Under the pieces are notes generated by a model. That model made no database searches. It worked only from the letters and a program-made list of their open reading frames with translations, and was not told the origin of the DNA. From Coriobacteriia bacterium (GTDB lineage Bacteria > Actinomycetota > Coriobacteriia > WRKU01 > WQUG01), in assembly GCA_009779855.1 (NCBI GenBank), contig WRBC01000001.1, positions 168,444-232,443 of the forward strand: 64,000 nucleotides of DNA, read 5' to 3'. A program made the translations under genes and the position numbers. Shown piece after piece: positions 1-64,000 of the stretch; the stretch's first letter is position 1, and every line of letters begins with the position of its first letter.

Positions 1-909
1 TCGTACTGAAACTGCAACTAGATTACAGCCGACGTAGAAAATCATGGGCAAGGCTAGTTTTAGCATTGTGCGAAGCTCAGGATCCTTCAAGTCAATGCCA
101 ATGTAGAGCTTAAAACCTGTTTTTCGAAGAGAAGGAATCATGACCAGGAACATTACCAATACCCCAAGTGAAGTACCCACAGCGATGAAAGTAAGGGTAG
201 ACATATTTTCTATGTACATTGTGCTGGCAACCAGCAGAAAGACTATGACAACCAGATTGTTAAAAACAGGTCCTAGTGATGCCCATAGGTATTTACGCTG
301 AGCATTGAGTAGTGCCTGAATAATCATGCCAACGCCGTAGAATACTGCTTGAATGGCAAAGAACCTAAAGAAGAAACTTGCAAGCTCTAATAGTTCTGCT
401 ACATCCCCCGTGTCTCCTGCTAAGAAGTACTGTGTCCACATGATGGGCTTGGGAAATAATATGCCCAGTAGCGCAATGGCGCCCAGTACCACGGCAAAGA
501 GTGTCATCAAGTTGCCTGCAAAACGCCAGGAAGCTTCGTCCCCGCGTTCTTTACGGATGCGCATAAAGGTAGGAATGAAGACCGAGAATAAAACGCCACC
601 GGCGATAAGCTCGAAAATCATGTTAGACATGTTGTTGGACGCGGTATAAGCACTAGCTGCAGCTGAAGTTCCTAGCGCAAGTGCAAGTGCCCAGGCACGT
701 ACAAAACCAGTAATGCGAGATAAGGTAGTAGCAACCACCATGATTAAGGTTGACTTACCAACCTGCGCCTCTTCTAGGGCAGACTTTCCCTCTTCGTTTT
801 CTAAGGAATTACCTTCAGGGGTGGAACTACTTCCATCCTTTGAAAGAGTCTGCTGGTCGTGCTTTTCGTTTTCCTCCATTTTTGACATGGCATCTATGAT
901 AGTTGACAT
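1..909 (-). CDS. murJ: MurJ lipid II flippase, partial (C-terminus outside window)
   Basis: MurJ (MVIN family) flips lipid II across the cytoplasmic membrane for peptidoglycan synthesis. The ORF track missed it because the frame runs off the left edge without a stop. Read on the minus strand it begins MSTIIDAMSKMEENEK, has about 45 hydrophilic residues, then the family's N-terminal pattern (TTLSRITGFVRAWALA, then NNMSNMIFELIAGGVLFSVF) followed by several hydrophobic helices. About 303 codons are present; full proteins usually exceed 500. It is divergent from pyrG. The start is uncertain: methionines at codons 1, 8 and 11 are all possible and none has a clear ribosome-binding site. The + strand ORFs at 353 and 713 are its shadows. 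Confidence 0.9.
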   Translation of the reverse strand, partial: MSTIIDAMSKMEENEKHDQQTLSKDGSSSTPEGNSLENEEGKSALEEAQVGKSTLIMVVATTLSRITGFVRAWALALALGTSAAASAYTASNNMSNMIFELIAGGVLFSVFIPTFMRIRKERGDEASWRFAGNLMTLFAVVLGAIALLGILFPKPIMWTQYFLAGDTGDVAELLELASFFFRFFAIQAVFYGVGMIIQALLNAQRKYLWASLGPVFNNLVVIVFLLVASTMYIENMSTLTFIAVGTSLGVLVMFLVMIPSLRKTGFKLYIGIDLKDPELRTMLKLALPMIFYVGCNLVAVSVR

Positions 910-1128
910 GGATGCTCTGTGCGATAGAGTTACGGTCTTGAATCTTTCGCGGAAGGAAAGGAATAGATGGACTAATCCGTGCGATCGTAAGCCTGTAACC
1001 AGTTTCGTTTGATAAATCGTTGCTCTTCCATCCTTTATTGTGGGCTACAATAAAATACCGTATGAACAAATCACTAGGGTCATTAGATGGGCTGCAATAG
1101 CCCCATAAACATGAGAGGTTGATATCGT

Positions 1129-2796
1129 ATGGGATTGAGCACGGACAGTAGCGGGACTGGGGCTGCGCTCAGCAACAGAAAAGCAAAGCATATCTTTGTG
1201 ACAGGGGGCGTTGTTTCGTCACTTGGCAAGGGAATTACTGCTGCTTCTTTAGGGCTCTTGCTCAAATCGCGCGGCTATAAAGTCACGATGCAAAAACTTG
1301 ATCCTTATCTAAACATTGATCCAGGCATGATGAGTCCCTATCAACATGGTGAAGTCTTCGTAACAGAAGATGGGGCAGAGACTGATCTTGACCTAGGGCA
1401 CTACGAACGTTTTGTCGATGAAGCGATGACGCGTGATAGCAGTGTTACCTCAGGTTCAGTCTACTATGACCTTATTCAGCGTGAACGCACAGGAGACTTT
1501 TCTGGTGGCACCATTCAGGTGGTTCCTCACCTTACTAATGAGGTCAAAGATCGCATTAAGCGTCTTGCCTTAGATACAGACGCTGACTTTGTTATTACCG
1601 AGGTTGGCGGCACCGTGGGTGACATTGAGTCACTTCCTTTCGTAGAGGCAATTAGGCAGATGCGCCGTGATGTTGGGCGGGAAAATGTTTGCTATATTCA
1701 CGTAACCCTTGTTCCCTGGTTAGAGGCTGCTCATGAGATGAAGACTAAGCCTACACAGCACAGTGTTCAGCAGTTGCGCAGTCAAGGCATCCATCCTAAT
1801 TTTGTCGTTTGTCGCTGTGAGCGTGAGATCGAACAAGATTTGCTCGACAAGGTTGCACTATTTTGCGATATAGAGACAGAGCGTGTTCTTACCGCGCAGG
1901 ATTCTGAATCATTATTGCTAGTTCCCCGTGAGCTACAGGCGCAGGGCTTCGACACTAAAATCTTAGAGCGCTTTGGCATGGCCTTGAACCAGTCTGACCT
2001 TAGCGACTGGTGTGGCTTCATTGAAAAGACTCGCAGCTTGCGTGAAAGTGTACGTATAGCACTTGTGGGAAAGTATGTACAACTTCCTGACGCTTACCTG
2101 TCAGTAACTGAGGCTCTTGATCATGCGGGCGTTTATCATGATCACCTAATCCAGCTTGAGTGGATTGATGCAGGAAATCTGAGCCCTGAAGAAGTCAAAG
2201 ATGCCCTAAAAGGCTTCGACGGCATTTTGGTCCCCGGGGGCTTTGGGGAACGCGGTTCAGAAAGCAAAAAAGCTGCGGCGCAGTTTGCTCGCGAGAACAA
2301 GGTTCCTTTCCTGGGAATTTGCCTCGGAATGCAAATGGCGGTTGCAGAGTTTGCGCGCAATGTTGCAGATATGAAAGGGGCAGGTTCATATGAGTTTGAT
2401 CCAAGCACATCCTACCCGGTAATTCATCTGCTTTCAGGAAAAGAGGGCTCTGACTTTACCGATGGTGCCATGAGGCTTGGGGCAAAGGATATCAAAATCA
2501 CCCCTAATTCGATTGCCCATGAAATATACACTACCCTTGAGGCTAGCGAACGTCACCGCCACCGCCAAGGCATCAACAATGAGTATCGCAAGCACCTTGA
2601 AGACGCAGGACTTGTTGTCTCAGGCACTTCTACCTGTGGTGAGGTTATCGAAATGATAGAGCTCCCTCGAAGCATACACCCCTGGTTCGTTGGAACGCAG
2701 GGCCATCCAGAATTCAAAAGTCGCGCAACACGACCCTCTCCTGTTTTTGCAAGCTTTATAGGGGCGGCGATTACCCATAAGGAGCAAGCATCTTGA
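1129..2796 (+). CDS. pyrG: CTP synthase
   Basis: Makes CTP from UTP using ATP and glutamine, the last step of de novo pyrimidine nucleotide synthesis, in the cytoplasm. The N-terminal synthetase domain opens with KHIFVTGGVVSSLGKGI near residue 20. The C-terminal glutamine amidotransferase domain (about residues 300-545) has GGFGERG, the nucleophile-cysteine loop FLGICLGMQ and the GTQGHPEFKSR His-Glu part of the triad. The length (555 residues) is normal. The ATG follows a GAGAGG-like site. Its TGA overlaps the TTG start of the next gene by four bases, so the two are probably translationally coupled. Next to it, murJ is divergent. Confidence 0.97.
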   Translation: MGLSTDSSGTGAALSNRKAKHIFVTGGVVSSLGKGITAASLGLLLKSRGYKVTMQKLDPYLNIDPGMMSPYQHGEVFVTEDGAETDLDLGHYERFVDEAMTRDSSVTSGSVYYDLIQRERTGDFSGGTIQVVPHLTNEVKDRIKRLALDTDADFVITEVGGTVGDIESLPFVEAIRQMRRDVGRENVCYIHVTLVPWLEAAHEMKTKPTQHSVQQLRSQGIHPNFVVCRCEREIEQDLLDKVALFCDIETERVLTAQDSESLLLVPRELQAQGFDTKILERFGMALNQSDLSDWCGFIEKTRSLRESVRIALVGKYVQLPDAYLSVTEALDHAGVYHDHLIQLEWIDAGNLSPEEVKDALKGFDGILVPGGFGERGSESKKAAAQFARENKVPFLGICLGMQMAVAEFARNVADMKGAGSYEFDPSTSYPVIHLLSGKEGSDFTDGAMRLGAKDIKITPNSIAHEIYTTLEASERHRHRQGINNEYRKHLEDAGLVVSGTSTCGEVIEMIELPRSIHPWFVGTQGHPEFKSRATRPSPVFASFIGAAITHKEQAS

Positions 2797-4082
2797 GGTT
2801 AGTATGGGGAACAGCCATAGAATTGCAAAATCAGCGCAAGGGCTATCAAGAATTGCTAGTAACAATAGAGGATCGTGACGATCAGGCAAAAGCCATTTGC
2901 TATCCAGAATTAAGTGGCACAGTTAAACTGGGTGACAGAGTCTTGCTTAATACCACTGCTGTTGATTTAGGTTTGGGTACGGGGGGTAAGCACTTTGTTG
3001 TTGCCCGCGGTGCTGGTGCAGAGGAAGACTCAGGTAAAGACAGCGTCCAATTTGAAGATGCGATGCAGCCAGAAGCTGGTCATTTGATGAAGTTACGCTA
3101 TTCGCCCCATCAACATAATGTACTTAGTGTCGAGGCTCAGGAGTCTCCTTATCATGCAGTGATGGAAAGTCGCGACAGTCTAGAGGGTGTACCTGTAGTT
3201 TGCTGTGGACTACATAGCCAGGTACCTTTAGTTGCAGCAGCCATAAAGAAGGCCATGCCAACGCTGACAGTTGGTTATGTTATGGATGATGCGGCGGCTC
3301 TGGCTTTGAACCTTTCAAAAGTGCTAGCTGATTCGGTAGAGGCAGGCCTTATAGATGTCACCGTATCTACGGGTCAGGCATTCGGCGGACAAATTGAGGC
3401 TATTAACGTGCATTCTGGTCTTCTTGCCGCAGTGCATGTGGGTGGTTGTGATGTGGTTATTACGGGTATTGGTCCTGGCCTTGCTGGCACAGGTACTCCT
3501 TTTGGACATGGGGGAGTCGTCCAGGGGGAAGCCGTTAACGCAGTGGCATCCCTGGGTGGGGTTCCTGTTGTTTGCCTGCGCATGTCTCAGGCTGATACAC
3601 GCGACAGACACCTGGGAATCAGCCATCATTCCTTGACAGCCTTATCTAGGGTGGCTCTGGCCCCAGCGACTATTGCGATACCTCATATGGATGAAGGTTG
3701 TCCTGTGCGCGAACGAGTTGATGAAGAACTGGACGAGTTACCCAATGCGGCAGGACATATGGCCTTCCAGCTAGAAGAATCTTTTTATGATGAAAAGACC
3801 TTGCGTGGAGTAAATGTCACTACAATGGGACGTGACTACTTTCAAGATCCTCTTTTCTATGAAGCAGCTAGCGCGGCAGGGGCAACTGCTGCCATGATGG
3901 CAGTTATGACCATTGAAGAAGAGGCGACCGCGGCAGTCAAAAAGGCAGAAGAGGCTGCTGCAGGTGCCGTGTTTGGTGGTTGTAGTGCGGCGTTAGACAC
4001 AGATACAGGCTCAGCGAAGCTTGTCTGCGAAAGTACTTGCTCGCAGGCAGGTAGCTGTCCTTCAGCAAATAGTTGCGTATGA
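2793..4082 (+). CDS. DUF3866 family protein with cysteine-rich tail
   Basis: Matches by eye the actinobacterial DUF3866 family, which has no established biochemical role. The start is TTG at 2793, eight bases after AAGGAG and overlapping the pyrG stop. It is a soluble alpha/beta-looking protein with glycine-rich loops in the middle (VVITGIGPGLAGTGTPFGHGG) and hydrophobic beta-strand segments. No signal peptide is apparent. The last 35 residues are unusual: an alanine/glutamate-rich linker leads to five cysteines (FGGCSAAL, VCESTC, GSCPS, SCV), absent from the rest of the domain in this pattern. The tail could bind metal or form disulphides; that is inference. Context (pyrG, and murJ nearby) is typical for the family in actinobacteria. 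Confidence 0.75.
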   Translation: MRLVWGTAIELQNQRKGYQELLVTIEDRDDQAKAICYPELSGTVKLGDRVLLNTTAVDLGLGTGGKHFVVARGAGAEEDSGKDSVQFEDAMQPEAGHLMKLRYSPHQHNVLSVEAQESPYHAVMESRDSLEGVPVVCCGLHSQVPLVAAAIKKAMPTLTVGYVMDDAAALALNLSKVLADSVEAGLIDVTVSTGQAFGGQIEAINVHSGLLAAVHVGGCDVVITGIGPGLAGTGTPFGHGGVVQGEAVNAVASLGGVPVVCLRMSQADTRDRHLGISHHSLTALSRVALAPATIAIPHMDEGCPVRERVDEELDELPNAAGHMAFQLEESFYDEKTLRGVNVTTMGRDYFQDPLFYEAASAAGATAAMMAVMTIEEEATAAVKKAEEAAAGAVFGGCSAALDTDTGSAKLVCESTCSQAGSCPSANSCV

Positions 4083-4095
4083 CCATTGGGCGGAC

Positions 4096-4141
4096 TTGTG
4101 TGCATTAATAAAGGCTAGACATAGATTGGGTCTAGTAAACT
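4096..4141 (+). promoter_or_regulatory. Possible ald promoter region with inverted repeat
   Basis: TTGTGT (4096) and CATAGA (4120) are separated by 18 bases and could be -35/-10 elements. CTAGAC and GTCTAG form a 6-bp inverted repeat around nine bases here. The 13-mer GGTCTAGTAAACT ending at 4141 recurs at 6288-6300 before the cytochrome gene. Which element is used cannot be decided by eye. Confidence 0.35.
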
Positions 4142-4199
4142 CGTCTCGTCTGAAAAAGAAGTGCTCTTAATGCGAGACACGAATGAAAGAAGGATGCAA

Positions 4200-5312
4200 A
4201 TGATTATTGGTGTGCCAGCAGAAATCAAGAACAATGAGTATCGCATTGGTTTGACTCCTGGTGCTGCAGCTGACTATGTGGCTCATGGTCACTCAGTTCT
4301 CATTGAAAAGGATGCCGGTTTGGGTTCTTCTTTTCCTAATGAACAGTATGTCGCTGCAGGATGTACGATTGTTGACACTGCTTCAGAGGTGTTTGAACGC
4401 GCTGACATGATCATTAAAGTAAAAGAACCGCAAGCAAACGAAATCGAAATGCTGCGTGAGGGTCAGATTCTCTACACATACTTGCACCTTGCACCAGATC
4501 GTCCGCAGACCGAAGGCTTGATTAAATCAGGTGCTGTCTGTATTGCTTATGAAACAGTTGAACTTCCTGACGGCTCACTGCCCTTATTGGCTCCTATGTC
4601 AGAGGTTGCAGGGCGTATGGCGACCCAGGTTGGTGCGCATTTTCTAGAGAAGCCCTGCGGTGGTCGCGGTGTATTGATGGGTGGCGTTCCTGGTGTTGCC
4701 CCGGCAAACGTCATAGTTCTAGGTGGTGGTGTAGTGGGTACGAGTGCTGCCTACATTGCAAAAGGTATGGGTGCAAACGTCACCATTATGGATATCAACC
4801 TTGAGCGCCTGCGTTACCTAGACAATGTATGGGAAAACAAGGTGACGACACTGTTCTCATCGCGCGGTAACTTGTTAGAGGTTCTGCCGCAGGCTGACCT
4901 TGTGATTGGCGCAATTTATATTCCTGGGGCGCGTGCTCCGTGGCTTGTTACTCGTGATATGTTAAGCCTGATGAAGCCAGGTGCTGTAGCAGTAGATGTT
5001 GCCATTGACCAGGGCGGCTGTATCGAAACTTCAGTTCCTACTACGCATGCTGACCCTACCTTTTTTGTTGATGGTATTTTGCATTATGGTGTTGCTAACA
5101 TGCCTGGTGCTGTACCCAATACTTCAACACGTGCGCTAAATAACGCGACACTACGTTATGGCTTGAATATCGCAAACAAGGGCTGGAAGCAGGCTTTGCG
5201 CGATGATGCTTCGTTGGCACGTGGGGCAAATGTTATTGAAGGTAAGGTAGTGTATGAATGTGTAGCAAAAGAACATAACCTAGAGTATGTCCCTCTAGAA
5301 AAGGTTCTTTAA
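4200..5312 (+). CDS. ald: Alanine dehydrogenase
   Basis: NAD-dependent interconversion of L-alanine and pyruvate plus ammonia, a cytoplasmic link between amino-acid use and central metabolism. The protein starts MIIGVPAEIKNNEYRIGLTP, the standard Ald N-terminus, and contains the Rossmann loop VIVLGGGVVGTSAA near residue 170 and the PGAVPNTST segment near residue 300. I place the start at 4200, not the track's GTG at 4161, because an AAAGAAGG site lies six bases upstream and the resulting 370 residues match the family length. It is followed after eight bases by xerD, so they may share a transcript. Confidence 0.95.
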   Translation: MIIGVPAEIKNNEYRIGLTPGAAADYVAHGHSVLIEKDAGLGSSFPNEQYVAAGCTIVDTASEVFERADMIIKVKEPQANEIEMLREGQILYTYLHLAPDRPQTEGLIKSGAVCIAYETVELPDGSLPLLAPMSEVAGRMATQVGAHFLEKPCGGRGVLMGGVPGVAPANVIVLGGGVVGTSAAYIAKGMGANVTIMDINLERLRYLDNVWENKVTTLFSSRGNLLEVLPQADLVIGAIYIPGARAPWLVTRDMLSLMKPGAVAVDVAIDQGGCIETSVPTTHADPTFFVDGILHYGVANMPGAVPNTSTRALNNATLRYGLNIANKGWKQALRDDASLARGANVIEGKVVYECVAKEHNLEYVPLEKVL

Positions 5313-5320
5313 ATTGCTCT

Positions 5321-6253
5321 ATGTCTGCTTTATTAGAAGATTTCTTAGCTTATCTAAGCATCGAGCGAGGGGCATCTCCTCATACGATTGAGGCTTATCG
5401 TCGTGATATCTCTGACTTTATTGACTGGGTTGACTCCCAGAAAAGACTAGAGCTTGAAACAGTTGCACGTGGTGATCTTGCAGACTACATTGCTGCGCTT
5501 AAAAAGGGAGAACATCCCTTATCGGCAAATTCGATTGAGCGCAGACTGTCTGCGATAAGTAGTTTCTGCAAATATTTGGCACGTGAAGGATTTTCGGTAA
5601 ATTCTTCCGTGTCACAACTTGCTCGCAGAAAAAAGGATCAACGACTACCCGACTATCTTAGCGTCGCACAGATAGAGGCGCTTTTTGCAGCACTTAATCC
5701 TGACTTGGCAGTAAATTTTGCTCTAGGTTTGCGTGACCGCACCATGGTGGAGTTACTTTACTCAAGTGGACTACGCGTAAGTGAACTTTGTAGTTTGCGC
5801 ATAGACCAAACAAACCTTGATGAGCAATTTATTCGTGTGATGGGAAAGGGCTCGAAAGAGCGCCTTGTTCCTTTGGGGGCTGTTGCCACACAGTGGTTAG
5901 ATCGCTATCTGAAGCAAGAAAGGTCTGCGTTAAAGCCTAGACGTGGTTTACCTGCAACGACAGACAAAGTCTTCCTGACAACTAAGGGCAAGCCACTGTA
6001 TAGGCAAGCAGTCTATGCTGTTGTGCGTGACGCTGGTGAGCGTGCTGGAATTAGCGGATTGCACCCCCATGTCCTGCGACATACCTTTGCGACTCACTTA
6101 CTAGATGGTGGGGCAGACCTTCGTGCATTGCAAGAAATGTTGGGGCATAGTGACCTATCGACTACGCAAATATATACGCATCTAAGTAGGGAACATTTGC
6201 ACGAAGAGTATGTCTCTTCGCACCCGCGTGCAGGCAAGAGACTTGACGCATAA
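5321..6253 (+). CDS. xerD: Tyrosine recombinase XerD-like
   Basis: Site-specific tyrosine recombinase of the XerC/XerD type, which resolves chromosome dimers at dif during division. The N-terminal SAM-like core-binding domain (residues 1-95) precedes the catalytic domain with the full set of active residues: Arg in YSSGLRVSEL, Lys in GKGSKERLVPL, His-x-x-Arg in HVLRHTFATHLL, His in MLGHSDLSTTQ and Tyr in IYTHL. The length (310) fits Xer proteins rather than phage integrases, and no att repeats or phage genes are nearby. XerD is preferred over XerC from the pyrG-region context and overall sequence; that choice is moderate. Confidence 0.88.
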   Translation: MSALLEDFLAYLSIERGASPHTIEAYRRDISDFIDWVDSQKRLELETVARGDLADYIAALKKGEHPLSANSIERRLSAISSFCKYLAREGFSVNSSVSQLARRKKDQRLPDYLSVAQIEALFAALNPDLAVNFALGLRDRTMVELLYSSGLRVSELCSLRIDQTNLDEQFIRVMGKGSKERLVPLGAVATQWLDRYLKQERSALKPRRGLPATTDKVFLTTKGKPLYRQAVYAVVRDAGERAGISGLHPHVLRHTFATHLLDGGADLRALQEMLGHSDLSTTQIYTHLSREHLHEEYVSSHPRAGKRLDA

Positions 6254-6271
6254 AAACGTGAATTATAGTGC

Positions 6272-6300
6272 TTGTCCTACGCAAGTAGGTCTAGTAAACT
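6272..6300 (+). promoter_or_regulatory. Probable promoter of the multihaem cytochrome
   Basis: TTGTCC (6272-6277) and TAAACT (6295-6300) are separated by 17 bases. The -10 lies at the end of the 13-mer GGTCTAGTAAACT shared with the ald upstream region. The TTG the ORF track uses as a start is part of this -35 box. Confidence 0.45.
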
Positions 6301-6358
6301 TATTTGTGAATATTGTTTTGCCATGAAGGAAAAACGTACGATAATGGGGAAGATGCAT

Positions 6359-7675
6359 ATGAAGCTGGTTCGTGCAGTAATTGATGCGTTTAGAAATAGT
6401 CGAACAAGGGCAAGGGCCATTATCTGGCTTGGTACCGTTATGACTGCGCTCATGCTTGTTGTAGCTTTGGGCGTTAGTGTCACTACTACCTACTGGTTCT
6501 GCGCAGCAGTATGTCACTACCCGCAATGGGACACAGTGACTTCTTATGACAACTCTACGCATACAGGTGTTGCCTGTATTGCTTGTCATAAGCAGCCTGG
6601 TGGCGATCCTGTCTCTTTCCTTCTTTTTAAGGTTGAAGCACTTCTAAAGATGCCTCCATCAATCGCAAGAACAGCAGAAATACCGCTCAATCCCTTGAGC
6701 GATCTCGCCATGAATCCAGCAAAGCAGCCCAGTAAATATTGTACTCAATGCCATAATTTGGATAATCGTGGTGGTACAGGTACCGGCAATGTGGAGCCCA
6801 ATACCAGTGAAGGCATTATCATGGATCACTGGGCACACACCGACCTTAATATTTCCTGTACGGCTTGCCATAATCGCGTAGGTCACTATCAGGGTGGCGA
6901 TTGGGTGAACGTGCATGAGCCTACCCAATATGCTCCAGGTAGATATAATAGTCCCGTGCATGATGACTTCATGATGATGACAGCCTGCTATCGTTGTCAC
7001 CGTTTTGAAGAGCATGATGGACAGCTTGTAAGTACTCCGTATCCCCTTAGTCAATTCCCCGGGGCCACAGGTGAGTGTTCGATTTGTCACACAGACTATT
7101 TTGACTTGATTCCAGACAACCATCGCGTCCCTCGCTTTATCGAGGACATCCATGGTCCGTGGGCGCTAGAAATTGAAGAAAATGTAAGAGACTTTATCGA
7201 TGGCCCTCGCCCAACCTACAATGATCAGGTTAATAAAAATACAGACCCAGAGTCATTGGCTTTGCGCGGGGTACCTAGTGTTCGCGCCATTAACTATTGC
7301 TATACCTGTCACACTACAAGGTTCTGTGACGATTGTCACGGCGGGATTAGGATGCCGCACCCAGAGGGCTATCAGCTGCAACCACATATTGACGACGCAG
7401 CTAACTATCCAGACTCTTGCGCGATTTGCCATGTGACTTCGACAGTAAACGCCACAGCGGCAGCAACGGGCAATAGGGGAGAAATCACTGACGCAACAAC
7501 CTGTAGTGCTTGTCACCATGGGTATCCCAACTTAGACTGGGACTTCAATACAGAGGTTAGCTGGGAATGGATTGATCATATCCCTGCAACGCAGCAGCTT
7601 GGTGCAACCGTCTGCTTTGACTGCCACTCGCCAACATCTTGTGCGTTGTGCCATGTGGGACTGAACCAAGATTAG
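6359..7675 (+). CDS. Membrane-anchored multihaem c-type cytochrome (about 12 haem motifs)
   Basis: Extracytoplasmic electron-transfer protein held by one N-terminal membrane helix (residues about 22-46), in the style of NapC/NrfH-type quinol-linked anchors. I count eleven CXXCH haem c sites (CIACH, CTQCH, CTACH, CYRCH, CSICH, CYTCH, CDDCH, CAICH, CSACH, CFDCH, CALCH) plus one non-standard CAAVCH (CX3CH) directly after the helix. The C-terminal half carries two close pairs, CYTCH/CDDCH and CFDCH/CALCH. The start at 6359 is chosen for the GGGGAAG site six bases upstream; 6344 is possible. No catalytic partner or cytochrome c maturation gene is in the window, so its donor and acceptor are unknown. 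A terminator follows. Confidence 0.88.
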   Translation: MKLVRAVIDAFRNSRTRARAIIWLGTVMTALMLVVALGVSVTTTYWFCAAVCHYPQWDTVTSYDNSTHTGVACIACHKQPGGDPVSFLLFKVEALLKMPPSIARTAEIPLNPLSDLAMNPAKQPSKYCTQCHNLDNRGGTGTGNVEPNTSEGIIMDHWAHTDLNISCTACHNRVGHYQGGDWVNVHEPTQYAPGRYNSPVHDDFMMMTACYRCHRFEEHDGQLVSTPYPLSQFPGATGECSICHTDYFDLIPDNHRVPRFIEDIHGPWALEIEENVRDFIDGPRPTYNDQVNKNTDPESLALRGVPSVRAINYCYTCHTTRFCDDCHGGIRMPHPEGYQLQPHIDDAANYPDSCAICHVTSTVNATAAATGNRGEITDATTCSACHHGYPNLDWDFNTEVSWEWIDHIPATQQLGATVCFDCHSPTSCALCHVGLNQD

Positions 7676-7704
7676 TTTATTTTAATATCCACTGTAAGGG
7701 GGAT

Positions 7705-7748
7705 AGGCACCTACAAAACGGGGACTCCCGCATGTAGGTGCCTTTTTA
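7705..7748 (+). terminator. Rho-independent terminator after the cytochrome
   Basis: A 10-bp perfect stem AGGCACCTAC / GTAGGTGCCT around a 19-base loop, followed by a run of five T. It separates the cytochrome from the downstream operon. Confidence 0.9.
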
Positions 7749-7804
7749 TTTATACAAGGACTATCGCAAGGCGAAGTAAAAGATGGGCAAGCTCAGACGT
7801 AATT

Positions 7805-7813
7805 TGCTATACT
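7805..7813 (+). promoter_or_regulatory. Extended -10 promoter candidate
   Basis: TGC followed by TATACT is an extended -10 element about 110 bases before the 7927 gene. No convincing -35 is seen. It is the best promoter candidate for the operon 7927-11412. Confidence 0.4.
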
Positions 7814-7926
7814 TGAGCAGTTGAATTTAGCGTAAAGGGTGTGCTATCGATCCACATAATTGCATGCACTATGCGATTTGGTGCACCTAAGGACAGTAGA
7901 TAGTTTGACAAGGAAGGATTAGTATT

Positions 7927-8421
7927 ATGTCCGATGATCTTTTTTTTGAAGGCGAAGAGCCTGTAGAAGAATCAAAAAAGAAAGAACCTGCAAAAAAGAA
8001 GCCCGTAGCTAAAGGTGCAGGGGGCAAGACTTCCTCAAAGGGGTCAGGACCTGTGAAAAAGGCCTCTGCGAAGCAGATGCCTACTAAGAATAAGGACGCT
8101 GCCTTTGAGTTTACTCCAACTGTAGTAATACTTATTGCAGTTATTGCTTTGCTGGTTGGTTTTCTTGGCGGTCTGCTTGCAGCGAATGCTATTTTGCCGA
8201 CTGCTAATCCCATCCCTCCAGCAAGCCAACAAATGCCTCCGCAAGGTGAAATGGGTGGCGGCGGAATGGGCGATGCTCCAATCCTTGATGATGATCAAAT
8301 GATGGGCGAAATGCCTCCTGGTCATCCTCCGATTGATGACGATGGTAATGTTGTTATGCCAGGGGACGGGGCAGACATAGATGCTCCCGTAGACGCTAAC
8401 GAAGAGTCAGAAGGATATTAA
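7927..8421 (+). CDS. Single-span membrane protein with Lys-rich head and Met-rich tail, unknown function
   Basis: I do not recognise a family. It has an excellent AAGGAAGGA site before the ATG, so it is probably real. Residues 1-57 are a lysine/alanine/proline-rich, histone-tail-like segment (for example KKEPAKKKPVAK). Residues about 62-86 form one hydrophobic helix with glycines (LLVGFLGGLLAAN). The remaining 75 residues are rich in Met, Pro, Gly and Asp, with about eight methionines and clusters such as DDDQMMGEMPPGHPP. Positive-inside charge predicts the tail outside. It heads a tight run with another membrane protein, tatA, tatC, hypA and hypB. A metal-related or export-related role is only a guess. 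Confidence 0.7.
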   Translation: MSDDLFFEGEEPVEESKKKEPAKKKPVAKGAGGKTSSKGSGPVKKASAKQMPTKNKDAAFEFTPTVVILIAVIALLVGFLGGLLAANAILPTANPIPPASQQMPPQGEMGGGGMGDAPILDDDQMMGEMPPGHPPIDDDGNVVMPGDGADIDAPVDANEESEGY

Positions 8422-8430
8422 GAATTTATT

Positions 8431-8742
8431 ATGGTTATGAAAGCGATTGATAAAGGTAATAGCCCTTTGTGGGTTCGTATTTTGGTATGGATTCTGGTTG
8501 CTGGTCTTTTGGCAGCAGGGGTATTTATGGCTGTTGGCGTATTCATGACATGGGACGACGAGCCAGCGCCCATGACGATTACTGCCGATGATTTGCCGCC
8601 AGAAGTTTTGGCAGACCTTGAGGCTCAAATGGCAGACCTTGAAGCAAATCAAGGCGAGGATGAGGAAATCCCTGAATACAGTGGGGATGAAGCTGGTAAT
8701 GAAACAGAGGATGATGCTGGCGCGCAAAACGAATCCGAATAG
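8431..8742 (+). CDS. Small single-span membrane protein with acidic tail, unknown function
   Basis: No family is recognised. About 103 residues: a short basic N-terminus, one hydrophobic helix (about residues 15-38, VRILVWILVAGLLAAGVFMAVG) and a strongly acidic extracytoplasmic tail full of Asp/Glu (TADDLPPEVLADLEAQ, GEDEEIPEYSGDE). The start could be 8431 or the ATG at 8437; the ribosome-binding site is weak, which suggests coupling to the gene nine bases upstream. Its membrane topology is the same as that of the upstream protein, but the sequences are not obviously related. Its position before tatA hints at a periplasmic or cell-surface role. Confidence 0.65.
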   Translation: MVMKAIDKGNSPLWVRILVWILVAGLLAAGVFMAVGVFMTWDDEPAPMTITADDLPPEVLADLEAQMADLEANQGEDEEIPEYSGDEAGNETEDDAGAQNESE

Positions 8743-8794
8743 GGATTTCGCAGGCACGCTGTAAGCATCTACAACAAGAATAGAGCAGGTAACA

Positions 8795-9340
8795 ATGGGT
8801 GGTTGGGAGATAGCTTTAATCGCAGTCATTGTCCTGCTCTTTTTTGGGCCTGACAAGATTCCGCAGATTATTAAGACGGTGAAAAAAGGTATAGGCTTTT
8901 ACACCGATGCGCGTGATCAGGTTCAAGAAGTAGTAAGTACTCAAATAATCTCACCCGAAGAACTTGATACCTTAAAGGACCCTTTAGGCCTAGGAGAGCT
9001 TGGCTTAGGGGGAGGCAAAACTACGCCTAAGTCTTTGCTAACCCCAGAAAGAAAAAGCCTCTACAGTCAAGCAGCCTCAACTTCTGCATCTGCGACCCCT
9101 GTTCAGGGAGGCGCTACTGCCGCTGCGGTGATTCCAGCTGCAGATGCGCCACCGGTATCAATTCCTGAACCTCAATCCAGTGCTGCACAATCTGCTGTAA
9201 AGCAGGCGGCTGCCCCGGCTGTGGCTGTTCCAACTGTACAAGAGGTATCGTCTGTTGCAAAACCTGCCTCAACTGCAGAAAGTATCTGGGCAAGCCTAGA
9301 GCAGGTAGCAGTTCCTTCAGACGAAGGCAAAGAGGGCTAG
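8795..9340 (+). CDS. tatA: Twin-arginine translocase subunit TatA/TatB family
   Basis: Sec-independent export of folded proteins. The N-terminus MGGWEIALIAVIVLLFFGPDKIPQI has the short helix, the FGP hinge and the following amphipathic helix (IKTVKKGIGFYTDARDQ) of the TatA/B family. The rest, to residue 181, is a long Ala/Pro/Ser-rich low-complexity tail, longer than in typical TatA (about 60-90 residues) and nearer TatB in length. Whether it acts as TatA, TatB or both cannot be decided. tatC begins five bases after its stop. Confidence 0.85.
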   Translation: MGGWEIALIAVIVLLFFGPDKIPQIIKTVKKGIGFYTDARDQVQEVVSTQIISPEELDTLKDPLGLGELGLGGGKTTPKSLLTPERKSLYSQAASTSASATPVQGGATAAAVIPAADAPPVSIPEPQSSAAQSAVKQAAAPAVAVPTVQEVSSVAKPASTAESIWASLEQVAVPSDEGKEG

Positions 9341-9344
9341 GGCT

Positions 9345-10307
9345 ATGGCAGAAGGACAAGAAGACAAGGCACAAAGTGGCGGCATTTTGAATAATCCTAA
9401 AAGCCTGCCTTTTTTTGCACACTTTAATGAGCTTCGTAAAAGGCTAACCAGCTACATCATTGTTTTAGTAGCACTAAGCTTTCTTTTCTACTGGGAACCG
9501 ATTCATCTAGCTATTATGAACATCTTCTTTAGGGATGTTATACCCCGCATTCCTGATGGACAGTTCGCCCTTATGGGAATGTTTGACGCGATGACGTTTC
9601 GCTTCACCGTAGGTGTTTACGGGGCACTGATTGTTACCAGCCCCTTTTTGCTTTATCAAATATTTGCCTTTTTTGCGCCTGCCATGAAGGGTAAAGAGCG
9701 CAAATGGGTTTTCCCTACAGTGCTTGCCGCAGGAGGCCTCTTTGTCACAGGGGTTCTGTTTGCGTACTTCCTTATAATGCCCATGACGATTGAATTTTTA
9801 TTAGGTCAACACACTGCCTATACCTTTGAGGTACCCAGGGCACAGGACTGGCTTTCTGGCGTTGCCTTAGTACTTATTGCTTTTGGTATCAGTTTCGAAC
9901 TTCCTCTGGTCATCTTTGCTCTTATAGGACTGGGGATTGTTGGATATCCTACAATCAGGGAATCGTGGCGCGTTGCCTATGTTTCTTTGTTTATCTTTGC
10001 AGCTATCATTACCCCAGACAGGGGGCCGGTTACAACGCTTGCCCTGGGACTTTCTTTGCTGATTCTGTATGAAAGCGGGCTTATTGCCTCGCGCTTTTTA
10101 CTGGCAAATCGCGTGGATCAGCAGTACATTGAAGCTTATGAGCAGATGCTGCTTTATGATAACGCGCCTACTAATGATAAGGACAAGCTAGCGAAACGTG
10201 CGAAACTTAAGAAGCAGGCCGAGGCCGCGACAGCACGTATAAAGGCACGGGAAGCGCGCAAAGCGACAGAGGATTCTACAGAACAAGAATCCTCAGAGGG
10301 GGAGTAA
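9345..10307 (+). CDS. tatC: Twin-arginine translocase subunit TatC
   Basis: Core Tat receptor that recognises the twin-arginine signal peptide. The N-terminal region shows the typical HFNELRKRLTSYII motif before the first membrane helix, the extracytoplasmic loop, then MKGKERKWVFP and FGISFELPLVIFAL of the family; six membrane helices are expected. Residues after about 265 form a charged Lys/Ala/Glu-rich cytoplasmic tail that is longer than usual. It sits in a tatA-tatC-hypA-hypB series with gaps of a few bases, consistent with one transcript. Confidence 0.95.
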   Translation: MAEGQEDKAQSGGILNNPKSLPFFAHFNELRKRLTSYIIVLVALSFLFYWEPIHLAIMNIFFRDVIPRIPDGQFALMGMFDAMTFRFTVGVYGALIVTSPFLLYQIFAFFAPAMKGKERKWVFPTVLAAGGLFVTGVLFAYFLIMPMTIEFLLGQHTAYTFEVPRAQDWLSGVALVLIAFGISFELPLVIFALIGLGIVGYPTIRESWRVAYVSLFIFAAIITPDRGPVTTLALGLSLLILYESGLIASRFLLANRVDQQYIEAYEQMLLYDNAPTNDKDKLAKRAKLKKQAEAATARIKAREARKATEDSTEQESSEGE

Positions 10308-10312
10308 GACCC

Positions 10313-10750
10313 ATGCATGAGATGAGTATTATGCAGTCGGTACTTGATGCGGCATTTGAGGCTCTTAAGCAGTCAGGCGAGACACGCATTACTGAAATAA
10401 GCCTCACCATAGGTGAACAGACTGACATCCAGGAAATTCCTTTAAACTTTGCCTTTGACGCATTAAAGCAGAACACCCCAGCACGTAATGCGCGCCTTAG
10501 GGTAAAGATGTTTTCAACTAGATCACACTGCAATGATTGTGCTGCAGACTTTGACCACGATCGCTTTTCGATGCTCTGCCCGATATGTGGGTCAGTAGAC
10601 ATTGCATTACTTACAGGGCGCGAATTGCGAATAGATGGCATGGAAGCGGACAGTCAGCCTTTTGAAGGTGCAGATGAAAATGTCGATATCTTCGCAGACA
10701 TAATTGAAGAGGCTCGTGCAGAGGCGGCACATACCCTAAAGGACTCATAA
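10313..10750 (+). CDS. hypA: Hydrogenase nickel incorporation protein HypA
   Basis: Nickel metallochaperone for [NiFe]-hydrogenase maturation, working with HypB. It begins MHEMSIMQSV, where His2 (and the N-terminal amine) form the nickel site. The zinc-binding region has two CXXC motifs, CNDC (about residue 66) and CPIC (about residue 85), as expected. The C-terminus is extended by roughly 30 acidic residues. The ATG lies five bases after the tatC stop and the stop overlaps hypB by one base. The neighbouring Tat genes suggest maturation and export of a periplasmic hydrogenase encoded elsewhere. Confidence 0.93.
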   Translation: MHEMSIMQSVLDAAFEALKQSGETRITEISLTIGEQTDIQEIPLNFAFDALKQNTPARNARLRVKMFSTRSHCNDCAADFDHDRFSMLCPICGSVDIALLTGRELRIDGMEADSQPFEGADENVDIFADIIEEARAEAAHTLKDS

Positions 10751-11412
10751 TGACCCATATTGATATTAATAAGCCCATTCTTGACAAGAACGACAGACTG
10801 GCGCAGTCAAATAAGGAGCTGCTGCATAAAAAAGGGATATTTACCCTGGACCTGATGGCAAGTCCAGGAGCAGGTAAAACAACAGCGATTCTCGCTACGA
10901 TTGAGGCGCTAAAAGATCGCTACAATATCGCTGTTATAGAGGGTGATATCGCGTCAAACGTGGACGCACTTAAAATTAAGGCCGCAGGAATTCCTGCTGT
11001 GCAAATTAACACAGGAGGAATCTGTCACCTAGAATCCGATATGATTCGCAGTGCTCTAGACCAACTGCCGCTGGATAATCTAGACTTCATCATAATAGAA
11101 AATGTAGGAAACTTAGTATGTACTACAGAGTTTTATCTGGGTGAAGACGCGAAGGTAATGATTCTTTCCGTCCCAGAGGGTGATGACAAGCCTCACAAAT
11201 ACCCTGGGATTTTTCAGACCTCAAAGGCAGTACTGGTAAGCAAGACAGATACTTTGCCGGTATTTGATTTCGATATGGACGACTTCAATAAAACGGTGGG
11301 TTCGCTTAATCCTAAAGCCCCTATTTTTCCTGTGTCAGCTAAGTCTGGGGAAGGGATGAGCGACTGGACAGAGTGGCTGGTTGCTCAAATTGAGGCCAAG
11401 CGCCTGAGTTGA
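10750..11412 (+). CDS. hypB: Hydrogenase nickel incorporation GTPase HypB
   Basis: SIMIBI-class GTPase that drives nickel delivery to the hydrogenase large subunit. The P-loop is SPGAGKTT near residue 37. The G-domain metal-site cysteine/histidine are in GGICHLE and NVGNLVCTTE, and SKTD stands in for the NKxD guanine motif. There is no N-terminal histidine-rich nickel-storage stretch. TAATG overlap with hypA indicates translational coupling. No other hyp genes and no hydrogenase subunits are present in the window. Confidence 0.95.
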   Translation: MTHIDINKPILDKNDRLAQSNKELLHKKGIFTLDLMASPGAGKTTAILATIEALKDRYNIAVIEGDIASNVDALKIKAAGIPAVQINTGGICHLESDMIRSALDQLPLDNLDFIIIENVGNLVCTTEFYLGEDAKVMILSVPEGDDKPHKYPGIFQTSKAVLVSKTDTLPVFDFDMDDFNKTVGSLNPKAPIFPVSAKSGEGMSDWTEWLVAQIEAKRLS

Positions 11413-11510
11413 TATGAATTGCGTTAATTGGTAACTTTTTGTTTTAGCTGGTTTGCGCTTATCCTTCACTATTCTCTAATCTGCGATGTTACTTTCCTGT
11501 TGCAGAAAAC

Positions 11511-11539
11511 TTGACAACATCACACTTAGATTATAATAT
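11511..11539 (+). promoter_or_regulatory. dnaK operon promoter
   Basis: TTGACA at 11511-11516 is followed by TATAAT after 15 bases or TAATAT after 17 bases. This is a near-consensus housekeeping-type promoter about 80 bases before dnaK. I see neither a CIRCE nor a clean HAIR (CTTGAGT-N7-ACTCAAG) inverted repeat around it, although an HspR homologue ends the operon. Confidence 0.65.
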
Positions 11540-11617
11540 GGTTGATGATAAAGTTTATCTGTGTGTAAAACCATGACAAAAATAAATATGGAATAAGAAC
11601 AGAAAGGGAGTATTACT

Positions 11618-13531
11618 ATGTCTAAAGTATTAGGAATCGATTTAGGTACTACCAATAGTGCAATGGCACTTATTGAAGGTGGCGAGCCTACTATTGTTAT
11701 TAACGCAGAAGGGGACCGTACGACACCAAGTGTCGTAGCCTTCCGTAAAGAGGGTGACCGTCTTGTCGGTAAGCCTGCAAAGAATCAGGCAGTTACCAAT
11801 CCTGTGAACACTATTGGTTCAATCAAGCGCTTTATTGGTCGCAAGTATTCCGAAGTAAGTGGCGAGCTAAAGACAGTTAGCTATAAGGTTGTTTCTGGTA
11901 AGGGTGGCCGTGTAGAAGTAGAGATTGACGGCAAAAACTACACACCAGAAGAGATCAGTGCTATGACTCTGCAGAAGCTAAAGACTGATGCTGAAAAATA
12001 TCTAGGTGAAAAAATCACTGAAGCTGTTATTACGGTGCCAGCTTACTTTAACGATGCCCAGCGTCAAGCAACTAAGGACGCTGGCAAGATTGCTGGTCTT
12101 GATGTAAAGCGTATTGTAAACGAGCCCACTGCTGCTGCTCTTGCCTATGGTCTAGACAAGGCTGGAAAAGAGCAAAAGGTTCTCATTTTTGACCTTGGTG
12201 GCGGCACGTTTGATGTGTCAGTGCTCGAGCTAGGTGACAATGTTGTAGAGGTAATGGCTACAAGCGGTGATAACCAACTAGGTGGCGATGACTGGGATCA
12301 AAAGATTATTGACTGGATGGCAGATAAGTTCCAGGCTGACCAGGGGGTAGACTTGCGTGCGGACAAGATGGCACTGCAGCGTCTAAAGGAAGCAGCTGAG
12401 CGCGCAAAAATGGAGCTCTCAACAGCCCAGAGTGCACATATAAACCTACCTTTTATTACTGCTGATGCCAGTGGACCAAAGCACCTTGACTACACACTAT
12501 CACGTGCAGACTTTGAGAAGCTAACCAGCGACTTGCTAGAACGCACTAAAAAGCCTGTTCAGCAGGCCATGAAGGATGCAGGCGTCAAGATGGGTGAAAT
12601 CGATGAGGTCATCCTTGTCGGTGGATCTACCAGAATGCCAGCAGTTCAGGAAATGGTGAAGAAGCTCACAGGTAAAGATCCTCACATGGGGGTGAATCCT
12701 GACGAAGTGGTAGCACTGGGTGCTGCTGTTCAGGGTGGGGTGCTCTCGGGCGATTTTGGCAAGGGCGATATCTTATTGCTAGATGTTACCCCGCTATCTC
12801 TGGGTGTAGAGACCATGGGTGGCATTAGTACGAAAATGATTGAGCGCAATACCACTATTCCTACCCGTAAGACAGAGACTTATTCGACAGCCGCTGATGG
12901 ACAAACCAGCGTAGAGATTCACGTCTTGCAGGGCGAGCGTGAGATGGCTGCAGCAAATAAGACGCTTGGACGTTTTACTTTGGCCAATATTCCGCCAGCG
13001 CCGCGCGGTGTGCCTCAGATTGAAGTGACTTTTGATATTGACGCGAATGGTATTGTGAACGTATCAGCAAAAGATCGCGGAACGGGGCAGGAGCAAAAAA
13101 TTACTATCACAGGATCCACGGGTCTTTCTGATGAAGAAGTTGATTCAATGGTCTCAGATGCAGAAGCTCATGCTGACGAAGATGCAAAGCTGAAAGAAAG
13201 TGTTGAAGCGCGCAATACTGCTGATTCGCTTGTGTATCAAACAGAGAAGACTATCACTGATTTGGGTGATAAGGTTCCTGCAGATACGAAGGATGAAGTT
13301 GAAGCTGCTATTGCAGAGGTAAAGACTGCACTAGAGGGCGAAGATGTTGAAGACATCAAAGCAAAAACTGAAACTCTAACTACTGCAAGCTTCAAGCTGG
13401 CAGAGATTGCCTACCAGCAGGTGCAGGACGAAGCAGATGCAGAAAGTAGCGATGCTGATGCTGCAAATGAAGAAGGCGAAGAGGTTGTTGACGGAGACTT
13501 TGAAGTAGTTGAAGAAGATGACAAAAAATAA
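11618..13531 (+). CDS. dnaK: Chaperone DnaK (Hsp70)
   Basis: ATP-dependent Hsp70 chaperone. The N-terminus [19 protein letters not shown] is the phosphate-1 motif of the actin-like ATPase domain; [15 protein letters not shown] is phosphate 2. The substrate-binding domain follows ([17 protein letters not shown]), then a helical lid and an acidic tail ending EEDDKK. The length (637) is standard. The AAAGGGAG site precedes the ATG. Its last 14 bases overlap grpE. Confidence 0.98.
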
Positions 13532-14099
13532 AGCGAACAAGAATAGTTCTGAAGCTGCTGCAGACAATGCGGCAGCTTCAGACGCAGAGGCGCAGGACAC
13601 TCAGGCAGCTACGGCAAGCACTGATGACCAGTCAGAGGTTGAAATGCTGCTTGCACAAATGGAAGAGTTCCGCGATAAAGCCTTGCGTGCTCAGGCTGAA
13701 TTTGAAAACAGTAAAAAGCGCTTGCAGGCGCAGCAAGCAACAGCACTGCTGCGTGCAAGTGAGCGTGTAGTTACTGCCCTCATTCCCGCAATGGATGACA
13801 TAGAGTTTGCTGTGGCACATGCACAAGAATCCGAAAACGATATGTTAGCAGGACTGCAGGCAATTCAGTCAAAATTGACAGCGGTTCTTGGCTCAGAGCA
13901 AGTAGAAATCATTGATCCTGTGGGTCAGACTTTCGACCACAATACAGCACAGGCTGTTCAGATGATCGAGGATGCTACTGTGCCAGATCAGACTGTCGCG
14001 CAGGTGCTGCAAAAGGGTTATGTAATGGGCAAGGACAGCGATAATCCACGTATCTTGCGTCCGGCAATGGTAGTGGTGTCAACAAATCCCAATTCATGA
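13518..14099 (+). CDS. grpE: Nucleotide exchange factor GrpE
   Basis: Releases ADP from DnaK. It has a low-complexity acidic/alanine N-terminus (residues 1-45), a long coiled coil ([22 protein letters not shown]) and the C-terminal beta domain with the family signature [20 protein letters not shown] (near residues 155-180). I use the ATG at 13518, which overlaps dnaK by 14 bases; the track's TTG at 13509 is three codons upstream. It is operonic with dnaK and dnaJ. Confidence 0.95.
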
Positions 14100-14119
14100 A
14101 GATCGGAGGGTAGAGAGTC

Positions 14120-15061
14120 ATGGCAGAAAAAAAGAATTATTACGACCTGCTAGGGGTCTCAAAAACCGCCGATGCTGATGAGATCAAGAAGGCGTTTCGA
14201 AAGAAGGCGCGTGAACATCATCCTGACACAGGTGGGGATGAGGAAGTCTTCAAGCAAGTCAACGAGGCCTACGAAATCCTCTCTGACAAAGAGAAGCGGT
14301 CTCAGTATGACCAGTTCGGTCAGTACTTCGGAGAGAACGGCCCAGGTCCAGGCTATGGTCCTGGCGGCAATCCTTTCGGTGGTGCTGCAGGTGGTTCTGG
14401 CGGCTATCAGCGTGTAGATTTTGACATGAGTGATATCTTTGGTTCGATGTTTGGTGGTGCTGCAGGTGGCAGTCCCTTTGGACGTCGCGGTCCCGTAAAA
14501 GGACAGGACTATCAGATGGATGTTACCGTTAGCTTTGACGAGTCTCTTGCAGGGACTACGCGCAAGGCCCATATTGCGGCATCTACTCCCACTGGATCAG
14601 GCAAAGATATGTCGGTGAACATTCCTGCTGGCGTGGTAGATGGTCAAAAGTTGAAGTTTCGCGGCAAGGGCGGTGTGAGCGAATCAGGTGGCCCTCGTGG
14701 TGATCTAACAATCGCTGTCAGTATTGCCCCTCACCCCTACTTCAAGCGGGATAAGGCTGATGTAGTACTTGATTTGCCTTTATCAGTAAGCGAAGCAGCT
14801 CTAGGAACAACGGTAACGGTGCCACTGCCCCTTCCCGGTGAAGGGGGAAGCAAGGCTAAGTTAAAGATTCCCGCAGGGACGCAGGCAGGAAAAGTATTTA
14901 GGATGAAGGGCAAGGGTGCCCCAAGACTTAAGGGTAAGGGTAACGGGGACCTGTTGGTGAAGGCTATGGTAGAGACGCCAAAGAAGCTCAATACTAAGCA
15001 GAAAAAACTACTGAAAGAATTGCAGGAGCTCGATGGTGACCTAAGAAAGCACTTTGGATAG
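14120..15061 (+). CDS. dnaJ: DnaJ-type co-chaperone lacking the zinc-finger domain
   Basis: J-domain partner of DnaK. The J domain (residues 5-70) has the HPD motif in [10 protein letters not shown] Gly/Phe-rich linker (about residues 75-125) then leads straight to the two beta-sandwich substrate-binding domains ([46 protein letters not shown]). The four CXXCXGXG repeats of classic DnaJ are absent, so this is a type II (CbpA/DnaJ2-like) protein of 313 residues. A GGAGGG site precedes the ATG, and hspR follows directly. Confidence 0.93.
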
Positions 15062-15073
15062 GGGATGGGAAGT

Positions 15074-15466
15074 ATGAGACGAGAAAAACACCGTCCCGTA
15101 TACATGATTGGAATAGCAGCAGAGCTTGCGGGTGTACATCCGCAAACTCTGCGTATCTACGAGCGCAAGCAGCTTGTAGAACCAAAGCGCACTGGCGGAA
15201 ACACTCGCCTTTATTCCGATGCTGACATAGAGCGTCTGAAACTCATCCAGGAATTGACCCAGGAAGAGGGCATTAATCTTGCAGGTGTAGTGCGCATTAT
15301 AGAGCTGGAAGAAGAGCGCGATCGTCTTTTAGGTGAGGTCGAAGATTTAAGAGAAGAAATTCGTGAAATGAAGCGCGAAGCCATCAGGGCAGAGCTTCTG
15401 GCGGCTCGCAGCAAAGCTATCGTTCCTTTGGGTAATGTGTCAGTAGCTAGAATAGAGCACACCTAA
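15074..15466 (+). CDS. hspR: HspR-type MerR-family heat-shock repressor
   Basis: MerR-family regulator that in actinobacteria represses the dnaK operon at HAIR sites with DnaK as co-repressor. The N-terminal winged helix MIGIAAELAGVHPQTLRIYERKQL, followed by RTGGNTRLYSDADIERL, is typical of HspR. A glutamate/arginine-rich coiled coil follows (residues about 70-105), and there is no effector-binding domain. I choose ATG 15074 because GGGG lies nine bases upstream; ATG 15065 is possible. It is the last gene of the dnaK operon, starting 12 bases after dnaJ, so it probably autoregulates. Confidence 0.88.
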   Translation: MRREKHRPVYMIGIAAELAGVHPQTLRIYERKQLVEPKRTGGNTRLYSDADIERLKLIQELTQEEGINLAGVVRIIELEEERDRLLGEVEDLREEIREMKREAIRAELLAARSKAIVPLGNVSVARIEHT

Positions 15467-15565
15467 TACGCATACGAACTTTAGAAATCTTTACAACTTG
15501 ACCTGAAATTTTTATGACCTGGCCCAAAAGAAGAATGTCCAAAATTTAGGGGTCATTTCATTAGA

Positions 15566-15651
15566 TGGTGCCGGAGGAGGGATTTGAACCCTCACGAGGT
15601 TGCCCTCAATGGATTTTGAATCCACCGCGTCTGCCGTTCCGCCACTCCGGC
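15566..15651 (-). tRNA. tRNA-Leu(CAA), CCA encoded
   Basis: On the minus strand GCCGGAG / CTCCGGC form the acceptor stem, followed by discriminator A and an encoded CCA. The T arm contains GGTTCAAATCC. The anticodon loop TTCAAAA on the stem GTGGA/TCCAT gives anticodon CAA (reads UUG). The extra variable arm between anticodon and T arms is the class II feature of leucine tRNAs. It totals 86 nt with CCA. It lies between hspR and the DUF4130 gene. Confidence 0.95.
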
Positions 15652-15693
15652 AAAGAGAAGCATCAAAAACGCGTATAACAGTATAACGCAATT

Positions 15694-16446
15694 TTAAGGA
15701 CGCATTTCAGGTAAATGTTTCCAGAGACGTTTTGGCATGAATGCCTGACGTCTTTTTTCGTTGATGCGCTCTGGTATGCAGACGGCATCATAAAATGATT
15801 TCCACAAATTTTGATATTCTTCATCGTCAGAACTGATTTTTGGAAGCTGTATATCCTCTGCACTGCTTAGAATCCACTGCCCATTTTCTGACAAGCCTGC
15901 AAGTTGGTGCACTTCGTCGTAAACAACAAAGGGTTGCACATTAAAACGGGCAGAGAAGTGATCCATAACTAAAGGCAAAACACTATGTTTTGGATTGATG
16001 GTGGCACAATAAATGCCCCTTGGGTCGCCTGATTCGATTTTCGCAAAGCGGGCAAACATTATCATGCGTTGCTGCTCCATTCCGACACTGCGGTAGAGCT
16101 CTTCAATGGGTAAAATGTCAGGGTGAGAAATATCGTCAAGGGCTACACGACCTCGCGCGAAGCCCTGTCGCAAGTAGCGATAGATAAGCATTTCCTTATC
16201 TGCATCCGTCGCACAGTAGCAAGCACGAATTTTTTGCCATGCTAGTCGACCCAATTTTTTATGGATTCCGTTGCGTACTCGTTGCCAGTGCTCATCAGTA
16301 GTAACTACAGGATAAAGTACTTGCTCTAACTGATATTGAAGACCCTGTTCGCAGGCGATGTTGTCGGGCTGCTCTTTGCGTGTGTAGGCTTCAAAAATGC
16401 AGCAGAGCAACCCTTCTAGACTGTTATCGTAAGTGTAGATTAACAT
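15694..16446 (-). CDS. DUF4130 / TIGR03915-type DNA metabolism protein
   Basis: Partner protein of a DNA-associated radical SAM enzyme. It begins MLIYTYDNSLEGLLCCIFEAY, the standard opening of the DUF4130 (TIGR03915) family, and contains ARFAKIESGDPRGIYCATINPKHSVLPLVMDHFSARF in several conserved blocks. In some genomes the domain is fused to a uracil-DNA glycosylase-like module; here it is free, about 250 residues. The start at 16446 is chosen because the family starts there; the track's extension overlaps the upstream gene. It lies 16 bases after the radical SAM gene, on the same transcript. The molecular function is not established. Confidence 0.87.
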   Translation of the reverse strand: MLIYTYDNSLEGLLCCIFEAYTRKEQPDNIACEQGLQYQLEQVLYPVVTTDEHWQRVRNGIHKKLGRLAWQKIRACYCATDADKEMLIYRYLRQGFARGRVALDDISHPDILPIEELYRSVGMEQQRMIMFARFAKIESGDPRGIYCATINPKHSVLPLVMDHFSARFNVQPFVVYDEVHQLAGLSENGQWILSSAEDIQLPKISSDDEEYQNLWKSFYDAVCIPERINEKRRQAFMPKRLWKHLPEMRP

Positions 16447-16462
16447 GAAGCAGATACCCAAT

Positions 16463-17902
16463 CTAAAAAAGCACGAGCTGCTTCGAGGCCTGTTCCAGTT
16501 TTCTGACTTCTCGAAAACTGCGTTTACGTGCTTCGTCACTTGTTAGGCCTTGGTAGATGGCCTGATGTTCAAACTTTAGTCCGTCACGGTACTTTCCTTT
16601 GGCGGTAATAAACCACTGCGCACGCTTCAGTACAATGCGCAGCGCAGCCAGGGCGTCAAAGTCTAATGCACCTGACCTACGCGCACGTACAATCTTTTGA
16701 GCACCAGTAGGACCAATTCCAGGCACACGAATTAACTCATCGGCGGAGGCCCGGTTTACTTCAAGGGGAAAACGGTCTAGGTTGCGTAAAGCCCAGAGGC
16801 ACTTTGGATCAAGCAGAGGGTCAAGGTGTGGTGCTTCGGGGGAGAGCAATTCGTCAACAGAGAAGTTGTAGAAGCGCAACAGCCAGTCAGATTGATAAAG
16901 ACGATGTTCACGAACTAAGGGCACGCTACCGTCGGATTCAGCAAGGCTGGAATTGCGCTGGATGATTTGATTGTCTCCTACAGGAACATAGGCAGAATAG
17001 AAAACACGTTTCATGTTGAATTGCGCATATAAGTTAGCAGAGGTCTTTAGAATCTGGTAATCATTTTCTGGGCTTGCCCCGATAATCATCTGTGTTGCTT
17101 GTCCAGCAGGAGCAAAGCGCGAAGGCCTACCCAATTTTCGCTGCGCTGGCATACAGTCGTCAAGTCCTGTACAGGTTCCTTGTACTTCGCAGGTGCTGCA
17201 TCCTGCGGCAAGTTTTAGAGCAAGCGAGTCGTCTTTTCTGCTTAGGCTGAGAGAGTCTTTACGACTTTCTCTGCGATTTTTCCATTCCAGCAAATTCTGC
17301 CTACTCTCACCAATGGAATCGCGGATTTGGCTCATCGGGGCAAAGATTGATGACGGATTCTTATCGGGTGCTAATTGGTTCAGACTAGTAGAACTAGGTA
17401 GTTCAATATTGATGCTAAGGCGGTCAACCAAATGCCCCAATTGACTTACGATTTCAGGCGACGTTCCTGGAATCCCCTTGGCATGGATGTATCCATTGAA
17501 GCCATAATCGTTGCGCAGAATACTCAGCGCAGCAACCATGCGGGCAGTAGCATAGTCAGGGTTGACGACAACACCAGAAGAAAGAAAGAGTCCTTCAATG
17601 TAATTGCGACGATAGAACTCGATAACGAGGTCAGCTAGCTCTCGTGGTTCAAAGCTAGTTCGTGGTTGATCTTTACTAATGCGATTAGTGCAGTAAGCAC
17701 AGTTGTAGGTACAGTCATTACTCATGAGCACTTTAAGCAAAGCAATGCAGCGCCCGTCGGCAGAGAAGCTATGGCAGATGCCTCCAGAGCAAGCATTTCC
17801 TAACAGTCCTGGCAAAGCACTACGATTCACTCCACTGCTGGTGCAGGCAGCATCGTACTTTGCTGCCCCAGTAAGTATCTCTAACTTTTGTTCGGTATTC
17901 AT
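16463..17902 (-). CDS. Putative DNA modification/repair radical SAM protein (TIGR03916-like)
   Basis: Radical SAM enzyme with the cluster motif CX3CX2C in NDCTYNCAYC (about residues 60-67), which binds the 4Fe-4S cluster and S-adenosylmethionine. A second cysteine group (CSTCEVQGTC...DDC, about residue 230) may hold another cluster. Near residue 400 the helix-hairpin-helix LIRVPGIGPTGAQKIVRAR indicates DNA binding. Length (479) and the adjacent DUF4130 gene match the known two-gene TIGR03916/TIGR03915 association. It is thought to act in DNA repair or modification, but the reaction is unknown. It is divergent from the thiT riboswitch. Confidence 0.88.
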   Translation of the reverse strand: MNTEQKLEILTGAAKYDAACTSSGVNRSALPGLLGNACSGGICHSFSADGRCIALLKVLMSNDCTYNCAYCTNRISKDQPRTSFEPRELADLVIEFYRRNYIEGLFLSSGVVVNPDYATARMVAALSILRNDYGFNGYIHAKGIPGTSPEIVSQLGHLVDRLSINIELPSSTSLNQLAPDKNPSSIFAPMSQIRDSIGESRQNLLEWKNRRESRKDSLSLSRKDDSLALKLAAGCSTCEVQGTCTGLDDCMPAQRKLGRPSRFAPAGQATQMIIGASPENDYQILKTSANLYAQFNMKRVFYSAYVPVGDNQIIQRNSSLAESDGSVPLVREHRLYQSDWLLRFYNFSVDELLSPEAPHLDPLLDPKCLWALRNLDRFPLEVNRASADELIRVPGIGPTGAQKIVRARRSGALDFDALAALRIVLKRAQWFITAKGKYRDGLKFEHQAIYQGLTSDEARKRSFREVRKLEQASKQLVLF

Positions 17903-17986
17903 GCTTCCAGTATAAGCAAACAGATATTCACTGTCAAACAGACGTTTGTATCTACAGTGTTTATGATAGACTTGCTCTATCTAAGA

Positions 17987-18125
17987 ACTCGGGAGCTGCC
18001 ATGCACTAGATATAGGCGGCTGAGAGGCGGATACTACTGCACCTTTGCAGGGGCTTGATGTGTTGCATCATCAGGGCAGTAGCCGCGACCGAAAACACGG
18101 TGCCGGTAATGCGGCACACGGAGAA
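17987..18125 (+). promoter_or_regulatory. Probable TPP riboswitch (THI element) with an added stem
   Basis: Upstream of thiT the pattern ACTCGGGAG...GGCTGAGAG matches the TPP riboswitch 5' half: GCTGCC/GGCGGC forms the P3 hairpin and CTGAGA (18020-18025) is the pyrimidine-sensing bulge. A 62-base stem-loop then intervenes (GCGG-CTACTGC / GCAGTAG-CCGC). ACCG can re-pair with the early CGG (P2), and TGCCGGTAATGCGGCA resembles the pyrophosphate-side arm. The usual GCGUAGGGA tail is degenerate (GCACACGGAGA). The downstream genes, thiT and thiamine pyrophosphokinase, support it. It ends at the thiT ribosome-binding site, suggesting translational control. Confidence 0.7.
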
Positions 18126-18135
18126 AGGAATAACT

Positions 18136-18726
18136 ATGAGGGATAGTCGTATTCGGCTAATTGCTGAAATCGGTCTTGCAGTGGCCTTGTCAATTGCGCT
18201 TAACGCCGTATTTACCCTACTTGTGCCTATTGGTATGCCTTTTGGGGGCAGTCTATCACTAAACATGCTTCCCATTATTCTTCTTGCGCTTATGCGTGGT
18301 CCTTTTGTGGGTGTTATCACGGGGGTGCTCGTTGGTTTTTCGGACTTAATGTTTGACCCTTTTGTAATTTCTATTCCCCAGATGCTTCTAGACTATCCTG
18401 TTGCTTATGGTCTGGTTGGTCTAGCAGGCCTCTTTGCACTGCGTCCAGAAAGGGTGCAGCAGCTAGGTGAGGGGCATAGTCCAACCATAGCGAAGCTGAT
18501 GACCTATGCTGTACTTGGTGTTCTTGTTGGGTCGTTGGCCCGCTTGGGCTCGCATGTTCTGTCGGGCGTAATTTTCTTTGGACAGTATGCCCCTGAAGCT
18601 CAAAATATCTGGCTGTATTCGCTTGTGTATAACCTTACCTTTATGGGTCCTAATATGATTCTTGCTGCCATACTGGCTGCAGTGACCTTTCCCGTTGTTT
18701 ATCGTTTCGTAATAGCCTCAGATTAG
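18136..18726 (+). CDS. thiT: Energy-coupled thiamine transporter S-component ThiT-like
   Basis: Membrane substrate-binding subunit of an ECF vitamin transporter, probably specific for thiamine. About six hydrophobic helices; the segment LNMLPIILLALMRGPFVGVITGVLVGFSD matches ThiT (YuaJ). The start at 18136 (MRDSRIRLIAEIG) has AGAAAGGA seven bases upstream; the track's start at 18055 lies inside the riboswitch and is rejected. About 196 residues. Thiamine pyrophosphokinase follows 22 bases later. The A/T energising subunits of the ECF complex are not in the window. Confidence 0.88.
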   Translation: MRDSRIRLIAEIGLAVALSIALNAVFTLLVPIGMPFGGSLSLNMLPIILLALMRGPFVGVITGVLVGFSDLMFDPFVISIPQMLLDYPVAYGLVGLAGLFALRPERVQQLGEGHSPTIAKLMTYAVLGVLVGSLARLGSHVLSGVIFFGQYAPEAQNIWLYSLVYNLTFMGPNMILAAILAAVTFPVVYRFVIASD

Positions 18727-18748
18727 CTAGCAAGGGTGGGGATTGCAT

Positions 18749-19420
18749 ATGTCAAAAAATGCCCTGATAGTATGTCCTCTGGTAAAGTCAGAGGATTGTA
18801 GTGAGGTTTACAGCTTAAGGACGTATGACCTCACCATAGCCGTCGATGCTGGTGCAGAGTGGTTCAGAGGCCTGGAGGTTACCCCAGATTTCGCTGTTGG
18901 AGACTTTGACTCAACAGATAGTAAAACGTTTACCTGGCTGGAAGAATCTGGTACTCAAATTAAGCAGGTGTCTCACGATAAAGAGTTTTCTGATCTAGAG
19001 CTTGCGCTTGCGCTATGCGAGCAGCAAGGAATTCGAACGGCAATAATTATTGGTGCCCTTGGCGGAAGGATTGACCATCAATTATGCGTATTGGGCGCAC
19101 TTCAAAAAAGCACAATCCCTCAGCTCGTATTGAAGGGGAAGAATCAGACGGCCAGACTTCTTCGCACTGAAGAGGTACTTGTCCTAAACGGGCAGGACAA
19201 CAGCGGCACCTTTAGTGTTATTGCCCTTGAGTCAGCGACTGTTAGTATCCAGGGGGCTCGTTGGAACCTTGACCGCAGACAACTTACGCCTTTTTCTTCA
19301 GTAGGCCTGTCTAACGAGTATGCAGCAGGTGACGTCTCCATCAGGGTTCATTTTGGCAGTGCGCTTATCATTTGCAATGACTTGCTATACTATGACTCAT
19401 GGAATTTAAGGGAAAGTTAA
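18749..19420 (+). CDS. thiN: Thiamine pyrophosphokinase
   Basis: Transfers pyrophosphate from ATP to thiamine, giving the TPP sensed by the riboswitch upstream. Motifs in order: AVDAGAEWF (about 30), VGDFDST (about 50), DKEFSDLELAL (about 78) and GALGGRIDHQL (about 105), all standard for the family. The ATG at 18749 follows GGTGGGG; the TTG at 18743 is an alternative. The last 22 bases overlap steA. Together with thiT it forms a thiamine salvage pair. Confidence 0.93.
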   Translation: MSKNALIVCPLVKSEDCSEVYSLRTYDLTIAVDAGAEWFRGLEVTPDFAVGDFDSTDSKTFTWLEESGTQIKQVSHDKEFSDLELALALCEQQGIRTAIIIGALGGRIDHQLCVLGALQKSTIPQLVLKGKNQTARLLRTEEVLVLNGQDNSGTFSVIALESATVSIQGARWNLDRRQLTPFSSVGLSNEYAAGDVSIRVHFGSALIICNDLLYYDSWNLRES

Positions 19421-20550
19421 AACTTGATCGGCGTACAAAGGATCTTGTCAAACGTCTAGAGCCTACCGATATTGCGCTGATTGATCACGTTGACATGGAT
19501 CGCGTTGCGGCCGAGAGCCTCATTGCGTCTGGCGTGCAATTGGTTGTAAATGCGCAACCTTCAATCTCTGGGGAATACCCCAATGTGGGCCCGCTTCTTC
19601 TTATGCAGGCAGGTGTTACGCTGCTTGACGATATTGGACAGGAACCTTTTGAGAAACTCAAAGAAGGGCAGAAGGTATCGATTAGTGATCAGGGAAACCT
19701 TTTTAAGGGAAGTGAAGCTACCCGAAAAGGTTTCATTGCCTCAGGTACGTTCCAGACCCTTGAATCAATTGAGGCTTCTTATCGCGAGGCGCAGAAACAG
19801 GTTAGTGCTCGACTAGAAGAGTTCGCGCAAAATACCTTAAAGTATCTGTCAAAAGAGAAAAATATTATCTCTGATGATCAGTGGGTGCCTCCCATCACGA
19901 CCCCTATAGAGGACCGTCATGTCTTAGTGGTTGTGCGTGGCTATCACTATAAAGAAGATTTGAAAGTGTTGCGCGCCTATATTCGGGAAATGAAGCCTGT
20001 ACTTATTGGTGTTGATGGTGGTGCAGATGCTTTATTAGAGGCAGGATTTAAGCCCCATATAATAGTCGGAGACATGGACTCAGTGTCTCCTCAGGCCTTA
20101 AAGTCAGGGGCAGAACTGATTGTCCATGCTTACGCGGACGGACGCGCCCCTGGGCTGGAGCCCTTGCAGGAGCTTGGCTTGGCAGAAAGCGAAAAGACGT
20201 TTATTTGGCCGTTGACCGCTACCAGTGAGGATTTAGCCCTGATACTTGCATGGGAGAAAGGTGCAGACCTTATTGTGGCGGTAGGCACTCATAATAACTT
20301 AATAGAGTATTTGGATAAGGGACGTAAGGGTATGGCATCAACTTTCCTAGTGCGTCTTAAGACAGGGCCAAAATTGGTTGATGCAAAGGGTGTAAGTAGG
20401 CTTTATAGGTCGAGCGTTTCACCAGGAATGCTTTTTCCTTTGATTTTTGCTGGGTTGGTGGTTTTACTGACACTGTTTTATGTATCGCCGGACGCAAATA
20501 ACATTGTCCGTTTGATTTTACTGCGCATAGGATTGTTGTTAGGGATATAA
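19399..20550 (+). CDS. steA: SteA-like putative cytokinetic ring protein
   Basis: Actinobacterial SteA homologue, implicated in cell separation with SteB/MctB. The N-terminal half (LDRRTKDLVKRLEPTDIALIDHVDMDRVAAESL) is family-specific. The middle, near residues 195-300, is a thiamine-pyrophosphokinase-like domain (GVDGGADALLEAGFKPHIIVGDMDSV) but without the catalytic DKxxSDxE loop. Two hydrophobic segments at the C-terminus suggest membrane attachment. It overlaps the real thiamine pyrophosphokinase gene by 22 bases and precedes mctB by 18 bases. Confidence 0.87.
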   Translation: MEFKGKLKLDRRTKDLVKRLEPTDIALIDHVDMDRVAAESLIASGVQLVVNAQPSISGEYPNVGPLLLMQAGVTLLDDIGQEPFEKLKEGQKVSISDQGNLFKGSEATRKGFIASGTFQTLESIEASYREAQKQVSARLEEFAQNTLKYLSKEKNIISDDQWVPPITTPIEDRHVLVVVRGYHYKEDLKVLRAYIREMKPVLIGVDGGADALLEAGFKPHIIVGDMDSVSPQALKSGAELIVHAYADGRAPGLEPLQELGLAESEKTFIWPLTATSEDLALILAWEKGADLIVAVGTHNNLIEYLDKGRKGMASTFLVRLKTGPKLVDAKGVSRLYRSSVSPGMLFPLIFAGLVVLLTLFYVSPDANNIVRLILLRIGLLLGI

Positions 20551-20568
20551 AAGTGAGAGGTTGTCTTT

Positions 20569-21357
20569 ATGTATAACATGCGCTATCACTTAGCGTCGCT
20601 GATTGCGGTATTTCTTGCACTTTCTATAGGTTTGCTTTTGGGTGGGCTTATAGCAGAAAGTACCCCTGAAACAGTGCACAATGCCATAGTTGAAGATATC
20701 CAGCGAGACATTGCACAAACGCGAGAAACTAACGAGCGTTTACTGGCAGATAATGTTGTTGCCTTTGATTTTGCTGATATGTTGTTGGATGATTTTGTTA
20801 CAGACAAACTAGAGGGCCATGAGGTTTTGATACTGGGTGAAGAGGGGCAAGAACTTCAGTTGGCGATTAGTGGTCTTGAAGCTGCAGGTGCCACTATTAT
20901 TCACGCAACCCCAGAATTTGATGAAGTAAATAATGCGTGGGCGGTGCAATATGCTGATGGAGTTCAAGAAGCCAAATACGATGGTATTGTTAATGTGTTT
21001 CAGCCAGAAAGTGAAGCAAGCGAATTCCTCAGTGACTACTTTGTATTTTTGCGAGAAACTCAAAGCTATTATGAGGTTCCTCTGATATTTGCGACCGTTG
21101 ATGACGCTGAGGGTGAGCTTATATCCTATGCATGGGAAGAAGGTTTTTCTGGTACAAACCAGCTAGGGAATCGCTATGGTACCTATACCTTAGTCGTCTT
21201 ATTGGCCAGTATGACAGAGGGCAAGTATGGCACAACAGCAGACGCGATTGCTTTGTACCCTCCTGTTCCTGATAGCTTTGTATCCTCTGAAGACACACAG
21301 GTTGCTGGGCAAGAAGACGGAGCATTAGGTGCAACTGACCAGACAACAGAGGAGTAG
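20569..21357 (+). CDS. mctB: MctB/SteB-like copper transporter family protein
   Basis: Belongs to the actinobacterial family of outer-face proteins annotated as copper transporter MctB (SteB). The N-terminus MYNMRYHLASLIAVFLALSIGLLLGG is a signal-anchor helix with the family's conserved start. The rest is a periplasmic-side domain preceded by a coiled coil (ARRTRETNERLLADN-like region, residues 40-65). An acidic, low-complexity C-terminus follows (about residues 235-262). The steA-mctB order matches other actinobacteria. A role in division or copper efflux cannot be decided here. Confidence 0.82.
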   Translation: MYNMRYHLASLIAVFLALSIGLLLGGLIAESTPETVHNAIVEDIQRDIAQTRETNERLLADNVVAFDFADMLLDDFVTDKLEGHEVLILGEEGQELQLAISGLEAAGATIIHATPEFDEVNNAWAVQYADGVQEAKYDGIVNVFQPESEASEFLSDYFVFLRETQSYYEVPLIFATVDDAEGELISYAWEEGFSGTNQLGNRYGTYTLVVLLASMTEGKYGTTADAIALYPPVPDSFVSSEDTQVAGQEDGALGATDQTTEE

Positions 21358-21394
21358 CTGCGAAGGTAACCATTTCTTGTCTTGCCCCGCTTAC

Positions 21395-21424
21395 TTGCGC
21401 GACGCACAAGTTCTATCGTATTAT
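21395..21424 (+). promoter_or_regulatory. Possible rpsP operon promoter
   Basis: TTGCGC (21395) and TATTAT (21419) are 18 bases apart, about 90 bases before rpsP. The AT-rich stretch around the -10 supports it. No terminator for mctB is apparent in the same gap. Confidence 0.4.
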
Positions 21425-21512
21425 ATTTGATTGCATGTTTTTTCAGTGGCTATTTTGGTTTCTCCGCACAAATAAGTGGGAAAGCATAGGCCACCTAACC
21501 CGGAGGTGAATT

Positions 21513-21959
21513 TTGTCAGTTAAGATTCGTTTAGCACGCCACGGTGCAAAGAAGGCACCTTATTTTCGTGTTGTAGTTGCTGATTCGCGTATGCCACGCA
21601 ATGGTCGCTTTATTCAAATTGTTGGACGTTATAATCCACGTGTGAAGCCTTTGGATATCGAACTAGACACAGAAGCTGTAGATGAGTGGATTGCAAAGGG
21701 TGCCCAACCTACAGAAGCTGCTGCAAAAATCATTGCTATTGCAAAGGGCGAGAAAGAGATGGCTCCTCCGAAAGAAAAGCTCTCTAAGCGCGCTGTTGCA
21801 AAGAAGGAAGCTGAAGAGGCCGCTGCAAAAGAAGCAGCAGAAGCTGCAGCCGCAGAAAAAGCTGCTGCCGAAGAGGCTGCTAAAGCTGAAGCTGAAGCCG
21901 CAAAAGAAGAAGAGTCTGCTGAGGCTGAAGAGGGCGCTGAAGAGCCTAAAGAGGATTAG
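21513..21959 (+). CDS. rpsP: 30S ribosomal protein S16
   Basis: Small-subunit ribosomal protein. The first 80 residues are textbook S16 ([25 protein letters not shown], then [13 protein letters not shown]). The start is TTG at 21513, eight bases after CGGAGGTG. Residues about 85-148 are an Ala/Glu/Lys-rich helical extension not needed for the S16 fold, as seen in some actinobacteria. First gene of rpsP-khpA-rimM-trmD. Confidence 0.97.
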
Positions 21960-21962
21960 TAC

Positions 21963-22229
21963 ATGTCAACACAGGTTGATGAGGCACATATTAAGCGTGT
22001 CGAGGAGCTTGCTCGCTATGTAATAGATGGATTGGTAGACAATCCTGGTTCGGCGAGCATCGAGACTAGCCTAGAAGAAGGCTCTCTGCGTATAATTATA
22101 GAAGCTGATCCTGAGGATGTTGGAAAAATTATAGGACGTGGCGGGCGCACTATTAAGTCGATTCGCACGTTAGCACGCGCATCAGTTGCAACACCTTCGC
22201 TGCATGTAGACATTGATGTCGAAGGATAG
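21963..22229 (+). CDS. khpA: KH-domain RNA-binding protein KhpA
   Basis: Small single KH-domain RNA-binding protein. The KH signature VGKIIGRGGRTIKSIRTLAR is at residues 53-73. At 88 residues it is a little longer than the usual 75-80. It lies three bases after rpsP and overlaps rimM by 14 bases, the conserved position for this gene in Gram-positive bacteria. In other bacteria it pairs with a Jag/KhpB protein; none is in the window. Confidence 0.93.
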   Translation: MSTQVDEAHIKRVEELARYVIDGLVDNPGSASIETSLEEGSLRIIIEADPEDVGKIIGRGGRTIKSIRTLARASVATPSLHVDIDVEG

Positions 22230-22869
22230 TCAAAAAAGTGCACGTTTTGCGACCTTAGGTTGCATACACAGAACGCAAGGTAAAAACGGAGAGGTCTCAA
22301 TGCGCTTAAGCAGTAATGCTTACGGCACAGATAAGCAGACCTCTTTTTCAATTGCGGGTACTCTTGAGAACGCTTTGGAGCAGGAGCAAGACTGTCCACT
22401 GCAGCTCTGTGCAGAGATTCTAGATCTAAGTTCTGTTTGGTTAATACCCCCACCATTAAATAATCGTCACCTTAAGACAGAGGCCGTCCGTATTGCCGCG
22501 GATAGATTGCTGCTTAACTTCGCAGGCGTAGATGATAGGATCTCTGCTCGTGATTTGGTAGGACGTGATGTACTTGTGCATCGCAGCGATGTGCCTGATA
22601 ACCTTTTGGCGGCCCTAGATAAATGTCAGTCAGCCTCTTTCGATGAGGGAAGTTTTGGCTTGGGACTAGAGGTTCATAGTGACAGCCATGGGCACTTAGG
22701 TACCGTGACAGAAGTTATTGAGACAGGGGCTAACCTTGTGTGGGTAGTGACAGGAGATAACTATGGTGAAGTGCTTTTACCAGTAATCGATGATTGCATA
22801 CTTGATATCGACGAAAATGCAGGGGCAGCGACCGTTGTCGTAATGAAGGGTCTCATTAATGAGGATTGA
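22216..22869 (+). CDS. rimM: Ribosome maturation factor RimM
   Basis: 16S rRNA-processing/30S assembly factor that binds S19. The N-terminal barrel begins FATLGCIHRTQGKNGEVSMRL. The central LLNFAGVDDRISARDLVGRDVLV and the PRC-barrel C-terminus (GTVTEVIETGANLVWVV, EVLLPVIDDCILDID) fit the family. At 217 residues it is slightly long; the loop around residues 45-70 is diverged. The start is ATG 22216, inside khpA; its end overlaps trmD by 11 bases. Confidence 0.9.
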   Translation: MSKDSQKSARFATLGCIHRTQGKNGEVSMRLSSNAYGTDKQTSFSIAGTLENALEQEQDCPLQLCAEILDLSSVWLIPPPLNNRHLKTEAVRIAADRLLLNFAGVDDRISARDLVGRDVLVHRSDVPDNLLAALDKCQSASFDEGSFGLGLEVHSDSHGHLGTVTEVIETGANLVWVVTGDNYGEVLLPVIDDCILDIDENAGAATVVVMKGLINED

Positions 22870-23539
22870 TGTTCTCTCAATCTTTCCTGGGATGTTTGAC
22901 GGGGTTATCAACGAATCTATCCTGAAGATTGCTCAGCGCGAAGAAGCTCTTGAATTTTATGCCCACGATTTGCGTGATTGGACGCACGATCTTCACCGTA
23001 GTGTGGACGACAGTCCGTATGGGGGAGGGGCAGGCATGGTCATGAAGGTTGAGCCTCTTGCAAATGCCATTGAAGCAATCACAGCACTAGATGTACGCAA
23101 GCCACATATCGTGTTTATGGCACCTGTTGGTAAACAGTTTTCACAGGGCGTAGCTGCAGAATATGCGGGGTATGACCGCCTTCTTTTAGTGTGCGGACGT
23201 TACGAAGGCTTTGATGAACGTGCCTTTGATTGGGCAGATGACTGTCTATCTATAGGGGACTACGTTCTTGCAGGAGGAGAGTTGCCGGCAATGGTGGTTA
23301 TAGAGGCAGTAACAAGATTGCTGCCAAGTGTGCTGGGTAATTCTATGAGCATTATTGAAGAGTCTTTTTCTGCAGATAATGATGGCTTACTTGAACACCC
23401 TCAATATACACGGCCTGCGGACTTCCGTGGGAAGACAGTGCCTAAGGTATTGCTCTCAGGTAATCATGCAGAAATAGAAAAGTGGAGAAAAAAGCAGTCA
23501 CTTATGCGTACGCAAGAACGCAGACCCGACCTTTTGTAG
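22859..23539 (+). CDS. trmD: tRNA (guanine-N1-)-methyltransferase TrmD
   Basis: SAM-dependent methylation of G37 in tRNAs with G36. The protein starts MRIDVLSIFPGMFDGV and holds the SPOUT trefoil-knot motifs MVMKVEPL, LVCGRYEGFDERA and SIGDYVLAGGELPAMVVIEA. The catalytic Asp region HPQYTRP is near residue 180. At 226 residues it is complete. Its start overlaps rimM, indicating coupling. Last gene of the rpsP cluster. Confidence 0.97.
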   Translation: MRIDVLSIFPGMFDGVINESILKIAQREEALEFYAHDLRDWTHDLHRSVDDSPYGGGAGMVMKVEPLANAIEAITALDVRKPHIVFMAPVGKQFSQGVAAEYAGYDRLLLVCGRYEGFDERAFDWADDCLSIGDYVLAGGELPAMVVIEAVTRLLPSVLGNSMSIIEESFSADNDGLLEHPQYTRPADFRGKTVPKVLLSGNHAEIEKWRKKQSLMRTQERRPDLL

Positions 23540-23552
23540 ACTAAGGGCAGCC

Positions 23553-23578
23553 CTGCAGGATTAGCGGCAGTCCTGCAG
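23553..23578 (+). other. Hairpin after trmD
   Basis: Perfect 8-bp arms CTGCAGGA / TCCTGCAG around ten bases, starting 14 bases after the trmD stop. There is no T-run, so it may protect the 3' end or be a factor-dependent stop instead of an intrinsic terminator. Confidence 0.5.
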
Positions 23579-23665
23579 ATGACGGGTAAGCGATAAAGGG
23601 TAGACTTCGATAGTTCTTTTCTGGGTGACCCTTTAGCATCAAGGCTAATTTATGCGACTTTTGTT

Positions 23666-23674
23666 TGATAGAAT
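23666..23674 (+). promoter_or_regulatory. Extended -10 promoter candidate of lepB
   Basis: TGA followed by TAGAAT, 39 bases before the lepB ATG, reads as an extended -10. No clear -35 box is present. Confidence 0.4.
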
Positions 23675-23712
23675 GACCTGTCAATCACATGAACATTTGA
23701 GAGGATTCGTCC

Positions 23713-24381
23713 ATGAACCCAGCAGATAATAGGTCAACTTACCCGCATGGTCAGCAAATTAGTCCCCCAGTGTCACATCAACAAGATTCCTTGCCTCAGG
23801 CACAAGAGACGAAACTTGACACGAGGGGGGTTACAGGCAGGTGGCTGGTAGAAACTGCCGCACTTGTTCTTTTGGCATTTGTGATTGCCATGGGCGTTAG
23901 GGCATTTATCGTTGAGCCCTATCGTATTCCAACAGGATCAATGCTTCCAACCATTCAGATTGATGACCACATCCTAATCTACCGACTAGGTACGCATTTG
24001 GGATCAACCCCAGACCAGCAAGACATCATCGTGTTTAATGATTTCGCAAGTGAATTCCCTAATTTGGTAAAGCGTGTTGTCGCCACAGAAGGGCAGGTAA
24101 TAGACTTTACCCCTGAAGGGCAGGTTATTGTTGATGGTGTTATGCTGCAGGAACCTTATTTGCAAATCCCTTCCTCAACCTTTCCTCTACCGCCAGATTC
24201 CAGCTTAGGTGTTGCCCTTGAATACCCCTTTACGGTTCCTGAAGGGCATGTTTTTGTCTTGGGCGATAACCGGGAGCGAAGTTCCGACAGTAGAGCATTT
24301 GGACCAGTACCTCTAGCTGAAGTAAAAGGAGTGGCTTTTTTCACCTATTGGCCAATAAATCACTTTGCTACACTGGAATAG
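23713..24381 (+). CDS. lepB: Signal peptidase I
   Basis: Type I leader peptidase that removes Sec and Tat signal peptides at the outer face of the membrane. Residues 1-45 are a hydrophilic cytoplasmic tail; one membrane helix spans about 47-68. The catalytic Ser is in RIPTGSMLPT and the general-base Lys in LVKRVVATEG. The GDNRERSSDSRAFGPV signature is near residue 185. Length 222. It stands alone between trmD and the rplJ leader. Confidence 0.96.
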   Translation: MNPADNRSTYPHGQQISPPVSHQQDSLPQAQETKLDTRGVTGRWLVETAALVLLAFVIAMGVRAFIVEPYRIPTGSMLPTIQIDDHILIYRLGTHLGSTPDQQDIIVFNDFASEFPNLVKRVVATEGQVIDFTPEGQVIVDGVMLQEPYLQIPSSTFPLPPDSSLGVALEYPFTVPEGHVFVLGDNRERSSDSRAFGPVPLAEVKGVAFFTYWPINHFATLE

Positions 24382-24486
24382 CCGAACATGTTTAGTGCTC
24401 ACAGTGTCCAATGCTTGCATAAAAATCGGTGCAAGATAGAGGTCATAAGAGCACCTAAGAGAATTTAGTGATATACTTGCTAGCTG

Positions 24487-24515
24487 TTGACAACTGAATT
24501 GTGTGCTGCCATAGA
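24487..24515 (+). promoter_or_regulatory. rplJ-rplL promoter
   Basis: A consensus TTGACA (24487-24492), a 17-base spacer and CATAGA (24510-24515). A transcript would start near 24522, just before the L10 leader. Confidence 0.55.
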
Positions 24516-24539
24516 CAGTCGGTTCTCTGTGGGTTCTGC

Positions 24540-24684
24540 TCGTTTGCAGAATGAAGGAGAGTAATGAAGCCCTTTGCTGGTGCTTCGCCTACCGAGGTAG
24601 TCGTTTAGATACAGGAGACAGATTCATGCTGGACTGACTCCGCCTCTTTCGGCCCTCGTGACAAACTGTTTCGAGGGTTTTTTG
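24540..24684 (+). ncRNA. Ribosomal L10 leader (5' UTR autoregulatory RNA)
   Basis: The GCCTACCGAGGTAG segment (about 24588) and the following CTGACTCCGCC...TTTCGG region resemble the L10(L12) leader, where L10-L7/L12 complex binds and represses its own operon. The element ends at the attenuator 24653-24684. Boundaries are approximate. With the promoter and second hairpin (TTGCCGTA/TACGGCAA, 24685-24713) it accounts for most of the 385-base gap before rplJ. Confidence 0.72.
24653..24684 (+). terminator. Attenuator in the rplJ leader
   Basis: Stem CCCTCG / CGAGGG followed directly by TTTTTT, placed between the promoter and rplJ. It fits a premature terminator controlled by the L10 leader structure. 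Confidence 0.75.
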
Positions 24685-24767
24685 TTGCCGTAGTCTACTT
24701 AGGGTTACGGCAACAAAGTGCAGCGACGTTCAGGAACAAGAACGAACTGCATTTGAAGGGAGGATAT

Positions 24768-25289
24768 ATGCCTGCAAAATCAAAATTAGCCGTTGTAGCA
24801 GAGATTAAGGAACGCTTTAATACCTGTCCAAATGTGCTTTTAGTTGACTACCGTGGACTGAATGTTCAGTCTGTGTCGCAGTTGCGTGGTGATTTGCGCG
24901 AAGCTGGTGGTGAGATGGTTGTCTACAAGAACACTTTGACACAGATTGCTATGCGTGAACTTGCTTTGCCCTCAATGGAAGATTTGCTTGAAGGTCCTAG
25001 CGCCTTCATTTTCTCTGGGGATGATCCCGTGCCTTGTGCAAAGATACTTGCAAACTTTGCGAAAGAAAATGAAGCACTAGAGCTCAAGGGTGGCTTGGTG
25101 CAAAGCCAAGTTATCGACGAATCAGGACTGAAAGCACTCGCAACTTTGCCTTCGCGCGAAGAATTGCTTGCAAAGCTTTTGGGAACCATCAGCAATCCAG
25201 CACGTGGTACAGTCACTGTACTTTCTGGACCAGCTCGTGGACTGGTTACGGCACTTTCTGCTCTACGCGATCAGAAGGAAGCTGCGTAA
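24768..25289 (+). CDS. rplJ: 50S ribosomal protein L10
   Basis: Stalk-base protein that anchors L7/L12 dimers and represses its own mRNA. The N-terminal MPAKSKLAVVAEIKERF and LLVDYRGLNVQSVSQLR, with the C-terminal dimer-binding helix (GLVTALSALRDQKEAA), are typical. I use ATG 24768 after GGGAGGA; the TTG at 24753 adds MKGGY and is unlikely. 173 residues. The usual upstream partners rplK-rplA are missing here; lepB is the neighbour. Confidence 0.96.
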   Translation: MPAKSKLAVVAEIKERFNTCPNVLLVDYRGLNVQSVSQLRGDLREAGGEMVVYKNTLTQIAMRELALPSMEDLLEGPSAFIFSGDDPVPCAKILANFAKENEALELKGGLVQSQVIDESGLKALATLPSREELLAKLLGTISNPARGTVTVLSGPARGLVTALSALRDQKEAA

Positions 25290-25393
25290 CACGCAACAAG
25301 CTGTACGAAGAATCGTGCAGCGAACTGCTCTGTGCGTAAGCAGGGTAGTCGCATATTAGAAAAAGGAAAACATTACCGAAAGGATATTTAACA

Positions 25394-25780
25394 ATGGCTG
25401 TAACACGTGATGAAATTATTGAAGCTTTAAAGGCAATGCCAGCTCTAGAACTGTCAGAGCTTGTGACAGAACTAGAAGAAGTATTTGGCGTTAGCGCTGC
25501 TGCACCTATGGCAGTTGTAGCTGGCGGTGCTGCTGCAGGTGGCGGCGATGCTGCTGCGGCAGAAGAGAAGAGCGAATTTGACGTAGTCCTAGAAGGATTC
25601 GGTGATAACAAGATCGCCGTAATCAAGGTAGTTCGCGGAATCACAGGCCTCGGTCTAAAAGAAGCGAAAGAAATGGTAGAGGGTGCTCCAAAGCCAGTCG
25701 CTGAAGGTGTAGCAAAAGATAAGGCTGAAGAAATGAAGAAAGAACTAGAAGAAGCAGGAGCTGCAGTAACTCTAAAGTAA
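25394..25780 (+). CDS. rplL: 50S ribosomal protein L7/L12
   Basis: Ribosomal stalk protein that recruits translation factors. The N-terminal dimerisation helices ([24 protein letters not shown]), an Ala/Gly hinge (residues 36-55) and the C-terminal domain ([38 protein letters not shown]) are all present. 128 residues. It is 104 bases after rplJ with its own GAAAGGA site and ends in a terminator. Confidence 0.98.
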
Positions 25781-25802
25781 GTTACTCGCTTGCATCTTTT
25801 TT

Positions 25803-25835
25803 AGAGACCATGCCAGTAAGGTGTGGTCTCTTTTT
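25803..25835 (+). terminator. Terminator of the rplJL operon
   Basis: AGAGACCA / TGGTCTCT form an 8-bp stem around 13 bases, with TTTTT after it. The track's upstream start for the next ABC gene falls inside this hairpin. Confidence 0.9.
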
Positions 25836-25841
25836 CTTGGC

Positions 25842-25847
25842 TATAAT
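25842..25847 (+). promoter_or_regulatory. TATAAT box placed for a leaderless ABC-gene transcript
   Basis: A perfect TATAAT ends seven bases before the ATG at 25855, so transcription would start at or next to the A of the start codon. No ribosome-binding site precedes the ATG. The -35 region is poor. Confidence 0.5.
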
Positions 25848-25854
25848 AGAAGCC

Positions 25855-26568
25855 ATGGAATCACTCTATGCTCATGATAATGAACCCCTCATCAGTTTGC
25901 ACGATGTAAATAAGGTGTATGAAACCGGTGGAGTTCACTTTTCGGCACTCAAGGATGTAAATCTTCAAGTATTTCCTAGCGAGTTTGTGGGACTTATTGG
26001 AAAATCAGGCAGTGGCAAGACGACGCTCATTAACATGATTACAGGAATCGATCATCTGACTTCGGGTGAAATCTGGATAGACGGAACCCCCGTGCATACC
26101 TTAAATGAGAACCGAATGGCTATTTGGCGCGGTCACACAATAGGTGTTGTATTTCAATTCTTTCAACTTTTGCCAACGTTGACAGCGATTGAGAACGTTA
26201 TGCTGCCTATGGATTTTTGCGATGTTCATGCACGCAGCGATCGAAGTGAGGTTGCCCTGTACTACCTAGAACAGGTGGAAATGGCTGATCATGCGCATAA
26301 GCTGCCCACGGAATTGTCTGGCGGTCAACAGCAACGTGTAGCCATTGCGCGCGCACTTGCCAATGATCCGCCTCTTATTGTTGCAGATGAACCTACGGGG
26401 AACCTAGACAGTAAAACGGCTGACGCGGTCTTTGGCCTTTTTGAACGTCTGGTAGACAGCGGCAAGACAATTGTGATGGTAACGCATGACAATGACTTAG
26501 CGCAGCGTGTAACACGCAGCTTACTTGTAGCAGACGGTCAGATCACAGATGACATTAAAGCCCCTTAA
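25855..26568 (+). CDS. ABC transporter ATP-binding protein (LolD/MacB type)
   Basis: ATPase of a MacB/FtsX-type (type VII) ABC system. Walker A is GKSGSGKTT near residue 45, the signature is [16 protein letters not shown] near 150, Walker B is LIVADEPTG and the switch is VMVTHD. The Q-loop is VFQFFQLLP. The start at 25855 ([10 protein letters not shown]) lies after the rplL terminator and directly after a TATAAT box. It overlaps the permease gene by 20 bases, so the two work as one transporter. The substrate is unknown. Confidence 0.9.
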
Positions 26569-29047
26569 ACAGATTTCCCCGCGTCTTATAAAGGTGCTCC
26601 GTGACCTTACTGCCAACAAATCACGAACTCTCTTAGTTATCCTTTCTATAGCGGTAGGAATTTATGCGATTGCTGCAACATTGGGTGCGCGACAAGTGCT
26701 CATGCGTGAATTTGAAGAGGGTTTTGAAGAAAGTAAAAAGTTCTCTATTTCTTACACCCTAAACGAAGAGTCAACGCGTGTTGAGGGGGTTCTGCGTCAG
26801 ATTGATTCGCGCGATGATGTCTTAGGTGTCAGCGGTAGACGTGTAGTTGCAGCAACATTTATACAGGTTCCAGCATACATGTCAGAGGCAGAGGCACTTT
26901 CGACACTTTCTGATTCGGATGAAGATAGAACTATTCTTAGCTTGCAGGCGGCTCCGGATAGTGAGTTTACCTCAGGTGCTGATGTCAATCATTTTTTCTC
27001 GCTAGAGCATCGTGTTTGGCCCCCAGGTCCGCAGGACATTATTATTGAGGCGAGTGCACTGCAGGTCTATGACCTCCGCATAGGGGACAGGCTATTCGTA
27101 GAGGTAGGTTCTGACAAGGCTATCTTTCGGATAGCTGGCTTTGCTCATGACATAAATGCTATCCCTACGATGTTTTTCAGTCAGGTCGAGGCTTTTGTTT
27201 CGATGAGCGCACTAGCGCAATTGAATTTGCCTGAAGAGCCTAATCGTGTGATGGTGCGGGTAGACCCCGAGCTCTCTCGAGTGGAAGTTGCAAGCATTGC
27301 AGAGAATATCCAGTCTCAGCATCTTGATTCTGCAGATATCATTGTTGATCGCATGGAAGTTCCTGAGCCAAATTTCCACTTTTTTGGTAGCTTGTTCGAG
27401 GCAGTAAGCGTGTTATTGCTCTTTATGGCTTTTATGGCACTTGCCCTGTCAGGATTTTTGGTCGTAACCACAACAAATGCAATCTTGATTCAGCAGACTA
27501 GACAGCTGGGGATTATGAAGGCTATCGGGGGTATGCGACGGCAAATCTCGACGCTCTATTTTGGCTTAGTGGCGGGCTATGGCATCCTTGCGCTTTTTAT
27601 CGGCATTCCAACGGGTATTTTATTTGGTCATGCGTTCATTAATTATGCGGCAGGAGTTTTGAATTTCCATGTCACAAGCATGGCTTATCCTGCTTGGGTT
27701 ATTGCACTTCTGGTCGCAGTTGGAATATTGCTTCCCGTCCTAGCTGCTTGGCTTCCGATTCAAAAAGGTGTACGAAGGCCCATTGTTGAAGTCCTTAGTT
27801 CTTATGCAAATACGGTAGGTTTTGGCAAGGGGTGGGTAGATCGTCTACTGGGAAAGGTCAGTTTTCTACCCAGGCCCACCGCACTTGCCCTCAGATCCAC
27901 TTTTTCGCGCAAAGGGAGACTTGTTTTAACTCTAACAACCTTGTTGCTCGCTTCTGGTGTTGTAATGTCAGTCTTTTCTGCTCATGCCTCTTTAGGACAT
28001 ACGGTAGATATGATTGGTGGTTGGTGGAAGTATGACACGCAAGTTCGTTTTGCTGCACCTGTGAATAATGAAGACTTGAAGCGCGTAGCTTATGATAATG
28101 ACGAGGTCATTTATGCGGAAACTTGGCTGGATACTCGTGCAACCATTGTGCGCCCAGATGGCACGAAAAACGACTCATTCTGGGCTCTGGGCGTTCCTCC
28201 TGAAACACGCATTCTAGACTTTGACTTTGAATACGGCAGGGCTCCAGAACCAGGGGAGCAAGGCATCATTATCGACACGGAACTTTTTGTAACAGAAGAC
28301 TATCTAGAACCCCCTGCAACAGTGGAGTTAATTATTGGTGGACAAGAGGTCGAACGTCCTGTTGTAGGTGTCGTGACAGGATCCTTACAGGGGGCTCACC
28401 TATATATGGACCGGGATGACCTGGCAGATCTCATGGGTATCTCTGGTGCATCGACACGCGTGCTTGTTCAGGCACAAGGGGGACAGTATTCACAGCCCAA
28501 CTTTCGTGCAGTGCAAGAACGTCTAGGTCTGCAGACAAGGCTTGCTGAATCACTGGATAGAAATTTTACCAATCAAAATCATAGAGTCATTTCAACGCAA
28601 ACTGCCGCAGAACAACTGCAGACGCAACGTGAACAGCTAGACATTCTCTCGACTTTTCTTATTATCATGGCAAGCGCACTGGCGGTTGTAGGGGTTATTG
28701 GCTTATCAGGCTCTATGACATTAAGTGTTATCGAGTCAACGCGTGAAATTGGAATAATGCGCTCAGTTGGCGCAAGTCATCTATCGATATTCGGTATCTA
28801 CATAACACAAGGTCTTGTGGTGGGGACTATATCATGGTTTTTCGGAGTCTTTTTGTCATGGCCGCTATCTTATGTGCTCATGATGGCATTAAGCATGACC
28901 TTAGAGATGCGCCTAGCTTATCTGTTTTCATTTGAAGGCGTAGTGATTTGGCTGGTATTTGTGTGGGTTATTTCCATCCTTGCAAGCCTATTACCAGCGT
29001 GGAGGGCTTCTCAAGTGTCTATTAGAGATGCCATTTCTCACGAGTAA
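26549..29047 (+). CDS. FtsX-like ABC transporter permease, two FtsX domains
   Basis: Large permease (832 residues) partnered with the ATPase upstream. An N-terminal membrane helix ([19 protein letters not shown]) precedes an extracytoplasmic MacB-like domain, then three helices of a first FtsX domain (about 285-415). A second helix, a second periplasmic domain (about 485-690) and a terminal three-helix FtsX domain follow, with [14 protein letters not shown] as the family motif. Such proteins usually move lipids or peptides, or use mechanotransmission, not small-molecule import. No efflux or lipoprotein-carrier gene is adjacent. Confidence 0.88.
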
Positions 29048-29090
29048 AATGATACAATGATGTGCGGATTCTTTGAGGGGAGTACGTCCT

Positions 29091-30527
29091 TTGTCACCTG
29101 CTGAAATATACTTTGGGACTGATGGCTGGCGTGCTGTTGTTGGTTCTGGGTTTGACGATGAAAGCGTTTCCCGCGTAGCTCAAGCCACCGCCCTTACTTT
29201 TCTTGAAGGCGCAGTGCGGAATACCTCGCAGAGGCCTCGTGTCTACATTGGCTACGATACTCGTGAACATGCTGCCCATTTTGCTCGCCTAGCTGCTGAA
29301 GTGATGGTTCAGCAGGGCTTAGAGGTAGTACTCTCTGATAGTTACATTCCCACGCCAGCTCTTTGCTGGACGGTATCGCGCGATAAACAAGCCATTGGCG
29401 GAATCCAATTAACGGCAAGTCACAATCCAGCTGGATGGCTAGGATTCAAGGTGCGTATGAGCGATGGGGGAGCCTCGCCTGCGGAATTCACTCATAGGAT
29501 AGAAGGCATCCTTGCTACAAAACCAGAGGCAGCTAATTCTGGTGATAGAAAGATCAGCGAAAGTAGCCTCTGCACTAGAGACCTTGTCTCGCCTTACCTG
29601 GATGCCCTTTGTCAATTTGTGGACACAGACGCTATCAAGAACGCACAGCTTAAAGTAGTCGTGGATCCACTTTTTGGTGCTTCTCGTATATATCTTGCAG
29701 ATGTTTTTGAGCGACTTGGCGTAGAGGTTCTACGCCTGCATGATAATCAAGATTTCAGTTTTGGTGGACTGCATCCAGAACCAATCCCCCCTTGGACTGA
29801 TGAGGCAGCGATTGCAGTGCGCAAGTCACAGGCTGTAGCAGGATTTGTTTTGGATGGTGACGCAGATCGCTTGGGGGCAATTGATGGAGGGGGCGACTTT
29901 GTGTCTCCTCACAAGATAATTGCCCTGATTGCAGAACACCTAATTAAAAACAGAGGGCAGTTAGGCAGAATTGTGAAGACTCTTTCGACTTCTCAGCTTG
30001 TGGATCGTCTTGCACGCAAGTTAGGCGTAGAGTCTACTACGACCCCAATTGGCTTTAAGTGGATTTATGAAGAAATGCTTAAAGGGGACGTCATGATTGG
30101 CGGTGAAGAGAGCGGGGGGATAGGCATTCCTGATCATGTGTGTGAGCGAGATGGCCTACTCATGAGTTTGCTACTTGTTGAAATGATGGCGATTACAGGG
30201 CTTAGTCTTAAGATGCTTGTTAGCCAACTGGAGGAACAGGTGGGTAGACTGTACTATCAGCGCAAGGACCTGTCCCTTGAGCCTGGTCATATGGATCGTT
30301 TCAGAAGGATACTGCCAGATTTGAAGCCTCTTCACATAGCAGATACAGCAGTGCTCGAGTACATCCATAGCGACGGTGCAAAATTCCTTTTACCGGATGA
30401 TGAGTGGCTTTTGCTGCGTGCATCCGGCACGGAGCCCCTTGTGCGCATCTATGCTGAAGCAGCAAGTCCGTGTAGACTAGCAGTACTGCTAGAAGCGGGA
30501 AATCATTTAGTGCAGGAGGCAAAATAG
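29091..30527 (+). CDS. Phosphoglucomutase/phosphomannomutase family protein
   Basis: Alpha-D-phosphohexomutase. The four domain motifs are present: FGTDGWRAVVG (start), catalytic Ser loop QLTASHNPAGWLGFK (about residue 105), metal-binding DGDADRLGAID (about 265) and phosphate-binding LRASGTEPLVRIYAEA (about 450). I place the start at TTG 29091 with GAGGGGAG eight bases upstream; the track's TTG at 29073 overlaps that site. Sugar specificity cannot be told. It probably supplies activated sugars to the glycosyltransferase genes that follow; its stop overlaps the next GTG start. Confidence 0.88.
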   Translation: MSPAEIYFGTDGWRAVVGSGFDDESVSRVAQATALTFLEGAVRNTSQRPRVYIGYDTREHAAHFARLAAEVMVQQGLEVVLSDSYIPTPALCWTVSRDKQAIGGIQLTASHNPAGWLGFKVRMSDGGASPAEFTHRIEGILATKPEAANSGDRKISESSLCTRDLVSPYLDALCQFVDTDAIKNAQLKVVVDPLFGASRIYLADVFERLGVEVLRLHDNQDFSFGGLHPEPIPPWTDEAAIAVRKSQAVAGFVLDGDADRLGAIDGGGDFVSPHKIIALIAEHLIKNRGQLGRIVKTLSTSQLVDRLARKLGVESTTTPIGFKWIYEEMLKGDVMIGGEESGGIGIPDHVCERDGLLMSLLLVEMMAITGLSLKMLVSQLEEQVGRLYYQRKDLSLEPGHMDRFRRILPDLKPLHIADTAVLEYIHSDGAKFLLPDDEWLLLRASGTEPLVRIYAEAASPCRLAVLLEAGNHLVQEAK

Positions 30528-31756
30528 TGCGCGTAGTCATGGTAAATAAATATTATCCATCTCATGTTGGTGGTATCGAATTTCACATGCGCGATTTAGC
30601 AGAAGGATTAGTTGCCTCAGGACATCAAGTTCGAGTCATTGTAAGCAACGACGAGCGCAGATACAGTGAAGAACTCATAAATGGCGTAGAGGTAGTGCGT
30701 CTACCTCGCCTCTTTGAAAGAGCATCTACCCCAGTCTGTCGTATGATTGGCCCTGTATTGAGCTTCGAATCAGAGCAAGCAGATATCCTGCACTTTCACA
30801 CGCCTTACCCTTGGGGCGAATTTGAATGGGTAGGTCAGATGGCCTCAAAAAGAGTTCCTTACGTAGTTACCTATCATGCTGATATTGTCCGTCAAAGGCA
30901 GGCTTTAGCAGTTTACGGGCCTATTTTTAACAAGTTTCTCAATAGAGCCCAACTTATCATGGCCTCGTCTCCTCAACTTATTCAGTATTCACCTTGGCTT
31001 AATCCTCGTGCAGATAAGTGTAGGCAGGTTAACTTTGGATTGCCAGTAGAGAGCATTGCTCATAATGAGAAAGCTGTTGCCCGTGCAGCAGTTCTTCGCG
31101 AAGAACTGGCTGCTTCTGTAGATGGAGCTCATAAGCCAGTAGTTCTTTTCGTGGGCAGACTTATCTATTACAAAGGTATTGAAGTTCTTGCTCGCGCAAT
31201 TCCCAAAGTAGATGCTCATTTCGTCATTATTGGCAGCGGCCCAGACCGTGCTGTCATAGATCATGTGCAAAGACATGAAGAGCTCGCAAAGCGCATTCAC
31301 GTAATAGACTACGCCAGCGACGAGGATTTAGCCGCGTGGTATCATGCTGCAGACGTATTGACCTTGCCTAGCGTCGAGAACTCTGAAGCCTTTGGCTTAG
31401 TTCAAATTGAGGCACATGCTGCAGGGACTCCTGTTGTTTCTAGTAGGCTTAGAACTGGTGTACCCTATGCAAATCTTGATGGGGTAACAGGGTTAACCGT
31501 TCCTCCTCGTGACTCTGATGCGCTGGCAGGATCGCTTAATGCACTGCTTTCTGACGAAGGCACACGCCTGCGCTTAGGAAGGCAAGCGCAGGCGCGCGCC
31601 CTTGCGGAATTTAATATTGACCAAATGATAAAAGGTGTAGAGTCGGTTTACTGCGAAGCGATTACACTGAAGAACAACAGCAGACCTCAATGTCCTACTA
31701 TTCAGCCCAGCGCGAATATGCTGAAGGTTGATAGAGAAAACGTTGACGGGGTCTAG
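30527..31756 (+). CDS. Family 4 glycosyltransferase
   Basis: GT-B-fold transferase using a nucleotide sugar. The start is GTG at 30527 (MRVVMVNKYYPSHVGGIEFHMRDLAEGL), typical of GT4, with GGAGG upstream. The C-terminal domain has VLFVGRLIYYKGIEVLARAI and the donor-binding E-x7-E motif in ENSEAFGLVQIEAHAAGTPV. 409 residues. The sugar and acceptor are unknown. It overlaps the mutase stop by one base and precedes the sugar-phosphate transferase by five bases, so it probably extends the same lipid-linked glycan. Confidence 0.9.
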   Translation: MRVVMVNKYYPSHVGGIEFHMRDLAEGLVASGHQVRVIVSNDERRYSEELINGVEVVRLPRLFERASTPVCRMIGPVLSFESEQADILHFHTPYPWGEFEWVGQMASKRVPYVVTYHADIVRQRQALAVYGPIFNKFLNRAQLIMASSPQLIQYSPWLNPRADKCRQVNFGLPVESIAHNEKAVARAAVLREELAASVDGAHKPVVLFVGRLIYYKGIEVLARAIPKVDAHFVIIGSGPDRAVIDHVQRHEELAKRIHVIDYASDEDLAAWYHAADVLTLPSVENSEAFGLVQIEAHAAGTPVVSSRLRTGVPYANLDGVTGLTVPPRDSDALAGSLNALLSDEGTRLRLGRQAQARALAEFNIDQMIKGVESVYCEAITLKNNSRPQCPTIQPSANMLKVDRENVDGV

Positions 31757-31761
31757 CTGAT

Positions 31762-33084
31762 ATGTCCCGTTTGAGGTTTCGCCTCTTTTCCCTTTTTGCT
31801 GATGCTTTCTTTGTTAATGCAGCGGTAATCGTAGCGTTTTTGATGCGCTTCATGGGTCAAATTCCACCAGGGAACCTTGATGCTTATCTTACCTTGATGC
31901 CCTTGCTCACTTTGGCGTACCTTACGTGTGGATGGCTCTACAACCTTTATGAGCCTGAGCAACTTGATTCGCCTTGGGCAACAACGTCACGAGTGTTTCC
32001 CGCGGCAATTTTGGGAACGCTAGGCTTGACGGCTATTGCATTTCTGGGGGGTGAGGGAACTGCTGCCTTTCCGCGGCTGACTTTGCCTATTATTCTGATC
32101 TTGAGCATCGCATTTCTGTTGGGTTGGAGACTGCTTTTCCTGCGCTTCGGCAAAATCAATTGGCCAGAGCAGCGTACCCTTATCATTGGTCATGGGGGCA
32201 TAGCACATGACCTTGCGACATCAATACAGGAAAGAACAAAGTGGGGATGGAAGCTTGTTGGTATCATACCTTCAAGCTATGGTCAGCAGCGTATTAACCA
32301 GATTATTGTAGATTCTAGAGTGAATCGCATTATTGTTGCAGATCCTGCTCAATTGCGGGAGTTTGTCGAGCAATTAGTTCTTGCTGAACATGCGAAGTTA
32401 ACCGTTGATGTAGTTCCAGAACTTTATGAAACATTCATTGGGCAAACGCATACTATTATTGGGGACATTCCGCTTATGCGTATAGTCTCAGGCAATATTC
32501 CGCGCTACCAGCGCTTGTTAAAACGCAGCGTTGACCTTTTTGGGGCCCTAATTTTAGCCATAGTAGCAGCGCCAATTATGTTCTTTGCTGCCCTTTTAAT
32601 TCTTCTTTCTGACGGAAGACCTCTTTTTTATAAACAAAAGCGTGTAGGGCGCAATCAGTCTCTTTTTTGGATATTCAAATTTCGCACAATGGTAAAAAAT
32701 GCAGAGGAGCTTTCTGGCCCTGTTCTTGCTACTGAAGATGATCCGCGAATAACACCTGTTGGTCGTAGATTGCGTAAGTTTCGTATAGATGAACTTCCTC
32801 AGGTCATTAATATAATGCGCGGAGAGATGAGCTTCATTGGACCCCGTCCAGAAAGGCCAGAGTTTGTTAGTCAGTACCTGCAAGAGATCCCTGGTTATTC
32901 AGAACGTTTTCGCATTAAGCCGGGGGTAACGGGGCTTGCTCAAACTAATGGGGGGTATGCTACGACTCCAGATCGTAAATTGAAGTACGATTTAATGTAC
33001 CTATATCACCAAAGTCTGATGCTGGATGCACAAATCATGGTAGAAACAGTAAAAGTTATACTTTCAGGAAGAGGAGCACGCTAG
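31762..33084 (+). CDS. Polyprenyl glycosylphosphotransferase
   Basis: Initiating enzyme that moves a sugar-1-phosphate from a nucleotide sugar to undecaprenyl phosphate. The N-terminus has about four membrane helices, then a CoA-binding-like Rossmann segment (TLIIGHGGIAHDLATSI, about residue 140). A hydrophobic helix near 260 leads to the catalytic bacterial sugar transferase domain with FWIFKFRTMVKNAEE, RKFRIDELPQVINIMRGEMSFIGPRPERPEF and PGVTGLAQ. 440 residues. It lies with a GT4 enzyme and an O-antigen-ligase-like protein, forming a surface polysaccharide set. Confidence 0.92.
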   Translation: MSRLRFRLFSLFADAFFVNAAVIVAFLMRFMGQIPPGNLDAYLTLMPLLTLAYLTCGWLYNLYEPEQLDSPWATTSRVFPAAILGTLGLTAIAFLGGEGTAAFPRLTLPIILILSIAFLLGWRLLFLRFGKINWPEQRTLIIGHGGIAHDLATSIQERTKWGWKLVGIIPSSYGQQRINQIIVDSRVNRIIVADPAQLREFVEQLVLAEHAKLTVDVVPELYETFIGQTHTIIGDIPLMRIVSGNIPRYQRLLKRSVDLFGALILAIVAAPIMFFAALLILLSDGRPLFYKQKRVGRNQSLFWIFKFRTMVKNAEELSGPVLATEDDPRITPVGRRLRKFRIDELPQVINIMRGEMSFIGPRPERPEFVSQYLQEIPGYSERFRIKPGVTGLAQTNGGYATTPDRKLKYDLMYLYHQSLMLDAQIMVETVKVILSGRGAR

Positions 33085-33085
33085 G

Positions 33086-35119
33086 ATGGGCAAGTCAAAA
33101 AAAGATGTCCGCGAAATTCGTGAACATACTCGCGAGGGGAAAATTGCATGGTGGTTAATCCTTGCACTAGTTGCGGTGGTTCCCATAGTAATGGCCAACG
33201 GTCCACTTAATTGGATGGGTTTCAATTTTGCTGATGGATTTGATGGGGTAAAGATATTTGTTCTGCGCATTGGGGTTATGGCTATCCTAGCTGCGTGGAT
33301 CTGGGATGTTGTGCGTAATGGCGGAGAAATTCGCTACCATGCTCTTTATATCTTGCTAGGTGTGCTACTTGTCTGGATTGTGATTACAACCATAACTTCA
33401 ATAAACCCCGCCACGGCTTTTCTAGGTAAATATAGGCGCTATGATGGGGCATGGGCCTATTTCCTCTATGCACTCTTGATGTTTTTGACGATGCAGTACG
33501 CAACTTCACTTCCGCGGGTGCGTCAATTGGCCCAAACGTTAAGCTTTTCAAGTGTGGTTGTTGCTGGCTACGGATTACTGCAGGCGATTCCTAACCCTTG
33601 GCGCAGTGCAGAGGGCGGAGCTATTGCAAATTGGGACCCGCTTACCTGGGGGGTATTGCCTTTTGAGCCTCTGCGTTCTTTCTCTACCTTTGGGAACCCA
33701 AACTTGCTTGCAGGCTTTCTTGCGTTTAGTATTTTTGTGACCTTGGGCTTACTTCTCTCTGAAAAGCAGCCAAAGTGGCGCAGATGGTACTGGTTTGTAC
33801 TCTTGTTAAATTCCGCCGTTGCTATTACGGCTTTCTCAAGGTCTCTGTGGGCAGCTGTTCTTGTGACGGGTATTATCTTTGTCGTATTGGTGTGGCGACA
33901 AAAGATTAAGCCTGTTAAAGAGGACTATTATTTCGCAGGTGGATTGGCGGCAGTCGTTACAGCATTTGCGGCTTACTCGCTTACACGGGCAGATGCTGTA
34001 ACAAACATTTGGTCAAGAATTCAAACTATTTTCGAGTTTGATCAAGGCAGTGGTCTTACACGTACACAGATATGGGAGGCGGCCCTAGCAGCGATTGCAG
34101 AGCGTCCCATTTTTGGCTATGGTCTTGACACATTTAGGCTTATTTTCCGCCACTTTGCTCCTCCTGAGTATGCTCAGGCTGCAGGCTTTAGATCGGTTGC
34201 TGACAATGCTCACAATTTTCCTCTGCAACTTGCAACAGGCATCGGAATTGTAGGGGCAATACTGTTCTTTGCTTTGCTCTTCTGGGTAGCCTTTATTGCT
34301 ATTCGAAGATGCCTTAAGGTGAGCGAGGAATCAAAGGCAGACAGAATGCTCCTTATTGGAATTGTCTGTGCTTGTATTGCCTACTGTGTACACCTTTTCT
34401 TTGGTTTATCTCTTCCTTCGACAAGTTTTTTGTTGTGGATATTGATGGGGGCAGTACTGGTCCCTTATGCAAAGGTATTTAAGGTTAAGAAGTCTACCTG
34501 GATGGTGCCTGTGGCTGTCTTATTGAGTGCCTTACTTCTAGTTCCCGTAGTTTTCTCAGTAAGATTGTTTGCAGCTGATTCTGCCTATGCGATTCCTGCG
34601 GGTATAGTTGCTACAGGGGTGAGTAATACAGATGCGGCAACCTTGCAGTTTGCAAAAGAAGAGGCGGAAAGGGCAGTAAGGCTCAATCCTTTTAATGAGC
34701 GCTACTATGTGGACTACTTCATTTTGTTTTCAAGTTATGCTCTGGTTCAACATGCACAGGGAAGTCCTGATGCACCCATGTTGATTGAGGAGTCTCGCAG
34801 TAAGGCGCAGCACTTGATTGATATGTCTTCCTGGGAATATGATTCATATCTGGCCGTAGCTACTTTTTACTTGAATCTAGGTACGATCTTCGAAGGAGAA
34901 GAGGGTAGAACCTATACATTAGAGGCAGCAGAATTCATGCGCGAAAAGATTGAGCAGACTCCAACAGGCCTTGCTTTGCGAGTACGTTATGCAGAAGCCT
35001 TGTTGGTACTAGATGACATCGATGCTGCAAAAGATGAGCTGACCTTTGTAATCGAGCATGATACGAATCACACTCGGGCGGCCGAGATGTTGCAAGAACT
35101 AAAGGAAGAAAGTCCTTAG
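33086..35119 (+). CDS. O-antigen ligase/polymerase-like membrane protein with TPR-like tail
   Basis: Multi-spanning protein (about 11-12 helices) of the Wzy/WaaL superfamily: a large external loop carries FGYGLDTFRLIFRHFAPPEYAQ and VADNAHNFPLQLATGIGIVG, the usual ligase region. After the last helix near residue 490, the C-terminus (about 500-677) is helical and TPR-like (RAVRLNPFNERYYVDYFILF, ARYAEALLVLDDIDAAKDEL region). In a bacterium without evidence for LPS it more likely polymerises or attaches a wall or capsule glycan. It follows the glycosylphosphotransferase after one base. Confidence 0.82.
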   Translation: MGKSKKDVREIREHTREGKIAWWLILALVAVVPIVMANGPLNWMGFNFADGFDGVKIFVLRIGVMAILAAWIWDVVRNGGEIRYHALYILLGVLLVWIVITTITSINPATAFLGKYRRYDGAWAYFLYALLMFLTMQYATSLPRVRQLAQTLSFSSVVVAGYGLLQAIPNPWRSAEGGAIANWDPLTWGVLPFEPLRSFSTFGNPNLLAGFLAFSIFVTLGLLLSEKQPKWRRWYWFVLLLNSAVAITAFSRSLWAAVLVTGIIFVVLVWRQKIKPVKEDYYFAGGLAAVVTAFAAYSLTRADAVTNIWSRIQTIFEFDQGSGLTRTQIWEAALAAIAERPIFGYGLDTFRLIFRHFAPPEYAQAAGFRSVADNAHNFPLQLATGIGIVGAILFFALLFWVAFIAIRRCLKVSEESKADRMLLIGIVCACIAYCVHLFFGLSLPSTSFLLWILMGAVLVPYAKVFKVKKSTWMVPVAVLLSALLLVPVVFSVRLFAADSAYAIPAGIVATGVSNTDAATLQFAKEEAERAVRLNPFNERYYVDYFILFSSYALVQHAQGSPDAPMLIEESRSKAQHLIDMSSWEYDSYLAVATFYLNLGTIFEGEEGRTYTLEAAEFMREKIEQTPTGLALRVRYAEALLVLDDIDAAKDELTFVIEHDTNHTRAAEMLQELKEESP

Positions 35120-35194
35120 GGGTATGTTGCCTTCAGTTGACACTATTGATAGACTTAGGTAAGTAAGTTTGTTCCGTAAGGGGAGGACGATATA

Positions 35195-35464
35195 ATGCTG
35201 TATGATTTAGCTGGATCGATTGCTGCTTGGCAGGCGCACTGGGGCTTTACGTATAATACCCCGATGGTTATCACAAATTTTGTGTATACCTTCTTTTTCC
35301 TGGCTGTATTCATTGGTGTGGCAACAGGCTGGTATGCGGCTGGTCAGCTGAAAAAGGCTGAGGAATTCCTTCCCGCTGACGAGGCTTTTGAAGTTGCAGT
35401 TGCAGAAAGAAATGCTGCTCTTGCAGAAAAGAAGGCTGCTAAAAAGGCTGCAAAGGGTAAGTAG
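35195..35464 (+). CDS. Small single-span membrane protein, unknown function
   Basis: Not recognised. It has a strong GGGGAGGA site before the ATG, and a TTGACA at 35137 could start its own transcript. The 89 residues comprise an aromatic-rich N-terminus (LYDLAGSIAAWQAHWGF), one membrane helix (FVYTFFFLAVFIGVATGWYAAG, about 29-51) and a Glu/Ala/Lys-rich helical tail ending KKAAKKAAKGK. It is followed by a strong terminator. It is small enough to be a complex subunit or regulator, but nothing in the sequence says which. Confidence 0.65.
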   Translation: MLYDLAGSIAAWQAHWGFTYNTPMVITNFVYTFFFLAVFIGVATGWYAAGQLKKAEEFLPADEAFEVAVAERNAALAEKKAAKKAAKGK

Positions 35465-35522
35465 CTTTCGCTTTTCTTTGTACACCTTACACCTTGCACT
35501 AAAATTTAAATTGATAGTATAG

Positions 35523-35559
35523 CTCCACTCGCTGTCTTGATGGCAGGAGTGGAGTTTTT
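35523..35559 (+). terminator. Terminator before the dcw cluster
   Basis: CTCCACTC / GAGTGGAG form an 8-bp stem with a further CTGTC/GGCAG inner pairing, followed by TTTTT. It insulates the polysaccharide region from mraZ. Confidence 0.9.
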
Positions 35560-35612
35560 ATTTGTCATAGTCTTCATGCCCCTACTCAGGGGTATTTTTA
35601 TGCGATGAGGGC

Positions 35613-35681
35613 AAAAGTGGCAAAAAGTGCAGAAATGAGCAAAAAGTGGGATAAAAGGTATAAATATGTTGCTTGGTGGGA
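35613..35681 (+). promoter_or_regulatory. Probable MraZ operator: AAAGTG/TGGGA repeats
   Basis: AAAGTGG and AAAGTGC begin at 35614 and 35624, ten bases apart. A weaker AATGAG follows at 35634 and AAAGTGGG at 35643. TGGGA recurs at 35647 and 35677, the latter inside the promoter spacer. Tandem AAAGTG/TGGGA-type boxes upstream of mraZ are the known binding pattern of MraZ, so autoregulation of the division cluster is likely. Confidence 0.6.
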
Positions 35682-35697
35682 TGAAATGGTATACACT
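35669..35697 (+). promoter_or_regulatory. dcw cluster promoter
   Basis: TTGCTT (35669-35674) and TACACT (35692-35697) with a 17-base spacer, about 65 bases before the mraZ GTG. A TGGGA repeat lies within the spacer. Confidence 0.55.
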
Positions 35698-35761
35698 AGT
35701 GCCATCGCTGCCCCGATGTGGCAGCAGCGTACGTCAAATAATGAGGGAAGTAGGGAAGTAA

Positions 35762-36202
35762 GTGCGCCAGTTTAAGGGGAGAGCCCATCATAAGATGGAC
35801 GCGAAGGGTCGCGTGTCTCTGCCTGCGAAATATCGCACTACACTTGCTGCGTCCGATTTAGTCTTGGTCCCAGGAACGGATGGATGTCTGTGGCTTTACA
35901 CAGATGAAGAGTATCAAAAACTCATTGCGCCATTACTAAAAAATCAATTTGACGAAAAGTATGATCTGCTTCGTGAACTTTTTGTGGCTGGCGCAGAAGA
36001 CATTGAGGTTGATGGTTCTGGTCGTATCAGGGTTCCTGCTGAGCAGCGTGAGTTTGCTTCACTTTCAAAAGAGGTAACAATCGCTGGAAAGGGAACACGT
36101 CTTGAGCTGTGGGATAGTGAACACTACAAGCAGCGACTGGGAGGCATTGATAGAAGCCAAGCACTTAAGGTTCTAACAGAACAAGAAGAGCAGAGCAGCT
36201 AA
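35762..36202 (+). CDS. mraZ: Transcriptional regulator MraZ
   Basis: AbrB-fold DNA-binding protein that represses the division/cell-wall cluster. Start GTG 35762 with AGGGAAG upstream. Two MraZ repeats are visible: FKGRAHHKMDAKGRVSLPAKYR at residues 4-25 and VDGSGRIRVPAEQREFASL near 81-99, each with the DxxGR motif. 146 residues. It is the first gene of the cluster and the stop lies one base before rsmH. Confidence 0.95.
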   Translation: MRQFKGRAHHKMDAKGRVSLPAKYRTTLAASDLVLVPGTDGCLWLYTDEEYQKLIAPLLKNQFDEKYDLLRELFVAGAEDIEVDGSGRIRVPAEQREFASLSKEVTIAGKGTRLELWDSEHYKQRLGGIDRSQALKVLTEQEEQSS

Positions 36203-36203
36203 T

Positions 36204-37166
36204 TTGACAACTGAATACACACATACACCGGTATTGTGTGAAGAAACCCTTAGCCTTTTAGCTCCGCAGCCCAGCAGCATCGTAGTGGATGCAACTCTGG
36301 GCAGGGCGGGACACGGAAGGCTGCTTGCGCAAGCTGCAATGAAAAAGGGTGGCACCTATATCGGTATTGACCTTGATGAGCAGGCTCTAGAGGCAGCACA
36401 ACCTATACTCGCAGATGTTCGCTCGAAAATAGGCGAAGGGGAATATGTACTTATTCAAGGATCCTTTGGTGACTTGGATACGCTTCTTCAAGAAGTGGGA
36501 ATTGGTTATGTTGATACGTTTTTGTTCGACATAGGGGTCTCATCTCCACAGATTGATGATGTCAGTCGTGGCTTTAGCTTTAAGCAAGATGCTTTGCTTG
36601 ATATGCGACTGGATCAAAGCGCACATATTTCAACAGCAGCAGATCTATTGCGAACTTTAGAGGGAAGAGAACTGACTCGGATTCTGCGTGAATATGGCGA
36701 AGAAAAGTGGGCGTCACGTATTGCAGATTTTGTTGTGAAACAAAGAGAAGTTGCTCCCATTACGACAAGCGCACAGCTTGTAGAGATTATTAAAGCAGCG
36801 ATTCCAGCTTCTGCTAGACGCACAGGTGGGCATCCTGCAAAGCGCAGCTTTCAGGCATTACGCATTGCGGTCAATGATGAACTGGGCGCTTTAGAGCGTG
36901 GTCTTGAATCAGCAATTCGGTGGCTACGAACAGGTGGCAGATTGGGAGTTCTGACCTTCCATTCGCTTGAAGACCGAATAGTGAAGCGAGCACTTCAGGC
37001 ATCAGAGCAGAACTGTGGCTGTCCGCCAGGCTTGCCTGTATGTATGTGTGAGAATACGGCAGTATTGAAGGTGCTTACAAGGCGCCCAATACAGCCGACA
37101 GAAAAAGAAGTAGAGGGTAATTCCAGAGCTCGCTCAACGAAGCTCAGGGTTGCTGAAAAACTATAA
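36204..37166 (+). CDS. rsmH: 16S rRNA m4C1402 methyltransferase RsmH
   Basis: SAM-dependent N4-methylation of C1402 in 16S rRNA. The start is TTG 36204 (MTTEYTHTPVLCEETL). Motifs: VDATLGRAGHG (usually GGxGH) near residue 30, FLFDIGVSSPQIDDVSRGFSF near 110, ILREYGEEKWA, and RRTGGHPAKRSFQALRIAVNDELGAL with GVLTFHSLEDRIVK. 320 residues. The conserved second gene of the dcw cluster. Confidence 0.97.
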   Translation: MTTEYTHTPVLCEETLSLLAPQPSSIVVDATLGRAGHGRLLAQAAMKKGGTYIGIDLDEQALEAAQPILADVRSKIGEGEYVLIQGSFGDLDTLLQEVGIGYVDTFLFDIGVSSPQIDDVSRGFSFKQDALLDMRLDQSAHISTAADLLRTLEGRELTRILREYGEEKWASRIADFVVKQREVAPITTSAQLVEIIKAAIPASARRTGGHPAKRSFQALRIAVNDELGALERGLESAIRWLRTGGRLGVLTFHSLEDRIVKRALQASEQNCGCPPGLPVCMCENTAVLKVLTRRPIQPTEKEVEGNSRARSTKLRVAEKL

Positions 37167-37180
37167 GGGGAGGTGCGACT

Positions 37181-37729
37181 ATGTCAACCGCGAAAACAAA
37201 CGAACAGCTTTTTCGAAGAATTTTTATTGTAGTTCTGCTTGCCATGGTCGTAACTGTCATGTTGGGCTTAGGCCCAGTTTGGCTTAGTGCAGAGGCAACG
37301 CGTGCATCGCAGCACTCACAGTTGCTTAAGGACGAAATTACAGACACTTTGGCAATATCTGAGAATTTGGAAATGCAGCGTGCAACAATTACCAATGACT
37401 TCAGACTCAATCCAGGTGATTTAGAAGCGATGGGACTTGTTCGCTCAGAAGGCGAGCGCAGCTTTATTGAATTGAATCCAGCTGCCGGTCTGGGATCGTC
37501 TCTTTCAATGGTAGGGGGCTCTACCATAGGTTCTGACAGTGTTGCAGACCTTGCTGTTCTAGCTGAAGATACGAACTTGGGCACACAAATTGCAGCGGAA
37601 CAATCTTCAGCGCAAAATATTAATCTGGGACAAGTGACAGGCAATGCACTTGACACAGTAGCTCAGTTGACGGCTGGCGAGGCAGCAACACTCCTCTTGG
37701 GTGATGTCGGACTTGCGGGTATGCGTTAG
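37181..37729 (+). CDS. ftsL: FtsL-like division protein
   Basis: Called FtsL from position between rsmH and the PBP gene and from its architecture: short cytoplasmic N-terminus, one membrane helix (residues about 12-35, RIFIVVLLAMVVTVMLGLG), then a helical stretch (SAEATRASQHSQLLKDEITDTLAISENLEMQ) that could form the coiled coil with FtsB-like partners. The C-terminal 100 residues are Ser/Ala/Gly-rich and not characteristic. 182 residues, longer than many FtsL. Sequence similarity is weak, as usual for FtsL. A GGGGAGG site precedes the ATG. Confidence 0.7.
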   Translation: MSTAKTNEQLFRRIFIVVLLAMVVTVMLGLGPVWLSAEATRASQHSQLLKDEITDTLAISENLEMQRATITNDFRLNPGDLEAMGLVRSEGERSFIELNPAAGLGSSLSMVGGSTIGSDSVADLAVLAEDTNLGTQIAAEQSSAQNINLGQVTGNALDTVAQLTAGEAATLLLGDVGLAGMR

Positions 37730-37778
37730 GAAATCGACAGTAACCTGCGATGCAGGAAATTTACGTGTCGGTAATTAG

Positions 37779-39626
37779 ATGAAGAATAGAAAAAGTAAAG
37801 AAAATAAGCAAAAGAGTGCACCTGTTCGTAATGGTGCACTCTTCATATTAGGTGGGCTTCTTATGCTTGGGATATGCTTGGCAGGAGCACGCTTTGTTCA
37901 TTTGCAGGTAGTGCAGGCAGAAAATCTTAGTGCCCTTGCAGAACAGCAACGACTGCGTCGTATAGAGACCCCCGCACCGCGAGGCACCATCTTTGATCGG
38001 TCTGGTAGGGCTCTTGCACAGTCAGTCAGAGTTTACACGGTAGTTGCAGACCCTCATAACATATCAGGTTTTTTTGACGACTATGTAGCAGCGCGCGAGC
38101 ATAATGATGAGCCTGTTAAGCAAAACTTAGAAGGACTTCATGAAGAATTGGCATACTATTTTTCTGAAAAACTTGATGTTTCCGCAGAGGAGCTTATAGA
38201 GCAATTTTCTCGCCAGGCCGCAAGTGGTAACCTAAGCAGGTTCTCGGTACTGGCTAGAGAAATATCCCCTGAGGTTCGTATGGCGGTGGACGACGATGCA
38301 CAAAATGAACCTGAAGATAGTCCTGAGCAGCGCTTGTTCAAGCAGGCTTTGCGACATATGGTCTGGGAGCTTGACTATATGCGCGTTTATCCAATGGGGG
38401 ATGTTGCAGCACAAGTCGTTGGTTTTGTGAATGCAGAAGGATACGGTGCAGCAGGTATAGAGCTTCAATTCGAAGAGATTTTACGCGGGACACCTGGAGT
38501 ATCTTTTACAGAACGTGATGTTGCCGGAAATATTATTCCTGCAGGTGTTCAGCGGACAATTGAGGCCCAAAGAGGCTCAGACATTATGCTGACCATTGAC
38601 GCAGAAATCACAAATGTTGCTCAGCAGGAACTTGAGGCTGCCGTTAATAATACAAGGGCAGAAGCAGCGTCTGCAGTGGTGATGAATCCTCGCACTGGTG
38701 AAATTTACGCAGCAGCCTCATATCCTGGCTTTGATGCTAACGAATTTAATCTTGCCGACCCAGAGGCCATTAGGAATAGAGCATTGGTTGATGTTCTAGA
38801 GCCAGGCTCAACCATTAAGCCTTTAACGATCGCGGCTGCTCTTGATGCAGGCAGTGTAAGCCTTAGCGACACTTTTTACATACCTAATAGCATTCAAGTA
38901 GGGACCCGTGTCGTTTCTGATGCGGTGGAACGTCCCACTGAAGTGATGAGTGTTTCGCGCATTATGGAAGTATCTAGTAATGTTGGTACGACACGCATAG
39001 CACAGCAGATGGGTAGTAGTACTTTCTATGACTACCTTCACGAGTTCGCTATTACAGAGCGCCCAGGACTTGATTTCCCTGGTGCTGGCAGTGGTCACGT
39101 GCTTTCTCCAGACCAGTGGAGTGATGTGACACTCTCAAACTTTTCCTTTGGGCAGGGATTGTCCATGTCTCCTTTGCAAATCTCTCGTGCGATGGCAGCT
39201 ATTGCTAATGATGGGGTAATGACTACCCCACATCTTTTGCGTGCGGTGCCAGATGGAAGCTTTGAAGTTCCCGAGCGTGAAGAGGTTAGAGTCGTCTCTG
39301 AGGAAGCTGCCAGGCAAACTACACAAACACTTGAAGCAGTAATGATTGAAGGAACAGGTCGAAGTGTTGAAGTTCATAACTATGAGGTTGCGGGCAAGAC
39401 AGGAACTGCTCAAAAAGCGCGCGAAGGTGTTGCGGGTTATGTGGAAGGTCTCTACATTAGTTCTTTTATAGGATACCTGCCAGCTGAAGATCCAGAGTTA
39501 TTAATTACAGTTTTTGTTGATGAGCCTAGAACAAGTATGTTTGGTGCAGAAGTGGCAGGTCCACCCTTTGCCAACATAGCAACATTTACTGTGAGGTATC
39601 TCGGGCTTTTGCCCGCTTCACCTTAA
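37779..39626 (+). CDS. ftsI: Septal penicillin-binding protein (FtsI/PBP3-like)
   Basis: Class B PBP: cross-links septal peptidoglycan. An N-terminal helix (about 19-42) is followed by the dimerisation domain with RGTIFDRSGRALAQS. The transpeptidase domain has active-site Ser344 in EPGSTIKP, the SxN motif as SSNVG, and KTG in VAGKTGTAQ near 540. No PASTA domains. 615 residues. It sits in the ftsL-ftsI-murE position of the dcw cluster. Confidence 0.94.
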   Translation: MKNRKSKENKQKSAPVRNGALFILGGLLMLGICLAGARFVHLQVVQAENLSALAEQQRLRRIETPAPRGTIFDRSGRALAQSVRVYTVVADPHNISGFFDDYVAAREHNDEPVKQNLEGLHEELAYYFSEKLDVSAEELIEQFSRQAASGNLSRFSVLAREISPEVRMAVDDDAQNEPEDSPEQRLFKQALRHMVWELDYMRVYPMGDVAAQVVGFVNAEGYGAAGIELQFEEILRGTPGVSFTERDVAGNIIPAGVQRTIEAQRGSDIMLTIDAEITNVAQQELEAAVNNTRAEAASAVVMNPRTGEIYAAASYPGFDANEFNLADPEAIRNRALVDVLEPGSTIKPLTIAAALDAGSVSLSDTFYIPNSIQVGTRVVSDAVERPTEVMSVSRIMEVSSNVGTTRIAQQMGSSTFYDYLHEFAITERPGLDFPGAGSGHVLSPDQWSDVTLSNFSFGQGLSMSPLQISRAMAAIANDGVMTTPHLLRAVPDGSFEVPEREEVRVVSEEAARQTTQTLEAVMIEGTGRSVEVHNYEVAGKTGTAQKAREGVAGYVEGLYISSFIGYLPAEDPELLITVFVDEPRTSMFGAEVAGPPFANIATFTVRYLGLLPASP

Positions 39627-39646
39627 AATAGTACGGGAAGATATGC

Positions 39647-41245
39647 ATGGAAATTAACGAGGGGAGACAACAGCCTATGTCATCGAAACAAGGCACAATG
39701 ACAGTCGAGAGTTTACTGCGCACGGCACAGGGTCAGTCGTGTCCTGGTATTGTTGATTTTCCTTCGCGTTTGCGCAGCCTTGAGGTCAGTGCGGTTGTCC
39801 ATGACAGCCGAAAGGTGATTCCAGGAAGTCTATTTTTTGCCATTGAAGGTCACGCAAGTGACGGCCACCAATTTGTGCAGTCTGCTTTAGAGGCAGGTGC
39901 TGTTGCTGTTGTAGTACAAAAACAGTTGGATATTATAGATTCAGACGCAATTATTAGGGTTAACGATAGTCGCATTGCACTTGCGTGTGCGGCTGCAAGC
40001 TTTTTCCAACACCCTTCGCAGAGGCTTAATATAAGTGGTGTTACGGGGACCAATGGGAAGACTACAACAATCTACCTTCTTGATGCTATTGCACGTGCTG
40101 CAAGTGAACAGTCGGGCGTTATCGGAACTGTAGAAAGTAAGTACAGCCTACCTGAAGATCCGCATACAGGTCTATCGGAAGAGTGTGCTCACACTACTGC
40201 AACTACTACTCCTGATGCTTTGCAGCTACAGTCATTATTTGCAGAGATGCGTGATGCTGGCGTGCAGAGTGTTGCAATGGAAGTGTCAAGCCATGCTATT
40301 GACATGCACCGGGTAGAGCAAACTAACTTTGCTGCGGTAGCCTTTACTAACCTTTCCCAAGACCATTTGGATTACCACAACACCATGGAAGAGTATCGTA
40401 GTGTTAAAGAGCGTCTTTTTTCGGATTTCGAGGCTGCGGCTCGTGTCATTAATGTTGATGACAGGGTAGGGGCAGAACTTGCCGCGCGCCTAAAATCAGA
40501 AGGCATTAATGTCGTCTGTGTTGGAATGAAGCCTCCAGGCATGGAAGGTTTGAGTCTAGACTTGACGGCGACAGAGCTCGTTCAAGGATCACACATCACC
40601 GAATTCTTACTGACAACGCCAAGCGGTCAGGCTCGTGTAACTTTTCCTCTGGTCGGTACCTATAATGTCGAGAATGCTCTTGTAGCTGCAGGATGTGCTT
40701 GGTCGCGCGGTATCAGCCTAGAAATAATCGCAGATGGGTTATCAAATGCTACTCAGGTTCCTGGAAGACTTGAACAGGTTGAAGAAGGTCAGGACTTTAA
40801 AGTTTTCGTAGATTACGCCCATACTCCTGAAGCACTTTCTACTGCACTTGCAGCAGTAAGAGAGCAGACTAAGGGTCGAGTTTTTGCAGTTTTTGGTTGC
40901 GGTGGGGACCGCGATCCAATTAAGCGTCCTTTAATGGCTCGTGCCGCAGGCAAAGAAAGTGACTATGTCGTTGTCACTAGCGATAATCCTCGCAGTGAAG
41001 ATCCTGCCAGTATTGTTGCGGACGTATTAGAGGGCATCAACAGCGAAAAGGTAAAGTGTGATGCCATTGTTGATAGGCGAGAGGCGATTTTTCACGCAGT
41101 TGCTTTGGCGCGTACAGGAGACTCGGTTCTTATTGCAGGAAAGGGACATGAAGACTATCAGATCTTTGCAGACCGCACTATTCACTTTGATGACAGGGAA
41201 GTTGCACGTGCTGCGCTGGAATGTCTTCATGGCAACGTGTCATAA
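39647..41245 (+). CDS. murE: UDP-MurNAc-L-Ala-D-Glu:meso-diaminopimelate ligase
   Basis: ATP-dependent ligase adding the third amino acid of the stem peptide. ATP loop GVTGTNGKTTT near residue 135, MEVSSHAID and FTNLSQDHLDYH in the central domain, and the substrate-specificity motif DNPR in VVTSDNPRSEDP near 450, which is characteristic of meso-diaminopimelate enzymes. The ATG at 39647 has GGGAAG six bases upstream; ATG 39677 with GGGGAG is an alternative. 532 residues. Confidence 0.96.
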   Translation: MEINEGRQQPMSSKQGTMTVESLLRTAQGQSCPGIVDFPSRLRSLEVSAVVHDSRKVIPGSLFFAIEGHASDGHQFVQSALEAGAVAVVVQKQLDIIDSDAIIRVNDSRIALACAAASFFQHPSQRLNISGVTGTNGKTTTIYLLDAIARAASEQSGVIGTVESKYSLPEDPHTGLSEECAHTTATTTPDALQLQSLFAEMRDAGVQSVAMEVSSHAIDMHRVEQTNFAAVAFTNLSQDHLDYHNTMEEYRSVKERLFSDFEAAARVINVDDRVGAELAARLKSEGINVVCVGMKPPGMEGLSLDLTATELVQGSHITEFLLTTPSGQARVTFPLVGTYNVENALVAAGCAWSRGISLEIIADGLSNATQVPGRLEQVEEGQDFKVFVDYAHTPEALSTALAAVREQTKGRVFAVFGCGGDRDPIKRPLMARAAGKESDYVVVTSDNPRSEDPASIVADVLEGINSEKVKCDAIVDRREAIFHAVALARTGDSVLIAGKGHEDYQIFADRTIHFDDREVARAALECLHGNVS

Positions 41246-41274
41246 GTCAGAATTAGGACTAGGTACAAGACTCC

Positions 41275-42753
41275 ATGTTTAATTTCACTGCCGAATGCAT
41301 AGCGAAGGTTTGTTCTGGCAAAATAATTGCAGGATCGCCTAAGAGAGCAGCGCAATCTTGCTCTATTGACTCTAGGCAGGCAGAACAAGATGGCCTTTTT
41401 GCGGCTTTTGTAGGTAAGCAGTCAGATGGACATGATTACATTGCTTCTGCTGTAGATAGGGGGGCAAGCGTAATCCTTGCCAGTAAGGTCGGTTCAGATT
41501 TTGGATCCTTTTCAGACCGAGCAACAAGTATTCTTGTTGATGATGTTCTAATCGCTCTGCAAGATCTCGCAAAGTATCAACGCTCACTTATTAGTTGTCC
41601 TGTGATTGGAATTACAGGCTCCTCAGGAAAAACATCTACTAAGGAACTACTTAAAGGTGCTTTGGAAAGTAGCCTGAAAGTAATTGCCACAGAAGGTAAC
41701 TACAATAATGAACTAGGCGTTCCTCTGACTCTGCTTCGCGTTAGACAAGGTACAGAAGCGGTTATTCTAGAGATGGGAATGAGGGGTCTTGGGCAGATTA
41801 CCGAATTAACAGATATTGCTCGTCCAACCATGAGTATTATTACTACTATCGGCGACGCTCATATAGAGATGTTGGGTAGCAGGGAAAATATTGCTCGTGC
41901 AAAAGGTGAAATATTTGAAGCTCTTTCAGAAGATCAGCTTGCCTTTATGCCAGCAAGAGTAGAATTTGGTGACTACTTGCGCAGTGTATGCAAGGCGTCG
42001 TTAGTGACAGTTGCGATTGAGGATTCTTATGATGCTGCGCACATGAGTCAGTCTGCAATCAGTGCCTACATTAAAGGCTTTGATGCGCAGGGCAATGCTA
42101 CAGTGTTGGTTGTCTTCTCTATGGGGGATGAATTGGAAATGAAGCTTGCTATTCCTGGTGAGCACAGTGTTCAAAACGCCCTGTTAGCCCTTGCTGTTGC
42201 AAAAATTTTAGGCATAGAGAGTGCGGTTGCGATTAAGGGTGTTGAGGGTGTTCAACCAACTGATATGCGCATGCAGCGTGCGAAAGTGAATACGCTGATT
42301 GATATTCAAGATAGCGATATCCTTGTAGACTGCTATAACGCTAACCCAGAATCAACTGCAGCGTCACTAAAGACTTTGGCTGTCTCAGATTTAGGCAACC
42401 CAAGTACAGGAAAGCGCATTGCTGTGCTAGGCGACATGTTAGAAATGGGAGACCATAGCGCAAAAGTTCATAAGGATATTCTACTACTGTCTGGCTTGCT
42501 CAACATTGATGTGGTCTATACTTTTGGGCAGGCCTATACTGACGCAACACAGGACATACTTCGAGAGTTGAGCACAGGGCTCAATACAGAAAATATTCCA
42601 GAGCTGCGTTCTTTTACTGATATGAAATTATTAATTCGAAGCCTTTCCAGTGAACTTACATCAGGTTCGCTCATACTTATTAAAGGATCGCGCAGCATGC
42701 AAATGGAGCGCATTAGAGAGGCGTTAAGTGTAGAAGGAGACAATCCATGTTAG
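41275..42753 (+). CDS. murF: UDP-MurNAc-tripeptide:D-Ala-D-Ala ligase
   Basis: Adds D-Ala-D-Ala to the UDP-MurNAc tripeptide. ATP loop GITGSSGKTSTKELL near residue 110, then NYNNELGVPLTLL and VILEMGMRGLGQI, both typical of MurF. The central domain has GEHSVQNALLALAVAK, and the C-terminal domain DCYNANPESTAASLKTL. 492 residues. It overlaps mraY by seven bases. Confidence 0.96.
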   Translation: MFNFTAECIAKVCSGKIIAGSPKRAAQSCSIDSRQAEQDGLFAAFVGKQSDGHDYIASAVDRGASVILASKVGSDFGSFSDRATSILVDDVLIALQDLAKYQRSLISCPVIGITGSSGKTSTKELLKGALESSLKVIATEGNYNNELGVPLTLLRVRQGTEAVILEMGMRGLGQITELTDIARPTMSIITTIGDAHIEMLGSRENIARAKGEIFEALSEDQLAFMPARVEFGDYLRSVCKASLVTVAIEDSYDAAHMSQSAISAYIKGFDAQGNATVLVVFSMGDELEMKLAIPGEHSVQNALLALAVAKILGIESAVAIKGVEGVQPTDMRMQRAKVNTLIDIQDSDILVDCYNANPESTAASLKTLAVSDLGNPSTGKRIAVLGDMLEMGDHSAKVHKDILLLSGLLNIDVVYTFGQAYTDATQDILRELSTGLNTENIPELRSFTDMKLLIRSLSSELTSGSLILIKGSRSMQMERIREALSVEGDNPC

Positions 42754-43868
42754 CTGGCCTTGCTCAGTACCCTGCATTTCAAGTGTTTTTGACTCTTAGT
42801 TTATCAGTGGTACTGGTTGCTATGATTACTCCTTTGCTCATCCGCTTTTTACAAAAGCGCGAGATTGGTCAGCAAATTCGCGCAGAGGGAATTCAGGAAC
42901 ATTTAGTAAAGCATGGAACTCCCACAATGGGGGGCATTGTTATTTTGCTTGTCGCTGTTGCACTCTTTGCTGCAATGGTTGCTTTTGCACATCCCATTAT
43001 TGCCGAGGCTAGTGCACATCGTATTGACATGTTTAATACGGGAGTGCGTGCAGGTGTCACAGTGCTCTTATGTATGCTAGGTTGTGGAATCCTAGGCTTT
43101 ATTGACGACTACATAAAGGTTGCAAAAAAACGGAGCCTGGGACTTTCTGCTCGTGCAAAGATTGTCGGACAACTGCTCATAGCTGTAGGTACTACGCTTG
43201 CAGCTATTAACTGGGTAGGTGTATCAGCAAATATTTATGTCCCTCTTACAGACTTCTATATTCCTCTTGCGCAGGTGTCTACGACGTTTACACTGCCAGT
43301 GTTTCTCGGTTCGGTAGTGTTAACTATTCCTTGGGTTTATTTATTGTTCGCCCTGATTATGATTGTCGGTCTAACAAATGCGGTAAATCTAACAGATGGA
43401 CTTGATGGACTTGCAGCAGGAACTGTCACTATAGTTGCCTTAGTATTTGCAGCTATTGCTTATGCATCAGGCTCACTGCCTGTTGCCATTGCTGCGACTG
43501 CCATTGCTGGTGGCTGCATTGGCTTTCTCTGGTGGAATTGTTATCCTGCAAAAATCTTCATGGGAGACACAGGATCCCTTGCTCTGGGAGGTGCCATTGC
43601 GGGCCTAGCTCTGGTAACAAAAACAGAATTATTAGTTGTTGTTATCGGTGGGATTTTCGTCATTGAAGCCTTGTCAGTGGTTATTCAGGTTCTTGTCTTC
43701 AAGATGACAGGTAAGCGCGTCTTTAAAATGGCACCTATCCACCATCATTTCGAAATGCTGAAATGGTCAGAAACTACCATTATGGTTCGTTTTTGCATCA
43801 TTACGGGATGTCTAGCAGCATTTGGGTTTGCCCTCTTCTTCTATGAGCTTACGCGATTGGGCGGGTAG
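42747..43868 (+). CDS. mraY: Phospho-N-acetylmuramoyl-pentapeptide transferase MraY
   Basis: Integral membrane enzyme forming lipid I from UDP-MurNAc-pentapeptide and undecaprenyl phosphate. About ten helices. The motifs are KHGTPTMGGI near residue 52, GFIDDYIKVAKKRSLGLSAR near 115, NLTDGLDGLAAG near 215, FMGDTGSLALGG near 270, and MAPIHHHFEMLKW near 325. 373 residues. The TAG at 43866 is immediately followed, in the same frame, by the murD coding sequence. Confidence 0.97.
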   Translation: MLAGLAQYPAFQVFLTLSLSVVLVAMITPLLIRFLQKREIGQQIRAEGIQEHLVKHGTPTMGGIVILLVAVALFAAMVAFAHPIIAEASAHRIDMFNTGVRAGVTVLLCMLGCGILGFIDDYIKVAKKRSLGLSARAKIVGQLLIAVGTTLAAINWVGVSANIYVPLTDFYIPLAQVSTTFTLPVFLGSVVLTIPWVYLLFALIMIVGLTNAVNLTDGLDGLAAGTVTIVALVFAAIAYASGSLPVAIAATAIAGGCIGFLWWNCYPAKIFMGDTGSLALGGAIAGLALVTKTELLVVVIGGIFVIEALSVVIQVLVFKMTGKRVFKMAPIHHHFEMLKWSETTIMVRFCIITGCLAAFGFALFFYELTRLGG

Positions 43869-43877
43869 GCGAGAGCA

Positions 43878-45386
43878 ATTAATCACGCGCAAGAACATAC
43901 GAACAGACAGGCAGGCTTACAAACAGGGAACCTTTCCAAAAATGCTTTTGAAAAGGTTCTTATTGTAGGTGTTGGCAAAAGTGGTCGGTCGACTGCTCGT
44001 TTTTTACTTGAGCACAGTATTCAACTGGGAATTAGCTCACTTGCCCTAGTAGACTCTGTTTTTTCAGAAGATCTTAAAAATTTCTTTGCGCAGATGCAGC
44101 AGGATTGTCCCACGGGAGTGCAGCTATCTGCTGACTTCGGCGTAAATTCTGTGCCTACAGTAGGCGAGCACTATTATGATGTTTGCATTATTACTCCAGG
44201 ACTTGCCCCGCACACTATACTTGCGCAGTCAGCTTGCGAGCAGTCAGCAGAAGTCATTTCTGAGGTTGAGCTTGCCTACCGTCTATCTCCTCCAGGCTTG
44301 AACTGGGTCGCCATTACGGGAACTAACGGTAAGACAACTACTACTGAATTGGTGCGGGAAGTACTTTCTGCTCAAGAAAATGTTCAGGTTTTTAGCGTAG
44401 GCAATATTGGAACCCCGGCACTAGAGCTACTTGCTTCGGTGCGCCCTGGGGATTTTTTCATTGCAGAGGTCAGTTCGTTTCAAGCAGCACGACTCAGTAC
44501 GTTTAAACCACGTGTGGCCGCATTGCTTAATTTGAGCTCTGATCATCTGGATTGGCACAAGGATATTGCTCGCTACGGGGCAGACAAATGCAGGATTTTT
44601 GCAAACTCAGGCAATGGTGACTTGGTGCTTGTGCCCGAAGAAGACGAATTGCATGAACTGGCGCGTCCCGTAATTGCCGCCGCAGTTCTCGCTGCAGAGA
44701 AGCGTGGCGCATGCGTGAGAAAAATTAGTGCTGACGAGCATTGTTTGCCCTTGGAAAAGCATGAACTTCGCATTCGTGGGGACCATAATATGATGAACGC
44801 CTGCTTCGCAACTGCGATAGGTCACTATTTTGGGGTACCAGATACAGACATTTCTAAGGCACTGAAATCTTTTCAGCCACAGCCACACCGAATGCAGGAG
44901 ATTGGCATTTTTGAAGACGTAATTTATGTCAACGACTCAAAGTCAACCAATCCCGATGCAAGTATTTCTGCACTTAGTGCTTATGCGGGTCTTGAACTTA
45001 CCTTACTTTTGGGTGGACAAAGTAAAGACGTAGACTATCTTGATTTAGTAAGAGCTGCTTTAGTGCGTGCGCAAACAATACTTCTTTTTGGACAGGCAGC
45101 AGTCGGGCTAAAGTCACACTTTGATGCACTTTCTACAGGTAGCACAAGCGACCAGCAGATACTGACATTTGAATCTATGAAAGATGCCGTGCATTTTGCC
45201 TGTAAGAATGCAGCCCCTAAGCAGGTGGTATTGCTCTCCCCAGCAAATGCTTCTTTTGATGAGTTTGATGATTTTGAGCATCGGGGATGCTACTTTACTT
45301 CGCTCGTTAAATCCTTCCATGAGGCAGCGACAAAAGAAGGCACTTGCACTGATTCATATAGTCAAAATTTAGATAGTGTGAGATAA
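43878..45386 (+). CDS. murD: UDP-MurNAc-L-Ala:D-Glu ligase MurD, start codon non-canonical
   Basis: Adds D-glutamate to UDP-MurNAc-L-Ala. The track starts at 44094, but the frame upstream encodes the Rossmann-like N-terminal domain (KVLIVGVGKSGRSTARFLLEH) that MurD needs, so the true start lies before it. Between the mraY stop and this motif the frame contains no ATG, GTG or TTG; ATT at 43878, after GGCGAGAG, is the best candidate. The ATP loop ITGTNGKTTTTELV (near 140-155), NLSSDHLDWH and YVNDSKSTNPDA motifs are intact. The gene is surely real; the start is doubtful. Confidence 0.85.
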   Translation: MNHAQEHTNRQAGLQTGNLSKNAFEKVLIVGVGKSGRSTARFLLEHSIQLGISSLALVDSVFSEDLKNFFAQMQQDCPTGVQLSADFGVNSVPTVGEHYYDVCIITPGLAPHTILAQSACEQSAEVISEVELAYRLSPPGLNWVAITGTNGKTTTTELVREVLSAQENVQVFSVGNIGTPALELLASVRPGDFFIAEVSSFQAARLSTFKPRVAALLNLSSDHLDWHKDIARYGADKCRIFANSGNGDLVLVPEEDELHELARPVIAAAVLAAEKRGACVRKISADEHCLPLEKHELRIRGDHNMMNACFATAIGHYFGVPDTDISKALKSFQPQPHRMQEIGIFEDVIYVNDSKSTNPDASISALSAYAGLELTLLLGGQSKDVDYLDLVRAALVRAQTILLFGQAAVGLKSHFDALSTGSTSDQQILTFESMKDAVHFACKNAAPKQVVLLSPANASFDEFDDFEHRGCYFTSLVKSFHEAATKEGTCTDSYSQNLDSVR

Positions 45387-45391
45387 GTGCG

Positions 45392-47074
45392 ATGGTAGCA
45401 AAAGATCGAAAAAAGAAAACACGAGGCATAATCTCGGGGTTGAACCTTAACGCGAATCTGCCCGAGTGGGGAGGAGGTCCCGCGGCAAGATACCTCATAC
45501 TAATTGCAATTACAATCCTGGTAGGAATTAGTTTGATTATGGCTTTTTCTGCATCAAGTAATGATGCCGTTATTCGTCAGGTGCAGCGTGACTTTGCTTT
45601 ACAAAGTCAGGAGGCTCTGACTCCAGAGCAGGCCATTGAGTTTGAACTTGATTATTATGCGGCACTTGAAGAGGCTCTGGAAGAGGCGCAGACTGGTGCT
45701 GTGGAAACTGCAGATAGAGATGAATCAACAGGCTTCCTGGGGTTCTTGAGTACCCTCTTTAGTTCCGCTTATGCTGCAGGTTTTAGGCATCTGCTTTTCG
45801 CTATAGTTGGCGCAGGCATTGCTATAGCAATAGCACGAGTAGATTACCGAAGGATTGTCCCGTACGCAATTCCTGTTGCCTGGGCACTACTGGCTATGCT
45901 GATTTTTTTGGCTGTTGCAGGGAGGCCAGTACTAGGGTCTGCTCGCTGGATTGACTTCGGTCTTTTCTCTTTCCAGCCTTCAGAGTTTGCTAAACCTGTC
46001 CTGCTGCTTTTGATTGCAGCGTACTGTTCTTGGGCAAAAGATTCTGATGATACAGGGCCTGCGCGACAAAAGGCACAAGCTGCTTTGCCTATATATCGTC
46101 GCGATTGGGTGATGCCAGCAATTCTTATAGGTGGCAGCATGCTTGCTATCTTTGCTTCTCCAGATATTGGCACAGTACTAATTATCGGAGTCGGTCTTTT
46201 TGCAGCTTACGTATTGTCGGGCTGGCCTTGGGGTCGACTCGTGGCGGGACTGGGGGGCTTGGCAGTACTCTTTTTAGGCAGAGTTCTCTTGATGGATGGT
46301 GGTTATCAGCAACGCCGTATCTTTGAGTTTATTACGCGATGGACTGATGGTGTTGCTTCTCATCAGACTTGGCAGGCTGAACTTGCTCTGGGATCAGGGG
46401 GCATTTTAGGTTTAGGTCCTGGACTGTCTCGTCAGAAGTTTCGATATCTGCCAGAAGCTCACAATGACTTCATTATCGCAATCCTAGGCGAGGAGCTTGG
46501 TCTTATCGGGGTATTCCTTGTGTTGATAGCTTTTGTCTTTATTTTGTGGGGTGGGCTACATATTGCATCGCAGGCTAAAGATCGATTAGGTACTGCGATT
46601 GCTGGCAGTGCGACAATCCTTATAGTTTTCCAGGCACTACTTAATATTTTTGCTGTAATTAGTCTAGGCCCTGTTACAGGAAAACCCTTGCCCTTTGTTA
46701 CTTTAGGGGGCTCATCAATGATAAGCACGTTTATGTTGGTGGGTCTTATATTCTCCGTTGCCCGCTACGGGCATCTTACTCCACCAAAAATGCAGCTCGC
46801 TGGCATATTTGATGGCTTGCCGCGACGTGGGGGATCAAGGCATGTAAGTACTAATAACCATGATGACGAGAGTAAGCGGGAAAATAAGCCAGAAGAACAT
46901 GATGGTACAGGAAAACGAAACATAAAAAGGGACATCAAAAGGCGACCAGAAAAAAGAATTAAGCGTAAAGTCACAGAGGAAAAGTTTAAGGAGGTTGACG
47001 ACGATGACGAAGATGATCTTGAGTGGCGGTGGGACAGCAGGACACATTTATCCGGCCCTCGCTCTCGCCGATGA
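45392..47074 (+). CDS. ftsW: Septal peptidoglycan glycosyltransferase FtsW with large first loop
   Basis: SEDS-family polymerase that builds septal glycan with its partner PBP. The core motifs are GRPVLGSARWIDFGLFSFQPSEFAKPVLLL near 180-200 and GLGPGLSRQKFRYLPEAHNDFIIAILGEELG near 350-380. Residues about 57-129, between the first and second helices, form a roughly 70-residue acidic helical extracytoplasmic insertion (ALTPEQAIEFELDYYAALEE), where most FtsW have a short loop. The C-terminus from about 470 is a charged tail rich in Lys/Arg/Asp/Glu. 560 residues. Its end overlaps murG by 71 bases. Confidence 0.92.
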   Translation: MVAKDRKKKTRGIISGLNLNANLPEWGGGPAARYLILIAITILVGISLIMAFSASSNDAVIRQVQRDFALQSQEALTPEQAIEFELDYYAALEEALEEAQTGAVETADRDESTGFLGFLSTLFSSAYAAGFRHLLFAIVGAGIAIAIARVDYRRIVPYAIPVAWALLAMLIFLAVAGRPVLGSARWIDFGLFSFQPSEFAKPVLLLLIAAYCSWAKDSDDTGPARQKAQAALPIYRRDWVMPAILIGGSMLAIFASPDIGTVLIIGVGLFAAYVLSGWPWGRLVAGLGGLAVLFLGRVLLMDGGYQQRRIFEFITRWTDGVASHQTWQAELALGSGGILGLGPGLSRQKFRYLPEAHNDFIIAILGEELGLIGVFLVLIAFVFILWGGLHIASQAKDRLGTAIAGSATILIVFQALLNIFAVISLGPVTGKPLPFVTLGGSSMISTFMLVGLIFSVARYGHLTPPKMQLAGIFDGLPRRGGSRHVSTNNHDDESKRENKPEEHDGTGKRNIKRDIKRRPEKRIKRKVTEEKFKEVDDDDEDDLEWRWDSRTHLSGPRSRR

Positions 47075-48188
47075 GTTGCGCTCTCGTGGCGTGGAGTTGT
47101 CTTTTGTGGGTACGGCTTCGGGTCCGGAGGCTCGACTAGCCTCAGATGCAAATATAGATTTTTCAGCAATATCAACAGCGGGCTTTGATCGTTCAAAACC
47201 TTTAACTTTAATCACCTCTGGAGTAAAGGCGCTGTGGGGTATAAGGCAGGCCTTGTCACTACTGAAAAAGAAGAATCCTTCAGCCGTGGTGTGTTTTGGG
47301 GGCTATGTGAGCGTGCCTGTAGGAATTGCTGCTGCGATGTGCAAAATTCCCCTTGTTGTACATGAGCAAAACTCTCACATAGGAATGACGAATCGCTTGC
47401 TTGCAGCTAGTGCTAATTATGTAGCTCTAACGTACCCAGAAACTGCTGGCCTACCAAAAGACATGAAGGCTGTTTGCGAATTCGTTGGGAATCCTGTAAG
47501 GCAGTCTATTCACAGTGCTGATGGCACCCGTGCTCGTGCAGAGCTGAATATTCCAGATACTGCGCAGGTCCTCTTAGTATTTGGTGGTAGTAGGGGAGCA
47601 CGAAAAATCAATCAAGCCACTGTTCTAGCCGCTCAGCACTTGCTTATGGAACGCCCTGACCTTCATATCATTCACGGTACGGGAAACCTTGAATATGATG
47701 CCGTTATAAAAGGCCTTGAAAAGTTTTTCGAGACCTGTCCTGAACTGGAGCCACGCTATCACGTATTACCCTATATTGAGAAGATGGGCGATATTATGAA
47801 GGGTGCAGATCTTGTGGTCGCACGTGCAGGAGCCACCTCTATCGCTGAACTTACTGTACTGGGTAAGCCATCTGTACTTATTCCGTATCCGTATGCAACT
47901 GATGACCACCAGACAACTAATGCACAAGCACTTGTTAATCTGGGTGGTGCTAGACTTATTGCGGATAAACAGCTATTAGAGGGGTATGACCCAGAAGCAG
48001 AAGGTGTAGATTACACCTCAGGAACCAATGGGGAGAATGACTCAGTTTTCACGAGTACTCTCTTAGAATTGACGGGAGATGCGCAGCTGCGTGCTGTGAT
48101 GGCGGCTCATGCCGTAGAATTGGGTAAACCTGATGCAGCCAAAAGGTTAGCTGATGCAATTGTAGAGCTAGTTAACAAAGAGAAGTAA
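47004..48188 (+). CDS. murG: UDP-GlcNAc:lipid I transferase MurG
   Basis: Adds GlcNAc to lipid I, giving lipid II, at the inner membrane face. The glycine-rich loop SGGGTAGHIYPALALADEL starts at residue 6. Other motifs: CFGGYVSVPVGIAA, HEQNSHIGMTNRLL, LLVFGGSRGARKIN, and ARAGATSIAELTVLGKPSVLIPYPYATDDHQTTNA. AAGGAGG sits ten bases before ATG 47004, so I prefer it to the TTG at 46995. 394 residues. The 71-base overlap with ftsW is unusually long. Confidence 0.96.
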   Translation: MTKMILSGGGTAGHIYPALALADELRSRGVELSFVGTASGPEARLASDANIDFSAISTAGFDRSKPLTLITSGVKALWGIRQALSLLKKKNPSAVVCFGGYVSVPVGIAAAMCKIPLVVHEQNSHIGMTNRLLAASANYVALTYPETAGLPKDMKAVCEFVGNPVRQSIHSADGTRARAELNIPDTAQVLLVFGGSRGARKINQATVLAAQHLLMERPDLHIIHGTGNLEYDAVIKGLEKFFETCPELEPRYHVLPYIEKMGDIMKGADLVVARAGATSIAELTVLGKPSVLIPYPYATDDHQTTNAQALVNLGGARLIADKQLLEGYDPEAEGVDYTSGTNGENDSVFTSTLLELTGDAQLRAVMAAHAVELGKPDAAKRLADAIVELVNKEK

Positions 48189-48225
48189 GCAATTACTCAT
48201 CTTAATGATTAAATGCAGGTGAAGA

Positions 48226-49677
48226 ATGAAAAAAAATTCAGATAATACGTCTGTGTATGCCCACTTTATTGGGGTGGGCGGTGCTGGCATGAGTGCTCTT
48301 GCCCTTGTGTTGTTGCAGCGCGGAATTAAAATTACCGGTTCAGACCTGAAGGAGAGCCGCTACACACGCACGCTTCAAGCTGCGGGTATGGAGGTTTTCA
48401 TAGGTCATGACGCTGCCAATGTGGGTAATCCAGAGGTGGTAGTTATTTCTACTGCAATTCCAGAAGAGAAAAATCCAGAGCTAAAAGAAGCACGTCGCAG
48501 GAATCTGCCCGTATGGAAAAGGGCTCAGATGCTTGCTGAGATCACCAAAGGCATTACAACTGTCGCTGTTGCTGGAACTCATGGAAAAACCTCAACAAGC
48601 TCTATGCTCGCCAATACATTGGAGGTGCTGGGCAAGGATCCTGGGTTTTGTATTGGAGGAGAGGTAGATGCCTTTTCTGCAAATGCCCGTGAAGGTTCTG
48701 GTGAATTGCACGTAGTAGAGGCTGACGAGAGTGATGGTTCTTTTGTGTGGTTGTCGCCACAGATTGCTATTATTACCAACCTTGAGCCTGAGCATGTTGA
48801 CCATTATGATTCTTACGATCAACTAGAGCAGGTCTTTGCAGACTTTATGAGCCGCGTCAATGATGATGGACTTCTTGTCGTCTGCGGGGACGATAAAGAG
48901 CTAATTGAGCTGAGTGAAGCATCAAACAAAAAAATGCTGACTTACGGGGCAGGGCCCAATTGCGATATTCGTTATTCGAATATCAAACCCTTTACAGGTA
49001 AAGCAGGTTCAGATTTTACGATTGAGTACCAAGGATGCCTTTATCCTGCAAGTATTACCCTGCCAGGCGAGCACATGGTATCCAACGCGACAGCAGTTTT
49101 TGCAGCTACTGTTAGCCTGGGTATTGATCCTTTTGAAGCAGCTGCCGCACTGGGGAGCTTTCAGGGTGTCCGTCGCCGTTTTGAATTTCTTGGGGAATGG
49201 GATGGTGTTAGCATCGTAGATGACTATGGTCATCATCCTACCGAAATCGCAGTGACTCTTAGGGGAGCAAAGGATCTGGGCTACAAGCGTACTGTCGTTG
49301 TTTTTCAACCACACAGATATAGTCGAACCCAAGCTTTCGAGCGAGAATTTGGATCTGCCTTTGATAGTGCAGATGTGATTATCCTCACTGATATCTTTAG
49401 TAGTGGAGAAACTCCTATTCCTGGGGTTTCAGGACGTACGGTAGTGAACTCAATACTCAATTATGATCCTGACGCGCAGGTTGTCTGGCTACCGCGCAAG
49501 CAGAGCCTGCCAGACTATTTGTGCAGTCATACAAGACCAGGTGACTTGCTTATTACTATGGGGGCCGGAGACGTAACAGGGGTCGGTCCAGAATTTGTGC
49601 GTGAGCAAAAAGAGCGAAAAGCGCGCAGTAAAGACTTTACTGACATTAACCTAGCCAGTAGCTCTGTAGCTGGCTAA
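48226..49677 (+). CDS. murC: UDP-MurNAc:L-alanine ligase MurC
   Basis: First ligase of the stem peptide. GVGGAGMSALALVLLQRG near residue 13, ATP loop VAVAGTHGKTSTSSML near 115, EADESDGSFVWLSPQ, and EPEHVDHYDS are intact. C-terminal motifs include DDYGHHPTEI and FQPHRYSRTQAF. 483 residues. Order murG-murC-ftsQ matches Gram-positive dcw clusters. Confidence 0.97.
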   Translation: MKKNSDNTSVYAHFIGVGGAGMSALALVLLQRGIKITGSDLKESRYTRTLQAAGMEVFIGHDAANVGNPEVVVISTAIPEEKNPELKEARRRNLPVWKRAQMLAEITKGITTVAVAGTHGKTSTSSMLANTLEVLGKDPGFCIGGEVDAFSANAREGSGELHVVEADESDGSFVWLSPQIAIITNLEPEHVDHYDSYDQLEQVFADFMSRVNDDGLLVVCGDDKELIELSEASNKKMLTYGAGPNCDIRYSNIKPFTGKAGSDFTIEYQGCLYPASITLPGEHMVSNATAVFAATVSLGIDPFEAAAALGSFQGVRRRFEFLGEWDGVSIVDDYGHHPTEIAVTLRGAKDLGYKRTVVVFQPHRYSRTQAFEREFGSAFDSADVIILTDIFSSGETPIPGVSGRTVVNSILNYDPDAQVVWLPRKQSLPDYLCSHTRPGDLLITMGAGDVTGVGPEFVREQKERKARSKDFTDINLASSSVAG

Positions 49678-49686
49678 GAGGTAGTC

Positions 49687-51039
49687 ATGTCACGCTATGG
49701 CAAAAAAAGAAAGCCGTACGAACAGGCGTCGCATAAGCAGGCTGGAAGTGGCAGGCTAAGCAACCAGGACAGCCGCGACCGTTTGCGGGAAAGCAGGGCT
49801 GCCAACAAAGAGCCTTATCATGAGACTGCTGCAGAGAGGGTTGACAGAAGGCGTGGTGCCGAAAGGTCTTCGCACGCTCAGCCAGAACTTCGCTTACGCG
49901 CCCCAAAAAGAAAACGAGAGTACAGTGAGCGAATTGATGCGCAGCATCAATTCGCAAGCGACGCGAATCGCAGCCGAAGACAGCGAACATCAGCCGAGTC
50001 TAACTATGAAGCTAGGAGCAGAGCAGCGGAGAGGGAGCGTGCTGCAGGAAGACCTGTTAGACGCTCTAAGTCAGGATTAAATTCAACACCTAGGATCGCA
50101 AAGCGTTCACTTTCACACAAGAGCACAGATCCCTTAGCAAGAACGGGGGATTCTGGACGAGTCGAAACACAAAGGAAGGCACTTCCTAACAAAAAATCTG
50201 GACCTGTCAAGAAGACCAAGGAGCAGAGGGAAGTAAACCGTAAGCAGCGCGCGCGAAGGAGTGAGCAGCGATTACGAATACTAAAAGTGGTCGGATTGTT
50301 TATCTGTGCTATTGCCGTCTTAGGATTGCTTAGTTGGGGTGGTTTCGCTCTGGCTAATTCAGGCCTCTTTTATCCAGATGACATACAAATACAAGGTGCG
50401 CGTTTTCTAGATACTGAAACTATTGAAGATATTGCTCAGATTGACCTTGCCAGCTCTGTTATTACAATGGACACTTCAGAGGTTGAAGATCGTCTCAGAT
50501 CCAATCCCTGGATTGCACAGGCGACAGTCTCAACTCATTTTCCTAGTGGGGTAACTATAGAAATATCAGAACGTACGCCCGCAGTAAAGGTTGAGACAGG
50601 TGAGGTCAATTGGGTAGCCTCAAGTGATGGTAGATGGTTAGGCATGATGAGGCAGGATGGCACGAGCATAACTGATCCGACTGATACGGTGGATGATGTT
50701 GATGCGAGTGACCTTAGTATTATCCCTGTGACGGGAATTATAGAGATTGACACTGGGTGGGGAGAGCAAGTCACAAATGAGTCCTTGCTTAATGTGCTTG
50801 AGCACTTGCGCGGCCTAGACTCACAGATAGTTTCTCGTGTTCTTCGCGCTTCTGCTCCAGAGGTAGGCAGGACATCCCTTTTCACTATTGATGAGGTAGA
50901 ACTAGATGTAGGAAGGGCAGATAACCTTGCCGATAAAAGTACGATTATCCTAGGAATCCTTGAGGAGCATGGTGATAACGTAGTCCTTATTAATGTGAGA
51001 AGCATAGACCATCCAACCTGGCGCGGATTGTCTCGTTAA
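49687..51039 (+). CDS. ftsQ: FtsQ/DivIB cell division protein with long basic N-terminus
   Basis: Division protein bridging cytoplasmic and external parts of the divisome. Residues 1-200 are a very basic, low-complexity cytoplasmic region (many RR/KR, e.g. RKQRARRSEQRLR). One membrane helix lies at about 203-225. It is followed by the POTRA domain (FYPDDIQIQGARFLDTETIEDI) and the FtsQ domain (RLRSNPWIAQATVSTHFPSGVTIEISERTPAVKVE). 450 residues, of which the N-terminal tail is about twice the usual size. It follows murC by nine bases. Confidence 0.92.
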   Translation: MSRYGKKRKPYEQASHKQAGSGRLSNQDSRDRLRESRAANKEPYHETAAERVDRRRGAERSSHAQPELRLRAPKRKREYSERIDAQHQFASDANRSRRQRTSAESNYEARSRAAERERAAGRPVRRSKSGLNSTPRIAKRSLSHKSTDPLARTGDSGRVETQRKALPNKKSGPVKKTKEQREVNRKQRARRSEQRLRILKVVGLFICAIAVLGLLSWGGFALANSGLFYPDDIQIQGARFLDTETIEDIAQIDLASSVITMDTSEVEDRLRSNPWIAQATVSTHFPSGVTIEISERTPAVKVETGEVNWVASSDGRWLGMMRQDGTSITDPTDTVDDVDASDLSIIPVTGIIEIDTGWGEQVTNESLLNVLEHLRGLDSQIVSRVLRASAPEVGRTSLFTIDEVELDVGRADNLADKSTIILGILEEHGDNVVLINVRSIDHPTWRGLSR

Positions 51040-51155
51040 TCATTTGATAGGCGAGATGATTACAACATAACAGCAACGAATTGTAATGAAATTAACGATG
51101 GATACACCCTGTAAGCTGGTATTTGTTAAAACATTAAAGTAAAACTTTAGACTTT

Positions 51156-51198
51156 TTGCAATTCACTGCTTGAACCTTTAATGTAGTAGTGAGATTAT
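51156..51198 (+). promoter_or_regulatory. Possible ftsZ promoters
   Basis: Two overlapping candidates: TTGCAA-17-TAATGT (51156-51184) and TTGAAC-17-GATTAT (51170-51198). The 241-base gap before ftsZ is AT-rich and also has the direct repeat TTAGACTTT at about 51147 and 51238. Separate promoters for ftsZ are common. Confidence 0.4.
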
Positions 51199-51280
51199 TC
51201 GCTGTTATGACTACACCCTTAACTTAAACTTGAACGTTAGACTTTAGGCGTTAGCCAAACCGAAAGGCGGTAGTAAAGAT

Positions 51281-52399
51281 ATGTTGGATACAGGTGCGAA
51301 TTACCTAGCAGTCATTAAGGTTGTTGGTATTGGTGGCGGAGGTACCAATGCGGTCAATCGCATGATTGAGGCTGGGGTAAAGGGCGTTGAGTTTATTGCC
51401 ATTAACACTGATGCTCAGGCACTCCTCATGTCAGACGCAGATTACAAGGTACATATTGGGGTGAACCTCACTAAGGGTCTTGGCGCAGGTGCAGTTCCTG
51501 ATATTGGAGCGCAGGCTGCAGAAGAAAATAGAGCAGAGATTCGTGAAGCCCTACAGGGTGCAGATATGGTCTTTATCACAGCAGGCGAGGGCGGTGGTAC
51601 AGGAACTGGGGCAGCCCCCGTTGTCGCAGAGATTGCCCGTGAAGAAATTGGTGCACTGACTGTTGCGGTAGTTACACGCCCCTTCTCGTTTGAAGGAAAC
51701 AAGCGCAAAAAGCAAGCTGAAGAGGGCATCCAGAGATTGATGGAAAAAGTAGATACCCTTATTGTTATCCCTAATGATAGGCTGCTGCAGGTTGCAGAGA
51801 AAAAGACATCTATGCTGGATGCTTTTCGTTATGCAGATGATGTTTTGCGACAGGGAACTCAGGGCATCACTGACCTTATTACCGTTCCAGGCCTGATTAA
51901 TCTTGACTTTGCAGACGTTAGAACTGTTATGGAAGATAAAGGATCGGCACTTATGGGCATCGGTCTTGCAAGTGGGGATAATCGTGCGGTAGACGCTGCA
52001 ACAGCAGCGATTTCAAGCCCGCTACTTGAAGCTTCTATCCAGGGCGCAGATGGCTTGCTACTCTCACTGGCTGGTGGCAGTGATCTGGGTATGCTAGAGG
52101 CCAATGAAGCTGCAGAGATTGTAGCCAATGCCGCGGCACCTGAAGCCAACATTATCTTTGGTACAGTGATTGATGATTCGTTGGGTGACCAGATTAGGGT
52201 TACCGTAATTGCGACAGGTTTTGCTGGAGGCCAAAAGAAAAAGCCTTCAGAGACTATGGGAATTGAAAGCATCATGAGCGGCGCAGGCGAAGACTCAGAA
52301 GCAACAGGTCATATCCCTAAGTTTGAGCCACTGGGTAGCCCTTCTGCTGGAGATGACGATGACATAGATATACCAGACTTCTTGAAAAGAAGATTCTAA
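51281..52399 (+). CDS. ftsZ: Cell division protein FtsZ
   Basis: Tubulin-like GTPase forming the division ring. [20 protein letters not shown] at residues 14-33, the tubulin signature [18 protein letters not shown] near 100 and [11 protein letters not shown] near 205 are standard. The C-terminal end [14 protein letters not shown] is the conserved tail that binds partners such as SepF. 372 residues; the linker is short. GAAAGGCGG precedes the ATG. No ftsA or sepF is adjacent. Confidence 0.98.
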
Positions 52400-52430
52400 A
52401 GTTTGTGCTTGCATAAGTTGGCGTAAAATA

Positions 52431-52464
52431 AAGGGATGGGCTACTAGGTGGCTCGTCCCTTTTG
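52431..52464 (+). terminator. Terminator after ftsZ
   Basis: AAGGGA / TCCCTT stem with an inner GGGC/GCTC pairing, followed by TTTT. It closes the dcw cluster. Confidence 0.75.
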
Positions 52465-52713
52465 AATTGCAGTTTAAGCGCGTCTATCATTAGGCTGCTG
52501 TGACCATACCTCTTGCACTATTCACCCCCTTCATAATTACCATTCAACGGAAAAGAAACAATGCACTGATTAAGCCTTGTATTCCTTGTGCTAACTTTGA
52601 GTCCAAGTTGCCAGAAACCAAGCACTTGAAACAGTACTTTTTCTGGTGGACTCATTTGTTTCTTAGGAAGTGCTCGGTAAGTTAAGTAAGGAAAACGAAG
52701 GAAGGTAGAAGAG
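52465..52713 (+). promoter_or_regulatory. livJ leader region
   Basis: A 249-base non-coding gap. TTGCAC (52512) with TAATTA 15 bases on is a weak promoter candidate. AGCACTT (52621) and AAGTGCT (52668) are 7-bp inverted arms around about 40 bases just before the ribosome-binding site GAAGGAAGG. Nothing else is recognised; the small ORFs called on both strands here have no support. Confidence 0.4.
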
Positions 52714-53943
52714 ATGAAACGTAAACTACGCTTTATTTTGGCAGCTATGGCTGCTCTCGCCCTAACTTTCGCCCTTGTTGCCTGCGATGGTGATAATGGT
52801 GGTAGCAACGGTGATACCAATGGTGACAATGGTGACACAACAACCTTTGCTATTGGTTTTGGTGGACCTATTTCACAGGGTGCAGTAAGTTTTGGTCAGG
52901 GTGCACTAAACGCAACGCGTCTAGCTGTTGATCAGGCTAATGCAAGTGATGAAGCACGCGACTTGGGAATCCAGTTTAGGGTTGTTGAGGGTGACGATCA
53001 GTCAGATCCGTCTCTTGCTCCACAGGTAGCTGGTGCTCTTATCTCAGAAAGAGATCTTGTTGGTGTAGTTGGTCACTTTAACTCAGGTGTAACAGATCCT
53101 GCAGGTCTTGTGTACAACGAACACGGTGTAGTTCAGATTAGCTATGGTTCAACCAGGCCAGACCTAACACACATGGGTCGTGAGAACTTCTTCCGTACTT
53201 GCGCAACAGATGCGCTGCAAGGTCCTACTGCTGCAGATTCAGCATGGGAACTAGGTTTCCGTACAGCGGTGCTTATCGATGATTCAAGCCCCTACGGAGA
53301 AGGTCTTGCTGCTGCTTTTAAAGAGCAATGGGAAGAAATCGGTGGAGAAATTCTTCTTGAAGAAAGAACCGCTCAGCAAGAATCAGACTTTGCTCCTGTA
53401 GTTACTAGAGTTAATGCTGCAGATCCAGACTTTGTATTCTTTGCAGGAACGTATGACTCAAGCTCTGGTGCTGGTGCACTCTTTGCTCGTCAGCTAAAAG
53501 ACGGTGGTGTTGAAGCTCCTATGATGGGTGGAGACGGTATCCAGGTTGATGGTTTCATTACTGAAGCTGGTCCACAGTCAGAAGGTACCATTGCAACAAA
53601 GCCAGGTATGCCGATTGAGGACATGCCAGAGGGTGCAGCATTCATTAGTGACTTTGAAGCTGAGTTCGGTGAAGCTCCTGGTGGATTTGACGCTTTCGCA
53701 TTTGACGCAGCAAACGCAATCATCAACGCTGTATTCGAAGTAGCTGAAACAGATGGTGTTGATAGCGTTGCAACTCCAGCGGGACGTAGAGCCATTATCG
53801 AAGTGGTTGCAGGAAACGAGTTCCCTGGTGTAACTGGCCCTGTATCATTTGACGAAAATGGTGACAGTGCTAACCCAATCGTTTCTACCTTCTTGGTATA
53901 CGACGGTGAGTGGATTATACATCCTGACGTCCCTACTCCTTAA
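52714..53943 (+). CDS. livJ: Branched-chain amino-acid ABC transporter substrate-binding lipoprotein
   Basis: Periplasmic-binding-fold (type I) receptor for a hydrophobic amino-acid importer. A lipoprotein signal peptide ends in the lipobox LVAC (Cys about residue 24), followed by a Gly/Asn/Asp linker. The mature domain shows FAIGFGGPISQGAVSFGQGALNATRLAVDQAN and FFRTCATDALQGPTAADSAWELGFRTAVLIDDSSPYGEGLAAAF. 409 residues. It is separated from livH by a 200-base gap with a strong hairpin, as suits a highly expressed receptor. Confidence 0.92.
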   Translation: MKRKLRFILAAMAALALTFALVACDGDNGGSNGDTNGDNGDTTTFAIGFGGPISQGAVSFGQGALNATRLAVDQANASDEARDLGIQFRVVEGDDQSDPSLAPQVAGALISERDLVGVVGHFNSGVTDPAGLVYNEHGVVQISYGSTRPDLTHMGRENFFRTCATDALQGPTAADSAWELGFRTAVLIDDSSPYGEGLAAAFKEQWEEIGGEILLEERTAQQESDFAPVVTRVNAADPDFVFFAGTYDSSSGAGALFARQLKDGGVEAPMMGGDGIQVDGFITEAGPQSEGTIATKPGMPIEDMPEGAAFISDFEAEFGEAPGGFDAFAFDAANAIINAVFEVAETDGVDSVATPAGRRAIIEVVAGNEFPGVTGPVSFDENGDSANPIVSTFLVYDGEWIIHPDVPTP

Positions 53944-53978
53944 TGGATGACGATAGGTAAGTTTTAGTAATCTAATTT

Positions 53979-54020
53979 GCAGACGCATTGACCCAACAAA
54001 CTTGAGGTCAATGCGTCTGC
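53979..54020 (+). other. Long hairpin between livJ and livH
   Basis: Perfect 15-bp arms GCAGACGCATTGACC / GGTCAATGCGTCTGC around 12 bases. There is no T-run afterwards. A second stem (GGCA..TCTGC / GCAGATGCC, about 54059-54105) follows before livH. Probably stabilises livJ mRNA or reduces read-through into the permease genes. Confidence 0.7.
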
Positions 54021-54143
54021 TTACAGTAAACGTTTATTGCAAATGAGCAGTTAGGAGAGGCACGTCTGCATGCATCATCCAGACGGGCTGACCGCAGATG
54101 CCTGCTAGCGTGTTTCTTCTCTGATTAAACAAAAGGTAGCCAT

Positions 54144-55130
54144 ATGGAATTTTTTGTTCAACTCCTCATTGATGGTCTAACCCTAGGGGGAATGTACGCG
54201 CTTATTGCGCTGGGCTTTACCCTCGTCTACGGTATTCTGTTGATGATTAACTTTGCGCATGCAGAGATGTTCATGACTGGTGGCTTCATCGGTTATGGTG
54301 TATTAAATTTATTAGGCAGCGAGTCAACTATTGCTACGGTTAGTGACACCTTGCCCTTTATGAGCTTTCTACAGTCAACGCAGCCGTTCTTTACGACAAC
54401 GGCGGTAGGCTTCATTCTTATGATGTTGCTCACTTTTGGTATCTCTGCGGTGCTTACAGGTTTGCTAGGTATTACTATTGAGCGCTTTGCCTATAGGCCG
54501 CTTAGAAACTCACCTCGTCTGTGCGCCTTGATTTCTGCACTAGGTATGTCACTGTTTTTGCAAAACTTTGTACTGCTTGCAGTTGGTCACAGAATGGTAT
54601 TTCCAACACCAGAGTTTTTGGCAAATCTTGATGCGGTGCCACTGTTTGGAGCAATCAGAATCGCACCTATTGATTTGATTATCTTTATTACCTGTCTTGT
54701 ACTTCTCTTTACACTTGATCGCTTTGTCTCTAAGACCAAGCTAGGTAAAGCTATGCGTGCAACTTCACAGGACAAAGATGCAGCAGGGCTTATGGGGATT
54801 AACATCAACTCGGTTATTGCCCTGACCTTCTTTATTGGTCCGGCTTTAGGTGCAGTAGCAGGTACCTTCTTTGGCTTAAAATACGGTGTTGTTACCTTTA
54901 ACATGGGTCTTTTCCCAGGGATTAAAGCTTTTACAGCAGCAGTACTGGGCGGAATTGGAAACTTACGCGGAGCCATGTTGGGCGGATTTCTTATTGGAGT
55001 CCTAGAGGCCCTGGCATCAGGTTATATCTCGATTGCTTATCGTGATGTAATTACTTTTGCGATTTTGATTTTGATCTTGATCTTTAGACCAGGCGGCTTG
55101 CTTGGAGAGTCTGTAGTAGAGAAGGTGTAG
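54144..55130 (+). CDS. livH: Branched-chain amino-acid ABC transporter permease LivH
   Basis: Membrane permease of the Liv importer, about eight helices. The N-terminus FVQLLIDGLTLGGMYALIALGFTLVYGILLMINFAHAE is the classic LivH opening. The EAA-like cytoplasmic loop is near residues 195-225 (KAMRATSQDKDAAGLMGININ), followed by GIKAFTAAVLGGIGNLRGAMLGGFLIGVLEAL. 328 residues. It precedes livM by four bases. Confidence 0.95.
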   Translation: MEFFVQLLIDGLTLGGMYALIALGFTLVYGILLMINFAHAEMFMTGGFIGYGVLNLLGSESTIATVSDTLPFMSFLQSTQPFFTTTAVGFILMMLLTFGISAVLTGLLGITIERFAYRPLRNSPRLCALISALGMSLFLQNFVLLAVGHRMVFPTPEFLANLDAVPLFGAIRIAPIDLIIFITCLVLLFTLDRFVSKTKLGKAMRATSQDKDAAGLMGININSVIALTFFIGPALGAVAGTFFGLKYGVVTFNMGLFPGIKAFTAAVLGGIGNLRGAMLGGFLIGVLEALASGYISIAYRDVITFAILILILIFRPGGLLGESVVEKV

Positions 55131-55134
55131 AACT

Positions 55135-56418
55135 ATGACTAATACTAAAAATACATCTAATAACACTACTGCAGCCTATGAGGATCAAGCAGTTAAAGGA
55201 AAGGCCTCAAGTGCAGAGGCAATCTTTGGGAATATTGCAAAGCCCATGTTCAGCAGAGGGGGAAATAAGTCCCCGCTTAAGACGGCTCTGACAGCCCTTC
55301 TTCTTGTGTTTCTTTTTGCTCTTCCTATTTATTTGCAAGGTATGGGTGAAGCACTGCTTCTTGCTGCTCTTGTAGGTATTGGGCTCTATGTTATTTTGGC
55401 ACTTGGTCTTAACATTGTAGTGGGATACGCAGGAATGCTGGACTTTGGTCGTATGGCATTCTATGCGGTTGGTACTTATGCGGCGATTATACTTGCTATT
55501 CCTCTTGCAAATTTGCTGGGGGATAGCCTTGAGGGGCTTGTCTTTCCCCTCGTTATGGTTGCTGCGGGTCTCATAGCTGCTTTTGTTGGTTGGTTATTGA
55601 GCCTGCCTGTTATGCGCCTACGCGGCGATTACTTGGCGATTGTAACGCTTGGCTTCGGAGAAATTGTCCGTATTACCATACAGAACAATCCCTTTGGTCT
55701 CACTAATGGTCTACTTGGGCTACCGGACAGAGGTAATGTTTTAGCCTCACCGCCATTCTTTGACTGGCTGCGTGATAATGTGTACTGGGCGCTTGGCAAT
55801 GATTTTTTCTTCACCATGACCAGAAACGTGTACTGGTACTACATGGTACTTATCATGCTTATCGTCGCCATCATTGTGGTGCGCAATCAGGACAATTCAC
55901 GCTTAGGGCGTAGTTGGGCTGCTATGCGTGAAGATGAGGTTGCTGCCTCTGCAATGGGCGTTAACGTCACGAAGGCGAAAACGTGGGCTTTTGTGTTGGG
56001 CGCATTTTGGGGTGGTATTGCAGGTGCCTGCTTTGGATTCTTCCTGGGTGGTATATCTCCAGAACCATTCTCGTTCCTCAATTCAGTTATTGTTCTTGCC
56101 ATCGTAGTAATCGGTGGTATGGGATCAATCCCTGGCGTTCTAGTGGGTGGCGTTCTGATTATGGGCTTCCCAGAGCTTGTTCGCTGGTTTGCTATGAACC
56201 ATCTGGGCCAGGCTGGTGGAGACATCCAGTCTATGGTTGCAAATTTCCGTAATCTTTTCTTGGGACTTCTTATGGTGGTCATGATGGCTGTAAGAACTGA
56301 GGGTATCATTCCCATGAAGCCAAAGTTCCATAAGTTATTTGGAAAAGGTAAGTCTGACAAAGGAGACCACACTGATGCAGTTGTTGGAGCAGCTCCCAAA
56401 GGAGGTGCAGGCTCATGA
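55135..56418 (+). CDS. livM: Branched-chain amino-acid ABC transporter permease LivM
   Basis: Second permease of the Liv importer. The first 55 residues are a hydrophilic, Asn/Thr/Lys-rich extension; helices start near residue 58. Core motifs are GLNIVVGYAGMLDFGRMAFYAVGTYAAI, LRGDYLAIVTLGFGEIVRI, and GRSWAAMREDEVAASAMGVNVTKAKTWAFVLGAFWGGIAGA. The C-terminus is a short charged tail. 427 residues. It overlaps livG by four bases. Confidence 0.95.
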   Translation: MTNTKNTSNNTTAAYEDQAVKGKASSAEAIFGNIAKPMFSRGGNKSPLKTALTALLLVFLFALPIYLQGMGEALLLAALVGIGLYVILALGLNIVVGYAGMLDFGRMAFYAVGTYAAIILAIPLANLLGDSLEGLVFPLVMVAAGLIAAFVGWLLSLPVMRLRGDYLAIVTLGFGEIVRITIQNNPFGLTNGLLGLPDRGNVLASPPFFDWLRDNVYWALGNDFFFTMTRNVYWYYMVLIMLIVAIIVVRNQDNSRLGRSWAAMREDEVAASAMGVNVTKAKTWAFVLGAFWGGIAGACFGFFLGGISPEPFSFLNSVIVLAIVVIGGMGSIPGVLVGGVLIMGFPELVRWFAMNHLGQAGGDIQSMVANFRNLFLGLLMVVMMAVRTEGIIPMKPKFHKLFGKGKSDKGDHTDAVVGAAPKGGAGS

Positions 56419-57374
56419 ATAAGGTAGTAGCAGAACATCAGGGTTACCTGATGCAGGCAACCAATGCAACCATTCAGTTTGGAGGATTGCGTGCGGTTGA
56501 TTCGGTAAATATGAATATTGAAGCTGGCACCATCGTTGCCTTGATTGGCCCTAATGGTGCAGGGAAGACGACATTCTTTAACTTATTGACGGGCATCTAC
56601 ACCCCCACAGAAGGAGAAATCCTTTTTGAGGGAAGATCAGTCTCAGGTAAAAAGACACACGTTATTGCAGACTGGGGCATTAGTCGCACCTTCCAAAACA
56701 TCCGTCTGTTCAAGGAAATGACCGTACTTGAAAATGTTATGGTCGGTCGCCATGTTCGTACAAAGTCAGGATTTTTTGGTGCAACATTTCGCACGCCTTC
56801 TTTTAGGCGCGAGGAGAAGCAGATCCAGGAAGATGCTGAAAGGTGGCTTGAGTTTGTTGGTCTGATTGAGTACGCTAACGACCTTGCCTCTAATCTGCCC
56901 TATGGTGCACAGCGCCGTCTTGAGATAGCACGTGCGTTGGCCACTGAACCAAAGCTAATCTGCTTGGATGAGCCAGCAGCGGGCATGAACGAGTCTGAGA
57001 GTGCAGATCTTGACGATCTTATTCTGCGTATTCGTGATGAGCTTAACATCACGGTATTCCTGATTGAGCACGACATGAAGGTTGTTATGAATCTGGCAGA
57101 ATATATTTACGTGCTGGACTTTGGCAAGTTAATTGCAGAGGGTCTACCTGCAGAGATTCAGTCAAACCCTGCCGTTATCGAAGCCTATCTAGGCCAAGAC
57201 ATGGAAGCGGCTATTAAAGCGAAGAGAAGGGCACTTCTTGAAGCAAGAGGGGAAATAGCACCAGAGACTACTCCAAAGCCAGAAGCTGCGGCGAAGGATC
57301 CTGTCATGATGGACAGCGATGGTGTTGTTATGGTGGCAACTGAAGACAATAAGGAGAAAAACGATGCTGCTTAG
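56415..57374 (+). CDS. livG: Branched-chain amino-acid ABC transporter ATPase LivG, C-terminally extended
   Basis: First ATPase of the Liv importer. Walker A is GPNGAGKTT near residue 44, NIRLFKEMTVLENVMVGRH contains the family block, and the signature region is LPYGAQRRLEIARALATEPKLICLDEPAAGMN. The switch motif is FLIEHDM. Residues about 265-319, after the usual end, form an Ala/Lys/Glu-rich extension (KRRALLEARGEIAPETTPKPEA). 319 residues. It overlaps livF by 11 bases. Confidence 0.95.
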   Translation: MNKVVAEHQGYLMQATNATIQFGGLRAVDSVNMNIEAGTIVALIGPNGAGKTTFFNLLTGIYTPTEGEILFEGRSVSGKKTHVIADWGISRTFQNIRLFKEMTVLENVMVGRHVRTKSGFFGATFRTPSFRREEKQIQEDAERWLEFVGLIEYANDLASNLPYGAQRRLEIARALATEPKLICLDEPAAGMNESESADLDDLILRIRDELNITVFLIEHDMKVVMNLAEYIYVLDFGKLIAEGLPAEIQSNPAVIEAYLGQDMEAAIKAKRRALLEARGEIAPETTPKPEAAAKDPVMMDSDGVVMVATEDNKEKNDAA

Positions 57375-58074
57375 CGTAAAAGATCTACATACCAGCTACG
57401 GCAAAATCCGCGCCATTAAGGGCATCTCCTTTGACGTTGCTGAAGGTGAAATTGTAACCCTAATTGGTGCTAATGGTGCTGGCAAGTCTACAACCTTGCG
57501 TACCTTGAGCGGACTTGAATCACCACACGAAGGCTCGATTACCTTTAATGGTGAAGATATTACGGGCATGAAGCCTCACGATATCACCAAGAAAAGCCTT
57601 ATTCAGGTACCAGAGGGACGCCGTGTTTTCCCTCAGATGACGGTTGCTGAGAACTTAGACATGGGTGCTTTTCTGCGTAATGACAAGGAAAACATCAAGG
57701 AAGACTATGAAAGAGTGTTAACGTTCTTCCCGCGCCTTCAAGAGCGCAAGAATCAGAAGGCTGGAACTCTTTCTGGTGGCGAGCAGCAAATGCTTGCTAT
57801 GGGTCGTGCACTTATGGCAAAGCCAAAGCTTCTTACCTTGGATGAACCTTCCATGGGTCTAGCCCCTGTAATTATCGAGGTAATCTTCGAGATTATCTTG
57901 AAGTTAAACGAAGAGGGAATTACTATTTTGCTGATTGAGCAAAATGCAAACCTTGCCTTGGGTATTTCTGATCGTGGCTATGTAATGGAGACAGGGATTA
58001 TCAAGTTGTCTGGTACGGGGGAAGAGCTTCTTGCTAACGAAGAAGTGCGTAAGGCATATCTAGGTGAAGACTAG
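57364..58074 (+). CDS. livF: Branched-chain amino-acid ABC transporter ATPase LivF
   Basis: Second ATPase. It starts MLLSVKDLHTSYGKIRAIKGISFDV at 57364, with AAGGAG upstream; the track's start at 57319 is inside livG in another frame. Walker A is GANGAGKSTTLRTLSG, then VPEGRRVFPQMTVAENLDMGAF, signature LSGGEQQMLAMGRALMAKPKLLTLDEPSMGLAP and LLIEQNANLAL. 236 residues. The last gene of livJHMGF, followed by a terminator. Confidence 0.96.
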   Translation: MLLSVKDLHTSYGKIRAIKGISFDVAEGEIVTLIGANGAGKSTTLRTLSGLESPHEGSITFNGEDITGMKPHDITKKSLIQVPEGRRVFPQMTVAENLDMGAFLRNDKENIKEDYERVLTFFPRLQERKNQKAGTLSGGEQQMLAMGRALMAKPKLLTLDEPSMGLAPVIIEVIFEIILKLNEEGITILLIEQNANLALGISDRGYVMETGIIKLSGTGEELLANEEVRKAYLGED

Positions 58075-58128
58075 TTCTAGACATATCAAGTTCATGTAAG
58101 TTTATGTCATCTAGAATATTAGAACTTC

Positions 58129-58164
58129 AAAAAAAGAAGAGCTCATTTGAGCTCTTCTTTTTTT
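58129..58164 (+). terminator. Strong terminator after livF, potentially bidirectional
   Basis: A perfect 12-bp stem AAAGAAGAGCTC / GAGCTCTTCTTT with a four-base loop, extended by A/T pairs to about 16 bp and followed by a T-run. The A-run on the other side allows termination on both strands. Confidence 0.95.
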
Positions 58165-58179
58165 GTGGGCTATGGTGAC

Positions 58180-58209
58180 TTGACGAATTTTCTTCCAGCC
58201 AACTATACT
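58180..58209 (+). promoter_or_regulatory. gntR-ABC operon promoter
   Basis: TTGACG (58180-58185), an 18-base spacer and TATACT (58204-58209). The end of the -10 overlaps the inverted repeat operator. Confidence 0.7.
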
Positions 58210-58229
58210 ACATTACATAAGTAATGTAG
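58208..58229 (+). promoter_or_regulatory. Operator inverted repeat for the GntR/YtrA regulator
   Basis: Perfect 9-bp arms CTACATTAC / GTAATGTAG around four bases, beginning within the -10 box and 32 bases before the gntR start. Position and symmetry fit a dimeric repressor that blocks its own promoter. Confidence 0.75.
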
Positions 58230-58261
58230 TTGCATGATGTTGCGCTAGGGAGGCATGGCAC

Positions 58262-58651
58262 GTGCGGGTTGATTTTAACAGTATCAAACCCATCTATCTT
58301 CAAGTTGCAGAAGCAATAGAAGATGACATTATCGTGGGGCGTCTAGCAGAAGGCAGTCCCGCATACTCTCAGTTAATCCTCTCTAAAGAATTAGGAATAA
58401 ACCCAGCAACGGCCGCAAAGGGTATTAATGCTCTGGTGCAAAAGGGCATCCTTGTAAAAGAGCGCGGCAAGTCAATGATGGTGGCAAGTGGTGCGAAGAC
58501 TACATTGGTATCTCAGCGGCAAAAAAATGGATTACAGTCCCTTGTAGACGAATTGGTCGCAGAAGCACAAAAAATCGAACTGTCGAAAGATGATGTCGTG
58601 GCGATGATTGATAGATGCTATTCTCAAGAAGAAAAGGGAGCTGCCGCATGA
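58262..58651 (+). CDS. GntR family regulator, YtrA subfamily
   Basis: Small one-domain GntR repressor (129 residues). GTG start with GGGAGG upstream. The winged helix is at residues 10-75: PIYLQVAEAIEDDIIVGRLAEGSPAYSQLILSKELGINPATAAKGINALVQKGILVKERG. A short helical C-terminus follows with no effector domain, as in YtrA regulators, which typically control an adjacent ABC transporter. The stop overlaps the ABC ATPase start (ATGA). The inverted repeat upstream suggests autorepression. The inducing signal is unknown. Confidence 0.9.
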   Translation: MRVDFNSIKPIYLQVAEAIEDDIIVGRLAEGSPAYSQLILSKELGINPATAAKGINALVQKGILVKERGKSMMVASGAKTTLVSQRQKNGLQSLVDELVAEAQKIELSKDDVVAMIDRCYSQEEKGAAA

Positions 58652-59556
58652 ATAATTATGCAATCGTAGCAGAGGGCCTTTCAAAGAGGTTTGGCAAGAA
58701 GCAGGTTCTTACTGATTTTAGCTTCACGATAGATGCAGTGGGAATCACAGGTCTTTTAGGTCGCAACGGGTCAGGAAAGACAACGCTCATGAAGATTTGT
58801 GCTGGACACATAACTAAAACTTCTGGTGAACTGAAAGTGTGGGGGGCAACTCCATTGAATAACCTATCCGCACGTAGCAGACTAGTTTATTCAAGTCATG
58901 ATGTTTCCTATTCAGGTGGACTTACTTTAGGCGTCATTCTTGCAGATTACCAATTGTTGTTTCCTGACTTTGATATGCTTTTTGCCCAAAAGCTGCTGGA
59001 TTACTTCACCATCAACGTCAATGGTAAGTATTCCAAGGCTTCACAAGGGGTAAAGAGCCTTTTTAATTTTATCTGTGCTCTTGCTGCGCGCACCCCACTA
59101 ACTATGTTTGATGAGCCTACATTAGGCATGGACACAACTGTGCGCAAAGCAGTTTGTGAAATCCTTATCAGGGAATATAATGAACATCCTCGAGCATTTG
59201 TAATATCTAGCCATCTTATGTCAGAGATGGAGAGCTTTCTTGACGCAGTCATGATTATTGATCAAGGTAACTTAGTGTTGCATGAAAGTGTCGATACTAT
59301 GCGACAGAAAGCCTATCAGCTGGAGGGCGAAGCTGAAGTTCTCAATGCCTTCATAGCGGGTAGAAATGTTATCTACAGAACAAGATCAGAGCTTACTAAT
59401 TTGGCTATCATCTATGAGGCTGCGTGCGATCAAACCATCATTGAGGCCTGTGCAGCAGGTCTGCTGCTAAAGGGCCTGAGTCCAGAGTCTCTTTATATGT
59501 ATCTAAGTCGCGAGACTAAGGGGGGTGAACTGGCATGCTTATGGGAAACACCGTAA
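58648..59556 (+). CDS. ABC transporter ATP-binding protein (YtrB-like)
   Basis: ATPase subunit. The start is ATG 58648 (MNNYAIVAEGLSKRFGKK), overlapping the gntR stop; the track start at 58615 is in the regulator. Walker A is GRNGSGKTT near residue 39. The signature region is diverged (SQGVKSLFNFICALAARTPLTMFDEPTLGMDTT), lacking a standard LSGGQ, which is common among single-substrate exporters of this group. The switch is VISSHLMSEME. 302 residues. Works with the permease that overlaps its end. Confidence 0.87.
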   Translation: MNNYAIVAEGLSKRFGKKQVLTDFSFTIDAVGITGLLGRNGSGKTTLMKICAGHITKTSGELKVWGATPLNNLSARSRLVYSSHDVSYSGGLTLGVILADYQLLFPDFDMLFAQKLLDYFTINVNGKYSKASQGVKSLFNFICALAARTPLTMFDEPTLGMDTTVRKAVCEILIREYNEHPRAFVISSHLMSEMESFLDAVMIIDQGNLVLHESVDTMRQKAYQLEGEAEVLNAFIAGRNVIYRTRSELTNLAIIYEAACDQTIIEACAAGLLLKGLSPESLYMYLSRETKGGELACLWETP

Positions 59557-60953
59557 AGGCAGAATTTGTTAATGCTACTAAACTGTTCAAGCTAAAATTG
59601 AGAGATTCGCGCAGAGGGATTCTTTTAGCACTGATTGCTATGTTTGCATTGGTTATTCTGAATGGGCTTATGGTATGGCGAGGGTTTGCAGACAGTACAG
59701 ACACCCTTGCCAGCCAGAGCATGTTTGATTTTTCCGCACTTCTGCTTATTTTGGCTCCCATAGCAATTGCTTTCATATTTTGGCAGGAGGCTACAGGGAA
59801 GAATTCAATCTATCCGCAAACTAGTATAAGCCGCTTTATCTCATCGCAGATGCTCAGTTTCTTCTTAGTGTTCGCTGCTTTGGGTATTGTGTTGGTGCTC
59901 TACTTGTTGATGTCGGGTATTTTTTCGTTGGTGAGTATCTGGCAACCGAATTTTATATTGGGCTACAGCTTCAATGCGAGCTTTCTTGCTTTAGGATTTT
60001 TGGCAGCACTTTTCTTTTTGTTTATGGTCACTACGGCATTTTCCTTTCTTGCTGTACTTGTCAAAGCATTTAGATTCTATGTGGTGATTCCCCTTATTGG
60101 CTCTATTCTGTTTGTGCTGCTATTTCCGATACTTTACGCATCCAGAGCCATGCCTTTTCTCGATTTTCTTTATGCACCATCGGTGTTGCTAGAACGCTCT
60201 TTTACCTACCTTTATTTAGGACCCCAGACCTTAGTTTCGTTTCTCGCGGCTTGTTTACTTACGAGTATTGTATTAATCGCAGTGGGACTTATTCTCAAGC
60301 ACTTTAAGTTAGATGAAAGAGGTGCAGACCAGGCTCAGTGGGCATTGGCAATGGCCTATGTTTCTTGCGTGATGGTGATATTGGTCGTAGGGGCTTCTTC
60401 ATACTTAGGGGACGAGGTTTACCTGTATCCGAGCTCAGCCTCTGACGTTTTTCCTCAGGAGACACAAACGATAATAATCGATACTCCCGCAAGGGAGGGT
60501 GCGACTATGCAAATTATGGCGCTTAGTTACCATAGAGGCAGTTCAGATGACTTTGAAATGGGTAGCGGCACTCTGGGCAGTGACTTTGTGATGACCGGTG
60601 GTTCTTTAGGTGGCGATTTAAGTATTCGATACGATAAAGGCTTTGCCTTTGAGTGGCTAAGTGAGGACTATGCTGACTCTAGGCCCGTATCTTCTGGACG
60701 ACAGGTTGTCTTTGAGTATACGCCAGCATTGTTTGATATGAGCAGCGAAAAGTTGCTAGAGCTGACACAACCAGCACTTCATGTAAGCCAAAGTAAAGAC
60801 GAATTTTCAAACAACCAAGATTTAATCATCAGTCACAGTTACGAGGGTGAAGGGGCTGTACTATTTGTGCCTATCTGGTCAATGATGGGTTTAATTCGTG
60901 AAAATGCAAGAAATTCATATCCAACGATTGAAGTAACTGTAGCTGCAGAATGA
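59535..60953 (+). CDS. ABC transporter membrane protein with external C-terminal domain, substrate unknown
   Basis: Partner of the ATPase upstream (22-base overlap). Six to seven hydrophobic helices occupy about residues 28-270, another near 275-298 (ALAMAYVSCVMVILVVGASSYLG), and residues about 300-472 form an extracytoplasmic, beta-rich domain without cysteines. I do not recognise the C-terminal domain. YtrA-regulated exporters often respond to cell-envelope stress, so a protective or lipid-related role is plausible but unproven. Confidence 0.75.
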   Translation: MLMGNTVKAEFVNATKLFKLKLRDSRRGILLALIAMFALVILNGLMVWRGFADSTDTLASQSMFDFSALLLILAPIAIAFIFWQEATGKNSIYPQTSISRFISSQMLSFFLVFAALGIVLVLYLLMSGIFSLVSIWQPNFILGYSFNASFLALGFLAALFFLFMVTTAFSFLAVLVKAFRFYVVIPLIGSILFVLLFPILYASRAMPFLDFLYAPSVLLERSFTYLYLGPQTLVSFLAACLLTSIVLIAVGLILKHFKLDERGADQAQWALAMAYVSCVMVILVVGASSYLGDEVYLYPSSASDVFPQETQTIIIDTPAREGATMQIMALSYHRGSSDDFEMGSGTLGSDFVMTGGSLGGDLSIRYDKGFAFEWLSEDYADSRPVSSGRQVVFEYTPALFDMSSEKLLELTQPALHVSQSKDEFSNNQDLIISHSYEGEGAVLFVPIWSMMGLIRENARNSYPTIEVTVAAE

Positions 60954-61088
60954 CTGCAGTATAAGCAGCTAAAAGAGTGGAGGCATAAAGCGCGGCAAGA
61001 AGCTAGCTAGGCAAAAAGGGGTACCCCTGTCCAAGGTTTAGCCCCTATTGAATAAAAAGTAGAACTACAAAACAGACAGGAGAGAGCT

Positions 61089-61433
61089 ATGCCACTAAGA
61101 AACGCTGACGTTATGAAGTTTTTGGCAGTTTGGGAAATGGTTCATGAAATGGCTGACGAAGGAATGAAAGCTTCGATTGAGCGCGGTAAGACAACCGAGA
61201 AAGGCGAGATGGCTAGCGATCCGGGTGCTTTTGTAGATGGGCTAGCTGCAATCATTGATGAAAAGAAAGATGCGATAAAGGCTGAACTAATCGAAGGTAA
61301 AGATGCAGAATTTGATAAGGATGATAGCGCTACCGCACGTGCTGTAGATGAGGTGCGCTTTGAGGTTGCAGAACTGCGTGGCAAGCTAGAATCAATGAGC
61401 GCGACACTTGATGCCATTCAGGCAAAACTGTAA
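61089..61433 (+). CDS. Small helical protein paired with an ABC1 kinase, unknown function
   Basis: A 114-residue, highly charged, helical protein with a good AGGAGAGAG site. No signal peptide or membrane span. N-terminus NADVMKFLAVWEMVHEMADEGMKA; the C-terminal 30 residues (DEVRFEVAELRGKLESMSATLDAIQAKL) show heptad spacing, suggesting a phasin-like coiled coil. It ends 12 bases before the ABC1 kinase gene, so it probably acts with it. The preceding 135 bases hold a GGGGTACCCC palindrome (about 61017) but no clear terminator or promoter. Confidence 0.72.
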   Translation: MPLRNADVMKFLAVWEMVHEMADEGMKASIERGKTTEKGEMASDPGAFVDGLAAIIDEKKDAIKAELIEGKDAEFDKDDSATARAVDEVRFEVAELRGKLESMSATLDAIQAKL

Positions 61434-61445
61434 GGTCTGATTCTT

Positions 61446-62807
61446 ATGAATGCCAGAAAACGACGACGCCAAATTTTTTGGATCATCACTAAGCATTGGT
61501 GGAGGGCTGCCGTAGAATCTCGCTTTGGTTTTGTGGGCATTACTGTGCGGCGTGAAGTATTTGCCCGTGAACTTCGCTTTGCTTTCGAAAAGTTAGGACC
61601 TGCCTTTATTAAACTAGGGCAGCTAATCTCAATCAGACCCGATATGTTTCCCCCGCAATATGTGTTCGAAATGGAAAATTTACGCGATTCGGTGACCCCG
61701 ACCCCCTTTGAAGAAATGAAGCCTGTGTTTGAAGAGGAACTAGGCAAACCAGCAGAAGAGTTATTCGAATCTATTAATCCTATTCCTATTGGATCTGCGT
61801 CAATTGCACAGGTGTATAAGGCAAAGCTGGCTTTTGACTACAAGCCCGTTATAGGGGAGGTTTTGCCGGCAGGAACTGACCTTGCCATCAAGATGGTTCG
61901 TCCGGGCAGTGAAGAGAAGATTCGTGGAGACATTGCAGCAGTGACCCCACTAGTAAACACACTGCACAAGCTAAAGCCATTAAAACGCTTCAATATGCCA
62001 CAGCTACTGCAGGAGTTTGCAGATTCAATCACTTCTGAAATTGACTTACGTATCGAGGGTCGTACCTCTGATCGTTTTGCATTTGACTTCATCGACGATC
62101 CCTACGTTACAACGGCTACCATTGTTTGGCCGCAGTCCAGTAAGAGTATTTTAACTATGCAGTTTGTTGAAGGTTGGCATTTGCACGAATCTGACCAGGC
62201 GACAGCGGCGGGTGTCGATGCTAGGTTCCTTGCGATACATGGCGCGGATGTGTTCATGAAGCAGGTTATGGTTGTGGGGCGCTTTCATGCAGATATGCAT
62301 CAGTCAAACTTGCTGTTAACGCCCGGTGGAAAGATTTGCTACATCGACTTCGGTATCATGGGAGAAGTCAAAGAAGAACATAAAGAAGCAATCGCTCAAA
62401 TCCTTGCTGCAACTGTGTACGCTGATGCAAAGCGCGCCATTCAGTACTCAGCAGATATTGGTCTTATTGTACGTGATTCAGAGCGCGAAGAAGTCATTGG
62501 TAAGGTGTCGGCGCTGATGAAGCGAACTTTCTCGAAGAGTCCTCGTGATGTACGTGGATTTGCCATAGGCTTCCTATCAATCCTTAACGAACAAAGGGTG
62601 GTAGTACCACGCGGTTTTGGCCTGTTGGTAAAAGCATTGGTAGTAGTAGAGGGCTGTGCTCAGACAGTTTATGATGATATAGACATAGTGGAGGCAGCGG
62701 AAACCTTTACGACAGAGCTAGTTCTAAAGCACATGTTGCGCCCAGCAAGGCTGTATAAAAAACTACCTCTTGCAATTGATGCGGCTATTAACGAATTGAT
62801 AGGCTAG
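61446..62807 (+). CDS. ABC1/UbiB-type (AarF) atypical kinase
   Basis: ABC1 kinase-like ATPase family, linked to quinone or lipid metabolism. The KxGQ-extension is in AFIKLGQLISIRPDMFPPQY near residue 55. The modified P-loop is PIGSASIAQVYKA, the catalytic loop VVGRFHADMHQSNLLL near 280, and the metal motif CYIDFGIMGE near 297. 453 residues; I see no clear C-terminal membrane helices, unlike UbiB. No quinone biosynthesis genes are near, so the target is open. Confidence 0.9.
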   Translation: MNARKRRRQIFWIITKHWWRAAVESRFGFVGITVRREVFARELRFAFEKLGPAFIKLGQLISIRPDMFPPQYVFEMENLRDSVTPTPFEEMKPVFEEELGKPAEELFESINPIPIGSASIAQVYKAKLAFDYKPVIGEVLPAGTDLAIKMVRPGSEEKIRGDIAAVTPLVNTLHKLKPLKRFNMPQLLQEFADSITSEIDLRIEGRTSDRFAFDFIDDPYVTTATIVWPQSSKSILTMQFVEGWHLHESDQATAAGVDARFLAIHGADVFMKQVMVVGRFHADMHQSNLLLTPGGKICYIDFGIMGEVKEEHKEAIAQILAATVYADAKRAIQYSADIGLIVRDSEREEVIGKVSALMKRTFSKSPRDVRGFAIGFLSILNEQRVVVPRGFGLLVKALVVVEGCAQTVYDDIDIVEAAETFTTELVLKHMLRPARLYKKLPLAIDAAINELIG

Positions 62808-62823
62808 TAGTTTTCTCTCGAAC

Positions 62824-62880
62824 GGGGATGCTAGAATGAAGCGTTTGACAGGTAATGTTTCTGTGCATGATGGCATCCCC
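62824..62880 (+). repeat. Inverted repeat before the first lipoprotein
   Basis: Perfect 8-bp arms GGGGATGC / GCATCCCC enclose 41 bases, with a TTGACA (62845) and CATGAT inside. It could be an operator around a promoter or a leader stem. Confidence 0.45.
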
Positions 62881-62897
62881 AATGAAAGAAGGATGAT

Positions 62898-63338
62898 ATG
62901 AAAAGAGTTCTAGTCGTGGCCTTGATGTTATGCCTGGCGGCGTTTGCCCTTGGGTGCACTTCGGAAGGGCCAACTATTCCAGATGACGTGGAAAATCCGC
63001 ACGAAGCCGATCAGCAGGAGCAGACTCCAGCGATGATGGATATCAACACCATATCATTGGAGGAATTTGCTATCGCGCAAAATGACATGTTTGCCTCAAT
63101 GAATACTGACGATATGGCAATGTTGGTCAGTGCAGAAGGCACTGTTTTGGTCTATACCTATCAATTCTTTAATATGGAGATATACAATGAAAGAGGTCAA
63201 GAATATTTCGAGGATGCCGTAGAAGAGGGTCAGTTACTTTTTGAGACTGCTGTTATCAAGGTGCCTGAAATCACTGCAATCATACTTGAGTTTGTTGACG
63301 CGCAGGGCAATGTTTTAGATTCTGCCGAATTCAGTTAG
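62898..63338 (+). CDS. Small lipoprotein (paralogue 1), DUF4854-like
   Basis: Lipoprotein: MKRVLVVALMLCLAAFALGC, with lipobox LGC at about residue 20, then an acidic linker. The mature domain has SLEEFAIAQNDMFASMN, LVSAEGTVLVYTYQF and a conserved end (ITAIILEFVDAQGNVLDSAEFS). This resembles the DUF4854 group of small lipoproteins by eye; confirm with a profile. AGAAGG precedes the ATG. It is 146 residues, followed 97 bases later by a paralogue. The function is unknown; anchoring outside the membrane is predicted. Confidence 0.78.
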   Translation: MKRVLVVALMLCLAAFALGCTSEGPTIPDDVENPHEADQQEQTPAMMDINTISLEEFAIAQNDMFASMNTDDMAMLVSAEGTVLVYTYQFFNMEIYNERGQEYFEDAVEEGQLLFETAVIKVPEITAIILEFVDAQGNVLDSAEFS

Positions 63339-63435
63339 GTTAGTCCTGGCGAGGTAAATGGGATAGGCTGCGATGCCTGTGGACAGGATTGTTTACAGGT
63401 TTACAGTTTGACAGAACGCAAAAGGAGGGATCAAG

Positions 63436-63864
63436 ATGAAGAAGTTACTGGTTATTGCTCTTATGTTAGGTCTTATATTTATCTTTGCGATAGGGTGTAC
63501 TTCAGATTCAGAAGTTGAAGAACCTCCAGTTACGTACGAACAAGAAGAAGCAGTGCCTGATGAAGATGCAATCAGCTATGAAATGCAGGCATTTGTTGAC
63601 AGTCAAAACAGCATGTTTGAAGGCATGGATATGAGTGAGCTTGCCATTGCTGTTTCCGCAGAAGGTACCACGGTAACGTACACATACACTTTTATTTCAG
63701 AAAGTCTGTATGATGAGGTTGGAGCAACTACTTTTGAGATAGCCACTACAGAGGCTAATGAAGTACTTATTAATGCTCAGGCCATAGCACCAGAAGTCAC
63801 GACAATAGTTATTCAGCTTGTGGATGCCGAAGGGAACGTACTTGACTACGCTGAATTTAATTAG
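63436..63864 (+). CDS. Small lipoprotein (paralogue 2), DUF4854-like
   Basis: Tandem paralogue of the previous gene: lipobox IGC at about residue 21 (LGLIFIFAIGCTSDS), the same acidic linker, FVDSQNSMFEGMDMSELAIAVSAEGTTVTYTYTF, and the same C-terminal motif VIQLVDAEGNVLDYAEFN. A strong AAAGGAGGG site precedes the ATG. 142 residues. The duplication with divergence and the following RHS fragment suggest a variable locus; the role is unknown. Confidence 0.78.
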   Translation: MKKLLVIALMLGLIFIFAIGCTSDSEVEEPPVTYEQEEAVPDEDAISYEMQAFVDSQNSMFEGMDMSELAIAVSAEGTTVTYTYTFISESLYDEVGATTFEIATTEANEVLINAQAIAPEVTTIVIQLVDAEGNVLDYAEFN

Positions 63865-63871
63865 TTTAAAT

Positions 63872-64000
63872 ATGTCTACAGCCACGATCTATGATGCAGT
63901 AGGCAACGTAGAGCGCATTCGTGATCCGCTTAGACGTGTTACACACCTCACACATGACGAAGTAGGAAATCAAACTTCCACAAGAAACCCAGAGGGCGGA
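63872..64000 (+). CDS. RHS/YD-repeat reading frame, 5' part only
   Basis: The frame from ATG 63872 to the edge (43 codons) encodes two YD-type repeat units: TATIYDAVGNVERIRDPLRRVT and LTHDEVGNQTSTRNPEGG. RHS/YD repeats form the shell of large secreted or surface toxins and adhesins. There is no ribosome-binding site or signal peptide, and it starts eight bases after the lipoprotein stop, so it may be an orphan or truncated fragment. The frame upstream of the ATG is open, but only as a shadow of the lipoprotein gene. The rest lies beyond the window. Confidence 0.6.
   Translation, partial: MSTATIYDAVGNVERIRDPLRRVTHLTHDEVGNQTSTRNPEGG

Follow-up and report, generated by a model that had tools for sequence, protein, structure and literature searches.

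A probable AUU start codon for murD, directly behind mraY, in a Coriobacteriia bacterium

The mraY-murD junction

The window analyzed here, a stretch of 64,000 nucleotides (G000:C1:168444-232443; positions below are those of the window unless a contig is given), comes from a MAG of a Coriobacteriia bacterium, G000, which comprises 1.54 Mb in 15 contigs and is 93% complete. On the plus strand, mraY occupies 42747..43868 (sequence; TIGR00445 profile match of 292 bits) and ends with a TAG at 43866-43868. The murD frame, which is the same as that of mraY, is open from this TAG to a stop at 45384-45386 and encodes the Rossmann motif KVLIVGVGKSG at 43953..43985 (plus strand), as an earlier note on this DNA had described. 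The same note had found no ATG, GTG, or TTG start for murD, and this was confirmed: none of these codons occurs in the murD frame between the mraY stop and 44094, where the first canonical codon, an ATG (44094..44096, plus strand), is located. When 1,278 coding open reading frames (ORFs) of G000 were ranked by the coding signal that precedes their first canonical start, murD came third, and first among recognisable genes.

The best candidate named in the note was an ATT at 43878..43880 (plus strand), preceded by GGCGAGAGCA and separated from the mraY TAG by 9 nt. Read from this ATT, murD extends from 43878 to 45386 on the plus strand (502 codons plus the stop) and matches positions 1-440 of the 441 positions of TIGR01087 with 337 bits, above the curated cut-off of 211.95. 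Read from the ATG at 44094, the match is restricted to positions 62-440; positions 1-61 are lost together with the Rossmann motif. According to the note, such a start would remove the UDP-binding domain. murD is an essential cell-wall gene, and the genome has it in single copy; two further matches were weak and lay on the frames of its ligase relatives murE and murC.

No in-frame AUH or CTG codon other than the ATT was found upstream of the Rossmann motif, and the other notable near-cognate codon in the leader is an ACG at 43899. AUH codons make up 6.2% of codons, and an AUH within ~29 codons is common by chance. The ATT is informative solely by its place, because it lies opposite the GTG of a congener (see below), 9 nt past the mraY stop, and behind a Shine-Dalgarno (SD) match.

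The start region and its counterpart in congeners

The SD-like sequence GGGTAGG (43863..43869, plus strand) overlaps the mraY stop, and its AGG core (43867-43869) lies 8 nt 5′ of the ATT. Its duplex with the anti-SD has an energy of -5.8 kcal/mol compared to a genome median of -5.9, that is, of ordinary strength, given an anti-SD (CCUCCUUU) that was assumed, as the MAG contains no 16S gene from which to read the 16S tail. This energy is matched or exceeded at 6.7% of internal codons. The codons immediately 5′ of the ATT have SD energies equal to its own, and therefore the SD locates the start region and not the ATT codon itself. The values for the ACG at 43899 and the ATG at 44094 were -0.5 and +2.0, respectively, which amounts to no SD; the ATG is unlikely to be the true start. 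The predicted RNA fold around the murD start was unremarkable (z of 0.37). An unusual initiator tRNA was considered as a cause of the AUU start and rejected, since the tRNA has the CAU anticodon and the usual three G:C pairs. With this ordinary initiator tRNA and an IF3 gene that is present and full length by profile match, nothing in G000 points to relaxed decoding.

Two congeners, G001 and G002, were compared at the same junction. The MurD of G002 is 67% identical to that of G000; its mraY ends with TAA, and its murD starts with GTG (L002:1492). The murD of G001 also starts with GTG, preceded by GAGGCAACGC. Neither congener has its mraY and murD in a shared frame, and protein-level similarity of both congeners to G000 extends upstream of 44094. 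In a tblastn alignment, the ATT of the window lies opposite the GTG of G002 (INHAQEH/VHDGQEH), with the N-terminal extension between the ATT and the MurD domain being poorly conserved. The ATT at the murD start was seen in one genome only, and conservation of the codon in close relatives, which the earlier note had proposed to check by alignment, was not found. A different start in relatives had been named there as evidence against the AUU. The codon does differ, but its place is that of the ATT, so the position is supported.

At the DNA level, G000 and G002 align between mraY and the conserved FEKV with a better score than shuffled sequence, only 7 to 23 of 500 shuffles reaching it, depending on the gap setting. 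In a pure DNA alignment, AGGC.AGA blocks match, and the GTGC of G002 lies opposite a 4-nt gap next to the ATT. The AUU would thus stand in for an ancestral GTG, which was either swapped for ATT by substitution or deleted in a small indel, with the ATT taking over. An out-of-frame ATG at 43942 combined with a lost base was also tried as an explanation and rejected: the codons of G000 and G002 pair without interruption at this place, and no ATG is present in G002.

Other genes without a canonical start

A second, ortholog-based census covered 653 genes with relatives in the sampled parts of G001 and G002. A stricter ortholog filter was adopted, as a looser version picked up mostly SD leaders and overlaps. 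Together, the two censuses left a handful of conserved genes in which the conserved protein begins 5′ of the first canonical codon. Three candidates of the coding-score census were set aside: C7:47191 and C15:571 resemble artefacts of composition, and C3:59836 resembles a piece of an IS3-type transposase.

One of these genes is gmk, encoding guanylate kinase (G000:C8:23499 [L244]; L184, L245, and L246), in which no canonical start precedes the P-loop. The codon at the start place is ATT in G000, G002, and G007 and ATC in G001, that is, an AUH codon in four MAGs from two genera; the frame opens only 1 to 12 codons before it, and the P-loop follows directly. Elsewhere in the order, in further genera and families, an in-frame GTG or TTG is present. 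The gmk case is stronger than that of murD, since it is seen in four separate MAGs. In infC (G000:C7:81401 [L094]; L139), no canonical codon precedes the conserved region in frame. The gene is predicted to start with ATA in G000 and probably also in G001, where an ATT two codons earlier is a second possible start. In G004 and G005, an ATA stands behind GGGAGGTGAAAACG, and an in-frame GTG lies three codons upstream. Finally, dgt (G000:C6:41465 [L192], minus strand; L193, L194, and L196) runs for 93 codons in G000 without a canonical start; an ATA there overlaps the stop of the upstream gene (TAATA). An ATA is found at the corresponding place in G001, G002, and G008. It is forced in G000 only, whereas G001 and G002 have an in-frame TTG or GTG farther upstream.

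Several further observations were made in these genomes. A wecA/tagO-like gene (G000:C2:97108) likely starts with ATC behind TTAAGGCAGCACT, with an ATG close by in G001. The start of a yigZ-like gene (G000:C5:110512 [L202]; L203) is likely noncanonical, being an ATA without an SD in G000 and an ATC behind AGGAG in G001. In nrdG2, a radical-SAM activase gene (G000:C3:5334-6173 [L133]), the radical-SAM cysteine motif lies 5′ of the first canonical start; the G000 start is perhaps CTG, and G002 has an ATG. A short frame at G000:C2:189441-189791, which by eye resembles part of an Mrr-type restriction protein, has no upstream canonical start and is probably a remnant. The mraY of G008 (L067:1236-1245) came up as two matches that overlap but differ in frame, probably due to a frameshift or an assembly error.

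How murD may be translated

We consider it likely, with a probability of roughly 0.83, that murD is translated from the AUU at 43878 and that initiation there is genuine, coupled to mraY, inefficient, and probably sensitive to IF3. Of the three options that the earlier note had offered, this one is best supported by position, SD, and the full-length MurD match. On finishing mraY at its TAG, 9 nt upstream, ribosomes would re-initiate at the AUU by means of the ordinary initiator tRNA; the SD-like GGGUAGG, which overlaps the stop, would assist them. Because AUU would pair imperfectly with the CAU anticodon, MurD synthesis would be reduced, tied to that of MraY, and IF3-sensitive; the IF3 gene of G000 would itself start with AUA. 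MurD would then be made mainly by ribosomes coming off mraY. The absence of a canonical start, the place of the ATT and the SD match behind which it lies, an intact MurD domain, the GTG of a congener at this place, and the other noncanonical starts in the family are read directly from the genomes; from them we infer actual initiation at the AUU, its low efficiency, its coupling to mraY, and control of murD by IF3.

The missing canonical start looks like real weak initiation rather than a sequencing mistake because noncanonical starts recur in other housekeeping genes of related species. A consensus error or a minority variant, by which the MAG would misreport a true ATG or GTG, is unlikely. 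The genome is a MAG, the ATT is one base from ATG, and the congeners carry GTG, but this GTG is two bases away from ATT, and a single-base slip would need to strike exactly the ATT codon. When G002 ORFs of at least 200 codons were compared with G000, none of the 338 compared orthologs was split by a frameshift, and no clear broken gene was seen in about 133,000 aligned residues. Nine matches contained an internal stop, and by eye these looked like leaders, antisense frames, or poorly aligned ends and not like broken genes. The same kind of start also occurs in other genes, and for one gene it recurs across four MAGs, which, like the 338 intact orthologs, speaks against the single-base error or mutation of ATG to ATT suggested in the earlier note.

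The other explanations concern where ribosomes begin. Read-through of the mraY TAG, also suggested in that note, would yield a MraY-MurD fusion, and only this one TAG separates the two genes in their shared frame in G000. However, a shared frame has a 1-in-3 chance, and the fusion is not conserved, the frames being different in G002 and G001, which makes read-through extremely unlikely. Equally improbable is a shortened MurD translated from the ATG at 44094: no canonical codon precedes this ATG in the frame, but it lacks an SD, it would cost the sole copy of an essential gene its first 61 profile positions and Rossmann motif, and the codons upstream of it are conserved as protein. Initiation within the same leader at another codon, for example, the near-cognate ACG at 43899, would fit the poor conservation of the extension between the ATT and the domain. 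It is highly unlikely as well, since the ACG has no SD and, up to the Rossmann motif, the leader offers no AUH or CTG besides the ATT.

Initiation of murD at the AUU would have parallels. One is infC, the gene of IF3, where AUU, AUA, or AUC starts serve IF3 autoregulation. As in murD, the AUH codon of infC stands behind an SD, but infC controls its own repressor, whereas murD encodes a cell-wall enzyme without known feedback on IF3. In Staphylococcus aureus, cvfC1 starts with AUU and ccpN and citZ start with AUA, and AUU and AUA starts reach about 10% of the level obtained with AUG and, in one case, as much as 30% (PMC13009471). These genes resemble murD in having an AUU or AUA start with SD pairing, and the starts of cvfC1 and ccpN are conserved (PMC13009471). 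However, the infC, cvfC1, and ccpN sites have strong extended SDs and are backed by ribosome profiling (PMC13009471), whereas the murD start has an average SD, lies close behind another gene, and is predicted from sequence. In Streptomyces, the GTC start of sigR was shown experimentally to be repressed by IF3 (PMC5472188). Like murD, sigR is an actinobacterial gene with a noncanonical start that was overlooked by annotation, but its codon is GTC and not ATT, it is a regulatory gene, and the IF3 effect there is experimental (PMC5472188). When IF3 is in excess, ribosomes re-initiate less past an upstream stop, and the effect is smaller if an SD is present (PMC2268962). In those systems the start lies a few nucleotides past the upstream stop (PMC2268962), as the ATT does at 9 nt, but the coupling of murD to mraY is deduced from spacing only.

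Starts of the AUH type are already known; as far as the literature searched goes, murD and gmk as their users and the small family-level set are new. A class of AUH starts would be recognised by the lack of a canonical start giving the complete protein, by an SD at a suitable distance, and by an AUH codon conserved in relatives. The first two are seen in murD; the third is seen in gmk and not in murD, where the congeners have GTG. We suggest only tentatively, with the odds rather against it, that this coriobacterial family uses AUU, AUA, and AUC as a standing regulatory class: expression of infC, gmk, dgt, and murD, perhaps along with several other housekeeping genes, would be kept low and dependent on IF3. 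For annotation, gene finding limited to ATG, GTG, and TTG shortens or loses essential genes such as murD and gmk; murD, for instance, would be called from 44094 with its Rossmann motif gone. If the regulatory class is real, it would link the translation machinery with the metabolism of the cell wall and of nucleotides, and a gene set that includes gmk, conserved across genomes, makes IF3-level tuning of metabolism testable beyond the few known cases.
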